This document shows positions 1-64,000 of a stretch of DNA of 64,000 bases, piece by piece. The translations under genes were made by a program, and so were the position numbers. The notes under the pieces were generated by a model. It was not told the origin of the DNA. It searched no databases and saw nothing but the letters and a program-made list of their open reading frames with translations. The stretch comes from Cyclobacteriaceae bacterium (lineage in GTDB: Bacteria; Bacteroidota; Bacteroidia; Cytophagales; Cyclobacteriaceae): the NCBI GenBank assembly GCA_023151255.1, contig JAKLJG010000001.1:359599-423598 (forward strand), written 5' to 3'. How positions within the stretch are numbered: the first letter of the stretch is position 1; every line of letters begins with the position of its first letter.

Positions 1-513
1 ATGCGGGCATGTACATCGCCTGGATTTGATGAGAATAGTTGTTTTTTTAGTTTCTGAACCTCAACAACGTTAAAAATGCCCTGTTCTTCAATTAAGCGAT
101 TTTCAAGCAGGTCATCGGTAATCAGCGATTTCATTTCCCTTCTCAGCCATTTTAAAAGGGGTACTTCAAAGCCTTTTTTAGGCCGGTTGTACAATTTTTC
201 AGGAAGGAAGTCTTTAAAGGCATCCTGTAAAATCCGTTTCCGGATGTGGGAGTTGATTTTAAAGTCGGCCGGCAAACTGAAAACGAAATTAACCAGTTCG
301 TAATCTAAAAACGGAGTGCGCACCTCCAGGCTGTTGGCCATGCTCATCAGGTCAACCTTGGTGAGCATGTCGTTGGGCAGTACAAGCTCCATATCCGTTA
401 GTAAGATATCGTTCATGTCGGATCGACTATGCAGGTGTTTGAGCCAGGTACCCCTGATGGTTGTAAACTGATCTTCATCGGAAAGGATATGATGCCGTTG
501 ATCGGGATGCAGC
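1..513 (-). pseudogene. asnB: AsnB C-terminal part in shifted frame, truncated by the window edge
   Basis: Reading the minus strand in the frame offset from the upstream part gives HPDQRHHILSDEDQF, then KVDLMSMANSLEVRTPFLDY and FLPEKLYNRPKKGFEVP. These are the conserved C-terminal synthetase motifs of AsnB. The frame stays open to base 1, so the end of the gene lies outside the window. The first ATG in this frame is at 416, too late to make a functional stand-alone protein. I therefore read this as the other half of one frameshifted asnB rather than a second gene. Confidence 0.85.
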
Positions 514-1734
514 AAAGCGCAACCGTTGCCACAGCCAGTCGAATTTCGGAATCAGGTTTTCCTTCCAACCCGGATGAAGACCTCGCAAAAAGGCTGCGTG
601 CTTGTTGTATCCACCCAGCAGTTCATCGGCACCATCGCCAGATAGTGCCACCGTAGCATGCTTTCGTGTTTCCTTACTCAGTATATATACATTGATAGCT
701 GATGAATCGGCAAAGGGTTCATCGGTATAATCCAGAATGCTGTAAACGTGTTCGTATAAGTCGGCATTGGTAAGCGAGAATACCGTGTGTTTTGTATTAA
801 AGTGTTTTGAGACGAGCTTGGCATAGCTTGTTTCATCAAAGAACTTTTCATCTTTAAATCCAATGGAAAACGTATGCAGATCGGGTTTGTGTTTACGAGC
901 CAGTCCGGTGATTACGGAAGAATCAATGCCACCACTAAGGAATGCGCCCAGGGGAACATCGGCTACAAGTCTGCGTTGAACTGAAGCTTCAAGTAAGTTT
1001 TTGAAGGTATTTTTGGCCTCATCAAAACCAATGGAGTTCTGTCTTGCCTGTTCTTGGTTGTAAGGAATGGTGTAGTAGTTATTGATTAAAAACTTACCTC
1101 TTTCGATTTTCAGGTAATGGCCCGGATTTAATTTTTTTACCTGCTGAAAGATTGTATCGGGTGCAGGAATATAGTTTAGTTGCAGGTATGTGTACAATGC
1201 GGTGAAGTCTAATTTCTTTTCAATACCGTACTCCAGTATGGCTTTCATTTCTGATGCAAACAGAAATTTATCTTCATCGTACAGGTACAGCAGGGGTTTT
1301 ACACCGTACCGGTCGCGGGCCAGGAAAAAAGTTTGCTCTTGTTTGTCGTAAATGCAAAAAGCGAAGAATCCGTTAAGCTTGTTGAGGAAGTTTTCGCGTT
1401 CATGAATGTAGAGTTTCAGTAAAACTTCAGTATCAGATTGAGAAAAGAAAGTTACCCCTCGATTTTGAAGTTGCTTACGCAATTCGCGGTAATTGAAAAT
1501 CTCTCCGTTGTAAACAATGGTGTACCGGTTGGTTTCGTCCCACATGGGCTGGTTAGCCGCAGCACTGGTATCAATAATAGAGAGCCTGCGATGCCCCAAG
1601 CCCACAAACTGGTCGTGATATATATCCTGGAAATCGGGGCCGCGTTTTTCAAGTGCACGGGTGGCATTGGCCAGGTGAATCATGTTCATCTTGCCCACCA
1701 GGTTAAAGGCAAAAATTCCGGTTATGCCGCACAT
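475..1734 (-). CDS. asnB: Asparagine synthetase (glutamine-hydrolysing), N-terminal part of a frameshifted gene
   Basis: AsnB makes asparagine from aspartate, glutamine and ATP. The protein starts MCGITGIF, so Cys2 becomes the N-terminal nucleophile of the class-II glutaminase domain, which fixes the start. RRLSIID (about 49-55) and YNGEIFNYRELR (about 75-86) are further glutaminase motifs. SGGIDSS (267-273) is the PP-loop of the synthetase domain, and SGDGADE follows near 390. This frame stops after 419 residues, where the family normally runs past 600. The missing C-terminal part is present downstream in another frame (1-513). Removing one base from the TTT run at 514-516 (minus strand) joins both into one open frame. 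Either an assembly error or a real inactivating mutation is possible. Confidence 0.93.
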   Translation of the reverse strand: MCGITGIFAFNLVGKMNMIHLANATRALEKRGPDFQDIYHDQFVGLGHRRLSIIDTSAAANQPMWDETNRYTIVYNGEIFNYRELRKQLQNRGVTFFSQSDTEVLLKLYIHERENFLNKLNGFFAFCIYDKQEQTFFLARDRYGVKPLLYLYDEDKFLFASEMKAILEYGIEKKLDFTALYTYLQLNYIPAPDTIFQQVKKLNPGHYLKIERGKFLINNYYTIPYNQEQARQNSIGFDEAKNTFKNLLEASVQRRLVADVPLGAFLSGGIDSSVITGLARKHKPDLHTFSIGFKDEKFFDETSYAKLVSKHFNTKHTVFSLTNADLYEHVYSILDYTDEPFADSSAINVYILSKETRKHATVALSGDGADELLGGYNKHAAFLRGLHPGWKENLIPKFDWLWQRLRFAASRSTASYPFR

Positions 1735-1740
1735 ACTGTG

Positions 1741-1838
1741 GTTTTAAAGTTCAAAGTTCTTGGTTCAAGGTTCTTAGCTTAACGTTTTGTGCCTTGGGTG
1801 AACTTTGAATTTTGAACCTTAAACCTAGAATTTTAAAA
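1741..1838. repeat. Degenerate heptamer array with inverted halves
   Basis: The gap between asnB and the membrane protein can be written as consecutive 7-base units. On the plus strand the left half repeats AGTTCAA, AGTTCTT, GGTTCAA, GGTTCTT. The right half reads TTTGAAT, TTTGAAC, CTTAAAC, CTAGAAT, which is the complement of the same unit. The two halves pair imperfectly, about 24 of 32 positions by my alignment, so a long hairpin is possible. It could act as a terminator or mRNA stabiliser, or be a dispersed genomic repeat. Confidence 0.55.
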
Positions 1839-2414
1839 TTAAGGACGTTTACCATTTAATACTAGTGAAGTCAATTTCATTCCAAGCATTGTACACACCC
1901 AGGCCAGCAGCACAACAAACTCCCAATATTCTCCACCCACGTTAGGAAGTTTTCCCTGTACGCGGGGCAGGTAGCTCATGAAGAAGATGAACCATACATA
2001 ATACTGGTAAATGGTTAGTGCAACTTTAAAATGTGTCTCCGTTATCAACCCCTTTTCGTACCGATACTGAAATACAGGCATCGCGAAGATGAGCACGTAA
2101 GCTACAAATCCACCGGCCAGCCGTATAGGGATAAGTTCATTGCCGGATAAATAAACATAAGTCAGCAATTCGACAAGATGAATGCCGTGAGCAATGGCAA
2201 AAACCAAAAATGGTTTATCCGATAGTATTTCTTTAAGTCGCTGCTGGTTAGGCAAGACGAGAAATAAAATACTGAATAATATAAGCGAAAGCCGTCCGGA
2301 ATAACGTGTTACTGCCTGAAGGGCTGTGAGTGAATCGCCATAGTTAACCAGTGCCAGAACTGCCAGCAGAATTTCAAGCAAAACAACTGTTAAAACTGCT
2401 TTTTTGAAACTCAC
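1839..2414 (-). CDS. Small multi-pass membrane protein of unknown function
   Basis: This is a 191-residue protein that I do not recognise with confidence. It is strongly hydrophobic with about five or six membrane segments. The first is near residues 5-24, followed by segments around 40-57, 69-90, 100-115, 130-147 and 165-182. Two histidines in AHGIHLVE (about 75-82) sit inside a predicted helix, which loosely recalls ferric-reductase-like membrane domains, but I cannot claim haem binding. It follows the DUF1080 genes with a 12-base gap, so it is probably the last gene of the glcD-DUF1080-DUF1080 operon. Confidence 0.75.
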   Translation of the reverse strand: MSFKKAVLTVVLLEILLAVLALVNYGDSLTALQAVTRYSGRLSLILFSILFLVLPNQQRLKEILSDKPFLVFAIAHGIHLVELLTYVYLSGNELIPIRLAGGFVAYVLIFAMPVFQYRYEKGLITETHFKVALTIYQYYVWFIFFMSYLPRVQGKLPNVGGEYWEFVVLLAWVCTMLGMKLTSLVLNGKRP

Positions 2415-2426
2415 CGGGTTTACCGT

Positions 2427-3173
2427 TTATGGTAAAGGCTTAATCCTAATATTCCGGTACCATACCTTATCGCCATGATCCTGTAGGGCAATGTGGCCGC
2501 GCGTAGCTTTACCAAAGGATGGCCATTGTTTAAACTTGCTGCCGGCCACCAGGGCGTCCCATTCGGGTGTGTGCATGGTAAAGTTTACAACATTGGTACC
2601 GTTAAGCCAGAATTGATAATTACCCTTATCGGAAACAATGCGCACCTGGTTCCACTCACCGGCCGGCTTTACAGTTTCGGTTGAGCAGGAGATTAAATCA
2701 TACAGGTCGCCAGCCCGGTGTTTTATGATTTTGGCATCCGGGTGGCAGGCATTGTCGAGCACCTGCATTTCAGGACCTGTTATGTAGGTGTTTTTAAATT
2801 CCGGGCTTTCAACCACGTTAAACATAATGCCGCTGTTGCCGCAACTGTCAATTTTCCATTCCAGCATCAGTTCAAAGTTTTCAAATTCATCAACAGTGAT
2901 GATATCTCCCTTGCCCTCTTCAGCTGTATTGTCGAAATGCAAGGTACCGTTATCAACCACCCACGCAGCACCTACGCCTTCTTTATTGAAGTTCTTCCAA
3001 CCGGCTGTTGACTGGCCATCAAACAACAACCGCCAGCCTTCGGCTTTTTGTTGTTCTGTTAAAGTATTCTGGGCAATGGTTTCAGTTGCAGGTTCGCTTT
3101 GTATGGCTGGCTGTTCCTTGGGTTTACAGGCAAGTGCGACAGCAGCTAATGAGAATAGGAAAAGTTTGTTCAT
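2427..3173 (-). CDS. DUF1080 (3-keto-disaccharide hydrolase type) lipoprotein, copy 1
   Basis: This is a 248-residue exported lipoprotein. The N-terminus MNKLFLFSLAAVALAC ends in a lipobox, with Cys16 the predicted lipidated residue. The body matches the DUF1080 jelly-roll family, with LFDGQSTAGW near 49-58, GNSGIMFNV near 112-120, GPEMQVLDN and the C-terminal HIALQDHGDKVWYRNI. Family members hydrolyse 3-keto-glycosides or bind sugars in the cell envelope. It is a paralogue of the next upstream gene, 30 bases away, with the same domain and similar length. Substrate is unknown. The neighbouring FAD oxidase would fit a pathway through oxidised sugars, but that is inference. Confidence 0.88.
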   Translation of the reverse strand: MNKLFLFSLAAVALACKPKEQPAIQSEPATETIAQNTLTEQQKAEGWRLLFDGQSTAGWKNFNKEGVGAAWVVDNGTLHFDNTAEEGKGDIITVDEFENFELMLEWKIDSCGNSGIMFNVVESPEFKNTYITGPEMQVLDNACHPDAKIIKHRAGDLYDLISCSTETVKPAGEWNQVRIVSDKGNYQFWLNGTNVVNFTMHTPEWDALVAGSKFKQWPSFGKATRGHIALQDHGDKVWYRNIRIKPLP

Positions 3174-3203
3174 AGGTATTAACTGTTTAAATTAACTAAT
3201 GGC

Positions 3204-3929
3204 TTACAGCAATTTAATTTTGATGGCGCGGTACCATACTTCATTGCCATGGTCCTGCAATGCAATATACCCCTTCCTGGCGGATGCATAACCCGGAAAG
3301 TCTTTCCATTTACCGGCATTTCTGCGCTTATTCCAGTCATCCGAAAACAAATCGTACACAAGTACCCGGGTGCCGTTAAGCCAGTGTTCAACATGATTTC
3401 CCTGAACAATAATTTTTCCATCGTTCCATTGTTCTACAGGCGAAACAATAGCGTTGTCGGCAGCATGCATGCCGAAGTTGGCAGCTGCTTTATTCTCCGG
3501 GGGTAGGTCGCCAGGGTAGTTTTCTTCATCAATTACCTGGTATTCCGGTCCGGAGGCATAGGTTTGGTCGTAAGCTTCCGTTACACGGAACATCACTCCG
3601 CTGTTACCCTGATGCGAAATTTTCCATTGGAAAGACAACTCAAAATCACCGTACTCTCCGGTGGTGATCAAATCCGAACGTTCGTTTAAAGTGCCATCAG
3701 CAAAAGCTTTGCAGTGGAGGGCGCCATCGGTAACCTCCCATGAATTGTTTGCCTGGTTTTTAAAAAAGCGCCAGCCGTTCAGGGTCTTGCCATCGAAGAG
3801 CAGAATCCATCCGTTATTTTTTTCTTCAACAGTTAATTGGTTGTAACTATCGGCCGGTTGTTTTGGTTGCTTTTTTAGTTCACAGGCTGTGAGCAGCAAA
3901 CCGGTAACCAAGGATAAAATTATGCGCAT
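3204..3929 (-). CDS. DUF1080 (3-keto-disaccharide hydrolase type) lipoprotein, copy 2
   Basis: This is a 241-residue protein with a lipoprotein signal, MRIILSLVTGLLLTAC (Cys16 lipidated). The DUF1080 domain fills the rest, with LFDGKTLNGWRFF near 45-57, GNSGVMFRVTEAY near 109-121, GPEYQVIDEEN and IALQDHGNEVWYR at the end. It starts 2 bases after the stop of the GlcD-like gene, so the two are almost certainly cotranscribed. Together with copy 1 it forms a tandem duplication. The copies have diverged enough, with a different insert after YQVIDEEN, that they may act on different glycosides. Confidence 0.88.
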   Translation of the reverse strand: MRIILSLVTGLLLTACELKKQPKQPADSYNQLTVEEKNNGWILLFDGKTLNGWRFFKNQANNSWEVTDGALHCKAFADGTLNERSDLITTGEYGDFELSFQWKISHQGNSGVMFRVTEAYDQTYASGPEYQVIDEENYPGDLPPENKAAANFGMHAADNAIVSPVEQWNDGKIIVQGNHVEHWLNGTRVLVYDLFSDDWNKRRNAGKWKDFPGYASARKGYIALQDHGNEVWYRAIKIKLL

Positions 3930-3931
3930 GG

Positions 3932-5347
3932 TCAGAAGATTTTTCCCGGATTCAATATATCATTTGGATCGAATACTTTTTTTATGCCGCGCATCAGTTC
4001 AAGATTGGTTTTACCCAGGGCAATGGGCATGTAGGGCCGCTTGGCAATGCCGATACCGTGTTCGCCCGACAATGTTCCGCCCAGGCTCACGGTCAGTTTA
4101 AAAATTTCACCAATACCCTGAGGTATTTTAGTCTCCCAATCCGTGTCGCTTATTTTTTCTTTGAGCACATTAACATGCAGGTTGCCGTCACCCAGGTGCC
4201 CGAAGCAAACGGTATTAAAACCATACTGCTTTCCTATTTCTTTGATTCCCGAAATCAACTTTGGCAGATTTGCTCTCGGCACCACCACATCCTCACTTTT
4301 GGTAAGTGTAAACCAGTTAACAGCGGGCGAGATATTCTTTCGTACTTTCCACAGTTCTTCTTTTTGGGCGGCACTTTCAGCAAATAAAATTTCACCGGAA
4401 TTAAATTTTTCCACCACCTTCATCACGCGTTCGGCATCGCGCATCAGTACTTCTTCATCGTTGCCATCCAACTCACACAGCAGATAGGCATCCATGTTGT
4501 CGGGGAACGTAGTGGTGACAGGGCTGTTCAATACTTTCTGGCAATATGCCAGTGTTTGAAGGGCAGCAACGCGTTCGAAAAACTCGACCCCCGAAGGTTG
4601 AATCCCGGCCGTAAAAATTGCAGCAATGGCCCGGCATGCCTCTTCATTTGTTACAAAGGGGATAAGCATGAGTACGTTTTTCTGCGGATAGCCCCGCAGC
4701 TTAAAAACAATTTTGGTGATGATGCCCAACGTGCCTTCGCTGCCGCACATCAGTTGGGTGAGGTTGTACCCTGTTGAATTTTTAAGCACATTAGCGCCTG
4801 TCCAGATGATTTCTCCGGTAGGCAAAACCACCTCCAGGTTCAGTACATAATCGCGCGTAACGCCATACTTCACCGCTTTGGGTCCGCCAGAATTTTGCGC
4901 CAGGTTGCCACCCAGAAAGCAGGATCCTTTACTGGCCGGATCGGGCGGGTAGAACAATCCTTTTTCTTTTACGGCATTCTGGAAAACTTCGGTAATCACA
5001 CCGGGCTCCACGGTGGCCTGAAGATTCAGTTCATCGATGTTCAGGATTTTGTTGAATCGCTCCATTGACAACACAAGCCCATGATGGGTAGGTAATGCCG
5101 AACCGGCCAAGCCGGTGCCGGCACCTCGCGCAGTAACCGGGATGCGGTGTGCATTACAAAATTGCATGATCCTGCTTACTTCCTGGGTAGTGCCCGGTTT
5201 CAGAACCAGCGCAGGCAAAAAGGTATAGTTCTCCGTCTTGTCATGAGCATAATCAAGCCTCTTTTCTTGGTCAAGAATTACATTTTCCTTTCCTACAATG
5301 GCCTCAAATTGGCTTACAACATCTGTGCTTACTTCCGGAAATGCCAT
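3932..5347 (-). CDS. glcD: GlcD-like FAD-linked oxidase (glycolate/D-lactate dehydrogenase family)
   Basis: This is a 471-residue cytosolic or peripheral flavoprotein of the FAD_binding_4 / FAD-oxidase C family. The PCMH-type FAD site includes PVTARGAGTGLAG (about 71-83), PPDPASKGSCFLGGN (about 135-149) and CGSEGTLGIITK (about 202-213). The C-terminal cap carries CFGHLGDGNLHVNV and SGEHGIGIAKRPYM, typical of GlcD and D-lactate dehydrogenases. It would oxidise a 2-hydroxyacid and pass electrons to a quinone or partner protein. No GlcE or GlcF partner lies next to it, so the exact substrate is open. It heads the operon with the two DUF1080 lipoproteins. Confidence 0.87.
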   Translation of the reverse strand: MAFPEVSTDVVSQFEAIVGKENVILDQEKRLDYAHDKTENYTFLPALVLKPGTTQEVSRIMQFCNAHRIPVTARGAGTGLAGSALPTHHGLVLSMERFNKILNIDELNLQATVEPGVITEVFQNAVKEKGLFYPPDPASKGSCFLGGNLAQNSGGPKAVKYGVTRDYVLNLEVVLPTGEIIWTGANVLKNSTGYNLTQLMCGSEGTLGIITKIVFKLRGYPQKNVLMLIPFVTNEEACRAIAAIFTAGIQPSGVEFFERVAALQTLAYCQKVLNSPVTTTFPDNMDAYLLCELDGNDEEVLMRDAERVMKVVEKFNSGEILFAESAAQKEELWKVRKNISPAVNWFTLTKSEDVVVPRANLPKLISGIKEIGKQYGFNTVCFGHLGDGNLHVNVLKEKISDTDWETKIPQGIGEIFKLTVSLGGTLSGEHGIGIAKRPYMPIALGKTNLELMRGIKKVFDPNDILNPGKIF

Positions 5348-5390
5348 GCAACGCGTATATTTACAGAGCTATTTTTTAAACTTACTAAGG

Positions 5391-5879
5391 ATGCTATTTT
5401 TTAACCTCAAAGGTAAGCAACCTTTTTACTTTCTGATTATCTGGGTCTTTTTAGCTTCCTGCGCTTCGCACAAAGCCAGGGTTAAGGAAGAGAAGGTTGA
5501 AAAAGTGATTATAGCCGCCCGTAGTTATGTAGGCACACCGTATAAGTACGGTGGCACTACCCGTTCCGGTATGGATTGCAGCGGCCTGCTGCTCAATGCT
5601 TTCCGTGCTATCAATATGGAGTTGCCGCGAACCTCCCAGGCACAAAGCAAGGTAGGCAAAGAAGTGAAGCTAAAGGAAGTTGAACCGGGCGACCTGGTAT
5701 TTTTTGCAACCGGAAAGAAGAGGCGGGAAATTACCCATGTTGGTTTGGTAACCGATAAGAAATCCAAGGACAACGTTAAGTTTATTCACGCCTCAACCAC
5801 GTTGGGCGTTGTTGAAACCAACATCTACTCTGAGTATTACATCAAACGATTCCGGTTAGCTAGGCGGGTTATTGAATAA
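5391..5879 (+). CDS. NlpC/P60 cell-wall endopeptidase, lipoprotein
   Basis: The protein is 162 residues when started at ATG 5391. A longer frame upstream overlaps the divergent glcD start and adds no recognisable sequence, whereas this start puts a lipoprotein signal at the N-terminus ending LASC (Cys24). The NlpC/P60 domain follows. Its catalytic Cys lies in GMDCSGL (about residues 65-71) and its His in ITHVGLV (about 113-119). A third polar residue is the His in FIHAST (about 130-135). Such enzymes cut D-Glu-meso-DAP bonds in peptidoglycan stem peptides at the outer-membrane side of the periplasm. TATATTTA at 5356-5363 resembles the Bacteroidota -7 element and could be its promoter. Confidence 0.88.
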   Translation: MLFFNLKGKQPFYFLIIWVFLASCASHKARVKEEKVEKVIIAARSYVGTPYKYGGTTRSGMDCSGLLLNAFRAINMELPRTSQAQSKVGKEVKLKEVEPGDLVFFATGKKRREITHVGLVTDKKSKDNVKFIHASTTLGVVETNIYSEYYIKRFRLARRVIE

Positions 5880-5938
5880 GGTTAGGGTATCTGTTGCCCG
5901 GAAGTTTATTACCTTCACCGGTGATTACCTTCAACATC

Positions 5939-6916
5939 ATGAATAAATTTGATTCGAGAAGAAAGTTTTTGAAACTCTCAACATTTTCAACGGCAATCTT
6001 TTCACTTACAAAAATTTTTGCACAGAAGACTCCGTCACTGGTAAAACCAATTGTAGTTTCAACCTGGCGAAATACCGATGCCAATGCTGCGGCATGGAAT
6101 ATATTGAGTGCAGCAGGAAGATCATTGGATGCTGTTGAGCAAGGTGCGCGTGTGCCTGAAGCTAATCCGAAGGATACTTCTGTGGGATATGGCGGCTTGC
6201 CCGATCGTGAAGGTGTGGTTACACTGGATGCCTGCATTATGGATGAAAAAAGCAATTGCGGGTCGGTTGCCTTTGTTCAGGGATTTAAACACCCGGTGTC
6301 AATTGCCCGATTGGTAATGGAAAAAACTCCACACGTGATGCTGGTGGGTAAGGGTGCCGAACAATTTGCGCTGAGCCAGGGTTTTAAAAAAGAAAACCTG
6401 CTCACAAAAGAATCAGAAAAGGCATGGAAGGAGTGGTTGAAGAAATCGGAGTATAAACCCTACCACAATCCGGGCCAGCATGATACCATCGGCATTCTTG
6501 CGCTCGATAGTAATGGAAATCTTTCAGGCGCCTGTACCACCAGTGGCATGGCTTACAAGATGCATGGCCGCGTGGGCGATTCGCCAATCATCGGGGCCGG
6601 GTTGTATGTGGATGGTGAAGTCGGAGCCGCTACGGCAACCGGTGTGGGCGAAGAAATGATTCGCATTGCCGGCAGTCATACCATTGTTGAATTAATGCGC
6701 AACGGTCGGTCACCGCAGGAGGCCTGTGAAGAAGCAATCAAAAGACTCATCAGCAAGCGTGGCGAAGAGAAGGCTAAGGAACTGAGTGTTGCTTTTCTTG
6801 CACTAAATAAGAACGGGGAGGTTGGGGCGTATTCAACCAACAATGTATTTGAATACACCATTTCTTCACCTGACCAACTTCATCAGGTAATCAAATCAAA
6901 AAGTTATTATAACTGA
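5939..6916 (+). CDS. N4-(beta-N-acetylglucosaminyl)-L-asparaginase (glycosylasparaginase), exported
   Basis: This is a 325-residue N-terminal nucleophile hydrolase of the asparaginase-2 family. I start it at ATG 5939 because this places a twin-arginine-like signal, SRRKFLKLS, at residues 6-14, followed by a hydrophobic stretch ending near IFAQ. The autocleavage site is HDTIGI, with Thr183 the predicted nucleophile. GDSPIIGAGLY and ATATGVGEE are further conserved substrate-pocket segments. The family cleaves the GlcNAc-asparagine bond of N-linked glycopeptides after the protein core is degraded, probably in the periplasm here. cutC follows after 3 bases and is likely cotranscribed. Confidence 0.9.
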   Translation: MNKFDSRRKFLKLSTFSTAIFSLTKIFAQKTPSLVKPIVVSTWRNTDANAAAWNILSAAGRSLDAVEQGARVPEANPKDTSVGYGGLPDREGVVTLDACIMDEKSNCGSVAFVQGFKHPVSIARLVMEKTPHVMLVGKGAEQFALSQGFKKENLLTKESEKAWKEWLKKSEYKPYHNPGQHDTIGILALDSNGNLSGACTTSGMAYKMHGRVGDSPIIGAGLYVDGEVGAATATGVGEEMIRIAGSHTIVELMRNGRSPQEACEEAIKRLISKRGEEKAKELSVAFLALNKNGEVGAYSTNNVFEYTISSPDQLHQVIKSKSYYN

Positions 6917-6919
6917 GCA

Positions 6920-7666
6920 GTGGCCATAAACATCGAGGTTGCAGTCTTTAATATTGAGTCGGCCATGCACGCCCAAAAGGGTGGAGCCGGCAGGGTAGAG
7001 CTGTGTGACAATCCTTCCGAAGGAGGCACAACACCTTCCTTTGGCGTAATGGAAATTGTGAGGCAGGCACTGAACATTGATGTGTATGCCATGATTCGGC
7101 CCCGGGGCGGTGATTTTGTTTATTCCGCTTACGAGTACCACGCTATGAAACGCGATATTGAAATGTGCAAGCGGGCCAGCCTGGATGGCGTGGTGCTGGG
7201 CATATTGAAACCCGATGGAACGATTGATAAAGAACGGTGCCGAAAACTCATTGAAGCGGCCCGCCCCATGAAAGTTACCTGCCTCCGGGCCTTTGATTTT
7301 ACGCGTGACGCTTATGAAGCTTTAAATGATTGCCTTGAAGCCGGCTTTGACCGCATCCTTACCTCGGGAAGGCAGCCAACAGCTGAGGGAGGTATGGATT
7401 TGATTAAAGAATTGGTGATCAGATCGGACGGAAAAATTTCGATCATGGCAGGGGTGGGTATTAGTGAAGTAAATGTTATACCCGTAGTCAGCCATACAGG
7501 CGTAAATGAAGTTCATTTTTCGGCACGCACGTACAAACCTTCGGAACACCCCAGGCATAACCACCTCATCAGCCTGAAGGATACACTACCGGATGATTCC
7601 GGCAAATGGGTTGCCGATGAGGAAAAAATCAAAAGAATAGCTGAATTATTGAGAAATGCCCGGTAG
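6920..7666 (+). CDS. cutC: CutC family protein
   Basis: This is a 248-residue TIM-barrel protein beginning at a GTG codon 3 bases after the glycosylasparaginase stop. Conserved CutC segments are GAGRVELCDN (about 22-31), EGGTTPSFG (about 34-42), MIRPRGGDFVYS (about 58-69), CLRAFDFTRD and LTSGRQPTAEGG (about 148-159). CutC was named for copper homeostasis in E. coli, but its biochemical role is still unclear, and nothing around it here points to copper specifically. The cbb3 oxidase genes, which need copper, begin 290 bases downstream, after a separate tRNA gene. Confidence 0.93.
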   Translation: MAINIEVAVFNIESAMHAQKGGAGRVELCDNPSEGGTTPSFGVMEIVRQALNIDVYAMIRPRGGDFVYSAYEYHAMKRDIEMCKRASLDGVVLGILKPDGTIDKERCRKLIEAARPMKVTCLRAFDFTRDAYEALNDCLEAGFDRILTSGRQPTAEGGMDLIKELVIRSDGKISIMAGVGISEVNVIPVVSHTGVNEVHFSARTYKPSEHPRHNHLISLKDTLPDDSGKWVADEEKIKRIAELLRNAR

Positions 7667-7667
7667 G

Positions 7668-7699
7668 TTGGGCACATTTAAATTTTAAAAATATATTTG
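7668..7699 (+). promoter_or_regulatory. Bacteroidota-type promoter for tRNA-Ala
   Basis: TTG at 7668-7670 and TATATTTG at 7692-7699 match the -33 (TTTG-like) and -7 (TAnnTTTG) elements of the Bacteroidota primary sigma factor, with 21 bases between them. The -7 element ends 10 bases before the mature tRNA 5' end, a typical distance. Confidence 0.65.
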
Positions 7700-7709
7700 C
7701 AGCCCATTC

Positions 7710-7786
7710 GGGGTCATAGCTCAGCTGGCTAGAGCGCTACAATGGCATTGTAGAGGTCGTGGGTTCGACTCCCACTGGCTCCACCA
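7710..7786 (+). tRNA. tRNA-Ala (anticodon GGC)
   Basis: The 77-base sequence folds into a full cloverleaf. The acceptor stem is GGGGTCA/TGGCTCC and the D stem GCTC/GAGC. The anticodon stem CTACA/TGTAG carries the loop ATGGCAT, and the T arm is GTGGG-TTCGACT-CCCAC. Loop positions 34-36 read GGC, decoding GCC and GCT. The acceptor stem contains the G3-U70 wobble pair that is the identity element for alanyl-tRNA synthetase, confirming alanine. Discriminator A and a genome-encoded CCA (7784-7786) are present. Confidence 0.97.
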
Positions 7787-7793
7787 CCACGTA

Positions 7794-7817
7794 AGTCCGC
7801 AACCGCGGACTTTTTTA
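7794..7817 (+). terminator. Intrinsic terminator after tRNA-Ala
   Basis: AGTCCGC (7794-7800), loop AACC and GCGGACT (7805-7811) form a perfect 7-base-pair stem followed by a run of T residues. It ends the tRNA transcript and insulates the ccoNO promoter region. Confidence 0.92.
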
Positions 7818-7838
7818 TTTAAAATGATTATTGATTCC

Positions 7839-7850
7839 TGACGAAAATCA
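7839..7850. promoter_or_regulatory. Weak Crp/Fnr-like half-palindrome upstream of ccoNO
   Basis: TGAC-GAAA-ATCA differs by one base from a perfect TGAT-N4-ATCA Fnr-type core. It lies about 100 bases before the ccoNO start. It is listed because clearer sites of the same pattern occur elsewhere in the window and a Crp/Fnr-type regulator is encoded beside this operon. TAGCTTTA at 7917-7924 resembles a -7 element, which would put the site far upstream of the transcription start. Weak evidence. Confidence 0.3.
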
Positions 7851-7952
7851 TCCCCTTCTGTAACCGAAGTCATAAAAGCGGGCAATTTCAATCTTCTACT
7901 TTTAAACCCAGACTTGTAGCTTTACCTGAATCAATTAACACTATCCCTGCCT

Positions 7953-10106
7953 ATGGAACTCGACAAATTCAGTTACGATAACAAAATCGTAAAAGCATTT
8001 ATTATAGCCACAGTTATTTTTGGCCTGGTGGGCATGCTGGTGGGCCTTACCATTGCCCTCCAGTTGGTTTGGCCGGTATTTAATTTCGAACTTCAGTACA
8101 CAACATTCGGGCGTATCAGGCCGCTGCACACCAACGCGGTAATTTTTGCCTTTGTTGGCAATGCCATGTTTGCCGGTGTGTACTACTCCATGCAGCGTTT
8201 GCTTAAAACCCGCATGTACAGCGATACACTCAGTTGGATTCACTTCTGGGGCTGGCAACTGATTATTCTTGCTGCTGCCATTACTTTACCGCTGGGGCTT
8301 ACAACATCAAAAGAATATGCCGAACTGGAGTGGCCGATAGATATTGCCATTACCTTAATATGGGTTGTATTCGGGTGGAATATGATTGGCACCATTCTCA
8401 GGCGCAGGGAGCAACACATGTATGTAGCCATCTGGTTTTACATCGCAACGTTTGTTACTGTGGCGGTGCTACACATTGTTAACTCCTTCGAAATGCCGGT
8501 GAGCCTGTTCAAAAGTTACTCCTGGTATGCCGGTGTACAGGATGCACTGGTACAGTGGTGGTATGGCCATAATGCCGTAGCCTTTTTCCTCACCACACCG
8601 TACCTGGGAATGATGTACTACTTCCTGCCCAAAGCGGCCAACCGCCCGGTGTATTCTTACCGGCTATCCATTATTCACTTCTGGTCACTCATCTTTATTT
8701 ACATCTGGGCTGGTCCGCACCACTTGTTATACTCTACTTTGCCTGATTGGGCGCAATCACTCGGAACAGTTTTTTCCATTATGCTTATTGCGCCTTCCTG
8801 GGGGGGTATGCTCAACGGTTTAATGACCCTGCGCGGTGCGTGGGATCGCGTACGTGAAGACGTGGTGCTGAAGTTTATGGTTGTGGCCGTTACTGCTTAT
8901 GGTATGGCTACACTGGAAGGGCCGTTGCTGTCGCTTAAAAATGTAAATGCCATTGCCCACTTTACCGATTGGATTGTGGCGCACGTACACGTAGGCGGTT
9001 TGGGCTGGAACGGCTTCCTGATTTTCGGCATGCTCTACTGGTTGGTTCCCCGAATGTGGAATACCAAAATCTGGTCACCCAAACTAGCCAACTTCCATTT
9101 CTGGATTGGCACGCTGGGCATCATCTTCTATGCTTTACCGATGTACATCTCTGGCGTTACCCAAAGCCTGATGTGGAAAGAGTTTAACCCTGAAGGCTTT
9201 TTGGTTTACAAAAATTTCCTGGAAACAACCGTACAGATATTGCCCATGCACATGCTGCGCGCATTTGGCGGTTTGCTCTACCTGACAGGCGCGATTGTAA
9301 TGACTTATAACCTGGTTAAAACAGCCTATGCCGGAAGTTTCGTTGCTAACGAAGCAGCCGAAGCAGCCCCGTTGGTTAAAACAGAATCAAGCAGTGGCGG
9401 CTGGCACCACTGGCTGGAGAGCAAACCCGTATTATTCTCCGCTTTAGCCCTGGTGTCAATACTGATAGGCGGTATTGTTGAAATGGTTCCCACTTTCCTG
9501 ATAAAATCAAATGTGCCGACTATTTCCAGTGTTAAACCCTATACGCCCCTTGAACTGCATGGCCGCGACATTTACATACGCGAAGGATGTGTAAGCTGTC
9601 ACTCACAACTGGTTCGTCCGTTCCGTTCGGAAGTGGAGCGGTATGATCCGCTGGGTGGCGAATACTCCAAGTCGGGTGAGTATGTGTACGACCATCCGTT
9701 CCTGTGGGGCTCAAAACGTACCGGCCCCGATTTACACCGCCTGGGGGGCAAGTATTCGGATAGCTGGCATTACAACCACATGCTGGCACCCGATGCAGTG
9801 TCAACCGGTTCGATTATGCCGGCCTATCCCTGGTTGTTTGAACAAGCGATTGATAAAACAACAACCGCTGCCAAGATAAAGGCACTTCGTACTATTGGCG
9901 TTCCTTACGAAGAAGGCTACGAAAGCCGTGCAAATGATGATTTAGATATGCAAGCCAGGCGCATGGCCGAGAACCTGCAACTGGAAGGCATTGAAGTAGA
10001 GCCGGATGCTGAAATTATTGCGCTGATCGCCTACTTGCAGCGATTGGGTAAGGATATTAAGGCATCAAAGACAGCCGATAATACTTTGTCAACAGGTAAC
10101 CAGTAA
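7953..10106 (+). CDS. ccoN: cbb3-type cytochrome c oxidase, fused subunits I and II (CcoNO)
   Basis: This 717-residue protein fuses the catalytic haem-copper subunit CcoN with the monohaem cytochrome CcoO. Residues 1 to about 480 form the 12-helix oxidase core. Metal-ligand histidines are visible in RPLHTNAVIF, WWYGHNAVAFF, WAGPHHLLY and IVAHVHVGGLGW. From about residue 525 the CcoO part follows, with the haem c site CVSCHSQLVRP and the axial methionine in GSIMPAYPW. The complex reduces O2 to water with high affinity and pumps protons. CcoNO fusions are common in Bacteroidota. It heads the cluster ccoNO-ccoQ-ccoP-ccoG-ccoH-tauE. Confidence 0.96.
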   Translation: MELDKFSYDNKIVKAFIIATVIFGLVGMLVGLTIALQLVWPVFNFELQYTTFGRIRPLHTNAVIFAFVGNAMFAGVYYSMQRLLKTRMYSDTLSWIHFWGWQLIILAAAITLPLGLTTSKEYAELEWPIDIAITLIWVVFGWNMIGTILRRREQHMYVAIWFYIATFVTVAVLHIVNSFEMPVSLFKSYSWYAGVQDALVQWWYGHNAVAFFLTTPYLGMMYYFLPKAANRPVYSYRLSIIHFWSLIFIYIWAGPHHLLYSTLPDWAQSLGTVFSIMLIAPSWGGMLNGLMTLRGAWDRVREDVVLKFMVVAVTAYGMATLEGPLLSLKNVNAIAHFTDWIVAHVHVGGLGWNGFLIFGMLYWLVPRMWNTKIWSPKLANFHFWIGTLGIIFYALPMYISGVTQSLMWKEFNPEGFLVYKNFLETTVQILPMHMLRAFGGLLYLTGAIVMTYNLVKTAYAGSFVANEAAEAAPLVKTESSSGGWHHWLESKPVLFSALALVSILIGGIVEMVPTFLIKSNVPTISSVKPYTPLELHGRDIYIREGCVSCHSQLVRPFRSEVERYDPLGGEYSKSGEYVYDHPFLWGSKRTGPDLHRLGGKYSDSWHYNHMLAPDAVSTGSIMPAYPWLFEQAIDKTTTAAKIKALRTIGVPYEEGYESRANDDLDMQARRMAENLQLEGIEVEPDAEIIALIAYLQRLGKDIKASKTADNTLSTGNQ

Positions 10107-10111
10107 AGGCT

Positions 10112-10312
10112 ATGTATAAAAATGTGCTTCAGCAAATTGAAAACGTACAGGTATGGCCAATCATATCGTTCGTGATTTTCTTTCTGTTCTTCTTGTTTCT
10201 TTTGTGGTATGTTTTTACAGCCGATAAACGTTTTATCCGGTACATGAAAGAAATGCCCCTGAATGAAAAGAATAACACGCAATCCGTAAACGAAAAAACC
10301 AGCAACACATGA
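10112..10312 (+). CDS. ccoQ: CcoQ-like small cbb3 oxidase subunit
   Basis: This is a 66-residue protein with one membrane helix (about residues 14-36, ISFVIFFLFFLFLLWYVF). A short polar tail with DKRFIRYMKEMPL follows the helix. Size, single helix and position between ccoNO and ccoP match CcoQ, which stabilises the oxidase. It begins 5 bases after the ccoNO stop, and its own stop overlaps the ccoP start by 4 bases. Confidence 0.82.
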   Translation: MYKNVLQQIENVQVWPIISFVIFFLFFLFLLWYVFTADKRFIRYMKEMPLNEKNNTQSVNEKTSNT

Positions 10313-11223
10313 AAAAGATACTATCCTTAATCAGTTTATTTCTTTTGGGCAGCCCGCTGATGGCCCAGGATACCGCACCGGCCCGGAGTTTCTGGAGCGA
10401 CCCGTTAAGCGATCCGTTGTTTCCTTTTTATGTCGTTATCACCTTTGTATTTGTGGTGGCCCTGCTGGTAATCCTTGTAGCCATTTACATGTTGCAGGTG
10501 TTAAATGTTTTCATCCGCAAAGCCGAAGAAGAAAAGGCTATACAGGCCGGTAAAGTATATATGCCCGAACCGGGGGCATGGACAAAGTTCTGGAATTGGA
10601 TTAATGGCTACCGGCCAATTGAGAAGGAATCAGAAATCATGCTTGACCACAATTACGATGGTATAAAAGAGTTGGACAACCACTTGCCCCCCTGGTGGAC
10701 ATGGCTGTTTTATGGATCTATTGTTTGGGGCGCTGTTTACCTGGTTGTTTACCATGTTACCGATTCGCTGCCGCTGATGGACCAGGAATATCAAAACGAA
10801 GTGGCTGTTGCGCAAGAACAAAAAGCCAAACTCCTCGCATCTCAGCCTGCGCTGGCCATCGATGAAAACAACCTGGTCTATGAACCTGATGAACAGATTA
10901 TTAAGAACGGCCGCCAGGTATATGTTGTTAATTGTGCCTCGTGCCACATGCCTGATGGGCAGGGAAACATTGGCCCCAACCTTACCGATGAGTATTGGCT
11001 CCATGGCGGCAGCGTTACGGATATTTATAAAGTAATTAAAAACGGAGTGCAAGAGAAGGGAATGATTCCGTGGGGCCCGGTGTTATCTCCGCAGCAGATA
11101 CGCGATGTCACGTTTTACATTAAGAGTATTAAAGGAAGTAACCCGCCAAACCCGAAAGCCCCGCAGGGTGAGCTATACAAGGAAGAGGCCACTTCAGCCA
11201 CAAGCGAAGGAACCACAATGTAA
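10309..11223 (+). CDS. ccoP: cbb3 oxidase cytochrome c subunit CcoP (single-haem form)
   Basis: This is a 304-residue protein. An N-terminal signal-like segment ends at LMAQ (about 20), and membrane helices lie near 38-65 and 128-148. One cytochrome c domain near the C-terminus carries CASCHMPDGQGNIGPNL (about 209-225). Proteobacterial CcoP has two haem c sites; only one CxxCH motif is visible here, as in many Bacteroidota. It feeds electrons from soluble cytochromes into the CcoNO core. The initiation codon overlaps the ccoQ stop. A 55-base gap separates it from ccoG. Confidence 0.93.
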   Translation: MKKILSLISLFLLGSPLMAQDTAPARSFWSDPLSDPLFPFYVVITFVFVVALLVILVAIYMLQVLNVFIRKAEEEKAIQAGKVYMPEPGAWTKFWNWINGYRPIEKESEIMLDHNYDGIKELDNHLPPWWTWLFYGSIVWGAVYLVVYHVTDSLPLMDQEYQNEVAVAQEQKAKLLASQPALAIDENNLVYEPDEQIIKNGRQVYVVNCASCHMPDGQGNIGPNLTDEYWLHGGSVTDIYKVIKNGVQEKGMIPWGPVLSPQQIRDVTFYIKSIKGSNPPNPKAPQGELYKEEATSATSEGTTM

Positions 11224-11278
11224 CTTCTTGTGCATCGCGACTGAGAAAATTAATAAGCCACTAATTAATTAATGAGAC

Positions 11279-12727
11279 GTGAGCACGGCTAGTGAAAATT
11301 TTTATCAATACGATGAGGAGTTTCGAAACAGCATTTCCACGGTAGATGAAAAAGGCAAACGCGTTTGGATATATCCAAAAAAACCTTCCGGAAGGCTGCA
11401 TAATTACCGCATCGCGGTTACTGTCATCTTGCTGGGCATTTTTTTCGCAGGGCCGTTTATAAAAATCGGGGGGCAACCACTGCTGATGCTCAACCTGTTT
11501 GAACGCAGGTTTGTTATCTTCGGCCAGGTGTTCTGGCCGCAGGATTTCTTTTTACTGGCTCTTACGCTTATCACACTTTTTGTATTTGTTATTTTGTTCA
11601 CGGTTGTATTTGGCCGCATATGGTGCGGGTGGGCGTGCCCGCAAACCCTGTTCATGGAAATGGTGTTTAGGAAAATTGAGTACTGGATTGAAGGCGATGC
11701 CAACCAGCAACGTAAACTAAACCAGGAGCCGTGGACAACCCGAAAGATTTTTAAAAAGGTAAGCAAGCAATTAATCTTCATCCTGATTTCGGTTATCATT
11801 TCGCATACGGCAATGGCTTACCTTATCGGGATTGAAACCGTAAAAAAAATTGTGGTGCAGCCTCCTACCGAGCACCTTGCCGGGTTCATCGGACTGGTGG
11901 CTTTTACCGGTATATTTTATTTTGTATTTGCTTGGTTCAGAGAACAAGCCTGTATTGCAGTTTGTCCCTACGGAAGGCTTCAGGGTGTTTTACTGGTTAA
12001 AGACAGTATAGTTGTAGCGTACGATTGGTTACGCGGAGAACCTCGGGGAAAAATAAAAAAAGGCGAAACCCATACAAACCGGGGCGATTGCATCGACTGT
12101 AAATTATGCGTGCATGTTTGCCCGACCGGTATCGACATCCGCAACGGTACCCAACTGGAGTGTGTTAACTGTACTGCTTGTATTGATGCCTGCGATGAGG
12201 TGATGGTGAAAATCGGAAAACCAAAAGGTCTAATACGGTTTGCATCGTACAATTCAATAAAAGATGGCGTTAAAAAATTATTTACACCGCGTGTGGCGGG
12301 CTATTCGGTTGTTCTTATTGCGCTGGTGGTGTTACTCAGTTTTATGGTTGCTACCCGGTCCGACATTGAAACCACCATCTTAAAAGTTCCAGGTACATTA
12401 TTTCAACGTACGGATGATGGTAAAATCACCAATTTGTATAATATCGAATTTGTTAATAAAACTTTTGATAGCATTGCGTTGACCCTGAAAGCCGAATCGC
12501 CAGAAGGTGTGATCATCCGCAAAGTTGGCGATCAGGAAATTATGGTGCCGCCAGGTGGATTGTATAAAGGTGTTTGCTTTATTGAAATTCCGGCCGAGTT
12601 GGTAGTATCTGCCAAAATGGTGGTAAAGGTGGGGGTTTACAAGGGCGAGGAGCAGCTGGAAATTGTAAAAGCTAAGTTTGTAGGGCCGGTGCATTCGCAT
12701 CGCGATCGTGTAAAAGGAGGACGGTAA
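11279..12727 (+). CDS. ccoG: CcoG/RdxA/FixG-type membrane ferredoxin
   Basis: This is a 482-residue membrane iron-sulfur protein starting at GTG 11279; an ATG six bases upstream is out of frame and stops quickly. Helices lie near residues 40-60, 80-105, 155-175, 192-212 and 335-355. CGWACPQTLFMEMVF (about 116-130) is the family signature. A two-cluster ferredoxin domain reads CIDCKLCVHVCP and CVNCTACIDAC (about 263-300). A C-terminal Ig-like FixG domain follows. CcoG is reported to be a copper reductase assisting cbb3 assembly. Its place between ccoP and ccoH fits that job. Confidence 0.94.
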   Translation: MSTASENFYQYDEEFRNSISTVDEKGKRVWIYPKKPSGRLHNYRIAVTVILLGIFFAGPFIKIGGQPLLMLNLFERRFVIFGQVFWPQDFFLLALTLITLFVFVILFTVVFGRIWCGWACPQTLFMEMVFRKIEYWIEGDANQQRKLNQEPWTTRKIFKKVSKQLIFILISVIISHTAMAYLIGIETVKKIVVQPPTEHLAGFIGLVAFTGIFYFVFAWFREQACIAVCPYGRLQGVLLVKDSIVVAYDWLRGEPRGKIKKGETHTNRGDCIDCKLCVHVCPTGIDIRNGTQLECVNCTACIDACDEVMVKIGKPKGLIRFASYNSIKDGVKKLFTPRVAGYSVVLIALVVLLSFMVATRSDIETTILKVPGTLFQRTDDGKITNLYNIEFVNKTFDSIALTLKAESPEGVIIRKVGDQEIMVPPGGLYKGVCFIEIPAELVVSAKMVVKVGVYKGEEQLEIVKAKFVGPVHSHRDRVKGGR

Positions 12728-12733
12728 ATAACT

Positions 12734-13165
12734 ATGAATTGGGGCAGGTGGATAATTTTATCGTTTGTATTGTTTGCCGGTTTTATCGGTGTAATTGTGG
12801 CCATCAGCATGCGCCAGGATGTAAACCTGGTATCCAAAAATTATTACCAGGATGAACTGGCGTACCAGCAAAAACTTGATCGAAAGAATAATACGGAGCA
12901 GTTATCGGTTAAACCAGAGATTTCCGTTTTGGACAACCAGTATTTAAAAATATATTTTCCTGAAGCAAAGTTTATTGAGCAGGGTACTGTACAGGTGTTC
13001 AGGCCATCGTCTGATAAGCTGGATCAGCAATTTAAACTACAGGCGTCAGCCGATTCGGTGCAATTGTTTCAGATGAATAGACTCGAACCGGGGGCCTACC
13101 GGGTTAAGCTGGAATGGACCATGGAGGGTACCGACTATTACCTGGAGAAATTTATAGTTATTTGA
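12734..13165 (+). CDS. ccoH: FixH/CcoH family protein
   Basis: This is a 143-residue protein with one N-terminal membrane helix (about residues 6-24) and a periplasmic beta-rich domain. The segment LVSKNYYQDELAYQQKLDR (about 34-52) is characteristic of FixH family members. CcoH is needed for stable assembly of cbb3 oxidase. It starts 6 bases after the ccoG stop. Confidence 0.9.
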   Translation: MNWGRWIILSFVLFAGFIGVIVAISMRQDVNLVSKNYYQDELAYQQKLDRKNNTEQLSVKPEISVLDNQYLKIYFPEAKFIEQGTVQVFRPSSDKLDQQFKLQASADSVQLFQMNRLEPGAYRVKLEWTMEGTDYYLEKFIVI

Positions 13166-13190
13166 CTCTGCTTAACCTAAAGCAGCCGCC

Positions 13191-13862
13191 ATGTTAACCG
13201 CAGCCTTTTTGTTAGGATTTACCGGTAGCCTGCACTGCATCGGCATGTGTGGCCCGCTGGCTGTTCAGGTGCATGCGCCAAATAAAGAAAGACAGTTATT
13301 GAACCGGGGGCTTTACAATGCAGGCCGGGTTATTAGCTACAGCCTGCTGGGTTTGGTTGCCGGAGTGTTCGGCCACCTGATTGAAATAAGCGGGTGGCAG
13401 GGCTGGTTTTCTATTATTTTGGGGTTAGCTGTATTCAGTGTTTTGTTCTTCAATCAGGTAGAAAAGTGGGTGTTCCCAAAAGCTTTTTCTGCAATAAACT
13501 TTGTTAAGCAAGGTATTTCAAAATTTATGCGGCAGCGAAGTGCAGGTTCAGCCGTAATGATGGGCGTATTGAATGGATTTTTGCCGTGCGGACTGGTTTA
13601 TGCAGCCGTTGTGCTTTCGCTTGTACAAACCAGTTGGATTAACAGTATTTTGGTAATGTTGATGTTTGGAATGGGAACGATACCGGCCATGTTGATCGCA
13701 GCTTGGTCGTACACCAAACTAGTCGGGGCCATTCCGGTTCCGGTAAAAAGAATTCAGTTCTTTTTCGCAGGAGTTATGGCTTTTATCATGATCTGGCGCG
13801 GTGTTTCAATCGAAGGCTTGTTTTCAATTGACCAAACAGTGCTTTGCTACCCGTTGCATTAA
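13191..13862 (+). CDS. TauE/SafE-like (DsbD_2 type) membrane protein of the cbb3 cluster
   Basis: This is a 223-residue protein with about six membrane helices. It opens with GFTGSLHCIGMCGPLA (about 9-24), and NGFLPCGLVYAAVV (about 126-139) repeats the Cys/Gly-rich half motif. This is the sulfite-exporter-like / UreH-like transmembrane family that regularly ends cco clusters and is suspected to act in copper or thiol transport for oxidase assembly. The function has not been proven. Its stop codon overlaps that of the convergent regulator gene by 2-3 bases, so neither transcript has a separate terminator between them. Confidence 0.85.
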   Translation: MLTAAFLLGFTGSLHCIGMCGPLAVQVHAPNKERQLLNRGLYNAGRVISYSLLGLVAGVFGHLIEISGWQGWFSIILGLAVFSVLFFNQVEKWVFPKAFSAINFVKQGISKFMRQRSAGSAVMMGVLNGFLPCGLVYAAVVLSLVQTSWINSILVMLMFGMGTIPAMLIAAWSYTKLVGAIPVPVKRIQFFFAGVMAFIMIWRGVSIEGLFSIDQTVLCYPLH

Positions 13863-14920
13863 TGCCGGGCCACATTCCATTTGATTACCTGTTCCAGTTT
13901 GTTGGGGTGCAGCACTTTTATCTTGCCGCTTTCAATATCAATAATACCTTCCTCCCTGAAGTCAGAAAGCACACGGATAACAGATTCGGAGGCGGTGCCC
14001 ACCATTTTGGCCAGGTCATCGCGCGATACATGCACAAACTCGCCTTCTTTTATCTGGTGTACTTTTAAAAGGGCCTCGGCTGTTCGTTGCCGCACCGAAT
14101 TATAGGCCAACGTGAGCAATTGTGATTCTTTTTCTTCAATTTTTTTACAAAGCAACGATACGAACGATCGCGATAGTTCGGGGTGGCTGTGCAACAGGGT
14201 AAGAAAATCGTGGCGGGGTATGGCAATCAGTTCGCTGTCTTCCATGGCTACGGCCGATTCGGTGTAATTGGTATTTTCCAGAATGGGCTCGTACCCGAAG
14301 AAATCGCCTGTGGTGTACAGGTTAGTGATAAATTCTTTGCCATCGGCATTGGTTTTGAAGGCCTTAACATTTCCTTTCTGTAAAAAATAAATAAAGTTAG
14401 GAAGCTCACCTTCCATAAAGATGCCTGCCTTCTTTTTAAACACCCGTGTTTTTTTGTCTTTACACAGGTCTTTAAGATTTAATATCCGCTGGGCATCTTC
14501 AATAAATTCGTTCAATCCTGAAGCAGTGGCTTCGTACTTTTTTTTGAGCAGGGCAACTTTATTGAGCCGTGCCTCTACGGCATTTAGCAGGTCGGTATCG
14601 TCAAACGGTTTGGTCAGGTAATCATCAGCACCCAGGGTCATGCCTTTGCGGATGTCAGCTTTTTCGGTTTTGGCGGTAAGAAAAATAAACGGAATGCTGG
14701 CCGTTTCAGGTTTCTTGCTCAGTATGTGAAGTACACCATATCCATCAAGTTCGGGCATCATGATATCGCAAATAATCAGGTCGGGCAGGTTTTTCTGGGC
14801 AAGGTCAACACCAATTTTCCCGTTTTCAGCAGTGATTACTTCATAATTCGCCAGTGAAAGTATTTCGCTGGTGTTTTCGCGAACTTCGTGGTTATCCTCA
14901 ATCAGCAGAATTTTTTTCAT
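13859..14920 (-). CDS. Response regulator fused to a Crp/Fnr-type transcription factor
   Basis: This is a 353-residue fusion. Residues 1-120 are a receiver domain with Asp8-Asn10, phosphoacceptor Asp52 in ICDIMMPE, a Thr in FLTAK (80-84) and Lys104. A helical linker follows, then a cyclic-nucleotide-like beta-roll (about 160-255). A winged helix at about 275-345 ends with the recognition helix SESVIRVLSDF. Glu and Arg at the DNA-reading positions match the Crp/Fnr class, while the Ser used by Fnr is replaced by Ile. No N-terminal Fnr iron-sulfur cysteines are present, so signalling probably comes through phosphorylation by the kinase encoded 8 bases upstream. Likely targets are the TGAY-N4-RTCA sites nearby. 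Confidence 0.92.
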   Translation of the reverse strand: MKKILLIEDNHEVRENTSEILSLANYEVITAENGKIGVDLAQKNLPDLIICDIMMPELDGYGVLHILSKKPETASIPFIFLTAKTEKADIRKGMTLGADDYLTKPFDDTDLLNAVEARLNKVALLKKKYEATASGLNEFIEDAQRILNLKDLCKDKKTRVFKKKAGIFMEGELPNFIYFLQKGNVKAFKTNADGKEFITNLYTTGDFFGYEPILENTNYTESAVAMEDSELIAIPRHDFLTLLHSHPELSRSFVSLLCKKIEEKESQLLTLAYNSVRQRTAEALLKVHQIKEGEFVHVSRDDLAKMVGTASESVIRVLSDFREEGIIDIESGKIKVLHPNKLEQVIKWNVARH

Positions 14921-14928
14921 GGTATGTG

Positions 14929-16206
14929 TTAAGTAGTAGGCAGGATAATGGTAAAGGTACTTCCTTTTCCTTCCTGGCTGGTAAAATTAATTTCTCCATT
15001 TAATAATTCCACGTACCGCTTTACAATGTTCAGGCCTAGCCCGGTGCCCTGAACCTGGCCTGCGTTACTGGCCCTGAAGAAGCGTTCGAAGAGGTGCTTT
15101 ATATCGTCTTTCGGGATGCCGATGCCCTGATCGATTACAGCAATTTCAAAATGATTTTCCCAGAAGGTAACGTTGATTGCAATAGACTTGCCCGCTTCGG
15201 AGTATTTGCTGGCATTGGAGATAAGGTTAAACAGAATATTTCGTAACACCTTTGGGTCCGTATGGATGGATTTTTCCTTTCCGATAAGCTGAAGCGTCAG
15301 GTTTTGCTTCTCTTTCAGTTGGGGTTTCATTTCTTCGATAACTTCGTGCAAGAAGTCTCTGAGGTATAGTGGTTCCTTGGCAATGTCAATCCGGCCTTCC
15401 TCCAGTTTGCCCAGCGAAAGAAAATCATTCAGGATGTTGGTCAGGTGACTCACCGATGACTTAATCCGCTGGATGTGTTTATCGATTTTCGCCAGGTCGC
15501 CCTTTTCTTTATACTGCATAACCAGCGAAGCCGAGCTGAGTACGGTGCTGAGCGGGGTGCGGAATTCGTGCGAGGCAATGGAAACAAACTTGCTTTTCAG
15601 TTCATTGAGTTCGCGCTCGCGCTCAAGTGCATGCTTTACCTCCTCCTCCGCTTTTTTTCGTTCGGCAATCTGCTCCTGTAGAAAATGATTGGCACGCTCA
15701 AGGTCTTCAATGGATTTGTTGAGTGCATCGGTTCGCGCCCGTACTTTTCGTTCCAGTTCGGCAGCATACAGCAGTAATTGTTCTTCGCTGCGCTTTACAG
15801 CTTCTTCAGCTTTTTTGCGTTCGGTAATGTCAATGATAAAGGCAATTACGATGAACTGATTACTTATCTGGTGATGACTCAGGCTTACCTCTACCGGAAA
15901 TTCGGTACCGTTTTTCCGAACAGCCAATAAATCGCGACCAACACCCATTTTACGGGGCGAAGGTGCCTGCCGAAACGACTCACGGTGCTTAGCATGCCCT
16001 TCGCGGTACCGCTGCGGCAGCAATACTTCAAGCGGTTTTCCGGGCAGCTCACCCGCCTGGTACCCAAACATTTGTTCAGCGGCCTTGTTGGCCAGTTGGA
16101 TTATTCCGGCCGCATCTACCATCAGTATCCCCTCGGCTGAACTTTGAAAAATCTCGCTCAGAGTTTCGGGAGAGGCAAATGATAATTTGAATTGCGGTTC
16201 GTTCAC
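14929..16206 (-). CDS. PAS-domain sensor histidine kinase
   Basis: This is a 425-residue cytosolic kinase with no membrane helix. A PAS domain occupies about 15-130 and a coiled coil 130-200. The dimerisation helix carries phosphoacceptor His213 in ASHEFRTPLS. The HATPase domain shows N-box NLISNASKYS, G1 DQGIGIP and G2 GTGLGLNIV. The PAS region LPQRYREGHAKHRESF followed by KMGVGRDLLAVRKNGTEFP resembles FixL and has a His at the haem-ligand position. The same pattern occurs in many non-haem PAS proteins, so oxygen sensing is only a possibility. It is cotranscribed with the receiver-Crp/Fnr protein, next to cbb3 oxidase, like a FixLJ analogue. Confidence 0.93.
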   Translation of the reverse strand: MNEPQFKLSFASPETLSEIFQSSAEGILMVDAAGIIQLANKAAEQMFGYQAGELPGKPLEVLLPQRYREGHAKHRESFRQAPSPRKMGVGRDLLAVRKNGTEFPVEVSLSHHQISNQFIVIAFIIDITERKKAEEAVKRSEEQLLLYAAELERKVRARTDALNKSIEDLERANHFLQEQIAERKKAEEEVKHALERERELNELKSKFVSIASHEFRTPLSTVLSSASLVMQYKEKGDLAKIDKHIQRIKSSVSHLTNILNDFLSLGKLEEGRIDIAKEPLYLRDFLHEVIEEMKPQLKEKQNLTLQLIGKEKSIHTDPKVLRNILFNLISNASKYSEAGKSIAINVTFWENHFEIAVIDQGIGIPKDDIKHLFERFFRASNAGQVQGTGLGLNIVKRYVELLNGEINFTSQEGKGSTFTIILPTT

Positions 16207-16233
16207 AAGGTGAAATATAATAACAACCGGGCA

Positions 16234-16245
16234 TGATAAAAATCA
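16234..16245. promoter_or_regulatory. Crp/Fnr-like site 1 (TGAT-N4-ATCA)
   Basis: TGAT-AAAA-ATCA has perfect inverted 4-base arms with the 4-base spacer of Fnr boxes. It lies between the divergent kinase and universal stress genes, 22 bases (two helical turns) from site 2. TATATTTC (minus, 16212-16219) is a possible -7 element for the kinase operon. Confidence 0.55.
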
Positions 16246-16255
16246 GTATTCTGTA

Positions 16256-16267
16256 TGATGCATATCA
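16256..16267. promoter_or_regulatory. Crp/Fnr-like site 2 (TGAT-N4-ATCA)
   Basis: TGAT-GCAT-ATCA is a second perfect site. Its centre is about 30 bases upstream of TATGTTAG (16292-16299), a near match to the -7 element for the plus-strand stress gene. That is the spacing of a class II activator such as Fnr at -41.5. Confidence 0.55.
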
Positions 16268-16314
16268 CGCCTAGTGCCCGGCCAAAACCTGTATGTTAGC
16301 AAAAGTTACCCTAG

Positions 16315-16740
16315 ATGAACCCTGTACTTTGCGCACTTGATTTTTCAGAAGCCTCGCCAGCTGTATTGAAGGCAGCCGTTGATCTGGCTGCACATTTTAA
16401 TACGCGGCTGATTGTTTTGTACGCCTATCGGATACTTCCGGAAAATGAAACCATCACGGATTACAGGCGGGCTATTGTGAATAGAGCGCAGGAAGATTTT
16501 GCGCACCTGGAAAAGAAACTTGGCCTTAACGGCTCGGTACCCTACGAATTTCGGGCCGAAGTGGGGTTTCTTTCCGACCGGATTAGAAGTTCAGTGCAGG
16601 CAAACCGCGTAGGTTTTGTGGTAATCGGGCAGCGCCTGGCCTCTGAAATAAATGAACAAAAAGGGATGACTCTGGAGGAATTTATAGACCAGGCCGCAGT
16701 ACCGGTTTTGATTGTGCCTGAAATGCAGGTGCAGCCATAA
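16315..16740 (+). CDS. Universal stress protein, single-domain
   Basis: This is a 141-residue UspA-fold protein. It begins VLCALDFSEASPAVLKAA, the usual first strand and helix. The C-terminal ATP-loop is degenerate: VVIGQRLASEINE replaces the G-2x-G-9x-G(S/T) motif, so it may not bind ATP. It stands divergent from the kinase/regulator operon, behind two Fnr-like sites, so expression under low oxygen is plausible. A two-domain relative follows 78 bases later. Confidence 0.87.
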   Translation: MNPVLCALDFSEASPAVLKAAVDLAAHFNTRLIVLYAYRILPENETITDYRRAIVNRAQEDFAHLEKKLGLNGSVPYEFRAEVGFLSDRIRSSVQANRVGFVVIGQRLASEINEQKGMTLEEFIDQAAVPVLIVPEMQVQP

Positions 16741-16818
16741 AATTTGGGTTAATTCTGTAAAGAAAGGTTATAACTAACATGAAAGTTTTTATCTTTAAAA
16801 ACATTAATCAGCAGCGCC

Positions 16819-17673
16819 ATGAAAAAAATTCTTGTACCTATTGACTTCTCTAAAACAGCCCAAACGGCAGCCGAGGTGGCAGCCGGCATTGCCAAAAAAG
16901 CCGGTGCCGAGTTGATATTACTTCACGTGATAGAGGAAGGCTCCAAAGGCTCCTTTGCCGTAACCGGTGAGATTCAATACGCAGATATGGAGGAGAAGTT
17001 GTTTATGTTGAAACTCATCGAGCGATCAAAAAAACAGATGGCCAAATTTGCAGCCGACTCGATGTTTAACGGAGTAAACGTGAAGCCTGAGTTACGAATT
17101 GGTTCGCCCTTTCACGGTATGCGCACCATTATTGCCGAACATAAAGTAGATTTAGTGGTGATGGGTACCACCGGTGTTAGCGGAGCCACCGAAATGATCA
17201 TCGGCTCAAACACCGAAAAAGTAGTACGGCATGCCAAGTGTCCGGTACTCACTATACAGAAAAAGCCTACTCGTACAAACTTTAAAAACATCGTTTATGC
17301 TACATCCATGAGTAAGGATGAAGAGGTCTTCTCCCGCATTGTAAAGCGTGCCCAGGCTATGTACGACTCAACCATTCACCTGGTGCGCATTAATACACCC
17401 GGCAATTTTCAACGTGATGCTGTAGTGAAAAAATACATGCAGGATTTTGCCAAGAAGCTGCAATTAAAGAATTACACAATAAACGTGTTCAACGATGTGA
17501 CTGAGGAAGAGGGTATCATTTACTTTGCCGACAGCATTCATGCCGATATGATTGCGATGGCTACACACGGCCGCACAGGTTTTGCCCATGTACTGGCGGG
17601 CAGTATTGCTGAAGATGTGGTAAACCACAGCAAGCGCCCCGTACTCACCTTTGTGGTGAAGCATAGAAAATGA
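16819..17673 (+). CDS. Universal stress protein with two tandem Usp domains
   Basis: This is a 284-residue protein made of two Usp domains (about 1-148 and 150-284). Both keep an ATP-binding loop of G-2x-G-9x-G(S/T) type, GTTGVSGATEMIIGSN in domain 1 and THGRTGFAHVLAGSI in domain 2. Tandem Usp proteins are common in Bacteroidota, often in low-oxygen regulons. TATCTTTA at 16790-16797 resembles a -7 element, so this gene may have its own promoter besides read-through from the first stress gene. Confidence 0.92.
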   Translation: MKKILVPIDFSKTAQTAAEVAAGIAKKAGAELILLHVIEEGSKGSFAVTGEIQYADMEEKLFMLKLIERSKKQMAKFAADSMFNGVNVKPELRIGSPFHGMRTIIAEHKVDLVVMGTTGVSGATEMIIGSNTEKVVRHAKCPVLTIQKKPTRTNFKNIVYATSMSKDEEVFSRIVKRAQAMYDSTIHLVRINTPGNFQRDAVVKKYMQDFAKKLQLKNYTINVFNDVTEEEGIIYFADSIHADMIAMATHGRTGFAHVLAGSIAEDVVNHSKRPVLTFVVKHRK

Positions 17674-17696
17674 GAAAATCAAATTGTAAGAACGAT

Positions 17697-17728
17697 AAAA
17701 ACCCGGGTTAACCGGGTTTTTTGTTTTT
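17697..17728 (+). terminator. Intrinsic terminator after the universal stress genes
   Basis: AAAAACCCGG (17697-17706), a 5-base loop and CCGGGTTTTT (17712-17721) form a 10-base-pair stem running into a T tract. It ends the stress-gene transcript. Because the DnaJ-like start is only about 20 bases downstream, that gene needs a promoter overlapping the hairpin, or read-through. Confidence 0.9.
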
Positions 17729-17741
17729 TTGTAATTTCCTT

Positions 17742-18521
17742 ATGCAAGATTATTACCTGGTATTAGGAGTTCCGCGCACCGCCCAACCAGCTGAAATCAA
17801 GCGTGCTTACCGTAAACTTGTTCAACAGCTGCATCCCGATGTAAATCCTGACCAGCATGCGCAGGAGTTGATTAAATTGGTTAACGAGGCCTACGATGTA
17901 TTGGGTGACGAAAGAAAGCGAAGTGAATACGACTACCGCCTTGAAAATCCGTTCACCCAAACCGTTGAACCTCCTTTACATCGTGATCCGCGGTACCGGG
18001 GCAGAGGCGCTTACAGGCCCCCACAACCAAAAGGGCCAACCGAACGCGACCTGATGATTCTGGCACTTCCGTACTTCCGGCCTGTAGCTGTTGCGGGTTG
18101 TTTGCTTTTTGCGTTGCTGGTTGCGGATTACTTTCTGCCCCCCAATCAATCCGTTGAAACACTGGTGAAATTCCGTAATGAAGCGTTCAGGCGTGGATGG
18201 CAGGACTACCTCGTTACCAATACCGGCAGAGCAGTGAAGATTGCGGTAGATGATGTGCAGACTTTGCCTGTTAAATCACAATTGGTATTTACTGAATCGG
18301 CCATTTTCAATATACTGGTAAGAGTTCAAACCCTTGATAAAACCATTGTTATTACCAACCTGGGTTCGTTATACGGTAACTTTATTTTTGTTCCGGTTTT
18401 AATGGCGGGGGGCTGTGTGCTGTGGATTTTGGGCCTCGGTAGCTTGGAGTTCAAGTTTAGCCTGGGTATAATTAATGTGTTCCTTGTTATTTTTACTGTA
18501 ATACTGATTTTCGTTTCGTAA
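17742..18521 (+). CDS. Membrane-anchored DnaJ-domain protein
   Basis: This is a 259-residue protein starting at ATG 17742; the TTG-started longer frame begins inside the terminator T tract and is rejected. Residues 1-65 are a J domain with [11 protein letters not shown] and the catalytic HPD in LHPDVNP, so it should stimulate an Hsp70. A proline-rich linker follows, then two membrane segments (about 107-127 and 214-255) around a domain I do not recognise. The last base of its TAA stop is the first base of the SUI1 start codon, so the two genes are translationally coupled. Confidence 0.85.
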
Positions 18522-18868
18522 TGACTAAGAAAAACAACTGGAAGCAACGGGAGGGAATAGTGTACTCGACCAACAAAAATTTTCAGTACGAAACCCATGC
18601 CGTGTATGAACCCGACACCCTTCCGCCTCAGCAGCAACAATTAAAAGTACTTATCGATAAAAGCCAGCGTGCCGGCAAAACAGTTACCCTGGTTACCGGG
18701 TTTGTGGGTAAAGCCGCTGACCTGGAGACCCTAGGAAAAACCCTCAAAGGCCAGTGTGGCGTTGGCGGTTCGGTAAAAGACGGTGAAATTCTTTTGCAGG
18801 GCGACCAGCGTGATAAACTGGTAAACCTGCTTACCAAGGGCGGTTATAAAGTTAAGCGTGTTGGTTAA
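18521..18868 (+). CDS. SUI1/eIF1-like translation factor (YciH family)
   Basis: This is a 115-residue protein. The C-terminal two thirds carry the SUI1 fold, with VTLVTGFVGK (about 55-64), LGKTLKGQCGVGGSVKDG (about 71-88) and ILLQGDQRDKL. The bacterial family (YciH) resembles eIF1 and can influence start-codon selection. It overlaps the DnaJ-like gene by one base and converges on osmC with a 9-base gap. Confidence 0.93.
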   Translation: MTKKNNWKQREGIVYSTNKNFQYETHAVYEPDTLPPQQQQLKVLIDKSQRAGKTVTLVTGFVGKAADLETLGKTLKGQCGVGGSVKDGEILLQGDQRDKLVNLLTKGGYKVKRVG

Positions 18869-18877
18869 TAACAGGTG

Positions 18878-19324
18878 TCAGGCCGGTTTCAGCACTTTAA
18901 TAACCGGTTTCATTTCTACTTTTGAGTTGATCGAGTTGGTAATTAAACAGGCTGCTTCTGCTTTTTGAAGAATCCGCTCGGCCCGCGCATAGTCTTCTTC
19001 ACGGGTAATTACCAGTTCCGGCTCCAGCAGCACCTCCGTCATCCGGTATTTGCCGTCAGCCTGGTCTAGTTTGCCGGTGGCTTTACAGGCAAAATGATCA
19101 AACATAAGTTTTGAATTTTCAGCTATAGCCAAAAAAGTAGTCATCAGGCAACTGCTTACTGCGGCAGTAAATAAATGTTCGGGCGACCAAATTTTTTCAA
19201 TGCCTTTCGGAAAGGGCGGGGGTGTGGCTACAGCCAGTCCTTGATCAAGTTCATCAGAATAGAGGGTCCCTTTCCGCTCCGCATCCCAGCGCAGATTAAC
19301 GGTATAATTATGTGTGTAAGTCAT
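18878..19324 (-). CDS. OsmC family protein
   Basis: This is a 148-residue OsmC-fold protein. The two redox-active cysteines are in AVSSCLMTTF (about 55-64) and AEAACLIT (about 122-129). WSPEHLFTAA is the conserved active-site helix. OsmC/YhfA-type proteins reduce organic hydroperoxides or handle related thiol chemistry in the cytosol. The promoter region contains the 17-bp palindromic element also found before korA, 47 bases ahead of the start codon. Confidence 0.9.
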   Translation of the reverse strand: MTYTHNYTVNLRWDAERKGTLYSDELDQGLAVATPPPFPKGIEKIWSPEHLFTAAVSSCLMTTFLAIAENSKLMFDHFACKATGKLDQADGKYRMTEVLLEPELVITREEDYARAERILQKAEAACLITNSINSKVEMKPVIKVLKPA

Positions 19325-19365
19325 GATTTGAAATTTTATGTAAGGTGCACAACAGTTGCGTGAAG

Positions 19366-19382
19366 AACTATGACTTCAGTCA
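19366..19382 (-). promoter_or_regulatory. Crp/Fnr-like palindrome upstream of osmC
   Basis: AACTATGACTTCAGTCA on the plus strand contains TGAC-TTCA-GTCA, a perfect inverted repeat with Crp/Fnr spacing. It matches the element before korA at 15 of 17 positions, in the same orientation relative to the minus-strand gene. It also lies 49 bases before the plus-strand yitT start. Confidence 0.55.
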
Positions 19383-19430
19383 CACAGGGTAATGATTTTC
19401 AAAGACCGTCCGGATTTGCTATTTTAAGGC

Positions 19431-20342
19431 ATGAGTACCCAGCAGCGATTTCAGGAACTGAAAGCCATCCGCATCAGGCGGATCCAATTTGAACGTGCTG
19501 TAAAAGATACATTTTTTATTACCCTTGGTATTCTGGCCGCATCGTTCGGACTGAAAGGATTTTTGCTGCCTAATAAATTTTTAGATGGCGGTGTAATGGG
19601 TATTTCGTTGCTTGTTAATCAACTTACCAAAACCGACTTATCGCTTTTGGTCGTAGTGCTCAATGCGCCATTTATTATTATTGGTTACACCCAGGTCTCC
19701 CGGTTGTTTGCATTTAAAACACTCATTGCCATTGTAGGGCTGGCGCTTGCACTCTATTGGATTGATTTTCCGCTGGTTACCGATGATGATTTACTCATCG
19801 CCTTCTTTGGCGGATTTTTTCTGGGAGCCGGCATTGGTTTATCTATACGCGGAGGCAGTGTGCTTGATGGTACCGAAGTATTGGCTATTTATACCAGCCG
19901 CAAAACCACGCTGACTGTGGGAGATATTATTCTGGGGTTGAACATCGTGATATTTTCTGTAGCGGCTTACCTGCTTGCCATCGAAACAGCCTTGTATGCC
20001 ATACTGACTTACCTGGTTGCCTCCAAAACAGTCGATTTTGTTGTTCATGGTATTGAAGAGTATACCAGCGTGATGATTGTATCGGAAAAAAGCGACCAAA
20101 TTAAAGACGCCATCACCAACCGCATGGGGCGCGGTGTTACCATTTTAAAAGGCCAGAGCGGGTTTGGCAAAACCGGTCATCGGGCAAAGGAGATGGATGT
20201 TATCTTTTCAGTAATCACCCGCCTTGAACTCCAAAAGCTGAAAACCGAAATTTCAAAAATTGATGAACACGCATTTGTGGTCGAAAACAGTATTAACGAT
20301 GTAAAAGGTGGTATGATCAAGAAACGACCCCTCCACGACTAA
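19431..20342 (+). CDS. YitT family membrane protein (DUF161 + DUF2179)
   Basis: This is a 303-residue protein with about five membrane helices between residues 28 and 200. The motif LDGGVMGISLL (about 52-62) opens the YitT domain, and IGLSIRGGSVLDGTEVLA (about 135-152) follows. The C-terminal cytosolic DUF2179 domain carries GRGVTILKGQSGFGKTGH (about 233-250). The transport role of the family is unproven. It is divergent from osmC with the palindromic element between them. Confidence 0.9.
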   Translation: MSTQQRFQELKAIRIRRIQFERAVKDTFFITLGILAASFGLKGFLLPNKFLDGGVMGISLLVNQLTKTDLSLLVVVLNAPFIIIGYTQVSRLFAFKTLIAIVGLALALYWIDFPLVTDDDLLIAFFGGFFLGAGIGLSIRGGSVLDGTEVLAIYTSRKTTLTVGDIILGLNIVIFSVAAYLLAIETALYAILTYLVASKTVDFVVHGIEEYTSVMIVSEKSDQIKDAITNRMGRGVTILKGQSGFGKTGHRAKEMDVIFSVITRLELQKLKTEISKIDEHAFVVENSINDVKGGMIKKRPLHD

Positions 20343-20369
20343 TTTCATGATATATTATTCTCCGAATCC

Positions 20370-22856
20370 ATGATGAACCGACTTGCCCTTGTTTTTTGTA
20401 TTGGATTATCTGTAACTGCATCGGCACAAACCAGCCGGAAAATTGCAAAGATTGATTCTGCACTCACTTTCCTGCACCAACAACAACTGTTCAATGGGGT
20501 TGTGCTGGTAGGGGAAAATGGCAAGGTGCTATATAAAAAGGCTTTTGGCATGGCTGACCCGGTAACCGGCCGGCCGTTAACTACAGCCTCCTCGTTTAAC
20601 CTGGCCTCGGTTTCCAAACAGTTTTATGGCATGATGATTATGATTCTGAAGGAACAAGGCAAACTGAAGTATGACGACCCCGTTGTAAACTTCTTCCCCT
20701 CATTCCCATATCCAACCATAACTATTCGCCATTTGCTTAACCAGGTTTCCGGTTTGCCGGAATATTTTGACCTGGTCGACCGGAATATGAGCCTGCTTGA
20801 CACGCTGACCAATAGTATGGTGCTTGATTTTTTTGCAGCAAAGAAACCTGAGTTGCTTTTTGAACCGGGCGAGCGCTGGGTGTATTGCAATACCAATTAC
20901 ATTTTGCTGGGTTCGCTAGTTGAAAAGGTATCGGGTATGCCGGCCGACCGGTTTTTCAACCAATCAATTGCCAATCCATTAAAGTTAACCAATGCCTACG
21001 TGTACACGCTGAAAATGGGCCCGAGTCCTGCCGGAAGGGTAATTGGTTTTCGCTATGAAGGAGGCAAGCCCGTAATAAACGATCTGAATCAGTTTGATGG
21101 CGTTGTTGGCGATGGGAATGTGTATGCTTCGGCTGAAGATTTATACAAGTGGGACCAGGCTTTGTATACTGAAAAGCTGGTAAGACGCGCAACACGCGAT
21201 GAAGCGTTTACAAGCGGAAAACTGAATTCAGGTGAAAACCATCAGTACGGATTCGGCTGGCGTATTGATGAACCCGGCAAAATTGTTTCGCATACCGGTA
21301 GTTGGGTAGGGTTTCGCAACCTAATTGTCAGGTATGTTGATAAAAATCAAACAATCATTATTTTATCAAATGGTACGAACAGTGCTGCGCGGGTGGTACG
21401 CGACATCTGGGAAGGAAAGTCGTACAAACTTCCAACTACTCACCTGATTACCAATGTGAAAATTGTGAACGGAACAGGACTTCCGGCATCCACCGGCAGT
21501 GTACGTGTTGTTGACGACCGGATAGCTGACATTGGCAGCCTGACACCGCTGCCAGGTGAAACAGTTACCGATGGAAAAGGATACGTGTTGGCCCCCGGCT
21601 TCATTGATAGCCACAGTCACCACGACTGGGGGCTGAAGGAAAACCCATCCTGCGTGGCGGCCACCAGTCAGGGTATTACTACCATCGTTGTGGGACAGGA
21701 TGGCGGTTCCTACCCGATAGACTCAATCCGGTATTTGCTCAGCCTGCAACCGGTAAGCGTTAACATCGCCACGTTTACCGGCCACGCGTCATTACGGGAA
21801 AAAGCTATGAGCGGTGATGTACTCCGGCAATCCACACCCGATGAATTGTTTGCCATGAAGGACATGCTGAAGCAGGAAATGGAAAAGGGTTCGCTTGGCC
21901 TTTCTACCGGACTGGAGTATGAACCGGCCTTTTATGCCAGCCGCGATGAGGTAATTGAACTGGCTAAGGTAGCTGCCTCGTATGGTGGTCGCTACATCAG
22001 TCACATCCGCAGCGAAGATGTGCATGTTGATAGGGCGCTGGAAGAGCTGATTGATATCGGCCGTCAGGCCAACATACCCGTACAGATTTCACATTTCAAA
22101 ATTGCCCTGCGCAGCAAGTGGGGTACTTCGGCATCGCTGATCGCCTCCCTTCAATCGGCCCGCCAGCATGGTGTAACTGTTACAGCCGATGTGTATCCGT
22201 ACAGCATGTGGGGATCAACACCACGGGTGCTGTTTCCGAAAAAGGATTTTACCAGCCTGGCCAGTGCGCGTTATGCAACGAATGAATTATTTGATCCGGC
22301 CGCATCGGTAATAGCTTGGTTTCCGGCAAACAAAACGTATGAAGGAAAAACGATTACCACGATTGGTAAACTTAACAATGAAGATGCAGCCCTGGCCTTA
22401 CTGCGCATCATCCGGGAGGGTGAGGCAGCCGGTGAAAGTGGCTACATTGTAGCCACATCCATGAGCGAAACCGATATTAAAAATTTTTTACTGTGGGAAC
22501 ACAGCAGTATCTGTTCCGATGGTTCTATTGACGGCCACCCGCGTGGGCATGGCGCTTTTACGAGAGTACTTGGCCGGTATGTGCGCGAGCAAAACCTGAT
22601 GCCGCTGGAAAAAGCGGTGTATAAAATGACGGGGCTTCCGGCCCAAAATCTAGGTATTAAGGATCGCGGCTTGATTCACCCCGGATACTATGCCGACCTG
22701 GTATTATTTAACCCGGAAACTGTTATGGATAATGCCACCATTGAAAATCCCACGGCATTATCTGCCGGAGTAGAGAAGGTTTGGGTAAATGGCAACCTGG
22801 TGTACCATAATCAACAGGCTGTTAAAAATTACCCGGGTGTATTGATAAGACGATAA
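20370..22856 (+). CDS. Exported fusion of a class C beta-lactamase-like hydrolase and an N-acyl-D-amino-acid deacylase
   Basis: This is an 828-residue protein with a signal peptide ending near TASAQ (16-20). Residues about 25-350 are a serine hydrolase of the beta-lactamase/DD-peptidase fold. It has S80-V-S-K83, YCN in RWVYCNTNY and HTG in VSHTGSWVG. From about 355 an amidohydrolase barrel follows, with the metal site HSHHDW in LAPGFIDSHSHHDW, YISHIRSEDV and HPRGHGAFTRVLGRYVRE, as in D-aminoacylases. The pair suggests periplasmic cleavage of D-amino-acid peptides or N-acyl-D-amino acids. The two domains normally occur as separate proteins. The stop abuts the convergent hypothetical gene with no gap. 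Confidence 0.9.
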   Translation: MMNRLALVFCIGLSVTASAQTSRKIAKIDSALTFLHQQQLFNGVVLVGENGKVLYKKAFGMADPVTGRPLTTASSFNLASVSKQFYGMMIMILKEQGKLKYDDPVVNFFPSFPYPTITIRHLLNQVSGLPEYFDLVDRNMSLLDTLTNSMVLDFFAAKKPELLFEPGERWVYCNTNYILLGSLVEKVSGMPADRFFNQSIANPLKLTNAYVYTLKMGPSPAGRVIGFRYEGGKPVINDLNQFDGVVGDGNVYASAEDLYKWDQALYTEKLVRRATRDEAFTSGKLNSGENHQYGFGWRIDEPGKIVSHTGSWVGFRNLIVRYVDKNQTIIILSNGTNSAARVVRDIWEGKSYKLPTTHLITNVKIVNGTGLPASTGSVRVVDDRIADIGSLTPLPGETVTDGKGYVLAPGFIDSHSHHDWGLKENPSCVAATSQGITTIVVGQDGGSYPIDSIRYLLSLQPVSVNIATFTGHASLREKAMSGDVLRQSTPDELFAMKDMLKQEMEKGSLGLSTGLEYEPAFYASRDEVIELAKVAASYGGRYISHIRSEDVHVDRALEELIDIGRQANIPVQISHFKIALRSKWGTSASLIASLQSARQHGVTVTADVYPYSMWGSTPRVLFPKKDFTSLASARYATNELFDPAASVIAWFPANKTYEGKTITTIGKLNNEDAALALLRIIREGEAAGESGYIVATSMSETDIKNFLLWEHSSICSDGSIDGHPRGHGAFTRVLGRYVREQNLMPLEKAVYKMTGLPAQNLGIKDRGLIHPGYYADLVLFNPETVMDNATIENPTALSAGVEKVWVNGNLVYHNQQAVKNYPGVLIRR

Positions 22857-23201
22857 CTACTGCTCAAGAAAATCCTTCTTATTCAAATCCCAGTAATTGG
22901 GTTCGGTTTTATCAGTCAACTGGTTCCAGTAATCGGGTGTAACCCTGCGGCCATCCAGGGTGCGGAGTTCGCGGTTGTACACTTTTACAACCGGGTTAAA
23001 CGTTACATCGGGTGTGATGATGGTATAGGTTGGTTCCTGCCCTTCTTTTGGCGGGTCGGTTTCGATTATCGTTTCAAGTTTGTTGTGAGTGAGTAACCGG
23101 TGAAGAAAGTCAACACGATTTTTAGAAATGCCGGTTTCGATGATGCGGTAGTTCACCCCGTCAATTTCTTTGGTTACGTGCTGAAATTTATCGAGCGCCA
23201 T
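22857..23201 (-). CDS. Hypothetical protein, last gene of the kor-nuo operon
   Basis: This is a 114-residue soluble protein that I do not recognise. It has no signal peptide, membrane helix or cysteine motif. It is rich in charged and polar residues, with VNYRIIETGISKNRVDFLHRLL near the N-terminus and PDYWNQLTDKTEPNYWDLNK near the C-terminus. Its start overlaps the nuoN stop by one base, so it is translationally coupled to complex I. A role in complex I assembly is possible but has no direct support. Confidence 0.75.
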   Translation of the reverse strand: MALDKFQHVTKEIDGVNYRIIETGISKNRVDFLHRLLTHNKLETIIETDPPKEGQEPTYTIITPDVTFNPVVKVYNRELRTLDGRRVTPDYWNQLTDKTEPNYWDLNKKDFLEQ

Positions 23202-24616
23202 CAGAAGGTTTTACAAAGTTCGTTAATGTAATCAAACACGGGACTGTAAAAGCCCAAAACAAGAATACCGGTTACCGCAAGTAAAAGCGAAATGCGCATA
23301 GCGCCATCGCTGGCGATGACGGGAACTGGTAATTCGCTTTTGTTGATGAACATGGCCTTAACCACCAGCAGGTAATAGTACAATGCGATCACCGTATTTA
23401 ACACGGCTATTAGCAGCAACGTGTAAAAGCCACTTTCGGCAACAGCAGTGAATAAAAAGAATTTACCAAAAAATCCGGCCAGCGGTGGAATACCCGCCAG
23501 CGAAAACAAGGCGAGCATCATCGTCAGGCTTAACCGTGGGTTGGTGTTGTAAAATCCGTTGTAATCATCAATGTTCAGTTTTCCTGTAGCCTGTTCTACG
23601 GCCTGCACCACCCCAAAAGCGGCCAGGTTACTGAACACATAAACAAGAACAAAGTAAACAACCGAAGCCATACCCAGGCTGCCGCCATGGATAACACCCA
23701 GCAAAATAAAGCCGGCTTGTGCTATGGACGAAAAGGCCAGGAAGCGTTTCAGGTTTTGCTGGCGGATGGCAAAAAGATTACCGATGGTCATGGTAAGGAT
23801 GGCTGTAGCATATAACACCGCTTGCCAAACAGGTTGTATCGTGCGGAACAACGTAAACAGTAGGATAACCAGCACAAACACAGCTGAACCTTTTGAGATA
23901 ACCGACAGGTACGAAGTAACATTGGTGGGGCTTCCTTCATATACATCGGCTGTCCACAGATGAAAGGGCACAATACTGATTTTAAAGGCCAATCCTGAAA
24001 AAAAGAAAATAAAACCCAGAATGGTAAGCAGTGAATCAGTTAGAGAGAAATCGGTAAAATATAAATTACCGATTGCCCCATATAGCATGGATAACCCGAA
24101 TAAAAGAATGGCTGATGAAAATGCCGATGACAAAATAAGCTTAATGCCGGCTTCAGCCGATTTGCTCTGGTATTGTTCATACGCAGCCAGTGCGGCAATG
24201 GGAATGGTTAATAGCTCCAGGCCGATATAAAACATCAGGAAGTGCCCGGCCGAAATCAGGTAGTTTACACCAATCAAACTTGAAACCAGCAGGAGGTAGA
24301 ATTCTGTCATCCGGTTTTTCATGCCAGCCTTACCAAGCCACACGCTGCTTTGCAGAAAAATAATCAGCACTCCTGCGTTCAGAATGTTTTTCATCAGCAC
24401 ACGCAAGGGGTCGGTAATGTACATGCCGCCAAAAATTTTACCACTTTCAGCCGGCCAGAATCCAAACAGGGTAATTGCAGCCATTAGCAGGCAGGCAACA
24501 ACATGTATTCTATTTTTCTGTTCATCGGAAATACCAATCTCAAGCATAATCAGCACCAGGGCCAACCCGATCAGGGCCCATTCATGTCGCATTAAAAGAA
24601 GTTCGCTCCAGGTCAT
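23201..24616 (-). CDS. nuoN: Complex I subunit NuoN (antiporter-like)
   Basis: This is a proton-pumping membrane subunit of about 471 residues. I start at ATG 24616, 4 bases after the nuoM stop; a GTG at 24637 overlapping nuoM would add seven residues. The sequence has about 14 helices. Conserved features of the Mrp-antiporter fold include Glu in YIGLELLTIPIA (about 110), the Lys in PFHLWTADVYEGSPT and FSSIAQAGFILLG. GIPPLAGFFGKFFLF marks the C-terminal half. Confidence 0.95.
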   Translation of the reverse strand: MTWSELLLMRHEWALIGLALVLIMLEIGISDEQKNRIHVVACLLMAAITLFGFWPAESGKIFGGMYITDPLRVLMKNILNAGVLIIFLQSSVWLGKAGMKNRMTEFYLLLVSSLIGVNYLISAGHFLMFYIGLELLTIPIAALAAYEQYQSKSAEAGIKLILSSAFSSAILLFGLSMLYGAIGNLYFTDFSLTDSLLTILGFIFFFSGLAFKISIVPFHLWTADVYEGSPTNVTSYLSVISKGSAVFVLVILLFTLFRTIQPVWQAVLYATAILTMTIGNLFAIRQQNLKRFLAFSSIAQAGFILLGVIHGGSLGMASVVYFVLVYVFSNLAAFGVVQAVEQATGKLNIDDYNGFYNTNPRLSLTMMLALFSLAGIPPLAGFFGKFFLFTAVAESGFYTLLLIAVLNTVIALYYYLLVVKAMFINKSELPVPVIASDGAMRISLLLAVTGILVLGFYSPVFDYINELCKTF

Positions 24617-24620
24617 AGCA

Positions 24621-26096
24621 TTAATCCAGAATTGCACTCAGGCTGTCCATAATCATATCCGAAAGCCACAGCGGTGCGATACCAATAATTACAATACCCG
24701 CAATCAGCGTAACCGTGGCCAGTTTTTCGTACCAGGTAGCCGGATGAAATTTAGTATGATCATCATTTTTAACAGGCCCCATCAGCAATGCACCAACCAC
24801 ACGCAGGATATAGACAGCGGTTACTACAATGGAAGAAACTGCAACGATGGTAATAAACCGATGGAACCAATCCGGGTGCTGGAAGGCGCCAACAAAGATG
24901 GTCATCTCGGCCACGAAGCCGCTCAGGCCGGGTAACCCCAACGAAGCAAGGCCGGCAAGTACATAACATACCGATAGGAACGGCAGTACTTTCATCAGTC
25001 CGCCCATTTCATGCACAATACGCGTATGGGTGCGTGAATACAACATACCAATCAAGGCAAAGAAGAGGGCTGTCATTAACCCGTGGGAGATCATCTGTAT
25101 AACCGCACCAGTGGTTGCGGTTTTATTGAGCATCAGTAGTCCGAATAATACCAATCCACAGTGGCTTACCGATGAGTAGGCATTGATATATTTTAAATCG
25201 GTTTGCGCAATTACACCCAATGCGCCATAGATAACTGATATAGATGTGAGTATTAGAAAAATCCAGGCCAGTTCATTGGCGGCCTGGGGCATCAGCCAGA
25301 TGGCCACTTTCAGGCAACCATAACCGCCAAGTTTCATCAGCACCCCCGCATGCAGCATGGATACTGCGGTAGGGGCCGAACTATGGCCGTCAGGTGACCA
25401 GGTATGAAACGGAAACAAGGCACCGATTACACCAAAGCCTATGAACGTGAGCGGGAAAAATATCCGCTGCATGTTCATGGAAAAAGTTTGACCGGCCAGT
25501 TCAAGGATGTTGAAGCTATGATGCCCATTACTATCGGAGTTGAAGTAGATGCCGAGAATACCCACCACCAGCAAGGCCGATCCGGCCATGAGCATCAGTG
25601 TTAACTTCATGGCGCTGTACTCTTTTTTGCCGCTGCCCCAGATGCCGATAAGCAGGTACATGGGGATGACGGCAAGCTCGAAGAAGAGGAACATTACAAA
25701 CAAATCGAGGGAGATGAAAAACCCGAACACCCCTGTGGCCAGTACAATCAGCGAAATGAAAAATTCCTTGTACTGATCTTCAACCTCCCAGCTTGCAAAA
25801 ATGCCGGTGAAGATGACAATGGCGGTAAGCACAATCATGGCCACCGAAATACCATCTACGCCAATGTCAAAAGAAATGTTCAGGCTGTTGTACCACGGAA
25901 ACCGCTGATAGAACACAACCGGCTCTGTGTTTCCCGATGCGCGTTCGGCCAGAAAAACATAGAGCAGGTAAAGCGATTGCACAAGTTGAATACTCATGCC
26001 GGCTGCAGCCATAACCTTAACCTGCTTTGAGTTTTTTGCAAACACAATAGCGAGGGCAGTAAGGGTTGGAACGAGTATGAGGGCAATCAATAGCAT
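24621..26096 (-). CDS. nuoM: Complex I subunit NuoM (antiporter-like)
   Basis: This is a 491-residue polytopic protein with the Mrp-type antiporter fold. Recognisable segments are FLFFELAVIPMYLLIGIWG (about 134-152, with the conserved Glu), FPFHTWSPDGHSSAPTAVS (about 223-241) and YSSVSHCGLVLFG. GLPGLSGFVAEMTIF is the NuoM-specific C-terminal signature. It pumps protons as part of the membrane arm. It lies 3 bases downstream of nuoL. Confidence 0.96.
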   Translation of the reverse strand: MLLIALILVPTLTALAIVFAKNSKQVKVMAAAGMSIQLVQSLYLLYVFLAERASGNTEPVVFYQRFPWYNSLNISFDIGVDGISVAMIVLTAIVIFTGIFASWEVEDQYKEFFISLIVLATGVFGFFISLDLFVMFLFFELAVIPMYLLIGIWGSGKKEYSAMKLTLMLMAGSALLVVGILGIYFNSDSNGHHSFNILELAGQTFSMNMQRIFFPLTFIGFGVIGALFPFHTWSPDGHSSAPTAVSMLHAGVLMKLGGYGCLKVAIWLMPQAANELAWIFLILTSISVIYGALGVIAQTDLKYINAYSSVSHCGLVLFGLLMLNKTATTGAVIQMISHGLMTALFFALIGMLYSRTHTRIVHEMGGLMKVLPFLSVCYVLAGLASLGLPGLSGFVAEMTIFVGAFQHPDWFHRFITIVAVSSIVVTAVYILRVVGALLMGPVKNDDHTKFHPATWYEKLATVTLIAGIVIIGIAPLWLSDMIMDSLSAILD

Positions 26097-26099
26097 GAC

Positions 26100-28004
26100 C
26101 TAGCTGTATGTATAGAGTACGACCAATACGATTAGAATAACACCCGATAAAAAGATATACGCATATTTCTGCAACTGACCCGACTGGAATTCCTTCAATT
26201 CTGCAGAAATCCAATTGGTTGCGGTAGCTGTAAGATCCATAAAGCCGTCAATAATGTGCCGGTCGAACCAGGCCAGCGGTTGGGATACCAGGTTGAAGAT
26301 TATCCGCTTTGTGATGAAAAGATAAATCTCATCGATATAAAACTTGCGGTAAATGGTTTGATACAATCCGCCAAGGCGAGCAGCAATTGTATCCGGTATT
26401 TCTGATTTCCTTTTGTAGAATAACCAGGCAATGGTAATTCCGGCTAATGCTACGGCTGTGGAAATAACAGCAACGTTCAGATGAACATGTGTTTCGAGTG
26501 ATTTTAGATCGGAAGTAACAAAGTTTCCGAATGGTATAAATCCTGCAACCACCGATCCACCAGCAAGAACACTCATCGGTATCAGCATAATGGCAGGCGA
26601 CTCATGCGGTGTATGTGCGTAAGTTCGTTCGTTGTTCCAGAATACCAGAAAATACAGTCTGAACATGTAAAAAGCGGTAAGTGCTGCAGCCAGCGTGGCT
26701 ATACCAAAGTAAACGGTATGCGATGCCAGCGCAGCGGTAAGAATTTCATCTTTACTGAAGAATCCCGCAAAGGGTGGAATACCGGCAATAGCCAGGCAGG
26801 CGATGAGAAATAAAATGTGCGTTACCGGTTGATACTTCCGCAACCCGCCCATCTGGCGGATATCATTAGCTTGCAGGGCATGAATGATGGAGCCGGCACC
26901 AAGAAACAACAGCGCTTTGAAGAAGGCGTGTGTGAACAAATGAAACATGGATGCCGTAAACCCAAGTCCTTCATGGCCGTAACCGGAAACACCAAGGGCG
27001 AGCATCATGTACCCGATTTGCGACATGGTGGAGAATGCCAGTATCCGCTTAATATCGGTTTGCGTGCAGGCAATGATAGCGGCAAACAACAAGGTAAAAG
27101 CGCCAATGAAAGCAACTACATCCAACGCTGCGGGCGCATGAAACACAACTACCGGAAACATGCGGGCCACCAGAAAAACACCGGCTACCACCATAGTGGC
27201 GGCATGGATCAGAGCCGATACAGGCGTTGGGCCTTCCATGGCATCGGGCAACCAGATGTGCAACGGAAACATAGCCGACTTACCGGCCCCGCCCATGAAG
27301 ATCAATACCACCGCCCAAGTAAGCACCGAGATGCCCATAAAGGATATGCCGGTCATCGAAATGATGGCCGGATTTTCGGGATTGGTAATGGTGATAAAGT
27401 CGAATGTACCGGTGTAATAGGAAAGGATCAGGATGCCCACCAGAAAACCGAAGTCGGCAAAGCGGGTTACGATGAACGCTTTTTTTGCTGCTGCAACCGC
27501 TTCGGGTTTGTTGTAGTAGTAGCCGATAAGCAGGTAGGATGAGACACCCACCAGTTCCCAGAACATATACATCTGAAACAAGTTGGTCGCTACCACCAGG
27601 CCCAGCATACTGAAACTGAATAAGGAAAGGAACGCGAAGTATCGCACAAAACCTTTTTCACCCTGCATGTAACCGAGGCTGTACACAAATACCATCAGCG
27701 AAACGGTGGTAATTACCACCAGCATCATTACTGAGATGGGGTCGAGCAGGATGCCCATATCAACCTGCAGTGTCTCGGTGAACCGGAGCCAGGTTATGTT
27801 GACGACAAGTTGCCTTATATAGGGTTCGGATTGTAAGAAGTAGCTAACCGCAGTTTGCCATGATAGTATTGTTGAGATACCAATGGCGATTACCGCAAGC
27901 CACCCGGCTGTTTTGTGGGGAAGTTTATTGCTTAACAAACCGTTAATAACAAAGGCTGCGAAAGGCAACAGGATGATGAATATGGTCAAGGTCGGATTCA
28001 TCAA
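26100..28004 (-). CDS. nuoL: Complex I subunit NuoL (antiporter-like)
   Basis: This is a 634-residue membrane-arm subunit. MFWELVGVSSYLLIGYYY (about 149-166) carries the conserved Glu. PLHIWLPDAMEGPTPVSALIHAATMV (about 249-274) is the hallmark of NuoL/ND5, and STMSQIGYMMLALG and GIPPFAGFFSKDEIL follow. The C-terminal lateral amphipathic helix that braces the membrane arm is expected after about residue 540. The start overlaps the nuoK stop by 4 bases. Confidence 0.96.
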   Translation of the reverse strand: MMNPTLTIFIILLPFAAFVINGLLSNKLPHKTAGWLAVIAIGISTILSWQTAVSYFLQSEPYIRQLVVNITWLRFTETLQVDMGILLDPISVMMLVVITTVSLMVFVYSLGYMQGEKGFVRYFAFLSLFSFSMLGLVVATNLFQMYMFWELVGVSSYLLIGYYYNKPEAVAAAKKAFIVTRFADFGFLVGILILSYYTGTFDFITITNPENPAIISMTGISFMGISVLTWAVVLIFMGGAGKSAMFPLHIWLPDAMEGPTPVSALIHAATMVVAGVFLVARMFPVVVFHAPAALDVVAFIGAFTLLFAAIIACTQTDIKRILAFSTMSQIGYMMLALGVSGYGHEGLGFTASMFHLFTHAFFKALLFLGAGSIIHALQANDIRQMGGLRKYQPVTHILFLIACLAIAGIPPFAGFFSKDEILTAALASHTVYFGIATLAAALTAFYMFRLYFLVFWNNERTYAHTPHESPAIMLIPMSVLAGGSVVAGFIPFGNFVTSDLKSLETHVHLNVAVISTAVALAGITIAWLFYKRKSEIPDTIAARLGGLYQTIYRKFYIDEIYLFITKRIIFNLVSQPLAWFDRHIIDGFMDLTATATNWISAELKEFQSGQLQKYAYIFLSGVILIVLVVLYTYS

Positions 28005-28318
28005 TATTTCATTTTGTCAACTTCCTCCACATCAATGGAGCGGATGTTACGGTACAGGTTAATGAATATGGCGATGGCTACTGCGGCTTCGGCAGCTGCT
28101 ATGGCAATGATAAACAGCGCAAAGAAGTGGCCGTTAATACCCGATGGGTACAGGTACCGGTCGAAGGCTACAAAGTTGATGTTCACTGCATTAAGCATCA
28201 GTTCAACACCGATTAACATCGTCACTAAATTTTTCCGCGTAAGAAAGCCGTACGCACCGATGAAAAACATCAGCGATGAAACGCTAAGCACATGCGATAA
28301 AGGAACCTGGTCAATCAT
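28001..28318 (-). CDS. nuoK: Complex I subunit NuoK
   Basis: This is a 105-residue protein with three membrane helices. The two buried glutamates of the proton path are visible in LIGVELMLNAVNINFVAF (about 35-52) and IAAAEAAVAIAIFINLYR (about 73-90). It overlaps its neighbours nuoJ and nuoL by 4 bases on each side. Confidence 0.96.
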   Translation of the reverse strand: MIDQVPLSHVLSVSSLMFFIGAYGFLTRKNLVTMLIGVELMLNAVNINFVAFDRYLYPSGINGHFFALFIIAIAAAEAAVAIAIFINLYRNIRSIDVEEVDKMKY

Positions 28319-28830
28319 GATGCAGGAGGGTTTCGTTTAGCAATAACAATGGCGCCAACCAGCGCAGCTAATAAAAGAATACTGATTACCTCGAACGGCA
28401 ATACATATCCCCCCTCACCATATGCCAGCATGCGTTCGCCAATCAGGCCAACGGTGGCATCTGCGAAAGTGCCTGTACCGGTTGTAAAGGATTGGGCAGT
28501 AAGTACATAAGTCGTTATAGCAAATCCCACTGCTGTTAAACTAAACGTTGCACTAATCTTGCTCCAGCGTGGAAGCTCAAGCTTCTCATTGATATGCGTG
28601 GTAAGCAGGATGGAAAAAATAATTAGCACCACTATGCCGCCTGCATACACAATCAGTTGAACGGCTGCCAGAAAATAGTAATCAACCATAAAATAGATGG
28701 CAGCCGTGCCTCCAAGTGCAAACAGCAGGTAAACCGCAGCCCGTAAAATTCTGCGGGCGGTTACTGCAGCTATGGCCGACAGGATCATAACGGCCGATAA
28801 AATATAAAATATAAGTGCGCTGGTTCCCAT
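28315..28830 (-). CDS. nuoJ: Complex I subunit NuoJ
   Basis: This is a 171-residue protein with five membrane helices. LIVYAGGIVVLIIFSILLT (about 59-77) is the conserved third helix of NuoJ/ND6. It overlaps nuoI by one base upstream and nuoK by 4 bases downstream. Length is usual for the family. Confidence 0.95.
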   Translation of the reverse strand: MGTSALIFYILSAVMILSAIAAVTARRILRAAVYLLFALGGTAAIYFMVDYYFLAAVQLIVYAGGIVVLIIFSILLTTHINEKLELPRWSKISATFSLTAVGFAITTYVLTAQSFTTGTGTFADATVGLIGERMLAYGEGGYVLPFEVISILLLAALVGAIVIAKRNPPAS

Positions 28831-29306
28831 TATTTTATTCCATCCATAATTTTTGATCCCGGCTTATTTAAAATCTTGGTGAGCTTCGACCGGTCGAACA
28901 CGGCATGCTCAAAGGTGTTGGCCATCTTAATGGCATCGGTGGGGCAGGCCGGTATGCAGAGCCCGCACATGGTGCACATTTGCAGATGGTAAACGAATTT
29001 ATCGAGCGCTTTTACTTTTCTTCCGTCAACATCCACTTTCTTATGGATGATCTCAATCGTGCCGTTAGGGCACGCCACTTCGCAGGCCGAGCAGCCCGTG
29101 CAGCGGTGTTCATTTTTTTCATCGTGAATAAGCACCACCTCGCCCCGGAAGCGTTCGAACATTTTTAAGGTATCGCGGTTTTCGGGGTATTGCTGGGTGA
29201 TGATTTCTTTCGGGTGAGTAATGTAATGCCCCGTTACCCGCAGGCCGGTTATGAGCGAACGCAGCCCGAAGTAGATTTCTTTGAAATAGTTTACAACACT
29301 TTTCAT
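28830..29306 (-). CDS. nuoI: Complex I subunit NuoI (two [4Fe-4S] clusters N6a/N6b)
   Basis: This is a 158-residue peripheral ferredoxin-like subunit. Its two cluster motifs, CTGCSACEVACP (about 68-79) and CTMCGLCIPACP (about 112-123), ligate N6a and N6b, which pass electrons to NuoB. In this operon there is no NuoE/F/G module to feed it, so NuoI or the neighbouring surface is a plausible docking point for a soluble ferredoxin. It sits 38 bases downstream of nuoH, the largest gap in the operon. Confidence 0.95.
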   Translation of the reverse strand: MKSVVNYFKEIYFGLRSLITGLRVTGHYITHPKEIITQQYPENRDTLKMFERFRGEVVLIHDEKNEHRCTGCSACEVACPNGTIEIIHKKVDVDGRKVKALDKFVYHLQMCTMCGLCIPACPTDAIKMANTFEHAVFDRSKLTKILNKPGSKIMDGIK

Positions 29307-29344
29307 TCGCCTTTCGACTAATGTCTTGAGTCTTCGTCTTAAGT

Positions 29345-30430
29345 TTAAAAATGCCAGCCCACCAGCCCGATAAAGGCCATTACTAAGATGTTTACCAGGT
29401 TAATGGGCAATAAATATTTCCACTCCAACGTCAGCAACTGGTCGATGCGTAGCCGCGGGAACGTCCAGCGGAACCACATCATCAGAAAAATCATAAACGA
29501 AACTTTTCCAAAAAACCAGAAGATCGGGGGGATGTAATCCATGATGGCGTTAAAGCCCTGCCAGTTGCCGATGTGCAGCGGCATCCAGCCGCCCAGAAAA
29601 ACAGTAGCACCAATGGCCGAAACTATAAACATATTGGCAAATTCGGCCAGAAAGAAGAAGGCAAACTTCATCCCTGAATATTCAGTATGAAAGCCGGCCG
29701 TCAGTTCCGATTCGGCCTCGGCCAGGTCAAACGGTCCGCGGTTGGTTTCGGCTGTGCTGGCTATTAAAAAAATCAGAAACGCAATCATGGCTGGGATGTG
29801 TCCTTTAAAGATCCACCAGCCATCGGCCTGCGATTCAACAATTACGCTGAGTTGCAAGCTGCCGGTAAGCACAACAATGGTCAGCAGCGAAAGCGCCACC
29901 GAAAGTTCGTAGCTGATGATTTGTGCACCTGCCCGCATGGCCCCGATTAATGAGTACTTGTTGTTGGATGACCAGCCGGCTAACAGAATACCAATAACAC
30001 CTAACGATGAAACGGCTGCTACGTAAAGAATGCCTATGTCAAAATCCAACGCCTGCAATCCCTTGGCAAAGGGCAGGGCGGCCATTGCCATGAATGCGGC
30101 TATCATTATAATATAAGGAGCCAGGTTAAACAGAAACCGGTCGGCTTCTCTGTTAATGACGGGCTCCTTCATCAGTAGTTTAATTACATCGGCAATGGTT
30201 TGCGCGGTACCCCATTTGCCTACGCGCATGGGGCCGAGGCGTTGCTGAAAGAAGGCGCTGACTTTCCGTTCGGCATATACCAGCACCAGTCCCAGCACGG
30301 CAAAAAACAACATGAAGGCAATGCCAACCAGGATCATTTCGGTGATCAGCACGCCATTCGGAGAAAGGAAAGATGAAAGCCACTCGTGTATGGCGCTGGT
30401 CAGGTAAGAAAAATCGTACAGTGCTTTCAT
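29345..30430 (-). CDS. nuoH: Complex I subunit NuoH
   Basis: This is a 361-residue protein with eight membrane helices, the quinone-site subunit linking both arms. Conserved segments are AERKVSAFFQQRLGPMRVG (about 53-71), GSTAETNRGPFDL-type sequence seen here as ASTAETNRGPFDLAEAESEL (about 223-242) and EYSGMKFAFFFLAEF. The start overlaps the nuoD stop by 4 bases. In standard operons nuoE, nuoF and nuoG lie between these two genes; here the overlap leaves no room for them. Confidence 0.96.
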   Translation of the reverse strand: MKALYDFSYLTSAIHEWLSSFLSPNGVLITEMILVGIAFMLFFAVLGLVLVYAERKVSAFFQQRLGPMRVGKWGTAQTIADVIKLLMKEPVINREADRFLFNLAPYIIMIAAFMAMAALPFAKGLQALDFDIGILYVAAVSSLGVIGILLAGWSSNNKYSLIGAMRAGAQIISYELSVALSLLTIVVLTGSLQLSVIVESQADGWWIFKGHIPAMIAFLIFLIASTAETNRGPFDLAEAESELTAGFHTEYSGMKFAFFFLAEFANMFIVSAIGATVFLGGWMPLHIGNWQGFNAIMDYIPPIFWFFGKVSFMIFLMMWFRWTFPRLRIDQLLTLEWKYLLPINLVNILVMAFIGLVGWHF

Positions 30431-31545
30431 CGGTCAATATCGGGTATTACTAAATCAATGGTTGACATGATGGCCACCAGGTCGGCAATCTTGCAGCCGC
30501 GCGCCATATGGTCCAGTGCCGAGAGGTTGCTGAAGCCGGGCGACCGGAATTTTAAGCGATACGGACTTTTCTGTCCTTCGCTGATGATGTACACACCAAA
30601 CTCCCCGCGGGCTGTTTCAACTTTTTGATACCACTCGCCTTTCGGCAGTTTGATAACCGCTTTGGTCGGAGCTTTAAAAGGCCCTTCAGGAATGTTATCA
30701 ATTAGCTGCTCTATAATCGAAAGCGACTCCCACATCTCTGCAATACGGCATTGATACCGTGCAAAGCAGTCGCCTTCGGTGCGAAGGATTTCTTTAAACT
30801 GTACCCTATCGTAAGCGCTGTACGGATAGTGCTTGCGCACATCGCACGAAAAGCCCGAGGCCCTGCCGGTTGGCCCGGTTACGCCAAATGAAATCGCATC
30901 TTCTTTTGATAGTTTACCAATGCCGATGGTGCGTTCGCGGAAGATGACGTTATTGGAAAGCAGGTCATCGTATTCGGGCAGTTTCTTTTTAAAGTAGGTT
31001 ACAAAATCTTTGGTGCGCTTCTGAAAATTCGGATGAATGTCAAACATCAGTCCGCCCGGCACATTGTAGTTCATGGTGAGGCGTGCGCCACAGGTTTCTT
31101 CAAAAATGTCGGTAATCAGTTCACGGTCGCGAAAGCCGTAAAGGAAAGTAGTAATTGCACCCAGGTCCATACCCATTACGCCCCACCACAACTGGTGCGA
31201 TGAGAGTCGAGTCAGTTCACCGATGATGGTGCGGATAACTTTTACGCGCTCAGGGATTTCAACCTGCAAACCCATTTCCACGGCCAGGCATACCGCCTCG
31301 TTGTTAATGTGGCAGGAGAGGTAGTCCATCCGGTCGGTCAGGTGCACAATCTGCTGGTAACTATCATGCTCGCACATTTTTTCGATGGAGCGGTGAATGT
31401 ACCCGATGTGGGGTTCTACTTTGCGAATAATCTCACCATCAAGTGAAAGCACCAGGCGCAGCACGCCATGTGTGGATGGATGCTGCGGACCCATGTTAAT
31501 GAAGTACTCCTGTGACTCCAGCGCGGTGGTGATAGTTTCTTCCAT
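30427..31545 (-). CDS. nuoD: Complex I subunit NuoD (49-kDa type)
   Basis: This is a 372-residue hydrogenase-like subunit that forms the quinone pocket with NuoB. INMGPQHPSTHGVLRLVL (about 16-33) contains the conserved quinone-site His. HIGYIHRSIEKM, GVTGPTGRASG and the C-terminal SIDLVIPDIDR-like end (here STIDLVIPDIDR) follow. It is separate from NuoC, not fused, and its start overlaps the nuoC stop by one base. Confidence 0.96.
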   Translation of the reverse strand: MEETITTALESQEYFINMGPQHPSTHGVLRLVLSLDGEIIRKVEPHIGYIHRSIEKMCEHDSYQQIVHLTDRMDYLSCHINNEAVCLAVEMGLQVEIPERVKVIRTIIGELTRLSSHQLWWGVMGMDLGAITTFLYGFRDRELITDIFEETCGARLTMNYNVPGGLMFDIHPNFQKRTKDFVTYFKKKLPEYDDLLSNNVIFRERTIGIGKLSKEDAISFGVTGPTGRASGFSCDVRKHYPYSAYDRVQFKEILRTEGDCFARYQCRIAEMWESLSIIEQLIDNIPEGPFKAPTKAVIKLPKGEWYQKVETARGEFGVYIISEGQKSPYRLKFRSPGFSNLSALDHMARGCKIADLVAIMSTIDLVIPDIDR

Positions 31546-32003
31546 CAGTACTCAATCATATTTACTTTATCCACATAATCTTTCCGCATGGGGTAACCCA
31601 CCCAGTCATCGGTTAATAACAGCCGTCTTAAATCCGGATGATTTTTAAACACAATGCCATAAAGATCAAAAACCTCGCGTTCATGAAATTCAGCCGTTCG
31701 CCAGATATCAGACACTGTATCGGTTTGTGGATATTCGCGTGTATTGATTTTTGATTTGATGACCACCATGTGATTATGCGTGGTGGACTTCAGGTGATAA
31801 ATCACTTCCATGTGCTGGGGCCAGTCAACCCCGGTAAGGCAAAACAGGTAATCGAATGAAGTTTGAGGATTGGATTTAAGTTCGGAGAGAAGGGAGTGCG
31901 CTTTTTCGGAAAGAACAACGGCCTGCAAAAATTGGGCGCCCTGGCTGATCTCAGCCTCGGGCACCCGTTGTAGGATGAATTCTTTCAGCGCTTCGTTATT
32001 CAT
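31545..32003 (-). CDS. nuoC: Complex I subunit NuoC (30-kDa type)
   Basis: This is a 152-residue peripheral-arm subunit. FHEREVFDLYGIVFKNHPDLRRLLL (about 106-130) is the family signature. DDWVGYPMRKDY follows. It lies between nuoB and nuoD with almost no spacing, as in standard nuo operons. Confidence 0.95.
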   Translation of the reverse strand: MNNEALKEFILQRVPEAEISQGAQFLQAVVLSEKAHSLLSELKSNPQTSFDYLFCLTGVDWPQHMEVIYHLKSTTHNHMVVIKSKINTREYPQTDTVSDIWRTAEFHEREVFDLYGIVFKNHPDLRRLLLTDDWVGYPMRKDYVDKVNMIEY

Positions 32004-32004
32004 A

Positions 32005-32574
32005 TTAGGTAAAGTTTTCCATGGGGTTGCGTGGTTCTGTCACCGACTCACCCCGTATTTTCTTTTGCAGTTGCAAAATACCGTACAGCAAGGCTTCAGG
32101 ACGTGGCGGGCAGCCGGGCACATACACATCAACCGGTATAATGTGATCAGCCCCTTTCACTACTGAATAGGTATTGTAATAAAACGGTCCACCCGAAGTA
32201 GCGCAAGCGCCCATGGCAATTACATATTTCGGGTCGGCCATCTGGTCATATAATCTTTTCAGTACCGGTGCCATTTTATTAACAATGGTTCCGGCAATCA
32301 CAATCAAATCGGCTTGCCGCGGAGTGGCCCGTGCTACTTCAGTACCGAACCGGCTCCAGTCGTGCCGGCTGGCACCGGTGGCCATCATTTCGATGGCGCA
32401 GCAACTGGTGCCGAATACCAGCGGCCACAATGAGTTGGCGCGCGCCCAGTTCACCACATTATCTACCGAAGTGATGACAATGTTGCTTCCCGGCCCACGA
32501 ACAACCTGGCCGGGAAAATCTTTCAGCAGTTCTTCATGTTGCTGTGGGCTTATGGTGTTTTGGTTTACTCCCAT
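32005..32574 (-). CDS. nuoB: Complex I subunit NuoB (cluster N2)
   Basis: This is a 189-residue subunit holding the terminal [4Fe-4S] cluster N2. Its four ligands are the double cysteine in [11 protein letters not shown] (about 54-64) and the single cysteines in GACATSGG and [24 protein letters not shown] lies between them. It passes electrons to quinone. Its start overlaps the nuoA 3' end by 10 bases. Confidence 0.96.
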
Positions 32575-32915
32575 GTTAATGCTTTCTTTTTCCAGGCGTA
32601 CAACAGCCCTAAACCCAATACAAGGAAGAATATCACAATCTCAATAAAGGCAGCAAGCCCAACCTGCCGCATGGCAACGGCCCACGGAAAGATGAAAACC
32701 GTTTCCACATCAAAGATTAAAAAGATAATAGCAAAAAGGTAGTAGCCTACGCGGAACTGAATCCACGATGTTCCCTTTGTAGGGATGCCGCATTCGTAGG
32801 GTTCATCCTTCTGCAGGTTTATTGATTTAGGTGCCACCAGGTTCGAAACCAAAATACCTGCTCCCACCATAATGATGGCGCAAATAAAAAATATCACCAA
32901 TGCTTCGCTACCCAT
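32565..32915 (-). CDS. nuoA: Complex I subunit NuoA
   Basis: This is a 116-residue protein with three membrane helices. [11 protein letters not shown] (about 38-48) and [16 protein letters not shown] (about 65-80) are the ND3/NuoA signatures. It starts 2 bases after the korB stop, which ties complex I to the 2-oxoacid:ferredoxin oxidoreductase genes in one transcript. Confidence 0.96.
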
Positions 32916-32917
32916 GC

Positions 32918-33949
32918 CTATTTAATTTCCCATGTTTCGCCACTCTTCAGCAGGTCGTCAACCGAGTGGTATTTAGCATTTTTGGTAATTTTTTCCCGCT
33001 CTTCGGCAATGGCCTCATCGTACGTTTTAGCACGCACTTCGCGGATAACGCCCAGCGCCATGGGGAAGTGCGGAGGGGCCATGCGGGCCAGCATTAAATG
33101 CAGGGTAGGATCCTCAGCGTGTGCATCGTGTACCAGTATATCCTTTTCGGTGATGCCATTTTCGCCCAGCGTTACCACCTCCAGTTTAAGCCCATTCAGG
33201 CGGATGCCTTTTTTATTTTCTTTTCCGAACAGCAGGGGTTGACCGTGCTTTACATGCAATTGAAAGTCATCGCGGTTTTCACGAGCCGTTACCGCAGCAT
33301 GAGCATCATCGTTAAAGATGACGCAGTTTTGTAATACCTCCACCAGCGAGGTGCCCATGTGCTTGGCTGCATGCACAAATATTTCGGTCATCAGTTTAGG
33401 GTTGGTGTCGATGGTGCGGGCATAAAAAGTTCCTTGCGCCCCGATAACCAGTTCAGCGGCATGGAACGGCCGCTCGATGCTACCATACGGGGTTGACTTG
33501 GTAACCAGCCCGGTGGGTGAGGTGGGCGAGTATTGCCCCTTGGTCAGTCCGTAAATTTCATTATTAAAAAGAATGATGTTGATGTCAATGTTTCTGCGCA
33601 GGGCGTGGATAAAATGATTTCCGCCAATGGCCATGGCATCGCCATCGCCTTGAATTTCCCACACACTGAGTTTCGGGTTGGCCAGTTTAACACCTGTAGC
33701 CACGGCCGGTCCGCGGCCGTGGATGGTATGAAAGCCGTAGGTGTTCATGTAATACGGAAAACGCGCAGCACACCCGATGCCTGAAATAAACACCACATTT
33801 TCGCGTGGGATGTTTAATTGAGGCAATGCGTTGGTCATGGCTGATAGTATCGAGTAGTCGCCACAACCGGGGCACCAGCGCACCAACTGGTCGCTTTCAA
33901 AATCCTTTTTGGTAAGTTTTTGTTGCGGTATATCGATGGTGTTTTCCAT
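32918..33949 (-). CDS. korB: 2-oxoglutarate (2-oxoacid):ferredoxin oxidoreductase, beta subunit
   Basis: This is a 343-residue thiamine-diphosphate subunit. VRWCPGCGDYSIL (about 23-35) is the N-terminal signature, and GDGDAMAIGGNHFIHALRRN (about 100-119) and FNNEIYGLTKGQYSPTS bind thiamine diphosphate and Mg. The short [4Fe-4S]-binding cysteines of the family are in WCPGCG and FISGIGCAAR. Sequence style matches KorB, oxidising 2-oxoglutarate with CoA to succinyl-CoA and reduced ferredoxin; other 2-oxoacids are not excluded. It begins 3 bases after korA. Confidence 0.92.
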   Translation of the reverse strand: MENTIDIPQQKLTKKDFESDQLVRWCPGCGDYSILSAMTNALPQLNIPRENVVFISGIGCAARFPYYMNTYGFHTIHGRGPAVATGVKLANPKLSVWEIQGDGDAMAIGGNHFIHALRRNIDINIILFNNEIYGLTKGQYSPTSPTGLVTKSTPYGSIERPFHAAELVIGAQGTFYARTIDTNPKLMTEIFVHAAKHMGTSLVEVLQNCVIFNDDAHAAVTARENRDDFQLHVKHGQPLLFGKENKKGIRLNGLKLEVVTLGENGITEKDILVHDAHAEDPTLHLMLARMAPPHFPMALGVIREVRAKTYDEAIAEEREKITKNAKYHSVDDLLKSGETWEIK

Positions 33950-33952
33950 GTG

Positions 33953-35812
33953 TTAGTCTTTTAGGTGGTTAATGAAAACCTCTTTTAATTCAGTAACAAG
34001 AAAAGGCTGCCCCTGGATTTTGTTATACGAAAGAATATTTAGGCCGGGGAATTTGCTGCGGAGAAGAGAAGCAAACTGCCCCATGTTCAGTTCGCATACC
34101 AGTATTTTATCGTATTTCTCAAAAATTTGCTGCGTGTTTTTTGGCAGTGGGTTGATGTAGTTAAAATGAACGAAATCAATTTTTTTATTGGCTTGTTGCA
34201 ACTCTTTTACTGCAGTGAGTAAACCGCCATATGTACCTCCCCAGCCTACTACCAGCAGTTTGCCATCGCCTGTGCCGATTCGTTCCAATTCAGGAATGTA
34301 ATTGGCTACGCGTGCAACTTTTTCGGCACGGGTGCGAACCATTTTTTCGTGGTTCTGCGGGTCGTACGAAACATTGCCGGTAAGGTCTTGTTTTTCCAAG
34401 CCGCCAATACGATGCTCCAGCCCGGTCGTTCCTGGAACGGCCCACGCACGGGCCAGTGTTTCCGGATTGCGTGCATAAGGATGGTAAGTTCCATTAGTTT
34501 TTTGTGGCTCGTTTATTTTTATGGGTGGTAAGTCTGCCAGTTTAGGAAACTTCCACGGTTCCGAACCATTAGCCAGGTAGCCATCGGTAAGCAAAATGAC
34601 GGGCGTCATATGCTCTATGGCCAGTTTCACTGCCCGATAGGCAAATTCAAAGCAGTTGCTGGGTGTGCTGGCTGCGATAACAATGGCAGGGCTTTCGCTG
34701 TTACGGCCATACACGGCAATGTTAATATCAGCCTGCTCGGTTTTTGTAGGCAGCCCGGTAGAAGGACCGCCCCGTTGCACATCTACAACAACCAGCGGAA
34801 CTTCAGCCATCACAGCCAGACCAATAGCCTCACCTTTCAACGCAATACCCGGTCCGCTGGATGTGGTAACGCCCACCTGCCCGGCATAACTGGCGCCTAT
34901 AGCTGAACACACGGCTGCAATTTCATCTTCGGCCTGCATGGTAATTACGCCCAGATTTTTATGGCGCGATAATTCATGTAGAATATCCGAAGCCGGTGTA
35001 ATCGGGTAGGAACCAAGAAAAAGTTGTTTGCCCAGTTTTTCGGCAGCGGCCATCAACCCCCAGGCGGTAGCAGTATTTCCGGAAACGTGGCGGTAAACAC
35101 CTTTCTCAATAGAGGCAGGCGGTACCTTATAACGGGCCGGCAGTGCTTCGATGGTTTCGGCATAATGATAACCGGCATTCAGCGCGCGCTTGTTCCCTTC
35201 AGCCAAGGCCGGAGTTTTGCGGAATTTGTCTTCAATGTATTTCTCGGTTTCCTTTAACGAGCGATCGAACAGCCAGTACATCATGCCCAGGGCAAACATG
35301 TTTTTCGAGCGCATGATGCTCTTGTTGTCGAGTTGTAGCCCTTCCAGTGCCGCTTTGGTGAGTGATGAGATGGGAGCTTCAACTACGTTGTAGTCGTTCA
35401 GTGTTCCGTCTTCGAGTGGATTTGTTTTAAACCCGGCTTTTTCGATGTTGCGATCGACAAAAGCATCCATGTCTATAATGATGTTGCCGCCTTTGCGCGC
35501 AAACTGCAGGTTTGATTTAAGAGCTGCAGGGTTCATGGCCACCAGTACATCGGCCTGATCGCCCGGAGTGTAAATATCAATCTTGCCAATTTGTACCTGG
35601 AAGCCCGATACGCCTTCCACGGTTCCCTGTGGTGCCCGTATCTCAGCCGGAAAATCCGGAAAAGTAGCCAGGTCGTTACCCCATAAGGCCGAGGTAAAAC
35701 TGAATTGCGACCCGGTAAGCTGCATACCGTCTCCTGAGTCCCCGGCAAACCGGATTACCACTTTTTCCAGTTCTTTGGTGGTTTTTGTGCCATTTACCAG
35801 CGTATCATCCAT
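33953..35812 (-). CDS. korA: 2-oxoglutarate (2-oxoacid):ferredoxin oxidoreductase, fused gamma-alpha subunit
   Basis: This is a 619-residue protein with the gamma domain (about 1-190, VIRFAGDSGDGMQLTG) joined to the alpha pyrimidine-binding domain (about 215-619). SYPITPASDILHEL, VTTSSGPGIALKGEAIGLA and VDVQRGGPSTGLPTKTEQAD are typical of KorA-type enzymes. With KorB it generates low-potential ferredoxin from 2-oxoglutarate. It is the first gene of the korAB-nuoABCDHIJKLMN operon. A Crp/Fnr-like palindrome lies 100 bases upstream, between it and a divergent ferredoxin gene. Confidence 0.93.
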   Translation of the reverse strand: MDDTLVNGTKTTKELEKVVIRFAGDSGDGMQLTGSQFSFTSALWGNDLATFPDFPAEIRAPQGTVEGVSGFQVQIGKIDIYTPGDQADVLVAMNPAALKSNLQFARKGGNIIIDMDAFVDRNIEKAGFKTNPLEDGTLNDYNVVEAPISSLTKAALEGLQLDNKSIMRSKNMFALGMMYWLFDRSLKETEKYIEDKFRKTPALAEGNKRALNAGYHYAETIEALPARYKVPPASIEKGVYRHVSGNTATAWGLMAAAEKLGKQLFLGSYPITPASDILHELSRHKNLGVITMQAEDEIAAVCSAIGASYAGQVGVTTSSGPGIALKGEAIGLAVMAEVPLVVVDVQRGGPSTGLPTKTEQADINIAVYGRNSESPAIVIAASTPSNCFEFAYRAVKLAIEHMTPVILLTDGYLANGSEPWKFPKLADLPPIKINEPQKTNGTYHPYARNPETLARAWAVPGTTGLEHRIGGLEKQDLTGNVSYDPQNHEKMVRTRAEKVARVANYIPELERIGTGDGKLLVVGWGGTYGGLLTAVKELQQANKKIDFVHFNYINPLPKNTQQIFEKYDKILVCELNMGQFASLLRSKFPGLNILSYNKIQGQPFLVTELKEVFINHLKD

Positions 35813-35906
35813 AGCTGTTCAATTTAGGTCTGTTAAGTTACATCACCCGCTTCATATTAACTAAGGCCGGTGAGGTTGGGCGATGCTAATTTTATTGTCT
35901 ATTTTT

Positions 35907-35923
35907 AACTATGACTGAAGTCA
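35907..35923 (-). promoter_or_regulatory. Crp/Fnr-like palindrome between korA and the ferredoxin gene
   Basis: AACTATGACTGAAGTCA contains TGAC-TGAA-GTCA, a perfect inverted repeat; with flanks it reads ATGAC-TGAA-GTCAT. It is 15/17 identical to the osmC element and has the same orientation relative to the minus-strand gene. The ferredoxin ATG is 26 bases away on the other side, so one bound regulator could affect both promoters. Confidence 0.55.
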
Positions 35924-35949
35924 TTTGAAAACCTTAAAAATATCAATAC

Positions 35950-36246
35950 ATGCCCTACATTATCTGTGAACCCTGTGTAAGTACCTGCGACACCGCTTGT
36001 GTGGATGTATGCCCCGTGGATTGTATTCATGGCCCGGTGAAAACCGATGGCAGCGGCCAGGAAGTAAAAGAGCCCGGCTTCGACAAAACCGGCAAGCAAT
36101 TGTACATTAACCCCGAGGTATGTATTGACTGTGATGCCTGTGTGCCGGCCTGCCCGGTGGACGCCATTTTTGAGGAAAGCCAGGTGCCCGAACAATGGAA
36201 GGGCTACATTGCCAAGAACTATGAGTTCTTTGGCGTGCAGCGGTAG
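35950..36246 (+). CDS. Low-potential bacterial ferredoxin with two Fe-S cluster motifs
   Basis: This is a 98-residue ferredoxin. The first motif region is CEPCVSTCDTACVDVCPVDC (about 6-25) and the second CIDCDACVPACPVDA (about 58-72). An insertion of about 30 residues between them, with GSGQEVKEPGFD, is typical of the longer 7Fe/8Fe-type ferredoxins of Bacteroidota. It is divergent from korAB-nuo. It is the natural candidate to carry electrons from KorAB to the NuoEFG-less complex I, which is inference from context. Confidence 0.93.
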   Translation: MPYIICEPCVSTCDTACVDVCPVDCIHGPVKTDGSGQEVKEPGFDKTGKQLYINPEVCIDCDACVPACPVDAIFEESQVPEQWKGYIAKNYEFFGVQR

Positions 36247-36395
36247 AACGGGCTTTATGCCCGGTAGTAACATGCTTCTGTGAGTATTATGCTACCTATC
36301 GGCATGATTATTTTCCGACTGTTTTAATTTATGGGCATACCCGCGATTGCCAAGTTGAGTAAAATAGCAAAATAGCTAATCAGGAAAGTTATACT

Positions 36396-37361
36396 ATGAT
36401 AAGGTTTTATTTGTTTATAGTTCTTGTGTTGATAGCTTATTCGCGTAGCCCGGGGCAGACGGTCAAGAGTTATACTAACGGCACTTTTAAATTGTATTAT
36501 GAAGAATTTGGTAAAGGGCCTGCACTTTATATTTTATCGGGTGGACCAGGGGAAGCGCCTGACCATCCTTATCGCCAGATAATTGACAGCCTAGAATCAT
36601 TTTATACATGTATTCTGATACATCAACGAGGTTCAGGAAAATCAAGGAATATACCTATCAATGAAGAGACAATTACCATAGCAAATTATACACAAGACAT
36701 TGAGCTTTTGCGGAAGGAACGCGGGGACAAAAAAATTTCCTTATTAGGTGTTTCATGGGGCGGATTGCTTGCTATGAATTATGCAGCGTACCACCCTGAA
36801 TTTGTTTCAAATCTTATACTGGTGTGTTCTGCTCCTCCATCCTATACACTTTGGCATTTCCTGTATGACAATCAATATGCAAGGCGTTCGAAAGTTGAAT
36901 TAGATTCAATGGATTATTTGCAAGAGATTTTTTCAGTAAAGACTGAAGGAGAACTGGATTCACTCAAGCGAGCAAATCCATTAAACAATGAAGTTGTTGC
37001 TTATAAGAACTTTATGGCTATTCATGTCCGGGCAATGTATTACGACCGGACCAAAATATCCCCGGAATATTTTGACCAACTATTTTACAATTTCAATTTT
37101 CAGCCCATCCCGATAATTGACAAGGAGGTAGTCGAAACAAAGTGGGATATCACTAGCCGATTAAAAAAACTGCGAATACCAGCTTTAATTGTTTATGGCC
37201 GGCAAGATGACCAGGGCGAGTCAACATTTTATTTACAAAAGGAATGTTTGAAGTTCAGCGAAATGCATGTCATTGAAAAATGTGGCCATGAAATTGTGGA
37301 AGAACAGCCTGCTGAATTTTTCAGAATACTGCTGGATTACGTTAGCCGAACGGCTAAATGA
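36396..37361 (+). CDS. Exported alpha/beta hydrolase (proline iminopeptidase-like)
   Basis: This is a 321-residue protein with an N-terminal signal (MIRFYLFIVLVLIAYSRSPGQ). The alpha/beta fold shows the oxyanion segment LSGGPGEAPDHPY (about 48-60), HQRGSGKS (about 76-83), nucleophile Ser in GVSWGGLLAM and a late His in EKCGHEIVEEQ (about 301). HQRGxG plus the GGPG motif resembles prolyl aminopeptidases; the substrate is not certain. The gene is noticeably more AT-rich than its neighbours by eye. It lies alone between ferredoxin and the arsR pair, so recent transfer is possible. Confidence 0.82.
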   Translation: MIRFYLFIVLVLIAYSRSPGQTVKSYTNGTFKLYYEEFGKGPALYILSGGPGEAPDHPYRQIIDSLESFYTCILIHQRGSGKSRNIPINEETITIANYTQDIELLRKERGDKKISLLGVSWGGLLAMNYAAYHPEFVSNLILVCSAPPSYTLWHFLYDNQYARRSKVELDSMDYLQEIFSVKTEGELDSLKRANPLNNEVVAYKNFMAIHVRAMYYDRTKISPEYFDQLFYNFNFQPIPIIDKEVVETKWDITSRLKKLRIPALIVYGRQDDQGESTFYLQKECLKFSEMHVIEKCGHEIVEEQPAEFFRILLDYVSRTAK

Positions 37362-37457
37362 AAGCAGAGCTCACAGCCTCAATCAATAGATTTGTTTAGC
37401 CAAGTATGTTTGAGGTAGAGGTGTCCGCTCTCTATCTAAAAATTATTTTACAATAAA

Positions 37458-37489
37458 TTTGCGCAAACAGGTGTTTGCATATATATTTG
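37458..37489 (+). promoter_or_regulatory. Promoter with embedded palindromic operator for the arsR operon
   Basis: TTTG (37458-37461) and TATATTTG (37482-37489), separated by 20 bases, fit the Bacteroidota promoter consensus exactly. Between and overlapping them are GCAAACA-GG-TGTTTGC (37463-37478), a 7+7 inverted repeat, and the palindrome TTTGCGCAAA (37458-37467). An ArsR dimer bound here would block RNA polymerase, so autorepression is likely. Confidence 0.68.
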
Positions 37490-37512
37490 CAACCACTTAG
37501 TAGCAAGTAATA

Positions 37513-37839
37513 ATGGAAACGCGAAGAGATGTTTTTCAGGCCATAGCCGATCCCACCAGGAGGGCTATTATTATGCTGCTAACAGCGGGGGCTATGACCC
37601 CCAATACCCTTGCCGAACATTTTAACTCAAGCCGGCAGGCTGTTTCAAAGCACCTGCAAATTTTAACAGCATGCGAAATCGTAAATCAGGAACAACAGGG
37701 AAGGGAAATATACTACCACCTGAATGCTGATAAAATGAAAGAAATTGAAAAATGGCTTGAGCAGTTCAGGCAACTGCTGGCCAAGCGGTTCAACCAACTT
37801 GATCATGTTCTGGAACTACTTAAACGCAATAAAAAATGA
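37513..37839 (+). CDS. ArsR-family winged-helix repressor
   Basis: This is a 108-residue DNA-binding protein. [14 protein letters not shown] (about 11-24) and [19 protein letters not shown] (about 41-59) are the winged-helix core, followed by a wing near [11 protein letters not shown]. No metal-binding cysteine pair is visible, so it belongs to the non-metal ArsR group that is commonly paired with SRPBCC (AHSA1) genes. Its stop overlaps the next start by 4 bases. The promoter upstream carries a perfect palindrome suited to autoregulation. Confidence 0.92.
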
Positions 37840-38801
37840 ACAGCACCTTGCTATTTACCTTTCAGGTTGACAGGGAGTACAAACAAATAAAGGTTGAGCG
37901 CTCATTTAACGCACCACTTGACCTGGTTTGGGCAGCCTGGACCCAACCCGATATACTCGATCAATGGTGGGCACCAAAACCCTGGCAGGCACAAACCAAA
38001 ACAATGGACTTTCGGGAGGGTGGCTACTGGCTTTATGCGATGGTGGGCCCCAATAACGAACAACACTGGGCTCGCGTTGATTTTATTAAAATTATCCCTG
38101 AAAAATTCTTTTCGGCCATCGATAACTTTTGCGATGAAAGTGGTGTTATCAATACCGCATTACCTGCAAGCAAATGGGAGAATAATTTTATTGGGAACGG
38201 AAACCAAACTATCGTTAAAATCCTTTTAAGTTTTGATAGCTTAAACGACCTGGAGAAAATTATGGCCATGGGCTTTAAAGAAGGCTTTACGGCCGGCTTG
38301 CAGAACCTTGACCAATACATTGCTGCACAGTTTTATTTGCGTAAGCAGAATAAACCCAACAATAAAGCACGGGTATGCACATACCTTAATTTTGATGGTA
38401 AAACCGAAGAGGCCTTTTTATACTACAAGTCGGTGTTCCAAACACAATTTTCGGGCACGGGTATACAGCGTTTCGGAGAAATTCCGGTACAGCCCGGTCA
38501 TCCGCCCGTAGCCGAAGCAGTGAAAAAAATGGTCTTGCATGTCGAATTACCGATAACAGGAGGTCATCTTTTAATGGGAACAGACTCACCCAGCGAAATG
38601 GGTTTTACCTTAACAAAGGGAAACAACATGCACATCAGCATTGAGCCCGAAACGCGGGAAGAAGCCAAACGGCTTTTTGAGCAGTTATCGGCTGGTGGCC
38701 ATGTATCAATGCCTCTACAGGATATGTTTTTTGGTGCCTACTTCGGTTCATGTACGGATAAATACGGAATTAATTGGATAATTAACTTTCAAAGCAACTG
38801 A
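37836..38801 (+). CDS. SRPBCC (AHSA1-like) domain fused to a PhnB/VOC-like domain
   Basis: This is a 321-residue two-domain protein. Residues about 15-165 form an AHSA1/START-like ligand-binding domain, with [20 protein letters not shown] and WWAPKPW. Residues about 180-321 form a PhnB-type vicinal-oxygen-chelate (glyoxalase-like) domain, with [20 protein letters not shown] and [19 protein letters not shown]. These domains usually occur as neighbouring separate genes; here they are one frame. Substrate is unknown. Cotranscribed with and probably controlled by the upstream ArsR protein. Confidence 0.87.
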
Positions 38802-38941
38802 TCATAAAATGCTTCCTGGTTAACCACTTATTCTAAACGCTACACCTGCATGTACAGGCAGTAGAATGTTATGTTATATTCGTATCAGCGACCAATGTAT
38901 GGGTTTAGCCTGTAGCCGGAATGACGGCCTGCCATGTCTGT

Positions 38942-40438
38942 ATGATTAAGATCCTAAGTGCCGATCAAATTAAAGCGCTCGATGCCTACACCATTGCGCA
39001 CGAGCCCATCGCTTCCATTGATTTGATGGAACGTGCCTGTCGGGCATTTTGCTCATGGTTTTCGCAGCACATTGATGATTCAAAAAAAATTGGCATTGTT
39101 TGCGGAACGGGCAATAACGGTGGTGATGGCCTGGGCATTGCCCGGTTGTTGTGCGAGTGGGGTTATACGGTAAAAGTTTGGATTGTTCGCGGTTCAGTGA
39201 CGGAAAGCGATGATTTCAAAAAAAATCTTGAACGTCTGCCAAAGGAAGTTGAGGTAGCTCAAATTGCATCAGCGCCAGCGGATAATCAATTTGCAGGATG
39301 CAATGTGCTGATTGATGCACTTTTCGGCTCGGGCCTGTCGCGGCCAGTGGAAGGAATTTATGCACGGGTAGTTGAAACTATAAATCAAACCGAAGCTACC
39401 CGCATTTCCGTAGATATTCCCTCAGGCTTGTTTGCGGACAAACCCTCAAGTGGGATTGTATTTAAAGCACATCACACAGTTTCATTTCAATTGCCAAAAC
39501 TTGCATTCTTTATGCCCGCAAATCATCCCTTTGTTGGAGCCTGGAAAACGGTTGATATAGGGTTGAGTAAGGAATTTATTAACCAGGCCAAGACCAGTAA
39601 CTATCTGCTGTCGAAGAAGTATTTAAAAAAAATTCTGAAAATCCGCTCCACCTTCGATCACAAGGGCGTGTTTGGTCATGCCCTGCTCATTGTTGGCAGT
39701 TATGGAAAAATGGGTGCAGCTGTACTGGCTTCCCTCGCTGCGCTCAGAAGCGGTACCGGCTTGCTCACAGCGCACATCCCCAAGCAGGGCTATGCCATTC
39801 TTCAATCGTCCGTGCCTGAAGCCATGGTGTCGGTTGATGAAGATGATGCTTCCTTTACCCGCGTTCCTGAATTGGGTGCTTACAATGCTGTTGGTGTTGG
39901 TCCGGGTATTGGTACCAACACCACGGTAACCAAAGCGCTGGTGCAATTGATGGAACAATATAGACGGCCCATGGTACTGGATGCCGATGCATTGAATATT
40001 TTATCGGCTAACCCCGCTTTGCAGGCACTTATACCGGAGGGTAGTATTCTAACTCCGCATCCGGGTGAGTTTAAAAGACTGGTGGGTGAATGGAAAAATG
40101 ATTTTGACAGGCTTGAACGCCAACGGAAGCTGGCGATTGATCTTAAATCCGTAATTCTTGTTAAAGGAGCCTATTCTTCTATTGCCACTCCATCGGGTGA
40201 GGTATTTTTTAACAATACCGGCAACCCCGGTATGGCCAAAGGAGGCAGTGGCGATGCCCTTACCGGTATGGTAACCGCCCTGCTTGCCCGTGGCTATTCA
40301 TCGGTTGAAGCGGCCCAACTGGGCTGCTGGCTGCATGGGCTGGCGGGCGACCTGGCCATGCAGGAAAAGGGCGCAGAAGGGCTCATAACTTCAGATTTGA
40401 TTGAAAAAATTCCGGATGCCCTAAAGGCAGTTCAATAA
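38942..40438 (+). CDS. nnrD: Bifunctional NAD(P)H-hydrate epimerase / ADP-dependent NAD(P)H-hydrate dehydratase
   Basis: This is a 498-residue repair enzyme. I start at ATG 38942 (MIKILSADQIKALD), where family similarity begins; an ATG at 38921 would add seven residues. The N-terminal YjeF_N epimerase domain (about 1-210) shows GTGNNGGDGLGIARLL. The C-terminal ribokinase-like dehydratase shows VLDADALNIL, LTPHPGEFKRLVG and GNPGMAKGGSGDALTG (about 428-443). It converts damaged NAD(P)HX back to NAD(P)H. Confidence 0.93.
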   Translation: MIKILSADQIKALDAYTIAHEPIASIDLMERACRAFCSWFSQHIDDSKKIGIVCGTGNNGGDGLGIARLLCEWGYTVKVWIVRGSVTESDDFKKNLERLPKEVEVAQIASAPADNQFAGCNVLIDALFGSGLSRPVEGIYARVVETINQTEATRISVDIPSGLFADKPSSGIVFKAHHTVSFQLPKLAFFMPANHPFVGAWKTVDIGLSKEFINQAKTSNYLLSKKYLKKILKIRSTFDHKGVFGHALLIVGSYGKMGAAVLASLAALRSGTGLLTAHIPKQGYAILQSSVPEAMVSVDEDDASFTRVPELGAYNAVGVGPGIGTNTTVTKALVQLMEQYRRPMVLDADALNILSANPALQALIPEGSILTPHPGEFKRLVGEWKNDFDRLERQRKLAIDLKSVILVKGAYSSIATPSGEVFFNNTGNPGMAKGGSGDALTGMVTALLARGYSSVEAAQLGCWLHGLAGDLAMQEKGAEGLITSDLIEKIPDALKAVQ

Positions 40439-40521
40439 AATTTATCGGGTTTTTAAACCTTTTAGGCCCTTTTGGAATCTATATGGCAGTATGGGCTTGA
40501 ACTTTTGGAGTGGATTTTGCG

Positions 40522-40529
40522 TAAATTTG
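40522..40529 (+). promoter_or_regulatory. -7 promoter element, possibly giving a leaderless transcript
   Basis: TAAATTTG matches TAnnTTTG exactly and ends only 8 bases before the ATG of the sorting-domain gene at 40538. Transcription would begin at or next to the start codon. No convincing -33 TTTG is present at the right distance; TTGA at 40497-40500 is the nearest. Confidence 0.45.
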
Positions 40530-40537
40530 ATTTAGTA

Positions 40538-40882
40538 ATGCGCCTTCTCAATATTACCATAGTAATTATTTTGATTGCCCTTGCCCTGCCTGCAAAAGCG
40601 CAATTTGCCCGCGAGACTTCCGATCCGGGTAAGACCATTTCGGTGTACCCTAATCCGGCTATTGATGATTATGTGTTTATAAAAATGGACGATCTGGATG
40701 CCCACCAGGTGAAGCTTACCCTTCACAATATTATTGGTAACGAAATCCGCATCGAAACAGAAGTAGTTGATCAGCACGAAATCCGGATGCGTATAAAAGA
40801 TCTGGCTGCAGGCTATTACCTTATTGCCCTTCGGGATGAGGGCAGTAAATTTAAAGGCACTTTCAAATTCCTTAAGCGCTAA
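40538..40882 (+). CDS. Stand-alone type IX secretion C-terminal sorting domain protein
   Basis: This is a 114-residue protein started at ATG 40538, which gives a clean signal peptide (MRLLNITIVIILIALALPAKA). The whole mature part matches the Por_Secre_tail / T9SS type A sorting domain: ISVYPNPAIDDYVFIK, LTLHNIIGNEI and LAAGYYLIALRDEG, ending FKFLKR. Normally this domain is the tail of a much larger secreted protein; no passenger precedes it here. It could be a tiny surface protein or the remnant of a larger gene. Confidence 0.8.
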   Translation: MRLLNITIVIILIALALPAKAQFARETSDPGKTISVYPNPAIDDYVFIKMDDLDAHQVKLTLHNIIGNEIRIETEVVDQHEIRMRIKDLAAGYYLIALRDEGSKFKGTFKFLKR

Positions 40883-41897
40883 CCAGCGCTTTTATTTTTT
40901 TTACCAATCGCTGAATCTCGTCTTCGCTGGTATCGAACGAGCACATTAACCGGACTTCGTTCATTCGCTCATTCCATACATAAAAGAATACTTCCTGTTG
41001 CAGGGGTGCAATAATTTCCTTCGGCAGGATGGCAAATACACCGTTGCCGTCAACCTGCTGGGTGATGGTAACCTGGGGTATTTCGCGGAGGGCTGCAGCC
41101 AGTTTTTGAGCCATGGCGTTGGCGTGCGCAGCATTTCGTTTCCACAGGTCGTTGCACAGCAGCGCTTCGAACTGGGCGCTGATAAAACGCATTTTGGAGT
41201 GGAGTTGCATGCCTTGTTTGCGGATGTACTGAAAAAATGCTGCTGCCTCTTTAGTAAAGAATACAACGGCTTCGCCAAACATCATCCCGTTTTTTGTTCC
41301 TCCGAAGGAGAGTACGTCCACACCGGCATCGCGTGTAAATTCCTTAAAATTTTTATTCAGGCTTACAGCGGCATTGCTGATGCGTGCGCCATCCATGTGC
41401 AAATACATGTTGTGCTTCTTGGCTACTTCGGATAGGGCCTTAATTTCATTAACTGAATAAGCCGTGGCATATTCGGTTAGTTGCGAAATCGAAATAACCT
41501 TCGCCTGCGGATGATGCGGATCACCAAGCCGTTGTATTTTTTCAGAAACTTGTTGAGCGTTTATCTTTCCGTTTTGGTTAGGTATACCCACCAGTTTGCA
41601 ACCGGTAAATTGTTCCGGGGCTGTTGATTCGTCCACGTTGATGTGGGCCAGTTCGGAACAGATGATTGCCTGAAAGGATTGCGTTAGCGCGCGTAATCCC
41701 AGCGTGTTGGCGCCAGTTCCGTTATACACAAAATACACCTCGATATCATCTCCAAAAAATTCTTTAAACCGGTTCACCGCGCCTTCTGTAATAACATCGT
41801 TTCCATACGAGCCCATGTGGGCGTGGTTGGCGCGTTGCAGGGCTTCCATGATTTCGGGGTGTACTCCCGAGTAGTTATCGCTTGCAAATGATTTCAT
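40872..41897 (-). CDS. ltaE: Low-specificity L-threonine aldolase (PLP-dependent)
   Basis: This is a 341-residue fold-type I PLP enzyme. It is started at ATG 41897 (MKSFASDNYSGVHPEIM), where family homology begins; upstream in-frame sequence overlaps a terminator. FASDNYSGVHPEI is the N-terminal signature, and GSYGNDVITEGAV and YFVYNGTGANTLG follow. The PLP lysine lies in SFGGTKNGMMFGE (about 207-219). It splits threonine/allo-threonine to glycine and acetaldehyde. Its 3' end overlaps the convergent sorting-domain gene by 11 bases. Confidence 0.92.
   Translation of the reverse strand: MKSFASDNYSGVHPEIMEALQRANHAHMGSYGNDVITEGAVNRFKEFFGDDIEVYFVYNGTGANTLGLRALTQSFQAIICSELAHINVDESTAPEQFTGCKLVGIPNQNGKINAQQVSEKIQRLGDPHHPQAKVISISQLTEYATAYSVNEIKALSEVAKKHNMYLHMDGARISNAAVSLNKNFKEFTRDAGVDVLSFGGTKNGMMFGEAVVFFTKEAAAFFQYIRKQGMQLHSKMRFISAQFEALLCNDLWKRNAAHANAMAQKLAAALREIPQVTITQQVDGNGVFAILPKEIIAPLQQEVFFYVWNERMNEVRLMCSFDTSEDEIQRLVKKIKALVSA
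40874..40902 (+). terminator. Intrinsic terminator of the sorting-domain gene, inside the convergent ltaE 3' end
   Basis: AAGCGCT (40874-40880), loop AACC and AGCGCTT (40885-40891) form a perfect 7-pair stem followed by TTATTTTTTTT. The TAA stop of the sorting-domain gene is inside the hairpin, and the same bases encode the C-terminus of the opposite-strand threonine aldolase. Confidence 0.85.
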
Positions 41898-41904
41898 ATA
41901 CAAG

Positions 41905-41941
41905 TATAAAAAAAGAAATGCCGGGAGGTTAACCCGGCATT
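41905..41941 (-). terminator. Intrinsic terminator of the CHAT gene
   Basis: On the minus strand AATGCCGGG, a 7-base loop and CCCGGCATT form a 9-pair stem (41917-41941), followed by TCTTTTTTTAT. It ends transcription of the large CHAT gene just before ltaE on the same strand. Confidence 0.9.
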
Positions 41942-41960
41942 GCATTTTGATTTAACAGCA

Positions 41961-44900
41961 TCAATCAAGGCCAATCATCATAAACGAACCCCAGTAAATC
42001 GGGTTGGGGTAATCGGCACGTAATTCTTTTTTGGCTTCGGTAAAACTTTGCCGCATGTTGTTTGTGTTGAGCCACTTCTGGTAAAACTTAAGCATCAGGC
42101 GCTGGGTGGCCTCATCATCTACTTTAAACATGCTCATGATAAGCACTTTTGCGCCTGCCACCAGAAAAGCCCGCTGCAAACCGAATACCCCTTCGCCTGC
42201 CTGCAACTCGCCAAGGCCGGTTTCGCAGGCACTCAGTACCACCAAATCGGTTTTATCCAGGTTCAGGTTCATGGCTTCATAAGCCGTAAGGATGCCGCTT
42301 TCTATGTTGTAATTGTAATCAGTTTTATCCAGCAGGTCGCCCGCGCCCCGTAACAAAAGCCCGGTACGCATAAGCGGGTTTTGTGCGAGTTGTGCTTCGT
42401 TACCCTCGAGTTCAGCTTCGGCACTGACTTCGGTGTTCGGTTTATAAAAGCCGTGGGTGGCAACGTGAAATACCCTGGGGCTGTTCAGGTCCTTGATTTG
42501 TTCTTCGGTAGCCGCCTGCTCGATGTACTCATCTGTCATCCAACCTTTTTGTTTGAGAAGAAATTGCAGTTGATTGATTTCACGTTCGGTACCCGGCAAC
42601 TGGGTAATAGGCGCATTTTCGCGTGAAGCAGTAATGTAAAATGTGGGGTTGCCAAACATAGAGGCTTTGTTATCAGCTTTGGCGGATGATTTCACTCTGC
42701 GCAGGTAGAGGTCTTTGGTGTTGCTTACGTACACAATGTTAGCGTTGTCCAGCACGTATTTGCCATCGGGCATCAGCAGGGCATCCAATGGAATTTGGTT
42801 ATACACGCCATCAGCCGACAGGTAAATGGTGGACACCTGACCGAGTTCGTTGTGGATGGGCTCCCAATAGGTTTGGTAAGATTGGTTATCTTCAATCTGG
42901 TTTATCATTGAGTTGCGGAACAACCGGTAATTGCGGCCTTCCATCCTCGCCCCGTTGCCATTGATAATGGCCTTCGGTTTACTCATATCGCTTTTAATAT
43001 ACAGGGCTGCATAAATAACCGAGTCGGTAAAGGTATGGTTGAAGTACCGGAACCGCACCATCTCGATGGCTACTTCGTTTGGCTTTAACGATTTCTTTAC
43101 ATCTTCAAAGGTGATCTTTTTGTTATCGAAACTCTGTCCGAATAATTCGGATTGCTGACTTAAACTACGCTCCAATCTTTCTACTTCGTGGTTCAGCAGC
43201 GCGGGGTCTATTTCATTTTCGGCTAATTGGGTAGGGCTCATGGAAAGAGCCAGGGTAAGCAGTTCCTTCTTTTGTACCCAGGTGTTAAAACTATTAATCA
43301 GATCTTCATTGTTGCTGCTCAGGATGCGTTCGCGGATTTTAATGGATGAGTTCAGTAACAGCGCTTTGGTTAGCAACTGGTAGTTGTACACCTGGTCACT
43401 TAAATCTTTAAAGTCTTCCAACCGGCCCAAAGCCAGTGTGTTATAAAATTCAAAGTCGCCTTTAATGGTGTTCCAGTATTTTGCTTTCTCGCGTTCACTC
43501 AGGGCAGGGAAGAATTTGTTAATAAAATCCTGATAATTATTCAGCGCCTGTTCAATGCGCTGCTTGGCGCGCTTATAGTCTTTTTCCATGTAGTGCACCT
43601 TACTCAGCTTCGACAGAATTTTTACGTATTCAGGATGGGTCGCGCTGAAATTTCGTTCGTATAAATCTTTTGATTTATTGTAAAATTCTTCGGCTTTTCG
43701 ATAATTCTTTTGTTGATAGTAAACATCACCCATCAGGGTATAAATGCTGGCGGTGTTGATGTTTCGTTTGGAACCGGTTTTTTGCTGCCAGATGCTGACG
43801 GCAATATTCAGCGAATTAAAGGCCAGTTCGTATTGCTTTTCGGAAATGTACAGCACAGCAATGTTTTTGAGTTGCTCGGCATACTGCGGGTTGTCTTTGC
43901 CCAGTTTGTTGGCCACCACATCGCGGGCTTCGAACATGTTTTTCTCGATGGTCTTCTTATCGCCACCACCGTGAAACTGGATCAACGCCAGTTGCGACAG
44001 CGATTTAGCCACCTCTACGTGGTTGCGGCCGAATTGCTTTTCCTGGCTGGCAACCGCTTTCTTTATATTTTCTTCGGCTTTTTCATAGTCACCGAGCTGG
44101 TAATAAATATCAGCCATCAGCTTTTGCGAAGGAGCAGTTTTAGTAGAGAGTTCGCCATAGGTTTTAACGGCAATCTGGTTGGCGCGCTGGGCAACTTTGT
44201 CGGCTTCGGTATAATCGCCACGGGCCAGTAAAATTCTTCCTTTGTTAACAAGCGGGTCAATCAGGTGTAAGGATTCTTTCCCGTACAGCCGCTCATATTC
44301 CGGAATAAGCTGATTAAGCAGTTGGTCGGTTTGTGAGTATTTGCCAAGTTGAATCAGGAGGGAGGAGAGTTCTTCAGCGGTTGATAGTTCATTCGTAAGA
44401 GGCACTTTGGATTTCAGGATCATTTTGCGGGTGCGATCCAGGTTATCCTGTGCTTCATCAAATAAGCCTTTTATGCCGAAGAGTTTCGCCTGTGTTTCGA
44501 TGGCGTTAATGTAATCGGCTTTCCATTTGTCATCGCGGTTTTCTTTCATATCAAAAACCGCCAGGGCTTTATTGATGTCGTCTTCAGCGCGATCGTAATC
44601 ACCGATTTTGATACGCAGTTTAGCCATGTTGTTCAGGGCGATGGCGTAAACGGGGTCTATATTATCGTATTTAATTAAGGCAATGCCGCTTGCTTTTTCC
44701 AGCATTTTTGCTGCATCACTGTACTTATCGGTTATCTCGTAGTATGCCGCCAGGTGGTAGAGGATGTCGAGGTTATCTTTGTGTTTGGGCGCAATTTGCT
44801 TTTCGATAACGCCTGTATAGCTTTCGCGGTAAATTTTACCGGCCTCATCGAGCTTATTGGTATAGTCCATATAAAAATTGGCCAGCTTGATGCGCGACAG

Positions 44901-46193
44901 GTGGTACTCAGGCGATTGCTCACCATACAATTCTTTTTTCTGTTCAATAAGCTGATTCAGATACGATTCGGCATTGGTGTAGCGTCTTATCTGTATGGAG
45001 AGGTCATAAAGAAATTCGAGCGTGCTGATACGGGTTTTATAAAACCTCGGCATTGTTGATGAGCCCAACACGTTTTGAGCATCGTTTTCAAGATTACGGG
45101 TTTTATCCTTTTCAAGTTTGGAATTGAACTCAATCGCTTTCAGGTTAATGTTCATCACGCTGGCTTTATTGAAGTATTTGCTCAGCATGCGGTCGTACTC
45201 TGCTTTCAGGTTGGCAAATTGAACACTCTTGCCGTCCAGCCGAAGCAACATATCCAGGTTGGCCAGGTATAAATCATGTGCCAGTGGTACGGAAGGTGCC
45301 GTGCGTTTTTTCAGTTCACTTAACTGCTCACTGTATTCAGCCCATTTCTGGCGCCTGGTAAGGCCTGGCGGAGGAATGCCGTTGTTGTTTTCGGCAAACA
45401 TTTTAGTATAGATAAAATCGTGTTCAATTAATGTTAAACTGGTTTCGCCCATGTAGCGGATGTTTTTCGAAATCCAGGGCCGACCTGCTGCCGCTGAGGC
45501 ATCAACACTGTCAATGTCGCCTTTCTTGCCATAAGCGGCCAACCGAAGCATGAGCAGCCGCGCATAACTATTAAAGCGTGGCGCAAGTTCTTCCTCGGGA
45601 ACCCTTCGGTTTTGGATTTTACCGTTCTCTACGAAAGTTTCTTTTTCAACCGCACGCGAAGCGATGAATGATTCATTGGATTTTAAAAGTGCCAACGCTT
45701 CATTTGAAAAACCCTGACCCACCAAAGCTTCAGCACGGGCCAGCAGGGCTCGGCTCTTCAGTGCGGCATCTTCTGTTTCTGCTGTGCTGTTTATTTCAAG
45801 GGCTTTTGCGGCATAATCGGCAGCCAGCCGGTAGTAGCCGTACTGGTTAAAAATTTCAGCTACATCGGTTAGGATGTTGGCGTGATTGATGGAGGTTTCG
45901 CCAAAAACGGAGGCGCTGGTTGAAATGGCTGTTGTAATGTTTTTGTCAAAATCAGTCAGGATACCATAACCGAGGTTATAGCGCGCTTCGCGGGTGTAAT
46001 AATTAGGCAGATAGGCCTGGTTGCCCTTGATACTTTTTTTGTATTTGGCCAGTGTTTTCAGGGCCTTGACATAGCTTCCGCTGTTGTAGTATTTATCGGC
46101 TTTTTTAAGGGTCTTCTCAAATTTAGTTTGCGCCTGTACTGCCAAGGGCAGGAACACTGCCATCAACACCACGTACACCTGCATTTTTTTCAT
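41961..46193 (-). CDS. Exported TPR-CHAT (caspase-like protease) protein
   Basis: This is a 1410-residue protein with a signal peptide (MKKMQVYVVLMAVFLPLAVQAQ). Residues about 25-960 are built of many tetratricopeptide-type repeats, such as YRKAEEFYNKSKDLY and YKRAKQRIEQALNNY, giving a long helical scaffold. The C-terminal 380 residues are a CHAT domain of the separase/caspase clan. The predicted catalytic dyad is intact: His1247 in HVATHGFY and Cys1323 in LVVLSACETGLGEL. Such proteins are predicted thiol proteases whose targets are mostly unknown. It is monocistronic with its own terminator. The signal peptide implies action in the periplasm, unusual for a caspase-like switch. Confidence 0.92.
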   Translation of the reverse strand: MKKMQVYVVLMAVFLPLAVQAQTKFEKTLKKADKYYNSGSYVKALKTLAKYKKSIKGNQAYLPNYYTREARYNLGYGILTDFDKNITTAISTSASVFGETSINHANILTDVAEIFNQYGYYRLAADYAAKALEINSTAETEDAALKSRALLARAEALVGQGFSNEALALLKSNESFIASRAVEKETFVENGKIQNRRVPEEELAPRFNSYARLLMLRLAAYGKKGDIDSVDASAAAGRPWISKNIRYMGETSLTLIEHDFIYTKMFAENNNGIPPPGLTRRQKWAEYSEQLSELKKRTAPSVPLAHDLYLANLDMLLRLDGKSVQFANLKAEYDRMLSKYFNKASVMNINLKAIEFNSKLEKDKTRNLENDAQNVLGSSTMPRFYKTRISTLEFLYDLSIQIRRYTNAESYLNQLIEQKKELYGEQSPEYHLSRIKLANFYMDYTNKLDEAGKIYRESYTGVIEKQIAPKHKDNLDILYHLAAYYEITDKYSDAAKMLEKASGIALIKYDNIDPVYAIALNNMAKLRIKIGDYDRAEDDINKALAVFDMKENRDDKWKADYINAIETQAKLFGIKGLFDEAQDNLDRTRKMILKSKVPLTNELSTAEELSSLLIQLGKYSQTDQLLNQLIPEYERLYGKESLHLIDPLVNKGRILLARGDYTEADKVAQRANQIAVKTYGELSTKTAPSQKLMADIYYQLGDYEKAEENIKKAVASQEKQFGRNHVEVAKSLSQLALIQFHGGGDKKTIEKNMFEARDVVANKLGKDNPQYAEQLKNIAVLYISEKQYELAFNSLNIAVSIWQQKTGSKRNINTASIYTLMGDVYYQQKNYRKAEEFYNKSKDLYERNFSATHPEYVKILSKLSKVHYMEKDYKRAKQRIEQALNNYQDFINKFFPALSEREKAKYWNTIKGDFEFYNTLALGRLEDFKDLSDQVYNYQLLTKALLLNSSIKIRERILSSNNEDLINSFNTWVQKKELLTLALSMSPTQLAENEIDPALLNHEVERLERSLSQQSELFGQSFDNKKITFEDVKKSLKPNEVAIEMVRFRYFNHTFTDSVIYAALYIKSDMSKPKAIINGNGARMEGRNYRLFRNSMINQIEDNQSYQTYWEPIHNELGQVSTIYLSADGVYNQIPLDALLMPDGKYVLDNANIVYVSNTKDLYLRRVKSSAKADNKASMFGNPTFYITASRENAPITQLPGTEREINQLQFLLKQKGWMTDEYIEQAATEEQIKDLNSPRVFHVATHGFYKPNTEVSAEAELEGNEAQLAQNPLMRTGLLLRGAGDLLDKTDYNYNIESGILTAYEAMNLNLDKTDLVVLSACETGLGELQAGEGVFGLQRAFLVAGAKVLIMSMFKVDDEATQRLMLKFYQKWLNTNNMRQSFTEAKKELRADYPNPIYWGSFMMIGLD

Positions 46194-46278
46194 AACTCTT
46201 TAGTTTAACCTACCTGTTTCGGGCGACTAATCTACTAAATTCTGATTGGTTTTTATTGAGCAATGCGGGTGTAGCGCA

Positions 46279-48408
46279 TTACCGGCCTGGCGTTAGTTTT
46301 TGCAGAATTTTTATGGCTGCTTCGCTGATAATTGTGCCGGGGCCAAAAATAAATGATACACCTGCCCGGTAGAGAAAATCGTAGTCCTTTTGCGGAATCA
46401 CGCCACCGGCCACTACCAGAATATCTTCGCGGCCAATCTTTTTAAGTGCTTCAATAAGTTGCGGAATTAATGTTTTGTGCCCACCGGCCAGGCTGGATGC
46501 GCCCACCAGGTGTACATCGTTTTCCGCAGCCTGCGCGGCCACTTCTTCGGGTGTTTGAAACAAGGGTCCGATGTCAACATCAAAACCTAAGTCGGCAAAA
46601 CTGGTTGCAATTACTTTGGCGCCCCGGTCGTGCCCATCCTGTCCCATCTTGGCAATCAGTATTCTTGGCCGTCTTCCTTCTTGTGCGGCAAACGCATCGG
46701 ATAGGCTGCGTGCACGGGCAAATGACTTTTCATTTTTCATTACAGACGAATATACACCCGAAACCGATTTGATGGATGCCGTATAGCGGCCAAACGCTTT
46801 TTCCAAAGCCCCTGAAATTTCACCCAGTGTTGCCCGATGGCGGGCTGCAATTATGGCCAGTTCCAGTAAATTATTTTTGCCGGTTTCTGCCGCCTGTGTT
46901 AATGCAGAAAGTGCGGCTTCAACTGCTGCGTTGTTTCGTTCGGCCCGGAGTTGGTTCAAACGTGCTATCTGTTCATTGCGTACAGCGTTGTTGTCCACTT
47001 CCAGGATCGAAAAATCAGCAGGTTCATCTGTTTGGTATTTGTTAACACCTATAATTATTTCTTTACCCGAATCAATACGGGCCTGTTTAGCGGCAGCGGC
47101 CTGTTCAATGCGCATTTTAGGTAATCCGCTTTCGATGGCTTTGGTCATGCCCCCCAGTTGTTCCACTTCTTCAATCAGCGACCAGGCTTTAATGGCCAGG
47201 CTGTCGGTGAGCGACTCAACGTAATACGATCCACCTACCGGATCGACAACCCGTGTTACTCCGGTTTGTTTTTCGATAAACAGTTGTGTGTTTCGGGCAA
47301 TGCGGGCAGAAAAGTCAGTTGGCAGCGCGATGGCTTCATCCAGCGAGTTGGTGTGGAGTGACTGCGTACCACCCAAAACGGCAGCCATTGCTTCAATACA
47401 CGTGCGGGCAACGTTGTTGTATGGATCCTGCTCGGTTAAACTCCACCCCGATGTTTGGCAGTGTGTCCGCAAGGCCATTGATTTTGGATTTTTCGGATTG
47501 AATTGGTTAACAATTTTTGACCACAGCAACCTGCCGGCCCGCATCTTGGCAATTTCCATAAAAAAATTCATGCCGATGCCCCAGAAGAATGAAAGTCGTG
47601 GGGCAAAGTCATCAATGGCAATACCGGCCTGTAAACCGGTGCGGATGTACTCCAGTCCGTCAGCCAGTGTGTAGGCTAACTCCAGGTGGGCGGGGGCGCC
47701 TGCCTCGTGCATGTGGTAGCCGCTGATGCTGATGGAGTTGAACTTGGGCATGTGTTTCGAAGTATATTTAAAAATATCGGCCACGATGCGCATGGAAGGC
47801 TGCGGAGGATAGATATACGTGTTGCGCACCATAAATTCTTTCAGGATGTCATTTTGAATGGTGCCGCTGAGTTGTGCAGGCTTAACCCCTTGTTCTTCGG
47901 CTGCCACAATGTAAAATGCCATAATGGGTATAACCGCCCCGTTCATCGTCATCGATACCGACATCTTATCCAGTGGTATCTGGTCGAACAGGATTTTCAT
48001 ATCCAAAACAGAATCAATGGCCACGCCTGCTTTACCCACATCGCCCGCAACGCGCGGATGATCGGAATCGTAGCCGCGATGCGTGGCCAAATCAAAAGCT
48101 ACCGATAATCCGCGTTGCCCGGCCTGGAGGTTTCTGCGGTAGAAGGCATTCGATTCTTTTGCAGTTGAAAAGCCGGCATATTGCCGGATTGTCCACGGGC
48201 GTGTGGCGTACATAGTAGCGTATGGGCCACGCAAAAAAGGTGGAATACCGGAGGCAAAATGGATATGAGTTAAGTTCTTTGTATCCTCTTCGGTATAAAC
48301 CGGTTTGATCAGAATTTCTTCAGGACTTTCCCATTCTTGCAACACCGGAATACGCCTGCCGGGTTCAATAAAATTAGCCACAGAAATTTTGGAAAAATCG
48401 GGTTTCAT
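46279..48408 (-). CDS. mutB: Methylmalonyl-CoA mutase, large (catalytic, B12-binding) subunit
   Basis: This is a 709-residue catalytic subunit that interconverts succinyl-CoA and (R)-methylmalonyl-CoA. The TIM-barrel part shows [17 protein letters not shown] (about 67-83), [19 protein letters not shown] and [17 protein letters not shown]. The C-terminal cobalamin domain carries the DxHxxG signature in [11 protein letters not shown], with His593 the lower axial ligand, and SSLAGGHKT. It overlaps the small-subunit stop by 4 bases. It links propionate and odd-chain metabolism to the TCA cycle. Confidence 0.96.
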
Positions 48409-49511
48409 CGGGCAACTGTTTTTTGTTGAAACGAAGTCCAGACTTTTTCTATCAGTTGCCAGGTAAGTGATTCAAGATAAAACGAACCGGCAAGCGGGTC
48501 GGTAACTTTATCTAACCGTGATTCCTCTTTTAACAGGTTGGAAACATTGCGGGCTATCCTTACCATACGGGTATCTGCTTCCTTTTCGGGCAATACAGTT
48601 AAAGCGTTGCATCCTCCGGTAATTGCAGCGATGGCCGCGGTTGTACTTTTGAGCATGTTGCTGTGTGGCCCTAATTCATCATCAATCCAGCAGGTCGATA
48701 TAGCCTGAAGATAGAGATCAGAAGGGTGATAATCGGCTGCACCATATGCTTGTAAAACTTGATACCACAGGAAGCGCAAGGCCCGAAGGCTTGCCGCTTC
48801 GATAAAGAAATCATTACCTGTTTCAACAATAAAACTTATCCGCTGCAGTGAAACCTGTGCACTTATACCCGATGCCGCAAGTTGTTCAACGCTCTGCACA
48901 GCATGGGCTAAACCGGTAGCCAACCGTTCGACAGGCTGACCGGACGAAATGTACAGGCCAATACAATCAAGATTGGTATAAGGTATCAGGTTGTGGACAA
49001 TGTTGTTAATTGTTTGTGGGCGATGTGGATAAGTTTTTAAATAAAAGGAACCAATCAGTTCATTAAGCGAATATTTTTTTTTATCGATGAATTGCCTCAG
49101 TTTAACGGAAAATTCACCATCATCTTCATTCAGTAGAAACGACAACGTGCAATGCGGCCATTCGATTTTTTCAAGCAGTTTTTCAGGTGAAATAGTTGCC
49201 GGTTCGGGGATGTAAAATAAAATACCGTCAGCACCCTGGTTCAGATGTTCAAGCGCCTGTGCATTGCCCGCTGCTTCGCTGGCAACTGTAATAAGTGGAA
49301 TGTTTTGCCAGGGTGTAAGTACATGATTAATGGCCTGTTTAGTTCTTAAATGCTCGCGCGTGTAATATGGATAACACTGTAAATCAGCAACTTGCCACGC
49401 CAACGATTGTTCAGGATCGGTGCCTTGTAATTCCTCACGTGCGATGGCAAGCCATTCGCTGTAATCAGGTGTTCTAAATTCGCTGAAAAGATTGGGATGC
49501 TGCTCGGCCAT
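48405..49511 (-). CDS. mutA: Methylmalonyl-CoA mutase, small subunit
   Basis: This is a 368-residue protein started at ATG 49511 ([20 protein letters not shown]); a start at 49532 would add seven residues of no clear value. It has the mutase barrel fold, with [43 protein letters not shown] and [14 protein letters not shown]. It lacks a C-terminal cobalamin-binding domain and is shorter than classical MutA subunits of over 600 residues. It is a structural, non-catalytic partner of MutB. Confidence 0.92.
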
Positions 49512-49554
49512 GTTGCAAGATAGTAAACACACAATCGTTTGCCCGATTGTTTTT

Positions 49555-49654
49555 TTATTACGAAAAAATAGGCCTAAGGCAGGCTAGGTTCATGGCCTCA
49601 TTATTACGAAATTTTTTTTGACAAAATCAAGCGTTGGCGATCTTGTTTTCGTAA
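49555..49654. repeat. Three copies of TTACGAAA in the dnaA upstream region
   Basis: TTATTACGAAA occurs at 49555-49565 and again at 49601-49611. The inverted core TTTCGTAA occurs at 49647-49654, overlapping the probable dnaA promoter (TTG at 49643-49645, CATCTTTG at 49667-49674). No DnaA box (TTATCCACA) is present in this 208-base gap, so I do not call it an origin. The repeats may bind a regulator of dnaA. Confidence 0.4.
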
Positions 49655-49719
49655 AAGCTTTTTTCACATCTTTGTCTCCCTTTCTCCCCACGGAAGGTAA
49701 TTCTTAAACCGAACATTTC

Positions 49720-51135
49720 ATGGTAGCTGATTGCACAACCCTATGGAACGACTGTCTCGAAGTAATTCGGGAATCGGTCGGTGAAGAAAATTATTCAACG
49801 TGGTTTAAGCCGATTGTTCCGGTACAAGTGGAGGGAGATGTGTTGACTATTCAGGTACCTTCGCAGTTTTTTTACGAGTGGCTTGAGGATAACTATGTAC
49901 CTGTGCTCAAGAAAGCATTACAAAAAGTGTTAGGCCCTAACGGAAGGCTGGAATATTCGGTAATTGTTGATAGCGGCAATACCAATACACCACCTGTAAC
50001 GGTGCATTATCCCAACGGCATGGGTTCCAGAAGGGCTTCGGGCAACGGTTTGGACAGTGAGTACTCGCCATTTACCTACAAGGCACTTAATCCCCAAACG
50101 GTTAATTCACGGCTCAACCCCAATTATACCTTCGATAATTTTGTAGAAGGCGATTGCAACCGGCTGGCCCGTTCGGCCGGATTGGCAGTGGCCAAAAAAC
50201 CAGGGGTAACATCATTTAACCCCTTAATGCTTTATGGTGGTGTGGGTGTAGGAAAGACACACCTGGTACAGGCTATCGGCAACGAAATTCGCAACAGCAT
50301 GCCCGATAAAATTGTACTGTATGTTGACCAGAATGATTTTACAACGCAATTTCTTAATGCCCTCCAAAATCATAAACTGCAGGATTTTCAGAATTTCTAT
50401 CTGCAGGTTGATTTACTGATTCTGGATGATGTGCAGTTTCTGGCCGGCCGGGAAAAGACGCAGGAGATGTTTTTTCACATCTTTAACCAATTGCACCAGT
50501 CGGGTAAACAGGTAATAATGACGAGCGATTGCCCGCCCCGCGACATGAAGGGATTCCAGGAACGCCTGTTGTCGCGCTTCAAGTGGGGGCTTACGGCCGA
50601 TTTACAGGAACCTGATTTTGAAACCAAACTGGCTATCATTCACCGTAAAATGCAGGCTGATGGAATCACCATCCCCACCGAGGTAGCCGAATACCTGGCC
50701 TACAGCGTTGATACCAACCTGCGCGATATGGAAGGCGTGCTGAATTCACTCATTTTTCACGCCACTTTGCTGAAAAAGGAAATTGATCTTGATCTGGCTA
50801 AGGAAGTTCTTAAAAACATCATTAAGGAAATACAAGCCGATGTAAGTGTTGACTTTATTCAGAAAACCGTTTCGGAATATTTTAAGGTTGATCTTGAGGC
50901 CATGAAAGGTAAGGTAAAAAAGCGCGAAATTGTTATACCCCGCCAGGTAGCCATGTATTTCTGCAAACGCTACACCCAGCTAACACTGGCCCTCATAGGT
51001 GAAAACTTTGGTGGGCGCGATCACAGCACGGTTATCCACGCGCTCGAATCGGTGGAAGACATGATGAAGACTGATGCGAACTTTAAATCTTCGGTAGAAG
51101 AACTTGGTAAAAAACTGAAGTTGCGGATGAATTGA
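49720..51135 (+). CDS. dnaA: Chromosomal replication initiator protein DnaA
   Basis: This is a 471-residue initiator. Domain I begins at about residue 5, and a short variable linker runs from about 85 to 130. The AAA+ core has Walker A GGVGVGKTH (173-181), Walker B LLILDDVQFL and sensor RLLSRFKWG. The C-terminal DNA-binding domain carries FGGRDHSTVIHAL (about 428-440), which reads DnaA boxes. It opens oriC for replication. dnaN and rpmH, common neighbours elsewhere, are not adjacent here, so dnaA does not obviously mark the origin. Confidence 0.97.
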   Translation: MVADCTTLWNDCLEVIRESVGEENYSTWFKPIVPVQVEGDVLTIQVPSQFFYEWLEDNYVPVLKKALQKVLGPNGRLEYSVIVDSGNTNTPPVTVHYPNGMGSRRASGNGLDSEYSPFTYKALNPQTVNSRLNPNYTFDNFVEGDCNRLARSAGLAVAKKPGVTSFNPLMLYGGVGVGKTHLVQAIGNEIRNSMPDKIVLYVDQNDFTTQFLNALQNHKLQDFQNFYLQVDLLILDDVQFLAGREKTQEMFFHIFNQLHQSGKQVIMTSDCPPRDMKGFQERLLSRFKWGLTADLQEPDFETKLAIIHRKMQADGITIPTEVAEYLAYSVDTNLRDMEGVLNSLIFHATLLKKEIDLDLAKEVLKNIIKEIQADVSVDFIQKTVSEYFKVDLEAMKGKVKKREIVIPRQVAMYFCKRYTQLTLALIGENFGGRDHSTVIHALESVEDMMKTDANFKSSVEELGKKLKLRMN

Positions 51136-51296
51136 CTTTCTGACAATCCTGACTAGATACTTTCGGTTTTAGGCGCTTAATCTCGAGTTAATTTTTTCTA
51201 ATGAGGTAATTTATACCTGCCCGGTTTGGACGGTAAAAATCCCTATTGAAATTTAGATCACCGGTCAGCCTGCGAAAAAGGAGTACGGAATGAGTG

Positions 51297-53321
51297 CTAG
51301 TTGCGCTCGTCAATTAGTTTTTGAATAGCCAGGTACTCATCGCGCAGGCGCGCGGCCTCTATAAACTCCAATTCCTTGGCTGCTTTTTCCATGGCCTTAC
51401 GCGTTCGGTCGGCCATTTTAAGTAACTCGTCTTTGCCTAAATAGGCTACTACCGGGTCGGCTGCAAGGCTTGCTTCTTCATTTTCGACATAGTATTTCTT
51501 AGCCGATTTTTTTGAGTCAGCCACTTTTGTCTGGCGCAGAATTGAATCGCGCGACTTGATTACGGTTTGCGGGGTAATGTTGTTAGCTTTGTTGTAGTCC
51601 ATCTGCACCTTACGCCTGCGGTTGGTTTCATCGATGGCCACCTGCATTGATTCTGTTACCGAATCGGCATACATAATAACCCTACCGTTTACGTTACGTG
51701 CCGCCCGCCCGATGGTTTGTACCAGCGATCGCTGGTTGCGTAAGAAGCCTTCCTTGTCTGCGTCAAGTATGGCTACTAATGAAACCTCCGGCAGGTCGAG
51801 TCCTTCGCGCAATAAATTCACGCCCACCAGCACATCAAACACCCCAAGGCGCAGTTCGCGCAGAATTTCAACACGGTCCAGTGTAGTTACCTCGGAGTGG
51901 ATGTACCGGCATTTTACACCTGCGCGGTCCAGAAATTTGGTCAGTTCTTCGGCCATGCGCTTGGTGAGGGTAGTTACCAGCACACGCTCGCTTTTCTTTA
52001 CGCGCTCGTCAATTTCTTCCAGCAGGTCGTCAATCTGGTTGCGGCTGGGGCGCACGTCAATTTCGGGGTCGAGCAGCCCGGTTGGCCGGATGAGTTGTTC
52101 GACTACCACGCCTTCGGATTTCCGCAATTCATATTCGCCCGGTGTTGCGCTTACATAAATAACCTGATTTATCAGCGATTCAAATTCATTGAACGTCAGT
52201 GGGCGGTTGTCAAGGGCTGCCGGCAACCGGAATCCGTAATCAACCAGGTTTACTTTGCGTGACCGATCGCCACCCCACATGGCCCTGATTTGCGGCACAG
52301 TAACATGACTTTCATCGATGATCATCAGAAAGTCCTCCGGGAAGTAATCAATCAGGCAAAACGGCCGGGCACCGGGCTTTCTGCGATCAAAATAGCGGGA
52401 GTAATTCTCAATGCCGGAACAATAGCCCAGTTCGCGCATCATTTCCAGATCAAATTCAGTTCGTTCTTTTAACCGTCTGGCTTCCAGGTGCCGCTTTTCC
52501 GATTCAAACATTTCAACCTGCACCACCAGGTCATTCTGAATTTCTTTAATGGCTTGGTGGAGGGAATCCTTTCCGGTAACGAACAGATTGGCCGGAAAGA
52601 TGGTCACGATTTTTTCATCCGATATTTTTTTACCGGACACCGGGTCAATCCGCTGTATCGATTCAATCTCATCGCCAAAGAAGTAAATGCGCAGGGCGTA
52701 ATCAGCATAGGCCAGGAAGATGTCCACCGTATCGCCTTTAACGCGGAAGGTGCCCCGTTTGAACTCCGCTTCGGTACGGTTGTACAGAATATCCACTAGC
52801 GCAAACAATAACCGGTTTCGCGCAATGGTTTCACCAACAGTAAGTTTAATTACGTTTTGCCCAAAGTCATCCGGGTTACCAATACCGTAAATACACGATA
52901 CGGATGCGACTACGAGTACGTCACGCCTGCCGGTAAGCAGGGCAGCGGTGGCGCTCAGCCGGAGTTTCTCGATCTCTTCATTAATAGAAAGATCTTTTTC
53001 AATATAGAGATTTGAGGAAGGGATATAGGCTTCGGGTTGATAGTAATCATAATACGAGATAAAATATTCTACTGCGTTTTCAGGAAAGAAGTTTTTGAAC
53101 TCGCCATATAACTGGGCAGCCAGGGTTTTGTTGTGGCTGAGCACCAGCGTAGGCCGGTTAACCCGGGCCACTACATTGGCCATGGTGAAGGTTTTGCCTG
53201 AACCGGTTACGCCCAGCAGGGTTTGGTGAGGTTCACCCCGCTCCAGGCCTTCAACCAACTGGCGGATGGCCTGCGGCTGATCACCGGTAGGTTCGTATTC
53301 GCTGGTAAGTTTAAAATTCAA
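51297..53321 (-). CDS. uvrB: UvrABC excision nuclease subunit B
   Basis: This is a 674-residue helicase-like damage-verification protein of nucleotide excision repair. Walker A is GVTGSGKT (37-44). The beta-hairpin that clamps DNA is in [14 protein letters not shown] (about 92-105), and [15 protein letters not shown] follows. Helicase motifs include [12 protein letters not shown] and [12 protein letters not shown]. The C-terminal UVR motif [19 protein letters not shown] contacts UvrC. TATCTTTC in the upstream gap is a possible -7 element. Confidence 0.97.
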
Positions 53322-53392
53322 ATGATAAGGTTGATTAATCGTTTTGTGGAAAGATAGAATCCCGCCAACGACTAACCAACAAATTGGTGGGC

Positions 53393-54130
53393 TTAGTTAT
53401 TCCAGATCGTCCACGATTTTTCGGCTTGTACATGAAGCATTTCAAGGCCATTTTTAATAGTAGCCCCGCGGATTTCAGCTTTTTGTAAAAACTGAGTACG
53501 AGCCGGGTTGTAAATCAGGTCGTACACGTAATGATCTTTCGAAATGTGCTCGTAGGCAATCGGGGGCAGGCTTTCGGTATTGGGGTGCATGCCGAGCGGG
53601 GTGGTATTAATGATAAGTTTGTTTTCTTTAATGATTTTGGGTGTCAATTCGTTATAGGTATAATCGGCCTTGCCTTCGCTGCGCGAAACAGTTTTGTGTG
53701 GGATACCTAAGCGGTTAAGCGCCTGCTGAACGGCTTTCGATGATCCGCCTGTACCTAAAATTAAGGCACTGAATTTTTTATCCTTTGGCAGCCATTTTGA
53801 AACAGTTTCATAAAATGCTGCGCTGTCGGTGTTGTAGCCGATAAGTTTGCCGTCTTTAATTTTAATTACGTTAACCGCTCCGATTTTCCTGGCCTCTGCG
53901 TCAATATCATCAAGGTATGACACTACCTGTTCTTTGTATGGGAGGGTTACATTCAGGCCGGTCAGTCCTTTAGTATCCGAAACAAGATTTTTAAAATCAC
54001 TAATGCTGGTTAGCGGATACAGTTCGTAGCGGTGGTCGCGGAGGCCTTCCCTGAAAAATTTTTCATCGAAATAGGATTTTGAAAAGGAATGACTAACGGT
54101 TGAGCCGATAAGCCCGAATACTTTTTCCAT
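53393..54130 (-). CDS. aroE: Shikimate dehydrogenase
   Basis: This is a 245-residue NADPH-dependent enzyme of the shikimate pathway, converting 3-dehydroshikimate to shikimate. The substrate site shows [13 protein letters not shown] (about 9-21) and catalytic Lys in [10 protein letters not shown] (about 61-70), then GYNTDSAAF. The nucleotide site shows [10 protein letters not shown] (about 126-135), and [10 protein letters not shown] is the late signature. It lies 2 bases downstream of the DUF368 gene, at the end of a four-gene operon. Confidence 0.94.
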
Positions 54131-54132
54131 GT

Positions 54133-55071
54133 TCAGTTGTTGGTTTTAAATCGCGTTGCAATTTTTTCAATACTTACTACAAGTAATACACCCAGCGCCA
54201 TCATTAAAATGGCCTGGAAAAGTTGGGGGTCTTTACCGGTCAGGTTGAGGTAGTCCCAAGGTAATACACTTTTATCAAATACCGATACCCGTTCACCTGA
54301 TTCGGAGGTTTGATATTCGAGAATTTGCCGCCAGGGCCAAACTTTGTTCAGGGAACCGAGCATAAAGCCGGCCAGCAAGGCGACCGTAATGCCGTGATAC
54401 CGATCGAGTATCCACGAAAGAAACCGTGAGAAGGATAAGATGCCTACAATACACCCGATAGCAAAAACGATAATAACCGCTACATTGGCATCCAGCAAAG
54501 CATTAACCATAAATTGGTATTTGCCCAGCAACAGTAAGATAAAGGCGCCAGATATACCCGGCAAAATCATAGCACAGATGGCCAGCATTCCTGCAAAAAA
54601 AATAAACCAGAGGGCATCGGGCGACTCGGTAGGCGTTAATACTGTAATCATGTAGGCGATTATGATGCCTAGCAAAAATGAAACTATTACACCGGTATCT
54701 TTTATCTTTATTTCACGCATAACCAACGGGGCTGAAATCAGAATCAAACCAAAAAAAAACGACCAAATGAGAATCGGATGATTCTTCAGCAGGTAGTTCA
54801 TCACACCGGCCAGCAGCACCAGGCTGGTGAGGATGCCGGCCAGCAGGGTGGCCAGAAAGTTGCCGTTGATCTTTTTCCAGCAATCGCCAAATCGGAAATG
54901 CCGCAACAATTTTAGTGCACCCCCATCAATGGATTTAATTGAGTGGATAAGCTCATTATAGATGCCGGTTATCAGGGCAACCGTACCCCCGGATACACCG
55001 GGAATTACATCGGCAGCGCCCATGCTTAATCCTTTCAGATAAAGTAATATATAGTCGATCGGTCGTCTCAC
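54133..55071 (-). CDS. DUF368 membrane protein (PopT-type undecaprenyl-phosphate transporter family)
   Basis: This is a polytopic protein of 312 residues when started at GTG 55071, 10 bases after the comA stop. A TTG-started frame from 55128 would overlap comA by 47 bases and is less likely. GLSMGAADVIPGVSGGTVALITGIY near the N-terminus and ILPGISGAFILLLLGKY about 150 residues later are the DUF368 repeats with re-entrant-loop character. Family members have been shown to recycle undecaprenyl phosphate across the membrane, which supports wall and polysaccharide synthesis. Confidence 0.87.
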   Translation of the reverse strand: MRRPIDYILLYLKGLSMGAADVIPGVSGGTVALITGIYNELIHSIKSIDGGALKLLRHFRFGDCWKKINGNFLATLLAGILTSLVLLAGVMNYLLKNHPILIWSFFFGLILISAPLVMREIKIKDTGVIVSFLLGIIIAYMITVLTPTESPDALWFIFFAGMLAICAMILPGISGAFILLLLGKYQFMVNALLDANVAVIIVFAIGCIVGILSFSRFLSWILDRYHGITVALLAGFMLGSLNKVWPWRQILEYQTSESGERVSVFDKSVLPWDYLNLTGKDPQLFQAILMMALGVLLVVSIEKIATRFKTNN

Positions 55072-55081
55072 CTGGCAGCGA

Positions 55082-55885
55082 TTAGTCAACTTCAAAAGGG
55101 GGTGCGGTGTTGGTTTTCTTTTTTTCAATACCCAGGAAGTGCAGGAAGGTATCGCCCCGCAGGCCCAGGCGAATGGTTTCGAGTGGTATCACTTCGTTGG
55201 GTGCAATGTTGCCCAGGTTTACGTTGGCACCCAGCAGTTTAATGAACCAAACCTGCTGTGCTTTTTGGGGGGCTTCCCAAATGATTTTTTCAAATGGAAT
55301 CTTGGTAAGGATTTCCTGCACCAGGCCGGATCGCACTTCACCGGTTGAGCGGAACAACCCCACGTTGCCGCTTTCGCGCGCTTCCCCTATAACTTTCCAC
55401 GCACCGGCATCCAGTTCTTTCTGCATCAGCTCAATCCACATGTAGGGGGGGATGATTTTATCGGCATCTTTTGATCCGACCTCCGAAAGCACGGTTACCT
55501 GTTCGGATAGTTTGCTGATGTAGTCGCATTTCTTATCGTGGTCCAGATCGATGGAGCCATCTGAAACCTCGGCAAACGACATGTTGTACTTATCGAGTAC
55601 CTTCCGGTAATCGTCAAATTGGTCGCGGATGATGAATGCCTCGAAGAGTGTTCCGCCAAAGTAGGTCGGAATGCCGGCATCTTTATATATTTTTAATTTG
55701 TCTTTCAGGTTAGGTGTAACATACGAAGTGGCCCAACCCAGTTTAACGATATCAACATGGTCAGCACAAACATTAACAAAATCTTCGGCTTCACGCACAC
55801 TCAGTCCTTTGTCCATGGCCATGGTAAAACCGTACTGCCTGGGCTTGCGTGTCCGCTCAGGCAGGTTCTTTAACTCATAATTCAT
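55082..55885 (-). CDS. comA: ComA-type phosphosulfolactate synthase
   Basis: This is a 267-residue TIM-barrel protein. VDIVKLGWATSYVTP (about 44-58), PTYFGGTLFEAF (about 73-84), FAEVSDGSIDLD (about 104-115) and LSEVGSKDADKIIPPYMW are hallmarks of the phosphosulfolactate synthase family. These enzymes add sulfite to phosphoenolpyruvate. In methanogens and Bacillus this leads to coenzyme M or sulfolactate. In a Bacteroidota the product might feed sulfonate compounds such as sulfonolipid precursors, which is speculation. Its start overlaps the TPR gene stop. Confidence 0.88.
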   Translation of the reverse strand: MNYELKNLPERTRKPRQYGFTMAMDKGLSVREAEDFVNVCADHVDIVKLGWATSYVTPNLKDKLKIYKDAGIPTYFGGTLFEAFIIRDQFDDYRKVLDKYNMSFAEVSDGSIDLDHDKKCDYISKLSEQVTVLSEVGSKDADKIIPPYMWIELMQKELDAGAWKVIGEARESGNVGLFRSTGEVRSGLVQEILTKIPFEKIIWEAPQKAQQVWFIKLLGANVNLGNIAPNEVIPLETIRLGLRGDTFLHFLGIEKKKTNTAPPFEVD

Positions 55886-57294
55886 TACTTGTTCTCTTTT
55901 CTAAATTGTTCAATGATTTTGAACAGCGCCTTCTGTGTTTCGATCTGAGGGAAGAACTCATACAAGGTGGCGTGTCCTTCAAAGTTCAAAATTAATGCAT
56001 TTTCAAGATAATTAAAGGCTTCCTTAAACTTACCTGCTTCAATTAAGTAAACAGTCATCCGGTAATACAATTCGGCATCATCGGGCAATTCATCAAAACC
56101 TTCCAATAGTACGTTAACTGCTTTCTGATAATCGCCCTGCTCGTAGTAAATAAACGACCAGTTTAACCAGATTTCCCTGTCTTTCGGATCCAGTCGTGAA
56201 GCTTCTTCATAAGCATCAATGCTCGAAACAATGTTGCCTACCTTAAATTCAGCGTGCGCAATGGCGCGCCAGTATTCGGGATTTTCGGCATGAAGTTTCA
56301 ATGCTTTATTATAGAAATGGAGTGCCTGGTACCACTTCTCCTGTTTTTCAAGGCATACGCCAGCGCCAAACCAGGCTTCATCGTACATCGGATCAAGCTT
56401 GGCGGCTTTCTGATAGTATTTTAACCCAAGCTCAAATTGTTCCAGGCTTTCGTAAGCGGCACCGATAGAGCAGTACACTTCGGCACTGGGCCCTTCCAGT
56501 TCTATGGTTTTTTTGAATGAATCGAGTGCCTTGGTGTACTGACCCACATTCATGCAGGTGTTGCCCATGTTGAAGTAAGCCGAGGCGAATGTGTCGTCAA
56601 TGGTTAATGCGTAATCATACGCGGTAAGCGCTTCTTCAAACTGGCCCAATTTATTGAACACAATCCCCAGGTTGTACCAGGCTGCGGCCGAGTAGGGATC
56701 CTCGTCAATAAACTTTTTGTAATACGATACGCTGCTCTCCAACTGGCCGGTTATATCGAGGCAATAGGCCAGCTCGTACAAGGCCCCTTCGTGGTTCAGG
56801 TTATATTCAACGGCTTGTTTGTAAGCCTGAATAGCCTGCTCATAGTTTTCCATGGTTTGGTAGGCCAGCCCGATGTTGTAGTAGATCTCGTCCTTATCTT
56901 CTGAAAAATCAAGCGCACGTTCATAGCATTCAATGGCTTCGCTGTGTTTATTCTGCGCAGCGAACAGAGAGCCTTTTGACAGCAGAATTTCCGGATCGTT
57001 TGGCTGCAGGTTTTCAGCTTGTTCCAGCAAGTCAAGTGCGTCCGAAAATTCTTCGAGGTGGGTGAGCACCTGAGCTTTTAAAATGAGCAGCCCGGTGGAA
57101 TAAGGAAATTGGGCGATGGCCAGGTTAACGGCCTGCAGGGCTTTGTTGTACTTGGAGCGGAGCAAATAGAATTCAATTATTTCTTCGAATGCCTCCAGGT
57201 CAAAATAATCCGATTTCTTTTTGCGAAGATGGTCTTCAAAGCGCTTTATCAAATCGTTCCCTTCATCCTCACGCCTGCGAAATTCTTTGGCCAT
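55885..57294 (-). CDS. Tetratricopeptide-repeat protein
   Basis: This is a 469-residue cytosolic protein without a signal peptide. From about residue 30 to 450 it is a continuous array of about twelve 34-residue TPR units, with examples in HSEAIECYERALDF, YEQAIQAYKQAVEYN and FEEALTAYDYALTID. It is a scaffold for protein contacts; the partner is unknown. It heads the operon TPR-comA-DUF368-aroE, with a -7 element 36 bases before its start. Confidence 0.9.
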   Translation of the reverse strand: MAKEFRRREDEGNDLIKRFEDHLRKKKSDYFDLEAFEEIIEFYLLRSKYNKALQAVNLAIAQFPYSTGLLILKAQVLTHLEEFSDALDLLEQAENLQPNDPEILLSKGSLFAAQNKHSEAIECYERALDFSEDKDEIYYNIGLAYQTMENYEQAIQAYKQAVEYNLNHEGALYELAYCLDITGQLESSVSYYKKFIDEDPYSAAAWYNLGIVFNKLGQFEEALTAYDYALTIDDTFASAYFNMGNTCMNVGQYTKALDSFKKTIELEGPSAEVYCSIGAAYESLEQFELGLKYYQKAAKLDPMYDEAWFGAGVCLEKQEKWYQALHFYNKALKLHAENPEYWRAIAHAEFKVGNIVSSIDAYEEASRLDPKDREIWLNWSFIYYEQGDYQKAVNVLLEGFDELPDDAELYYRMTVYLIEAGKFKEAFNYLENALILNFEGHATLYEFFPQIETQKALFKIIEQFRKENK

Positions 57295-57329
57295 GTGCTT
57301 ATGGGTTTGCCCAAGTTAAAAAATCTGAT

Positions 57330-57338
57330 GCAAAGTTA
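57330..57338 (-). promoter_or_regulatory. -7 promoter element for the TPR-comA-DUF368-aroE operon
   Basis: On the minus strand TAACTTTGC matches TAnnTTTG exactly and lies 36 bases before the TPR start codon. The upstream -33 region is AT-rich without a clear TTTG. Confidence 0.5.
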
Positions 57339-57348
57339 TTCTAAAAAT

Positions 57349-58332
57349 TTATTTTTTATTGGCTTGTGTGGCGTACCAGTCACAGCACCAGTCAATACTT
57401 TGTTCAATCGGTTGAAAAGCCATGTTCAGGGCAGCAATAACTTTTTGGTTAGAATAGAAAAAGCTGGTTCCGGCCAAGCGGGCTGTTTCAGGTGTTATCA
57501 GCGGGTTGGCACCCGTAAGGGCCGACCGTACCCGCTCTGCACGGGCAAGCCAGGTAAGCATGGTTTTTGACAGTTTAATGCGAGGTGGGGTTCGGTTAAA
57601 GTGTTTAGCCACTGTGGCGAAGAAATCATGGTACGGTATCGATCCGGCATTAAGGATAAAGCGTTCTCCTTCAATATCCGATTGAAATAATCTGATGATG
57701 GCCTCACTCAGATCGCGCACATCAACATAATTTAACGATCCATCGATATAAAAAGGGCGTTGGTTCCATACGTATTTAAAAAGCTGTGAACTACTGCGGT
57801 TCCAATCGCTTCGCGAAAGGATAACCGAGGGATTGACAATGATGGTGCGTAGGCCTTCTTCCTGCCCGCGGAATACTTCCAGTTCGGCCCGGTATTTTGA
57901 TTCGGCATAGGCGCTGTTTAGTGTGCTGTCAGACCATTTGTTATTTTCGGTAATTACCCTCTGGCCTTTTACCCGGCCCAGAGCAGCCACCGAACTAACG
58001 TGCAAAAGCCGGGTAATGCCCAGCAGCAAACAGGCATCGACTATATTTTTTGTGCCCTCGATGTTCGCTGCGAAGAGTTTCTTCTTGTCGCGTGGATTAA
58101 AGGATACCAGCGCGGCTGTATGAATTACCCCGGTTACATGCTGCAGTGCATCGTGTAAAGCCGGTGTATCTAATACATCCGCATCGCGCCAGGTAATCTG
58201 GTTGTTTATATCATTAAGTAACGATGTATCGCTGCCTGAACGTTTTAGTGCAATGAAAGGAATTTTTTCGGCAAGAAGTTTTCTTACAATATAACTACCC
58301 AATAAACCGTTAGCCCCGGTTACGGCAATCAT
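57349..58332 (-). CDS. NAD(P)-dependent sugar epimerase/dehydratase family protein (extended SDR)
   Basis: This is a 327-residue Rossmann-fold protein. AVTGANGLLGSYIVRKLL (about 3-20) is the nucleotide-binding loop. The active-site Tyr and Lys are in AYAESKYRAE (about 141-150), and a Ser precedes them in LHVSSVAALG. It resembles the dihydroflavonol-4-reductase / NAD-epimerase branch; the substrate cannot be told. It lies 10 bases after the CpsB-type phosphatase and is probably the last gene of the exopolysaccharide operon. Confidence 0.87.
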   Translation of the reverse strand: MIAVTGANGLLGSYIVRKLLAEKIPFIALKRSGSDTSLLNDINNQITWRDADVLDTPALHDALQHVTGVIHTAALVSFNPRDKKKLFAANIEGTKNIVDACLLLGITRLLHVSSVAALGRVKGQRVITENNKWSDSTLNSAYAESKYRAELEVFRGQEEGLRTIIVNPSVILSRSDWNRSSSQLFKYVWNQRPFYIDGSLNYVDVRDLSEAIIRLFQSDIEGERFILNAGSIPYHDFFATVAKHFNRTPPRIKLSKTMLTWLARAERVRSALTGANPLITPETARLAGTSFFYSNQKVIAALNMAFQPIEQSIDWCCDWYATQANKK

Positions 58333-58342
58333 GTGGTGCGGG

Positions 58343-59074
58343 TTAAATCAGTGAATGGTTGAGCAGGGGCAAAGATAAAATTTTTTGATAGAGTGCTGTT
58401 TCCTGGGCCTGTTTAATCAGGTGGAGCTGATTGGCATTGTGGCAGTCGGTGCCGGCAAAATGTACCCACTTGTTTTCAATAAGTTTTCGTGCTGCCAACT
58501 GTGCAGGTTTGGAATAATATCCGGTGAGGGAGTTGATATTGAGTTGAAATAATACCCCGCGGTTGATAAGGTCTTCAATCTTTTCTGGCTGTTGCTGTAG
58601 AAAAACGTACCGTTCCGGGTGTGCCAAAACCGGTTTGTACCCTCGCGTGGTGAGTTTAAATATGAACTCGTTCAGGTTTAAGGGCTCAACCATAAAGTTG
58701 ACTTCGAACAAAAGATACCGGTTACCAAAAGTTAGTAGCGGTTCGTTGTTCTCCAGTTGGTACACCAAATTTTCATCCAGGTAATACTCGGCTGCTGCTT
58801 CAATCTCAACCGGTATAGATTTTTCAGCCAGGTAAATTTTTAGTTCGGCTAATTTAGACAGTATTACTTCCGGAGTATTTCGGTAACTATCGCTGATGAT
58901 GTGAGGCGTGGTAATTAGTTTTCTGTACCCCATACTCTGAAAGGCGCGGATGATGAGTTCAGCCTCGTCAAAGGATTGTACACCATCGTCAAGCCCGGGT
59001 AACAGGTGGGAGTGGATGTCTGCCGCCAGCGGTGTTAATGATGCTTTTTTCGTGCCAGAGAGCCAGCTAAACAC
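58343..59074 (-). CDS. CpsB/YwqE-type PHP protein-tyrosine phosphatase
   Basis: This is a 243-residue metal-dependent phosphatase of the PHP fold. The metal-binding histidines and aspartates are in ADIHSHLLPGLDDG (about 18-31), LITTPHI, LAHPERY and AGTDCHN (about 212-218). CpsB-type enzymes dephosphorylate the tyrosine tail of their Wzc/CpsD kinase to control polysaccharide export. The kinase gene lies directly upstream, overlapping this start by 8 bases. Confidence 0.92.
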   Translation of the reverse strand: MFSWLSGTKKASLTPLAADIHSHLLPGLDDGVQSFDEAELIIRAFQSMGYRKLITTPHIISDSYRNTPEVILSKLAELKIYLAEKSIPVEIEAAAEYYLDENLVYQLENNEPLLTFGNRYLLFEVNFMVEPLNLNEFIFKLTTRGYKPVLAHPERYVFLQQQPEKIEDLINRGVLFQLNINSLTGYYSKPAQLAARKLIENKWVHFAGTDCHNANQLHLIKQAQETALYQKILSLPLLNHSLI

Positions 59075-61394
59075 TGCGCTTAAAGATTGATTTCATTCCG
59101 GATGCTTTCCGATCTTCATAATAGCCATAGCCATAGGCTGTTTCATTGGTGGCCGGCAACGCATTGACTACGGCTGTTATGTTGGTAAATTTATTGATTC
59201 GAACAATGCGTTGAAGGTTTTGAATAAACTCCTTGCGGGAATAGTTAGCCCGGAATACATACACCGAAACATCGGCATGCTTCATGGCCATAATCCCATC
59301 TGTTACCAGGCCTACCGGGGGTGTGTCCAGTATAATGAAATCATATTTTTCTTTTAGCTCATACAGCATGGTGCTGAACTCGCCATTGAGCAATAACTCA
59401 GCGGGATTTGGCGGGTGTGGCCCGGCCGGTATAAAATCGAAATTTTCAACAGGTGTATTAATCACGCAATCCTGCCAGGTGTTTTTGCGTATCAGAATGG
59501 TGCTTACCCCTTTATTCGGATCAGAGCCGTTGGTCACCTGCGTTAACTTGGTTTTCCGCATGTCCAAATCAAGCAACACAACTTTTTTTCTGGAAAGCGC
59601 AACAACACCACCCAGGTTCATGGCCAGAAAAGATTTGCCTTCGCCAGAAACGGTAGAGGAAATGGCAATTATTTTTTTTGATACAGCCGGACTGAAGAAA
59701 TCCAGGTTAGTACGCAGCGTGCGTATGGCTTCACTAACCATGGATTTAGGATGATTGATGATGAACACACCGGGTTCGGGCTGACCACGAAAGGCTGGCA
59801 CTACACCCAGCAAAGGAACACCAGTTGTGCGTTCGACTTCATATATGTTGGTGATTTTATCATTAGCAAGGTACAGGATGCCCACGAAAGCAAAAGAAAG
59901 CACAATACCCGCCACAAAACCGATGGCATGAATAAGCAGACGCTGCGGGGCGATGGGTTTTTGTGGGAGATCGGCTGTTGAGAGGATCTTAAAATCCGGG
60001 GTGCTTCCTGCACGGGCAATTTCAAATTCGGTTTTCCGCTGCATCAGGGTTAAGTACAATTCTTCGTACAGTTTGTAAAATCGTTCTTTTTTATTGAACT
60101 GCGTATTTTTATCGGGCATGCTGGCAAATTCGTTTTCGAGTACACTTTTGGATTTGGTCAGGTCCTGAAGACGTTTCAATAAATCGGATTTGATCTCAGT
60201 GAGTTGTGAATAAATTTTTTTTCTGATGCTCTCTAGTTCAGTTTCCTTTTGCCTGTAAGCAAATGTATTTTCGCTTTGAGAGAGTTTCATTGTATCCATA
60301 TCCAGGTAAAGTTCCTGCAGTTTTTCAATACCTTTATATACCGATTCGGGAAAAAGGGCGCGCTGCCAGGCGTTGAGGTAAAACAGATTACCGGCCAGGC
60401 CATCGGTGAGGCGGTTAACTTCACTGATCCTTCGATTTATTTCAAATCGTTGCGAATCAATTTTGTTAATCAATGTAATGGTGCGCCTCAGGTCATCGTT
60501 CAGGTTGCTGGTTTTATTCTTTAGCGTAAAGTTTTCAAAATAATCCTCGTACTGTTCCATTTGCTGTTCAATCTGGCTCAACTCATTGTTTAGCCAATTT
60601 ATCTTTTGGAGGTTCGCCAGATTTTTTTGTGCATTGCTGTAACGCAGGTAAAGCGAATCAATTCCGTTCACCAGGTCCTGTGCTTTAAACGGGTTGCTGT
60701 CTCTAAACGATACCCGGATGGTGTTGGCATTGATGTTGAGTGGCTCAACGGTTAGGTTAGTAATCATGTAGTCCAACAAGGCCCGTTGGCTGTTAATAAC
60801 AAAAGAATACTGATTGTCGGGTTCAAAAAGGGGTTTTTCTTTTTTTTGGATGATAAGTGAAAAATCAGCAGAGGTGAGTGGTTTGCCGAATTCACCCTCG
60901 TAGGTGGTTGCATAAGCAGGTACCCGCAACCGATAGGCATTTCCTGTAGTCGGTTCGATGAGAAAAAGTATATCGAAGTAGGCTGGATTGGTGAGGTGGT
61001 GTTCTACCACAAATGGCGAGCTGGTGTGCAATTCGGTATTCAGAATTTTTCCAATGCTGTAATAACTTACTTGCAGGTTAAGAGAATCAATCACCCGGCT
61101 TAAAAACAATTTCGATTTAATGGTCTCGATTTCGGAGGAGATAAGATTTACATTTTGTCTTTCCGGAACTATTTCCCGAATGCCCAGTTCAGTGGCGTCT
61201 TGCTTTATATCCAGTTTTATTTCTGAGACCGACTCGTATAAATCTTTGGTGTAACGCAGGTAGAAGTAAGCTGTAAAATTGGTTGTCAAAAAAATCAGCA
61301 CAACCCAAATAAGATTGCTTCTGACAATGATTTTAAGTTTATTAAAATCTATGTTTTCGACAGATGATTGAGCTATGGTCTTATCCGGATTCAA
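59067..61394 (-). CDS. wzc: Wzc-type polysaccharide co-polymerase with tyrosine kinase domain
   Basis: This is a 775-residue inner-membrane protein. Membrane helices near residues 31-51 and 500-524 flank a long periplasmic domain rich in coiled coil. The cytosolic BY-kinase domain shows Walker A SSTVSGEGKSF (about 580-590), Walker A' VVLLDLDMRK and Walker B FIILDTPPVGL. The C-terminus carries a tyrosine cluster, YGYGYYED, for autophosphorylation. It controls chain length and export with the Wza-type partner encoded upstream. Confidence 0.94.
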   Translation of the reverse strand: MNPDKTIAQSSVENIDFNKLKIIVRSNLIWVVLIFLTTNFTAYFYLRYTKDLYESVSEIKLDIKQDATELGIREIVPERQNVNLISSEIETIKSKLFLSRVIDSLNLQVSYYSIGKILNTELHTSSPFVVEHHLTNPAYFDILFLIEPTTGNAYRLRVPAYATTYEGEFGKPLTSADFSLIIQKKEKPLFEPDNQYSFVINSQRALLDYMITNLTVEPLNINANTIRVSFRDSNPFKAQDLVNGIDSLYLRYSNAQKNLANLQKINWLNNELSQIEQQMEQYEDYFENFTLKNKTSNLNDDLRRTITLINKIDSQRFEINRRISEVNRLTDGLAGNLFYLNAWQRALFPESVYKGIEKLQELYLDMDTMKLSQSENTFAYRQKETELESIRKKIYSQLTEIKSDLLKRLQDLTKSKSVLENEFASMPDKNTQFNKKERFYKLYEELYLTLMQRKTEFEIARAGSTPDFKILSTADLPQKPIAPQRLLIHAIGFVAGIVLSFAFVGILYLANDKITNIYEVERTTGVPLLGVVPAFRGQPEPGVFIINHPKSMVSEAIRTLRTNLDFFSPAVSKKIIAISSTVSGEGKSFLAMNLGGVVALSRKKVVLLDLDMRKTKLTQVTNGSDPNKGVSTILIRKNTWQDCVINTPVENFDFIPAGPHPPNPAELLLNGEFSTMLYELKEKYDFIILDTPPVGLVTDGIMAMKHADVSVYVFRANYSRKEFIQNLQRIVRINKFTNITAVVNALPATNETAYGYGYYEDRKASGMKSIFKRSV

Positions 61395-61401
61395 GGTAGT
61401 G

Positions 61402-62163
61402 TTACCTAAGGGTTGATATAACGAGGATTAGTGTGGATAAACTCGTGATGAGGGAGACAACGCCTACATAGTCGCGAATAGCTTCACTCACCGGTCTTCG
61501 TATTGGTTCTATATACACAATGTCTCCCGGTTGTAATACCATGTTTGTCTGGGTATACCCTTCCAGGGTGCTCAGGTCGGCAAAGAAAACCTCATTTCCG
61601 CGTAAAACCCTGATATTTTGCGCTTTGGAGTCCCGATCCAGCCCACCGGCAAGGCCAATTGCCTCAACTAACGTGGTGTTTTCATTTTCGAGTGGTATTA
61701 CCTTGCTTACCGGTAATCCCAGCACCACAACGCGCTTGTTGGTAAAGGTAAGATTAACAAAGGGGTTGGTATAAAACGCTGTGTAGGCTTTCTCAAGTAA
61801 TTCTTCAGCTTGCCGGAGGGTGAGGCCGGCTACCTGTAATTCGCCTACCATTGGAAATTTTGCTACTCCATGAACATCAACCAGGTAACTGGGATCTGGC
61901 CTTAGTTGTGAGGATTGTGTGGGTATTTCGCGTAGCAGGTTATAGTTCGGATCGATGATCAGTTCGCCTTTATTAGTATAAACGCGTAGTTTCAATAAAT
62001 CATTTGATTGAATAATGTAGTTGCGCTCTGCTTGTTTGGCCTGTTTTTGAAGTTGTGAGGTATCAGCGTACTTAAACATGATGTTTTGTTTATACGATGC
62101 GCATGAAAACTGGAGCAAACCCAGAATAATCGGCAACAGCAAAACTTTGTGATTCTCTTTCAC
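61402..62163 (-). CDS. wza: Wza-type polysaccharide export lipoprotein
   Basis: This is a 253-residue outer-membrane export protein. The lipoprotein signal ends in LLQFSC (Cys21). The Poly_export domain (about 45-135) includes NDLLKLRVYTNKGE and VDVHGVAKFPMVGELQVAGLTLRQAE, followed by SLBB-like repeats near 145-220. A hydrophobic segment at the C-terminus (VGVVSLITSLSTLILVISTL) probably spans the membrane. It sits 7 bases upstream of wzc in the same operon. Confidence 0.92.
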   Translation of the reverse strand: MKENHKVLLLPIILGLLQFSCASYKQNIMFKYADTSQLQKQAKQAERNYIIQSNDLLKLRVYTNKGELIIDPNYNLLREIPTQSSQLRPDPSYLVDVHGVAKFPMVGELQVAGLTLRQAEELLEKAYTAFYTNPFVNLTFTNKRVVVLGLPVSKVIPLENENTTLVEAIGLAGGLDRDSKAQNIRVLRGNEVFFADLSTLEGYTQTNMVLQPGDIVYIEPIRRPVSEAIRDYVGVVSLITSLSTLILVISTLR

Positions 62164-62176
62164 AGAAACAGTACGG

Positions 62177-62731
62177 TTAATCGCGTGAAATTACAGATTT
62201 TCTCAACAACTCTTCCAGTGTTGGCAGGTTGCTGTCTTTCACCGACAGGATGGGATCCGTAAATGGCCAGGGGATGGCAAGTTGAGGGTCGTTCCAGATA
62301 ATACCGGTTTCAGCGGCCGGTTGGTACATCGAAGTGCTCTTATAAATAAAGAGCGAATCTTCGAGCGCAGCAAAGCCATGGGCAAAGCCTTCGGGCACCA
62401 ATATCATGTTGTGTTTGCTGGAATCCAGTATGCAGGTATGCCATTTACCGAATGTGGAGGACCCTTTTCGTAGGTCCACAACTACATCCAATACTTTTCC
62501 CTGCAACACACTTACCAGTTTTACCTGCTGATAGGGAGGTAATTGCATATGCAGCCCCCGGACAACGTTTTTTTTAGAGAATGAAAGATTCTCTTGTGTA
62601 AAGGAGTTTGTAATACCGGCTTTGGCAAATTCATTTTTCTTATAAAACTCAAAAAACCAGCCACGGTTGTCATTATAAACAACCGGGATGATTTCGATTA
62701 AACCACCTATTCCCGTTTCAACAATTTGCAT
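62177..62731 (-). CDS. rfbC: dTDP-4-dehydrorhamnose 3,5-epimerase
   Basis: This is a 184-residue cupin epimerase of the dTDP-L-rhamnose pathway. RGLHMQLPPYQQ (about 59-70) holds the catalytic His, DVVVDLRKGSSTFG (about 83-96) follows, and VPEGFAHGFAALED is the conserved barrel edge. The Tyr of the catalytic pair is in SMYQPAAETGI. No rfbA, rfbB or rfbD is in the window, so the other rhamnose genes must lie elsewhere. Confidence 0.93.
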   Translation of the reverse strand: MQIVETGIGGLIEIIPVVYNDNRGWFFEFYKKNEFAKAGITNSFTQENLSFSKKNVVRGLHMQLPPYQQVKLVSVLQGKVLDVVVDLRKGSSTFGKWHTCILDSSKHNMILVPEGFAHGFAALEDSLFIYKSTSMYQPAAETGIIWNDPQLAIPWPFTDPILSVKDSNLPTLEELLRKSVISRD

Positions 62732-62737
62732 GCTGGC

Positions 62738-63850
62738 TTATGTGCCGGCTTCGATTTCCGACAGCGCTTCAAGGTATTTATTTATGACGATAGATTCGTC
62801 ATACTGGGCTTCCATTTTCTTTCTTCCGTTTTGACCGAACCGGATGAGTGACTGCGGGTCAAGATTTGCCATTTTGCGCATTTTATCGGCCAGGTCGTTT
62901 GCATCTTTCATGTTACATAAGAATCCGTTAACCTGGTCATCAACCACCTGGTTGCAGCCGGGTACATCGGTAGCAATGATAGGCCGTGATGAACTGGCAG
63001 CTTCCAGCAATGTTCGCGGTGTTCCTTCACGGTAAGAAGGAAGCACGATGCAATGTGCCTGTTCAATAAAAGCACGAACATCTTCGGTTGTGCCTAAGTA
63101 TTCAATCGTTCCTGATTGTATCCACTGATTAACCAAGGATTTGCTGATGCCTCGTTTATGTGCTTCGTCAATTGCACCAAGCAGTTGAAACTTTGCATTC
63201 ATGCCTTCAGCCTTAAGTTTTTTAACAGCATCAACGTATTCAAGAACTCCCTTGTCAGTAATTAACCGGGAAATCAGCAGAAAAGTAAATGGAGCATTGC
63301 TGTTCAAAGCAACTGGCGAAAACTTCTTTAGGTCTATCCCTGAACCCGGCAATAAATCAACAGCATCAGGCCGGGCTAATTTTTTGTTGAGGAACAAATT
63401 CAGATCGTCAGGGTTTTGGAAGAACACCTTACGGGCAAACCGAAAGCTGAGCCTGTAAAGAAAAATAGCAACTCGTGAAATTATGTCGTTCTTAAGAAAA
63501 GCCGTGCCCAGTCCGCAAACATTATTTATTACGGGTATACGAAGCCTGGCTGCGGCCAACGTGCCATATACATTGGGCTTGATGGTGTAATGTAGAATAA
63601 CATCGGGTTTAACCCGCTTATAAATAGAACGCAACTCGAAAATTAGAGCAAAATCTTTAACCGGGTTTGCGCCCCGGCTGTCCATTTTTACTTCGTGGTG
63701 GGTGCAGCCGGCTTCGATGAGTCTGTTTGTATACTCGTCATTCGGGGCAACAGTGTGTACTTCATGTCCCCGCTCCTGCAGGGATTTTATAAGGTTCATC
63801 CGGAAATTGTAGATATTCCAGGAAGTGTTGAGCACAACAGCAATTCGCAT
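62738..63850 (-). CDS. Glycosyltransferase family 4
   Basis: This is a 370-residue GT-B enzyme. The acceptor half shows LNTSWNIYNFRMNLIKSL and RGHEVHTVAP. The nucleotide-sugar half has LLISRLITDKGVLEYVDA (about 190-207) and the EX7E region in SYREGTPRTLLEAASS (about 275-290). It is probably the first gene of the exopolysaccharide operon in this window, adding a sugar to the lipid-linked repeat. Donor and acceptor are unknown. Confidence 0.92.
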   Translation of the reverse strand: MRIAVVLNTSWNIYNFRMNLIKSLQERGHEVHTVAPNDEYTNRLIEAGCTHHEVKMDSRGANPVKDFALIFELRSIYKRVKPDVILHYTIKPNVYGTLAAARLRIPVINNVCGLGTAFLKNDIISRVAIFLYRLSFRFARKVFFQNPDDLNLFLNKKLARPDAVDLLPGSGIDLKKFSPVALNSNAPFTFLLISRLITDKGVLEYVDAVKKLKAEGMNAKFQLLGAIDEAHKRGISKSLVNQWIQSGTIEYLGTTEDVRAFIEQAHCIVLPSYREGTPRTLLEAASSSRPIIATDVPGCNQVVDDQVNGFLCNMKDANDLADKMRKMANLDPQSLIRFGQNGRKKMEAQYDESIVINKYLEALSEIEAGT

Positions 63851-63926
63851 AGGTTAAGATTAAAGCAACCTGCTTCGCCAGCGGTAGAAAAAGGGGGTCC
63901 AGTGGTTCAGCTAAGCGTTAAATGAA

Positions 63927-63934
63927 CAAAAGTA
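63927..63934 (-). promoter_or_regulatory. Candidate -7 element of the exopolysaccharide operon
   Basis: On the minus strand TACTTTTG matches TAnnTTTG and lies 76 bases before the glycosyltransferase start. No convincing -33 element was seen. The rest of 63935-64000 holds no gene I can support; an ATG at 63997 could begin a plus-strand gene beyond the window. Confidence 0.35.
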
Positions 63935-64000
63935 AAAAAAAGTAACCGTCACCGGAAACTGCAGCCGGCATTCTTGTAAACTTGCCCCGATTAAGTATGC

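Follow-up and report, generated by a model that had tools for sequence, protein, structure and literature searches.

The window analysed here is a 64-kb stretch of Cyclobacteriaceae DNA. It contains genes for a cbb3-type oxidase, a two-component pair, Usp-family proteins, an OsmC-family protein and a kor-nuo operon, and short palindromic sites lie in front of these genes. The sites, the predicted core promoter elements and the genes are as follows.

7839..7850, plus strand: putative ccoNO operator TGACGAAAATCA
7861..7872, plus strand: degenerate second putative ccoNO operator TAACCGAAGTCA, 22 bp downstream of the first
7897..7904, plus strand: predicted ccoNO -7 box TACTTTTA, 24 nt from the second operator
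7953..10106, plus strand: predicted target, fused cbb3 oxidase CcoN-CcoO, then ccoP, ccoG-like and fixH-like genes to 13165
13859..14920, minus strand: response regulator with receiver, cNMP-binding and HTH_Crp_2 domains, probable reader of the sites
14929..16206, minus strand: PAS histidine kinase whose PAS domain resembles that of FixL, just upstream of the regulator and its probable partner
16234..16245, no strand assigned: putative kinase/usp operator TGATAAAAATCA, upstream copy for usp (-63.5 class)
16256..16267, no strand assigned: second putative kinase/usp operator TGATGCATATCA, 22 bp nearer usp
16292..16299, plus strand: predicted usp -7 box TATGTTAG, 24 nt from the second operator
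16315..17673, plus strand: predicted target, two Usp-family genes (16315-16740 and 16819-17673)
18878..19324, minus strand: predicted target, OsmC-family gene
19340..19347, minus strand: predicted osmC -7 box CACCTTAC, weak (3/6), 23 nt from the operator
19371..19382, minus strand: putative osmC operator TGACTGAAGTCA (read towards osmC)
32565..35812, minus strand: predicted target, korA (33953-35812), TPP subunit (32918-33949) and first nuo gene (32565-32915), with more genes following
35881..35888, minus strand: predicted kor-nuo -7 box TAGCATCG, 23 nt from the operator
35912..35923, minus strand: putative kor-nuo operator TGACTTCAGTCA (read towards korA)

CcoN and CcoO are apparently fused in a 717-aa ORF (7953-10106), with a COX1 domain at residues 11-442 and a FixO domain at 485-702. 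A tRNA-like stretch, judged by eye, lies upstream of the cco box at about 7713-7788, and an 828-aa ORF at 20370-22856 combines a beta-lactamase-family domain with amidohydrolase domains.

A sequence-only reading of the window had drawn attention to two 17-bp elements, AACTATGACTGAAGTCA at 35907-35923 and AACTATGACTTCAGTCA at 19366-19382. The first lies between korA (start 35812, minus strand) and a ferredoxin ORF (start 35950, plus strand), the second between osmC (start 19324, minus strand) and a YitT-family gene (start 19431, plus strand). Gene starts diverge around each element, and both are therefore divergent promoter regions. We confirmed both elements at these positions, their identity at 15 of 17 positions and the TGAC-N4-GTCA repeat common to them, which in full is TGACT-N2-AGTCA. 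The further claim that they point the same way relative to their minus-strand genes holds for the AACTA flank only, which is on the same side in both and is gone in most relatives; it does not hold for the 12-bp cores, since these are reverse complements of each other.

The 17-mer itself did not stand as the shared unit. By our own estimate hundreds of pairs agreeing at 15 of 17 positions are expected by chance in 64 kb, and such a pair is unremarkable in itself. Strict patterns were counted in the 3.17-Mb genome, a scan suggested in the sequence-only reading, and compared with a reversed control pattern. The strict core TGACTNNAGTCA occurred 4 times against 2 for the control (two of the four places, L001 and L004, being within ORFs), TGACNNNNGTCA 20 times against 31, and CTATGACTNNAGTCA with up to 2 mismatches on both strands 31 times against 58; with fewer than 2 mismatches the genome scan found only the two window copies of CTATGACTNNAGTCA. 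As none of these counts exceeded the control, the 17-mer, 15-mer and 12-mer strict forms were rejected as genome-wide motifs.

The real element is a looser palindrome, TGAY-N4-RTCA (fourth base C or T), and it stands above chance in its intergenic placement, its conservation and its promoter spacing. The window has nine copies, five of them intergenic by our gene list (7839 before ccoNO, 16234 and 16256 between kinase and usp, 19371 before osmC and 35912 before kor), where intergenic DNA makes up 4.7% (P 2.4e-5); a simple longest-ORF rule places the 35912 box inside a probably spurious 122-aa ORF and gives four of nine. That rule was used to call ORFs in the scripted counts, so the following intergenic fractions are approximate: 5/13 boxes against 0/32 for four control palindromes in a 280-kb sample of the genome (P 4e-4), and 159/238 boxes against 31/262 control palindromes at the best 80 loci out of at least 568 relatives of the Crp part of the regulator, in which 9% of the DNA is intergenic. 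With its outer A and T added, the box (ATGAYNNNNRTCAT) occurs 21 times in the genome against 6 for the control, several of the 21 copies falling within ORFs. With its inverted TGA-N6-TCA arms, its dyad symmetry and its place in promoters, the element behaves as a Crp/Fnr-type operator would, which agrees with the assignment made in the sequence-only reading.

That kor-nuo and osmC share the element was borne out by its persistence upstream of their relatives. Upstream of osmC the relaxed box was present at all 11 loci with at least 68% identity (our own included), at 14 of 20 with at least 54% identity and at 16 of the 30 examined in total. In front of fdx/kor, 9 of 13 loci had it, again including our own; this set excludes two of 15 ferredoxin loci (L078 and L079), which were weak matches and had no hit. 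Six control palindromes scored 0 in both sets. At the osmC and kor sites alike the TGAY-N4-RTCA arms persist in relatives and the spacer and flank vary. The ccoNO box recurs in the two relatives in which the ccoNO start is covered.

No target is more constant than the kinase-regulator promoter. Its box was found in 16/16 genomes of the same genus in which this promoter is covered, and in 4 of the 9 examined outside the genus, one of which was represented by 61 nt. Across the best 80 of the at least 568 relatives, which were kept as named loci and include Ohtaekwangia, Chryseolinea, Fulvivirga, Emticicia, Dawidia and many MAGs, 24 loci without an adjacent kinase with an N-terminus were set aside; 51 of the 56 testable loci carried the box, compared with 0-2 for control palindromes and 0.96 for mononucleotide shuffles. 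Given this constancy, autoregulation by the receiver-Crp/Fnr protein would be the simplest reading.

Promoter geometry was determined from the flanks of intergenic boxes in 116 sequences (the window, 18 stretches of relatives, 17 regulator loci and the 80 named loci). Near-identical flanks were removed, leaving 326, and TAnnTTTG was scored at 5/6 or better. This motif lay exactly 23 nt downstream of the box in 52 of the 326 flanks, 45 nt in 67 and 46 nt in 20, with 0-11 flanks at each remaining distance, counts that are not of independent events because many of the flanks are orthologous promoters around regulator genes. In the 45-nt class, 55 of 57 non-redundant cases had a degenerate TGA-N6-TCA (up to 2 mismatches) that followed the first box at exactly 22 bp, while each of the other offsets tested between 14 and 30 gave 0-6. 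A centre at -41.5 is the class II activation position, and -63.5 is about two helix turns upstream of it. In a Flavobacterium psychrophilum start-site study, TAnnTTTG is placed at -12 to -5 in the available part of the text (PMC9723704); from this placement the box centres are predicted to be at -41.5 and -63.5. The 23-nt peak, combined with the published -7 position, thus puts the box at the class II position on predicted starts.

The families differ in how cleanly they follow this spacing. The best distance from box to -7 box is 23 nt for osmC and kinase and 45 nt for usp and cco, while in the kor family 23 nt ranks only third, behind 17 and 33, and kor is not a clean case. Six relatives have TAGCATCG, TAGCATCA, TAAACTAG or TATACTAG at the kor -7 position (seven rows with our own; L105 and L107 are not included). 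The osmC -7 box is better in relatives (CATATTTG, TTTCTTTG, CAACTTTG), and three more distant OsmC homologues that have the box carry TAGGTTTG, TAAGTTCG and TACCTTTG at 23 nt. The ferredoxin and YitT genes were rejected as targets, having no -7 box at an activating distance towards either gene; the best distance in the ferredoxin direction is 19 nt, and a yitT hit is present in only two of the stretches of relatives examined. Searched as one pattern with up to 1 mismatch and without regard to neighbouring genes, box plus -7 box matched 10 times against 0 for the control in our own genome and 812 times against 188 in 32 genomes carrying the regulator; with 2 mismatches the figures for our own genome were only 107 against 73.

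The predicted target set is wider than that of the sequence-only reading, and takes in the cbb3 oxidase, the kinase-regulator operon itself and the usp genes. In our own genome, spacing-matched sites before feoA and two thioredoxin genes, and one 238 nt before a nap-like molybdopterin oxidoreductase, mark further candidates; sites also lie before a PPK2 gene and before the genes of a CBS-domain protein (two boxes) and a Cys/Met-type PLP enzyme, both of these named by eye. A box at 14403-14414 of locus L180 lies between two genes that were judged by eye to be kynurenine 3-monooxygenase-like and kynureninase-like. Instead of the joint control of energy metabolism and peroxide defence proposed earlier, the theme of the set looks like low-oxygen respiration. 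A role for a MarR/OhrR or HxlR protein in controlling osmC was considered and set aside, since respiratory genes unrelated to osmC have this box in front of them too.

The best candidate reader, as the sequence-only reading had also proposed, is the receiver-Crp/Fnr protein encoded at 13859-14920. It has a cNMP-binding fold and an HTH_Crp_2 domain with an E..R recognition helix, as expected of a Crp/Fnr protein. Its phospho-acceptor D52 and the residues E312, I315 and R316 of the recognition helix are unchanged in 79/79 homologues, whose alignments begin at the N-terminus, by residue 10 at the latest, and extend at least to residue 330. The protein is without the FNR cysteine set: its Crp part has two cysteines, which are not conserved as a set. 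Among the 25 NCBIfam matches listed there was no model at cut-off for regulator or kinase.

On this evidence we propose that a Crp/Fnr-type activator, centred at -41.5 and next to RNA polymerase, binds TGAY-N4-RTCA where the promoter has the Bacteroidota -7 box TAnnTTTG, and so would act by class II activation. Some divergent promoters would have a better box centred at -63.5, a further 22 bp upstream. Its targets within the window would be ccoNOP, osmC, kor-nuo, and the kinase-regulator operon with usp. Phosphorylation of the receiver-Crp/Fnr response regulator would come from the FixL-like PAS kinase, whose gene lies just upstream, the phosphorylated regulator would activate its own operon, and the signal would most likely be low oxygen. 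We put the probability of this explanation as a whole at roughly 0.7. Taken alone, the identity of the operator and its class II position are very probable; that the receiver-Crp/Fnr regulator is the main reader, whether or not it is the only one, is likely, and oxygen as the signal is favoured somewhat less firmly.

Several other explanations were weighed against this one. One is that the two 17-mers resemble each other by chance alone, as parts of unrelated promoters. This fits the missing genome-wide excess of the strict patterns and the many 15/17 pairs expected in 64 kb; yet the arms are kept at both sites in relatives while flank and spacer change, and the controls score 0. Chance does account for the extra letters (AACTA and the spacer), and conservation opposes it for the box, so that as an account of the box we consider it very improbable. 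Another possibility is that the main reader is a different Crp/Fnr protein (one of L093-L096) and the receiver-Crp operon merely one of its targets. Our own genome has five HTH_Crp_2 matches, and L094 and L096 also have E-x-x-x-R recognition helices. At about 1498-1560 of L162 (G000:C39), two overlapping or adjacent boxes and a perfect -7 box lie at and just behind the end of the L094 gene; a search among ORFs of at least 80 aa did not find a gene for them to serve. Moreover, 27 of 59 relatives' genomes are without a full-length receiver-Crp/Fnr regulator, and in 26 of these 27 the box-plus-(-7) matches exceed the control (561 against 176 summed), with a strong motif excess in G017 (80 against 12) and G032 (105 against 25). 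Genomes with and without the regulator differ modestly and in the expected direction (P 0.006 and 0.011, for genomes that are not independent), and motif excess was rejected as a cross-genome marker of the regulator on account of this modest difference. ATGAYNNNNRTCAT is at least 3 times its control in eight regulator-less genomes (G017, G020, G032, G034, G036, G039, G049 and G058), in which another Crp/Fnr protein probably reads the box. Because regulator-less genomes also show both the motif and the spacing, the box is probably a lineage-wide Crp/Fnr operator that other family members read where the regulator is missing. Against a different main reader stands the constancy of the kinase-regulator promoter as a target (51/56). 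An L096-type Crp protein occurs in both G004 and G013, the regulator in G004 alone, and neither genome has a box at kor/fdx; ATGAYNNNNRTCAT occurs 15 times against 3 for the control in G004 and 6 against 5 in G013, but the comparison is mixed because the spacing pattern favours the box in both (12 against 3 and 5 against 0). On balance a different main reader seems improbable.

The circuit may also be right and its signal something other than oxygen: without heme, the PAS domain could respond to redox state, to energy or to a different ligand. FixL has a proximal heme-ligand histidine and two further residues of note, Arg206 and Arg220. FixL is among the best PDB matches of the kinase PAS (2cmn, 8e-17), but the PAS of a multi-sensor kinase not named FixL (10jx, 8.7e-17) matches equally well, with a histidine likewise at the aligned position. 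In the kinases, Arg206 has no kept counterpart and the Arg220 place is kept in only 47/68, whereas 64/68 retain the histidine that aligns with the heme ligand of FixL. The cbb3 oxidase, usp, feoA and a ferredoxin-dependent oxidoreductase are, moreover, targets as in FNR/FixK regulons, as far as these are described in the available part of PMC4999443. We regard a signal other than oxygen as unlikely, though more than a formality. Low oxygen, sensed by the FixL-like kinase and passed to the receiver-Crp/Fnr regulator, remains our preferred reading, and the interpretation first drawn from the sequence is partly supported, its assignment to the Crp/Fnr type and the receiver-Crp protein being correct in the main.

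The proposed circuit was compared with known systems. As with FNR/DNR-type operators, the predicted centre is at -41.5, as in class II activation; unlike them, the site does not require outer TT/AA, its core promoter is TAnnTTTG and the probable regulator is without the FNR cysteine set. FNR/DNR-type operators (TTGATnnnnATCAA) have the same inverted TGAY...RTCA arms and 4-bp spacer in the available part of PMC1274295. According to the same part of that text, HcpR of delta-proteobacteria binds wyTTGACnnnnGTCAArw, in which TTGAC-N4-GTCAA contains the core of both sites, but controls hcp/frdX, and the description there mentions no receiver domain; HcpR2 in most Bacteroides has GTAACnnnnGTTAC. A further parallel is the FixL-FixJ-FixK cascade of Alphaproteobacteria, which likewise has a PAS kinase, the FixL that the kinase found here resembles, a Crp/Fnr-type output and, in the available part of PMC4999443, the cbb3 oxidase and two-component genes among its targets. 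There a separate FixJ switches on fixK in two steps, whereas here receiver and Crp/Fnr parts are in one protein; the FnrN/FixK consensus is TTGANCNNGATCAANG in that text, and the site found here is TGAY-N4-RTCA without the outer TT...AA. Crp/Fnr regulons of an anammox community were treated in PMC8510549, with carbon sensing predicted for members of the Flavobacteriales and Saprospiraceae, and the term 'receiver' was not found in the available part of its text. A search by title and abstract, with most subscription journals outside its range, found no paper on this receiver-Crp/Fnr regulator.

By analogy, the cbb3 oxidase, usp and kor-nuo genes, together with the further candidates, resemble the low-oxygen sets of FNR/FixK as far as PMC4999443 presents them. 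More tentatively, and at somewhat less than even odds, a one-step oxygen circuit may be widespread in Cytophagales-type Bacteroidota, in which a heme-PAS kinase phosphorylates a FixJ-FixK-like fusion that directly activates its targets from boxes at -41.5 and -63.5 on TAnnTTTG promoters; these targets would be its own operon, the cbb3 oxidase, usp, osmC and kor-nuo, and probably also iron uptake and thioredoxin genes. What is new here is the correct motif, the precise distance that separates it from the Bacteroidota -7 box, and a probable reader of the FixJ-FixK-like fusion type. For Cytophagales-type Bacteroidota the analysis provides a simple list of targets of what would be low-oxygen control; it also shows where on a TAnnTTTG promoter a Crp/Fnr activator would be placed, and points to the FixJ-FixK-like fusion as the regulator.
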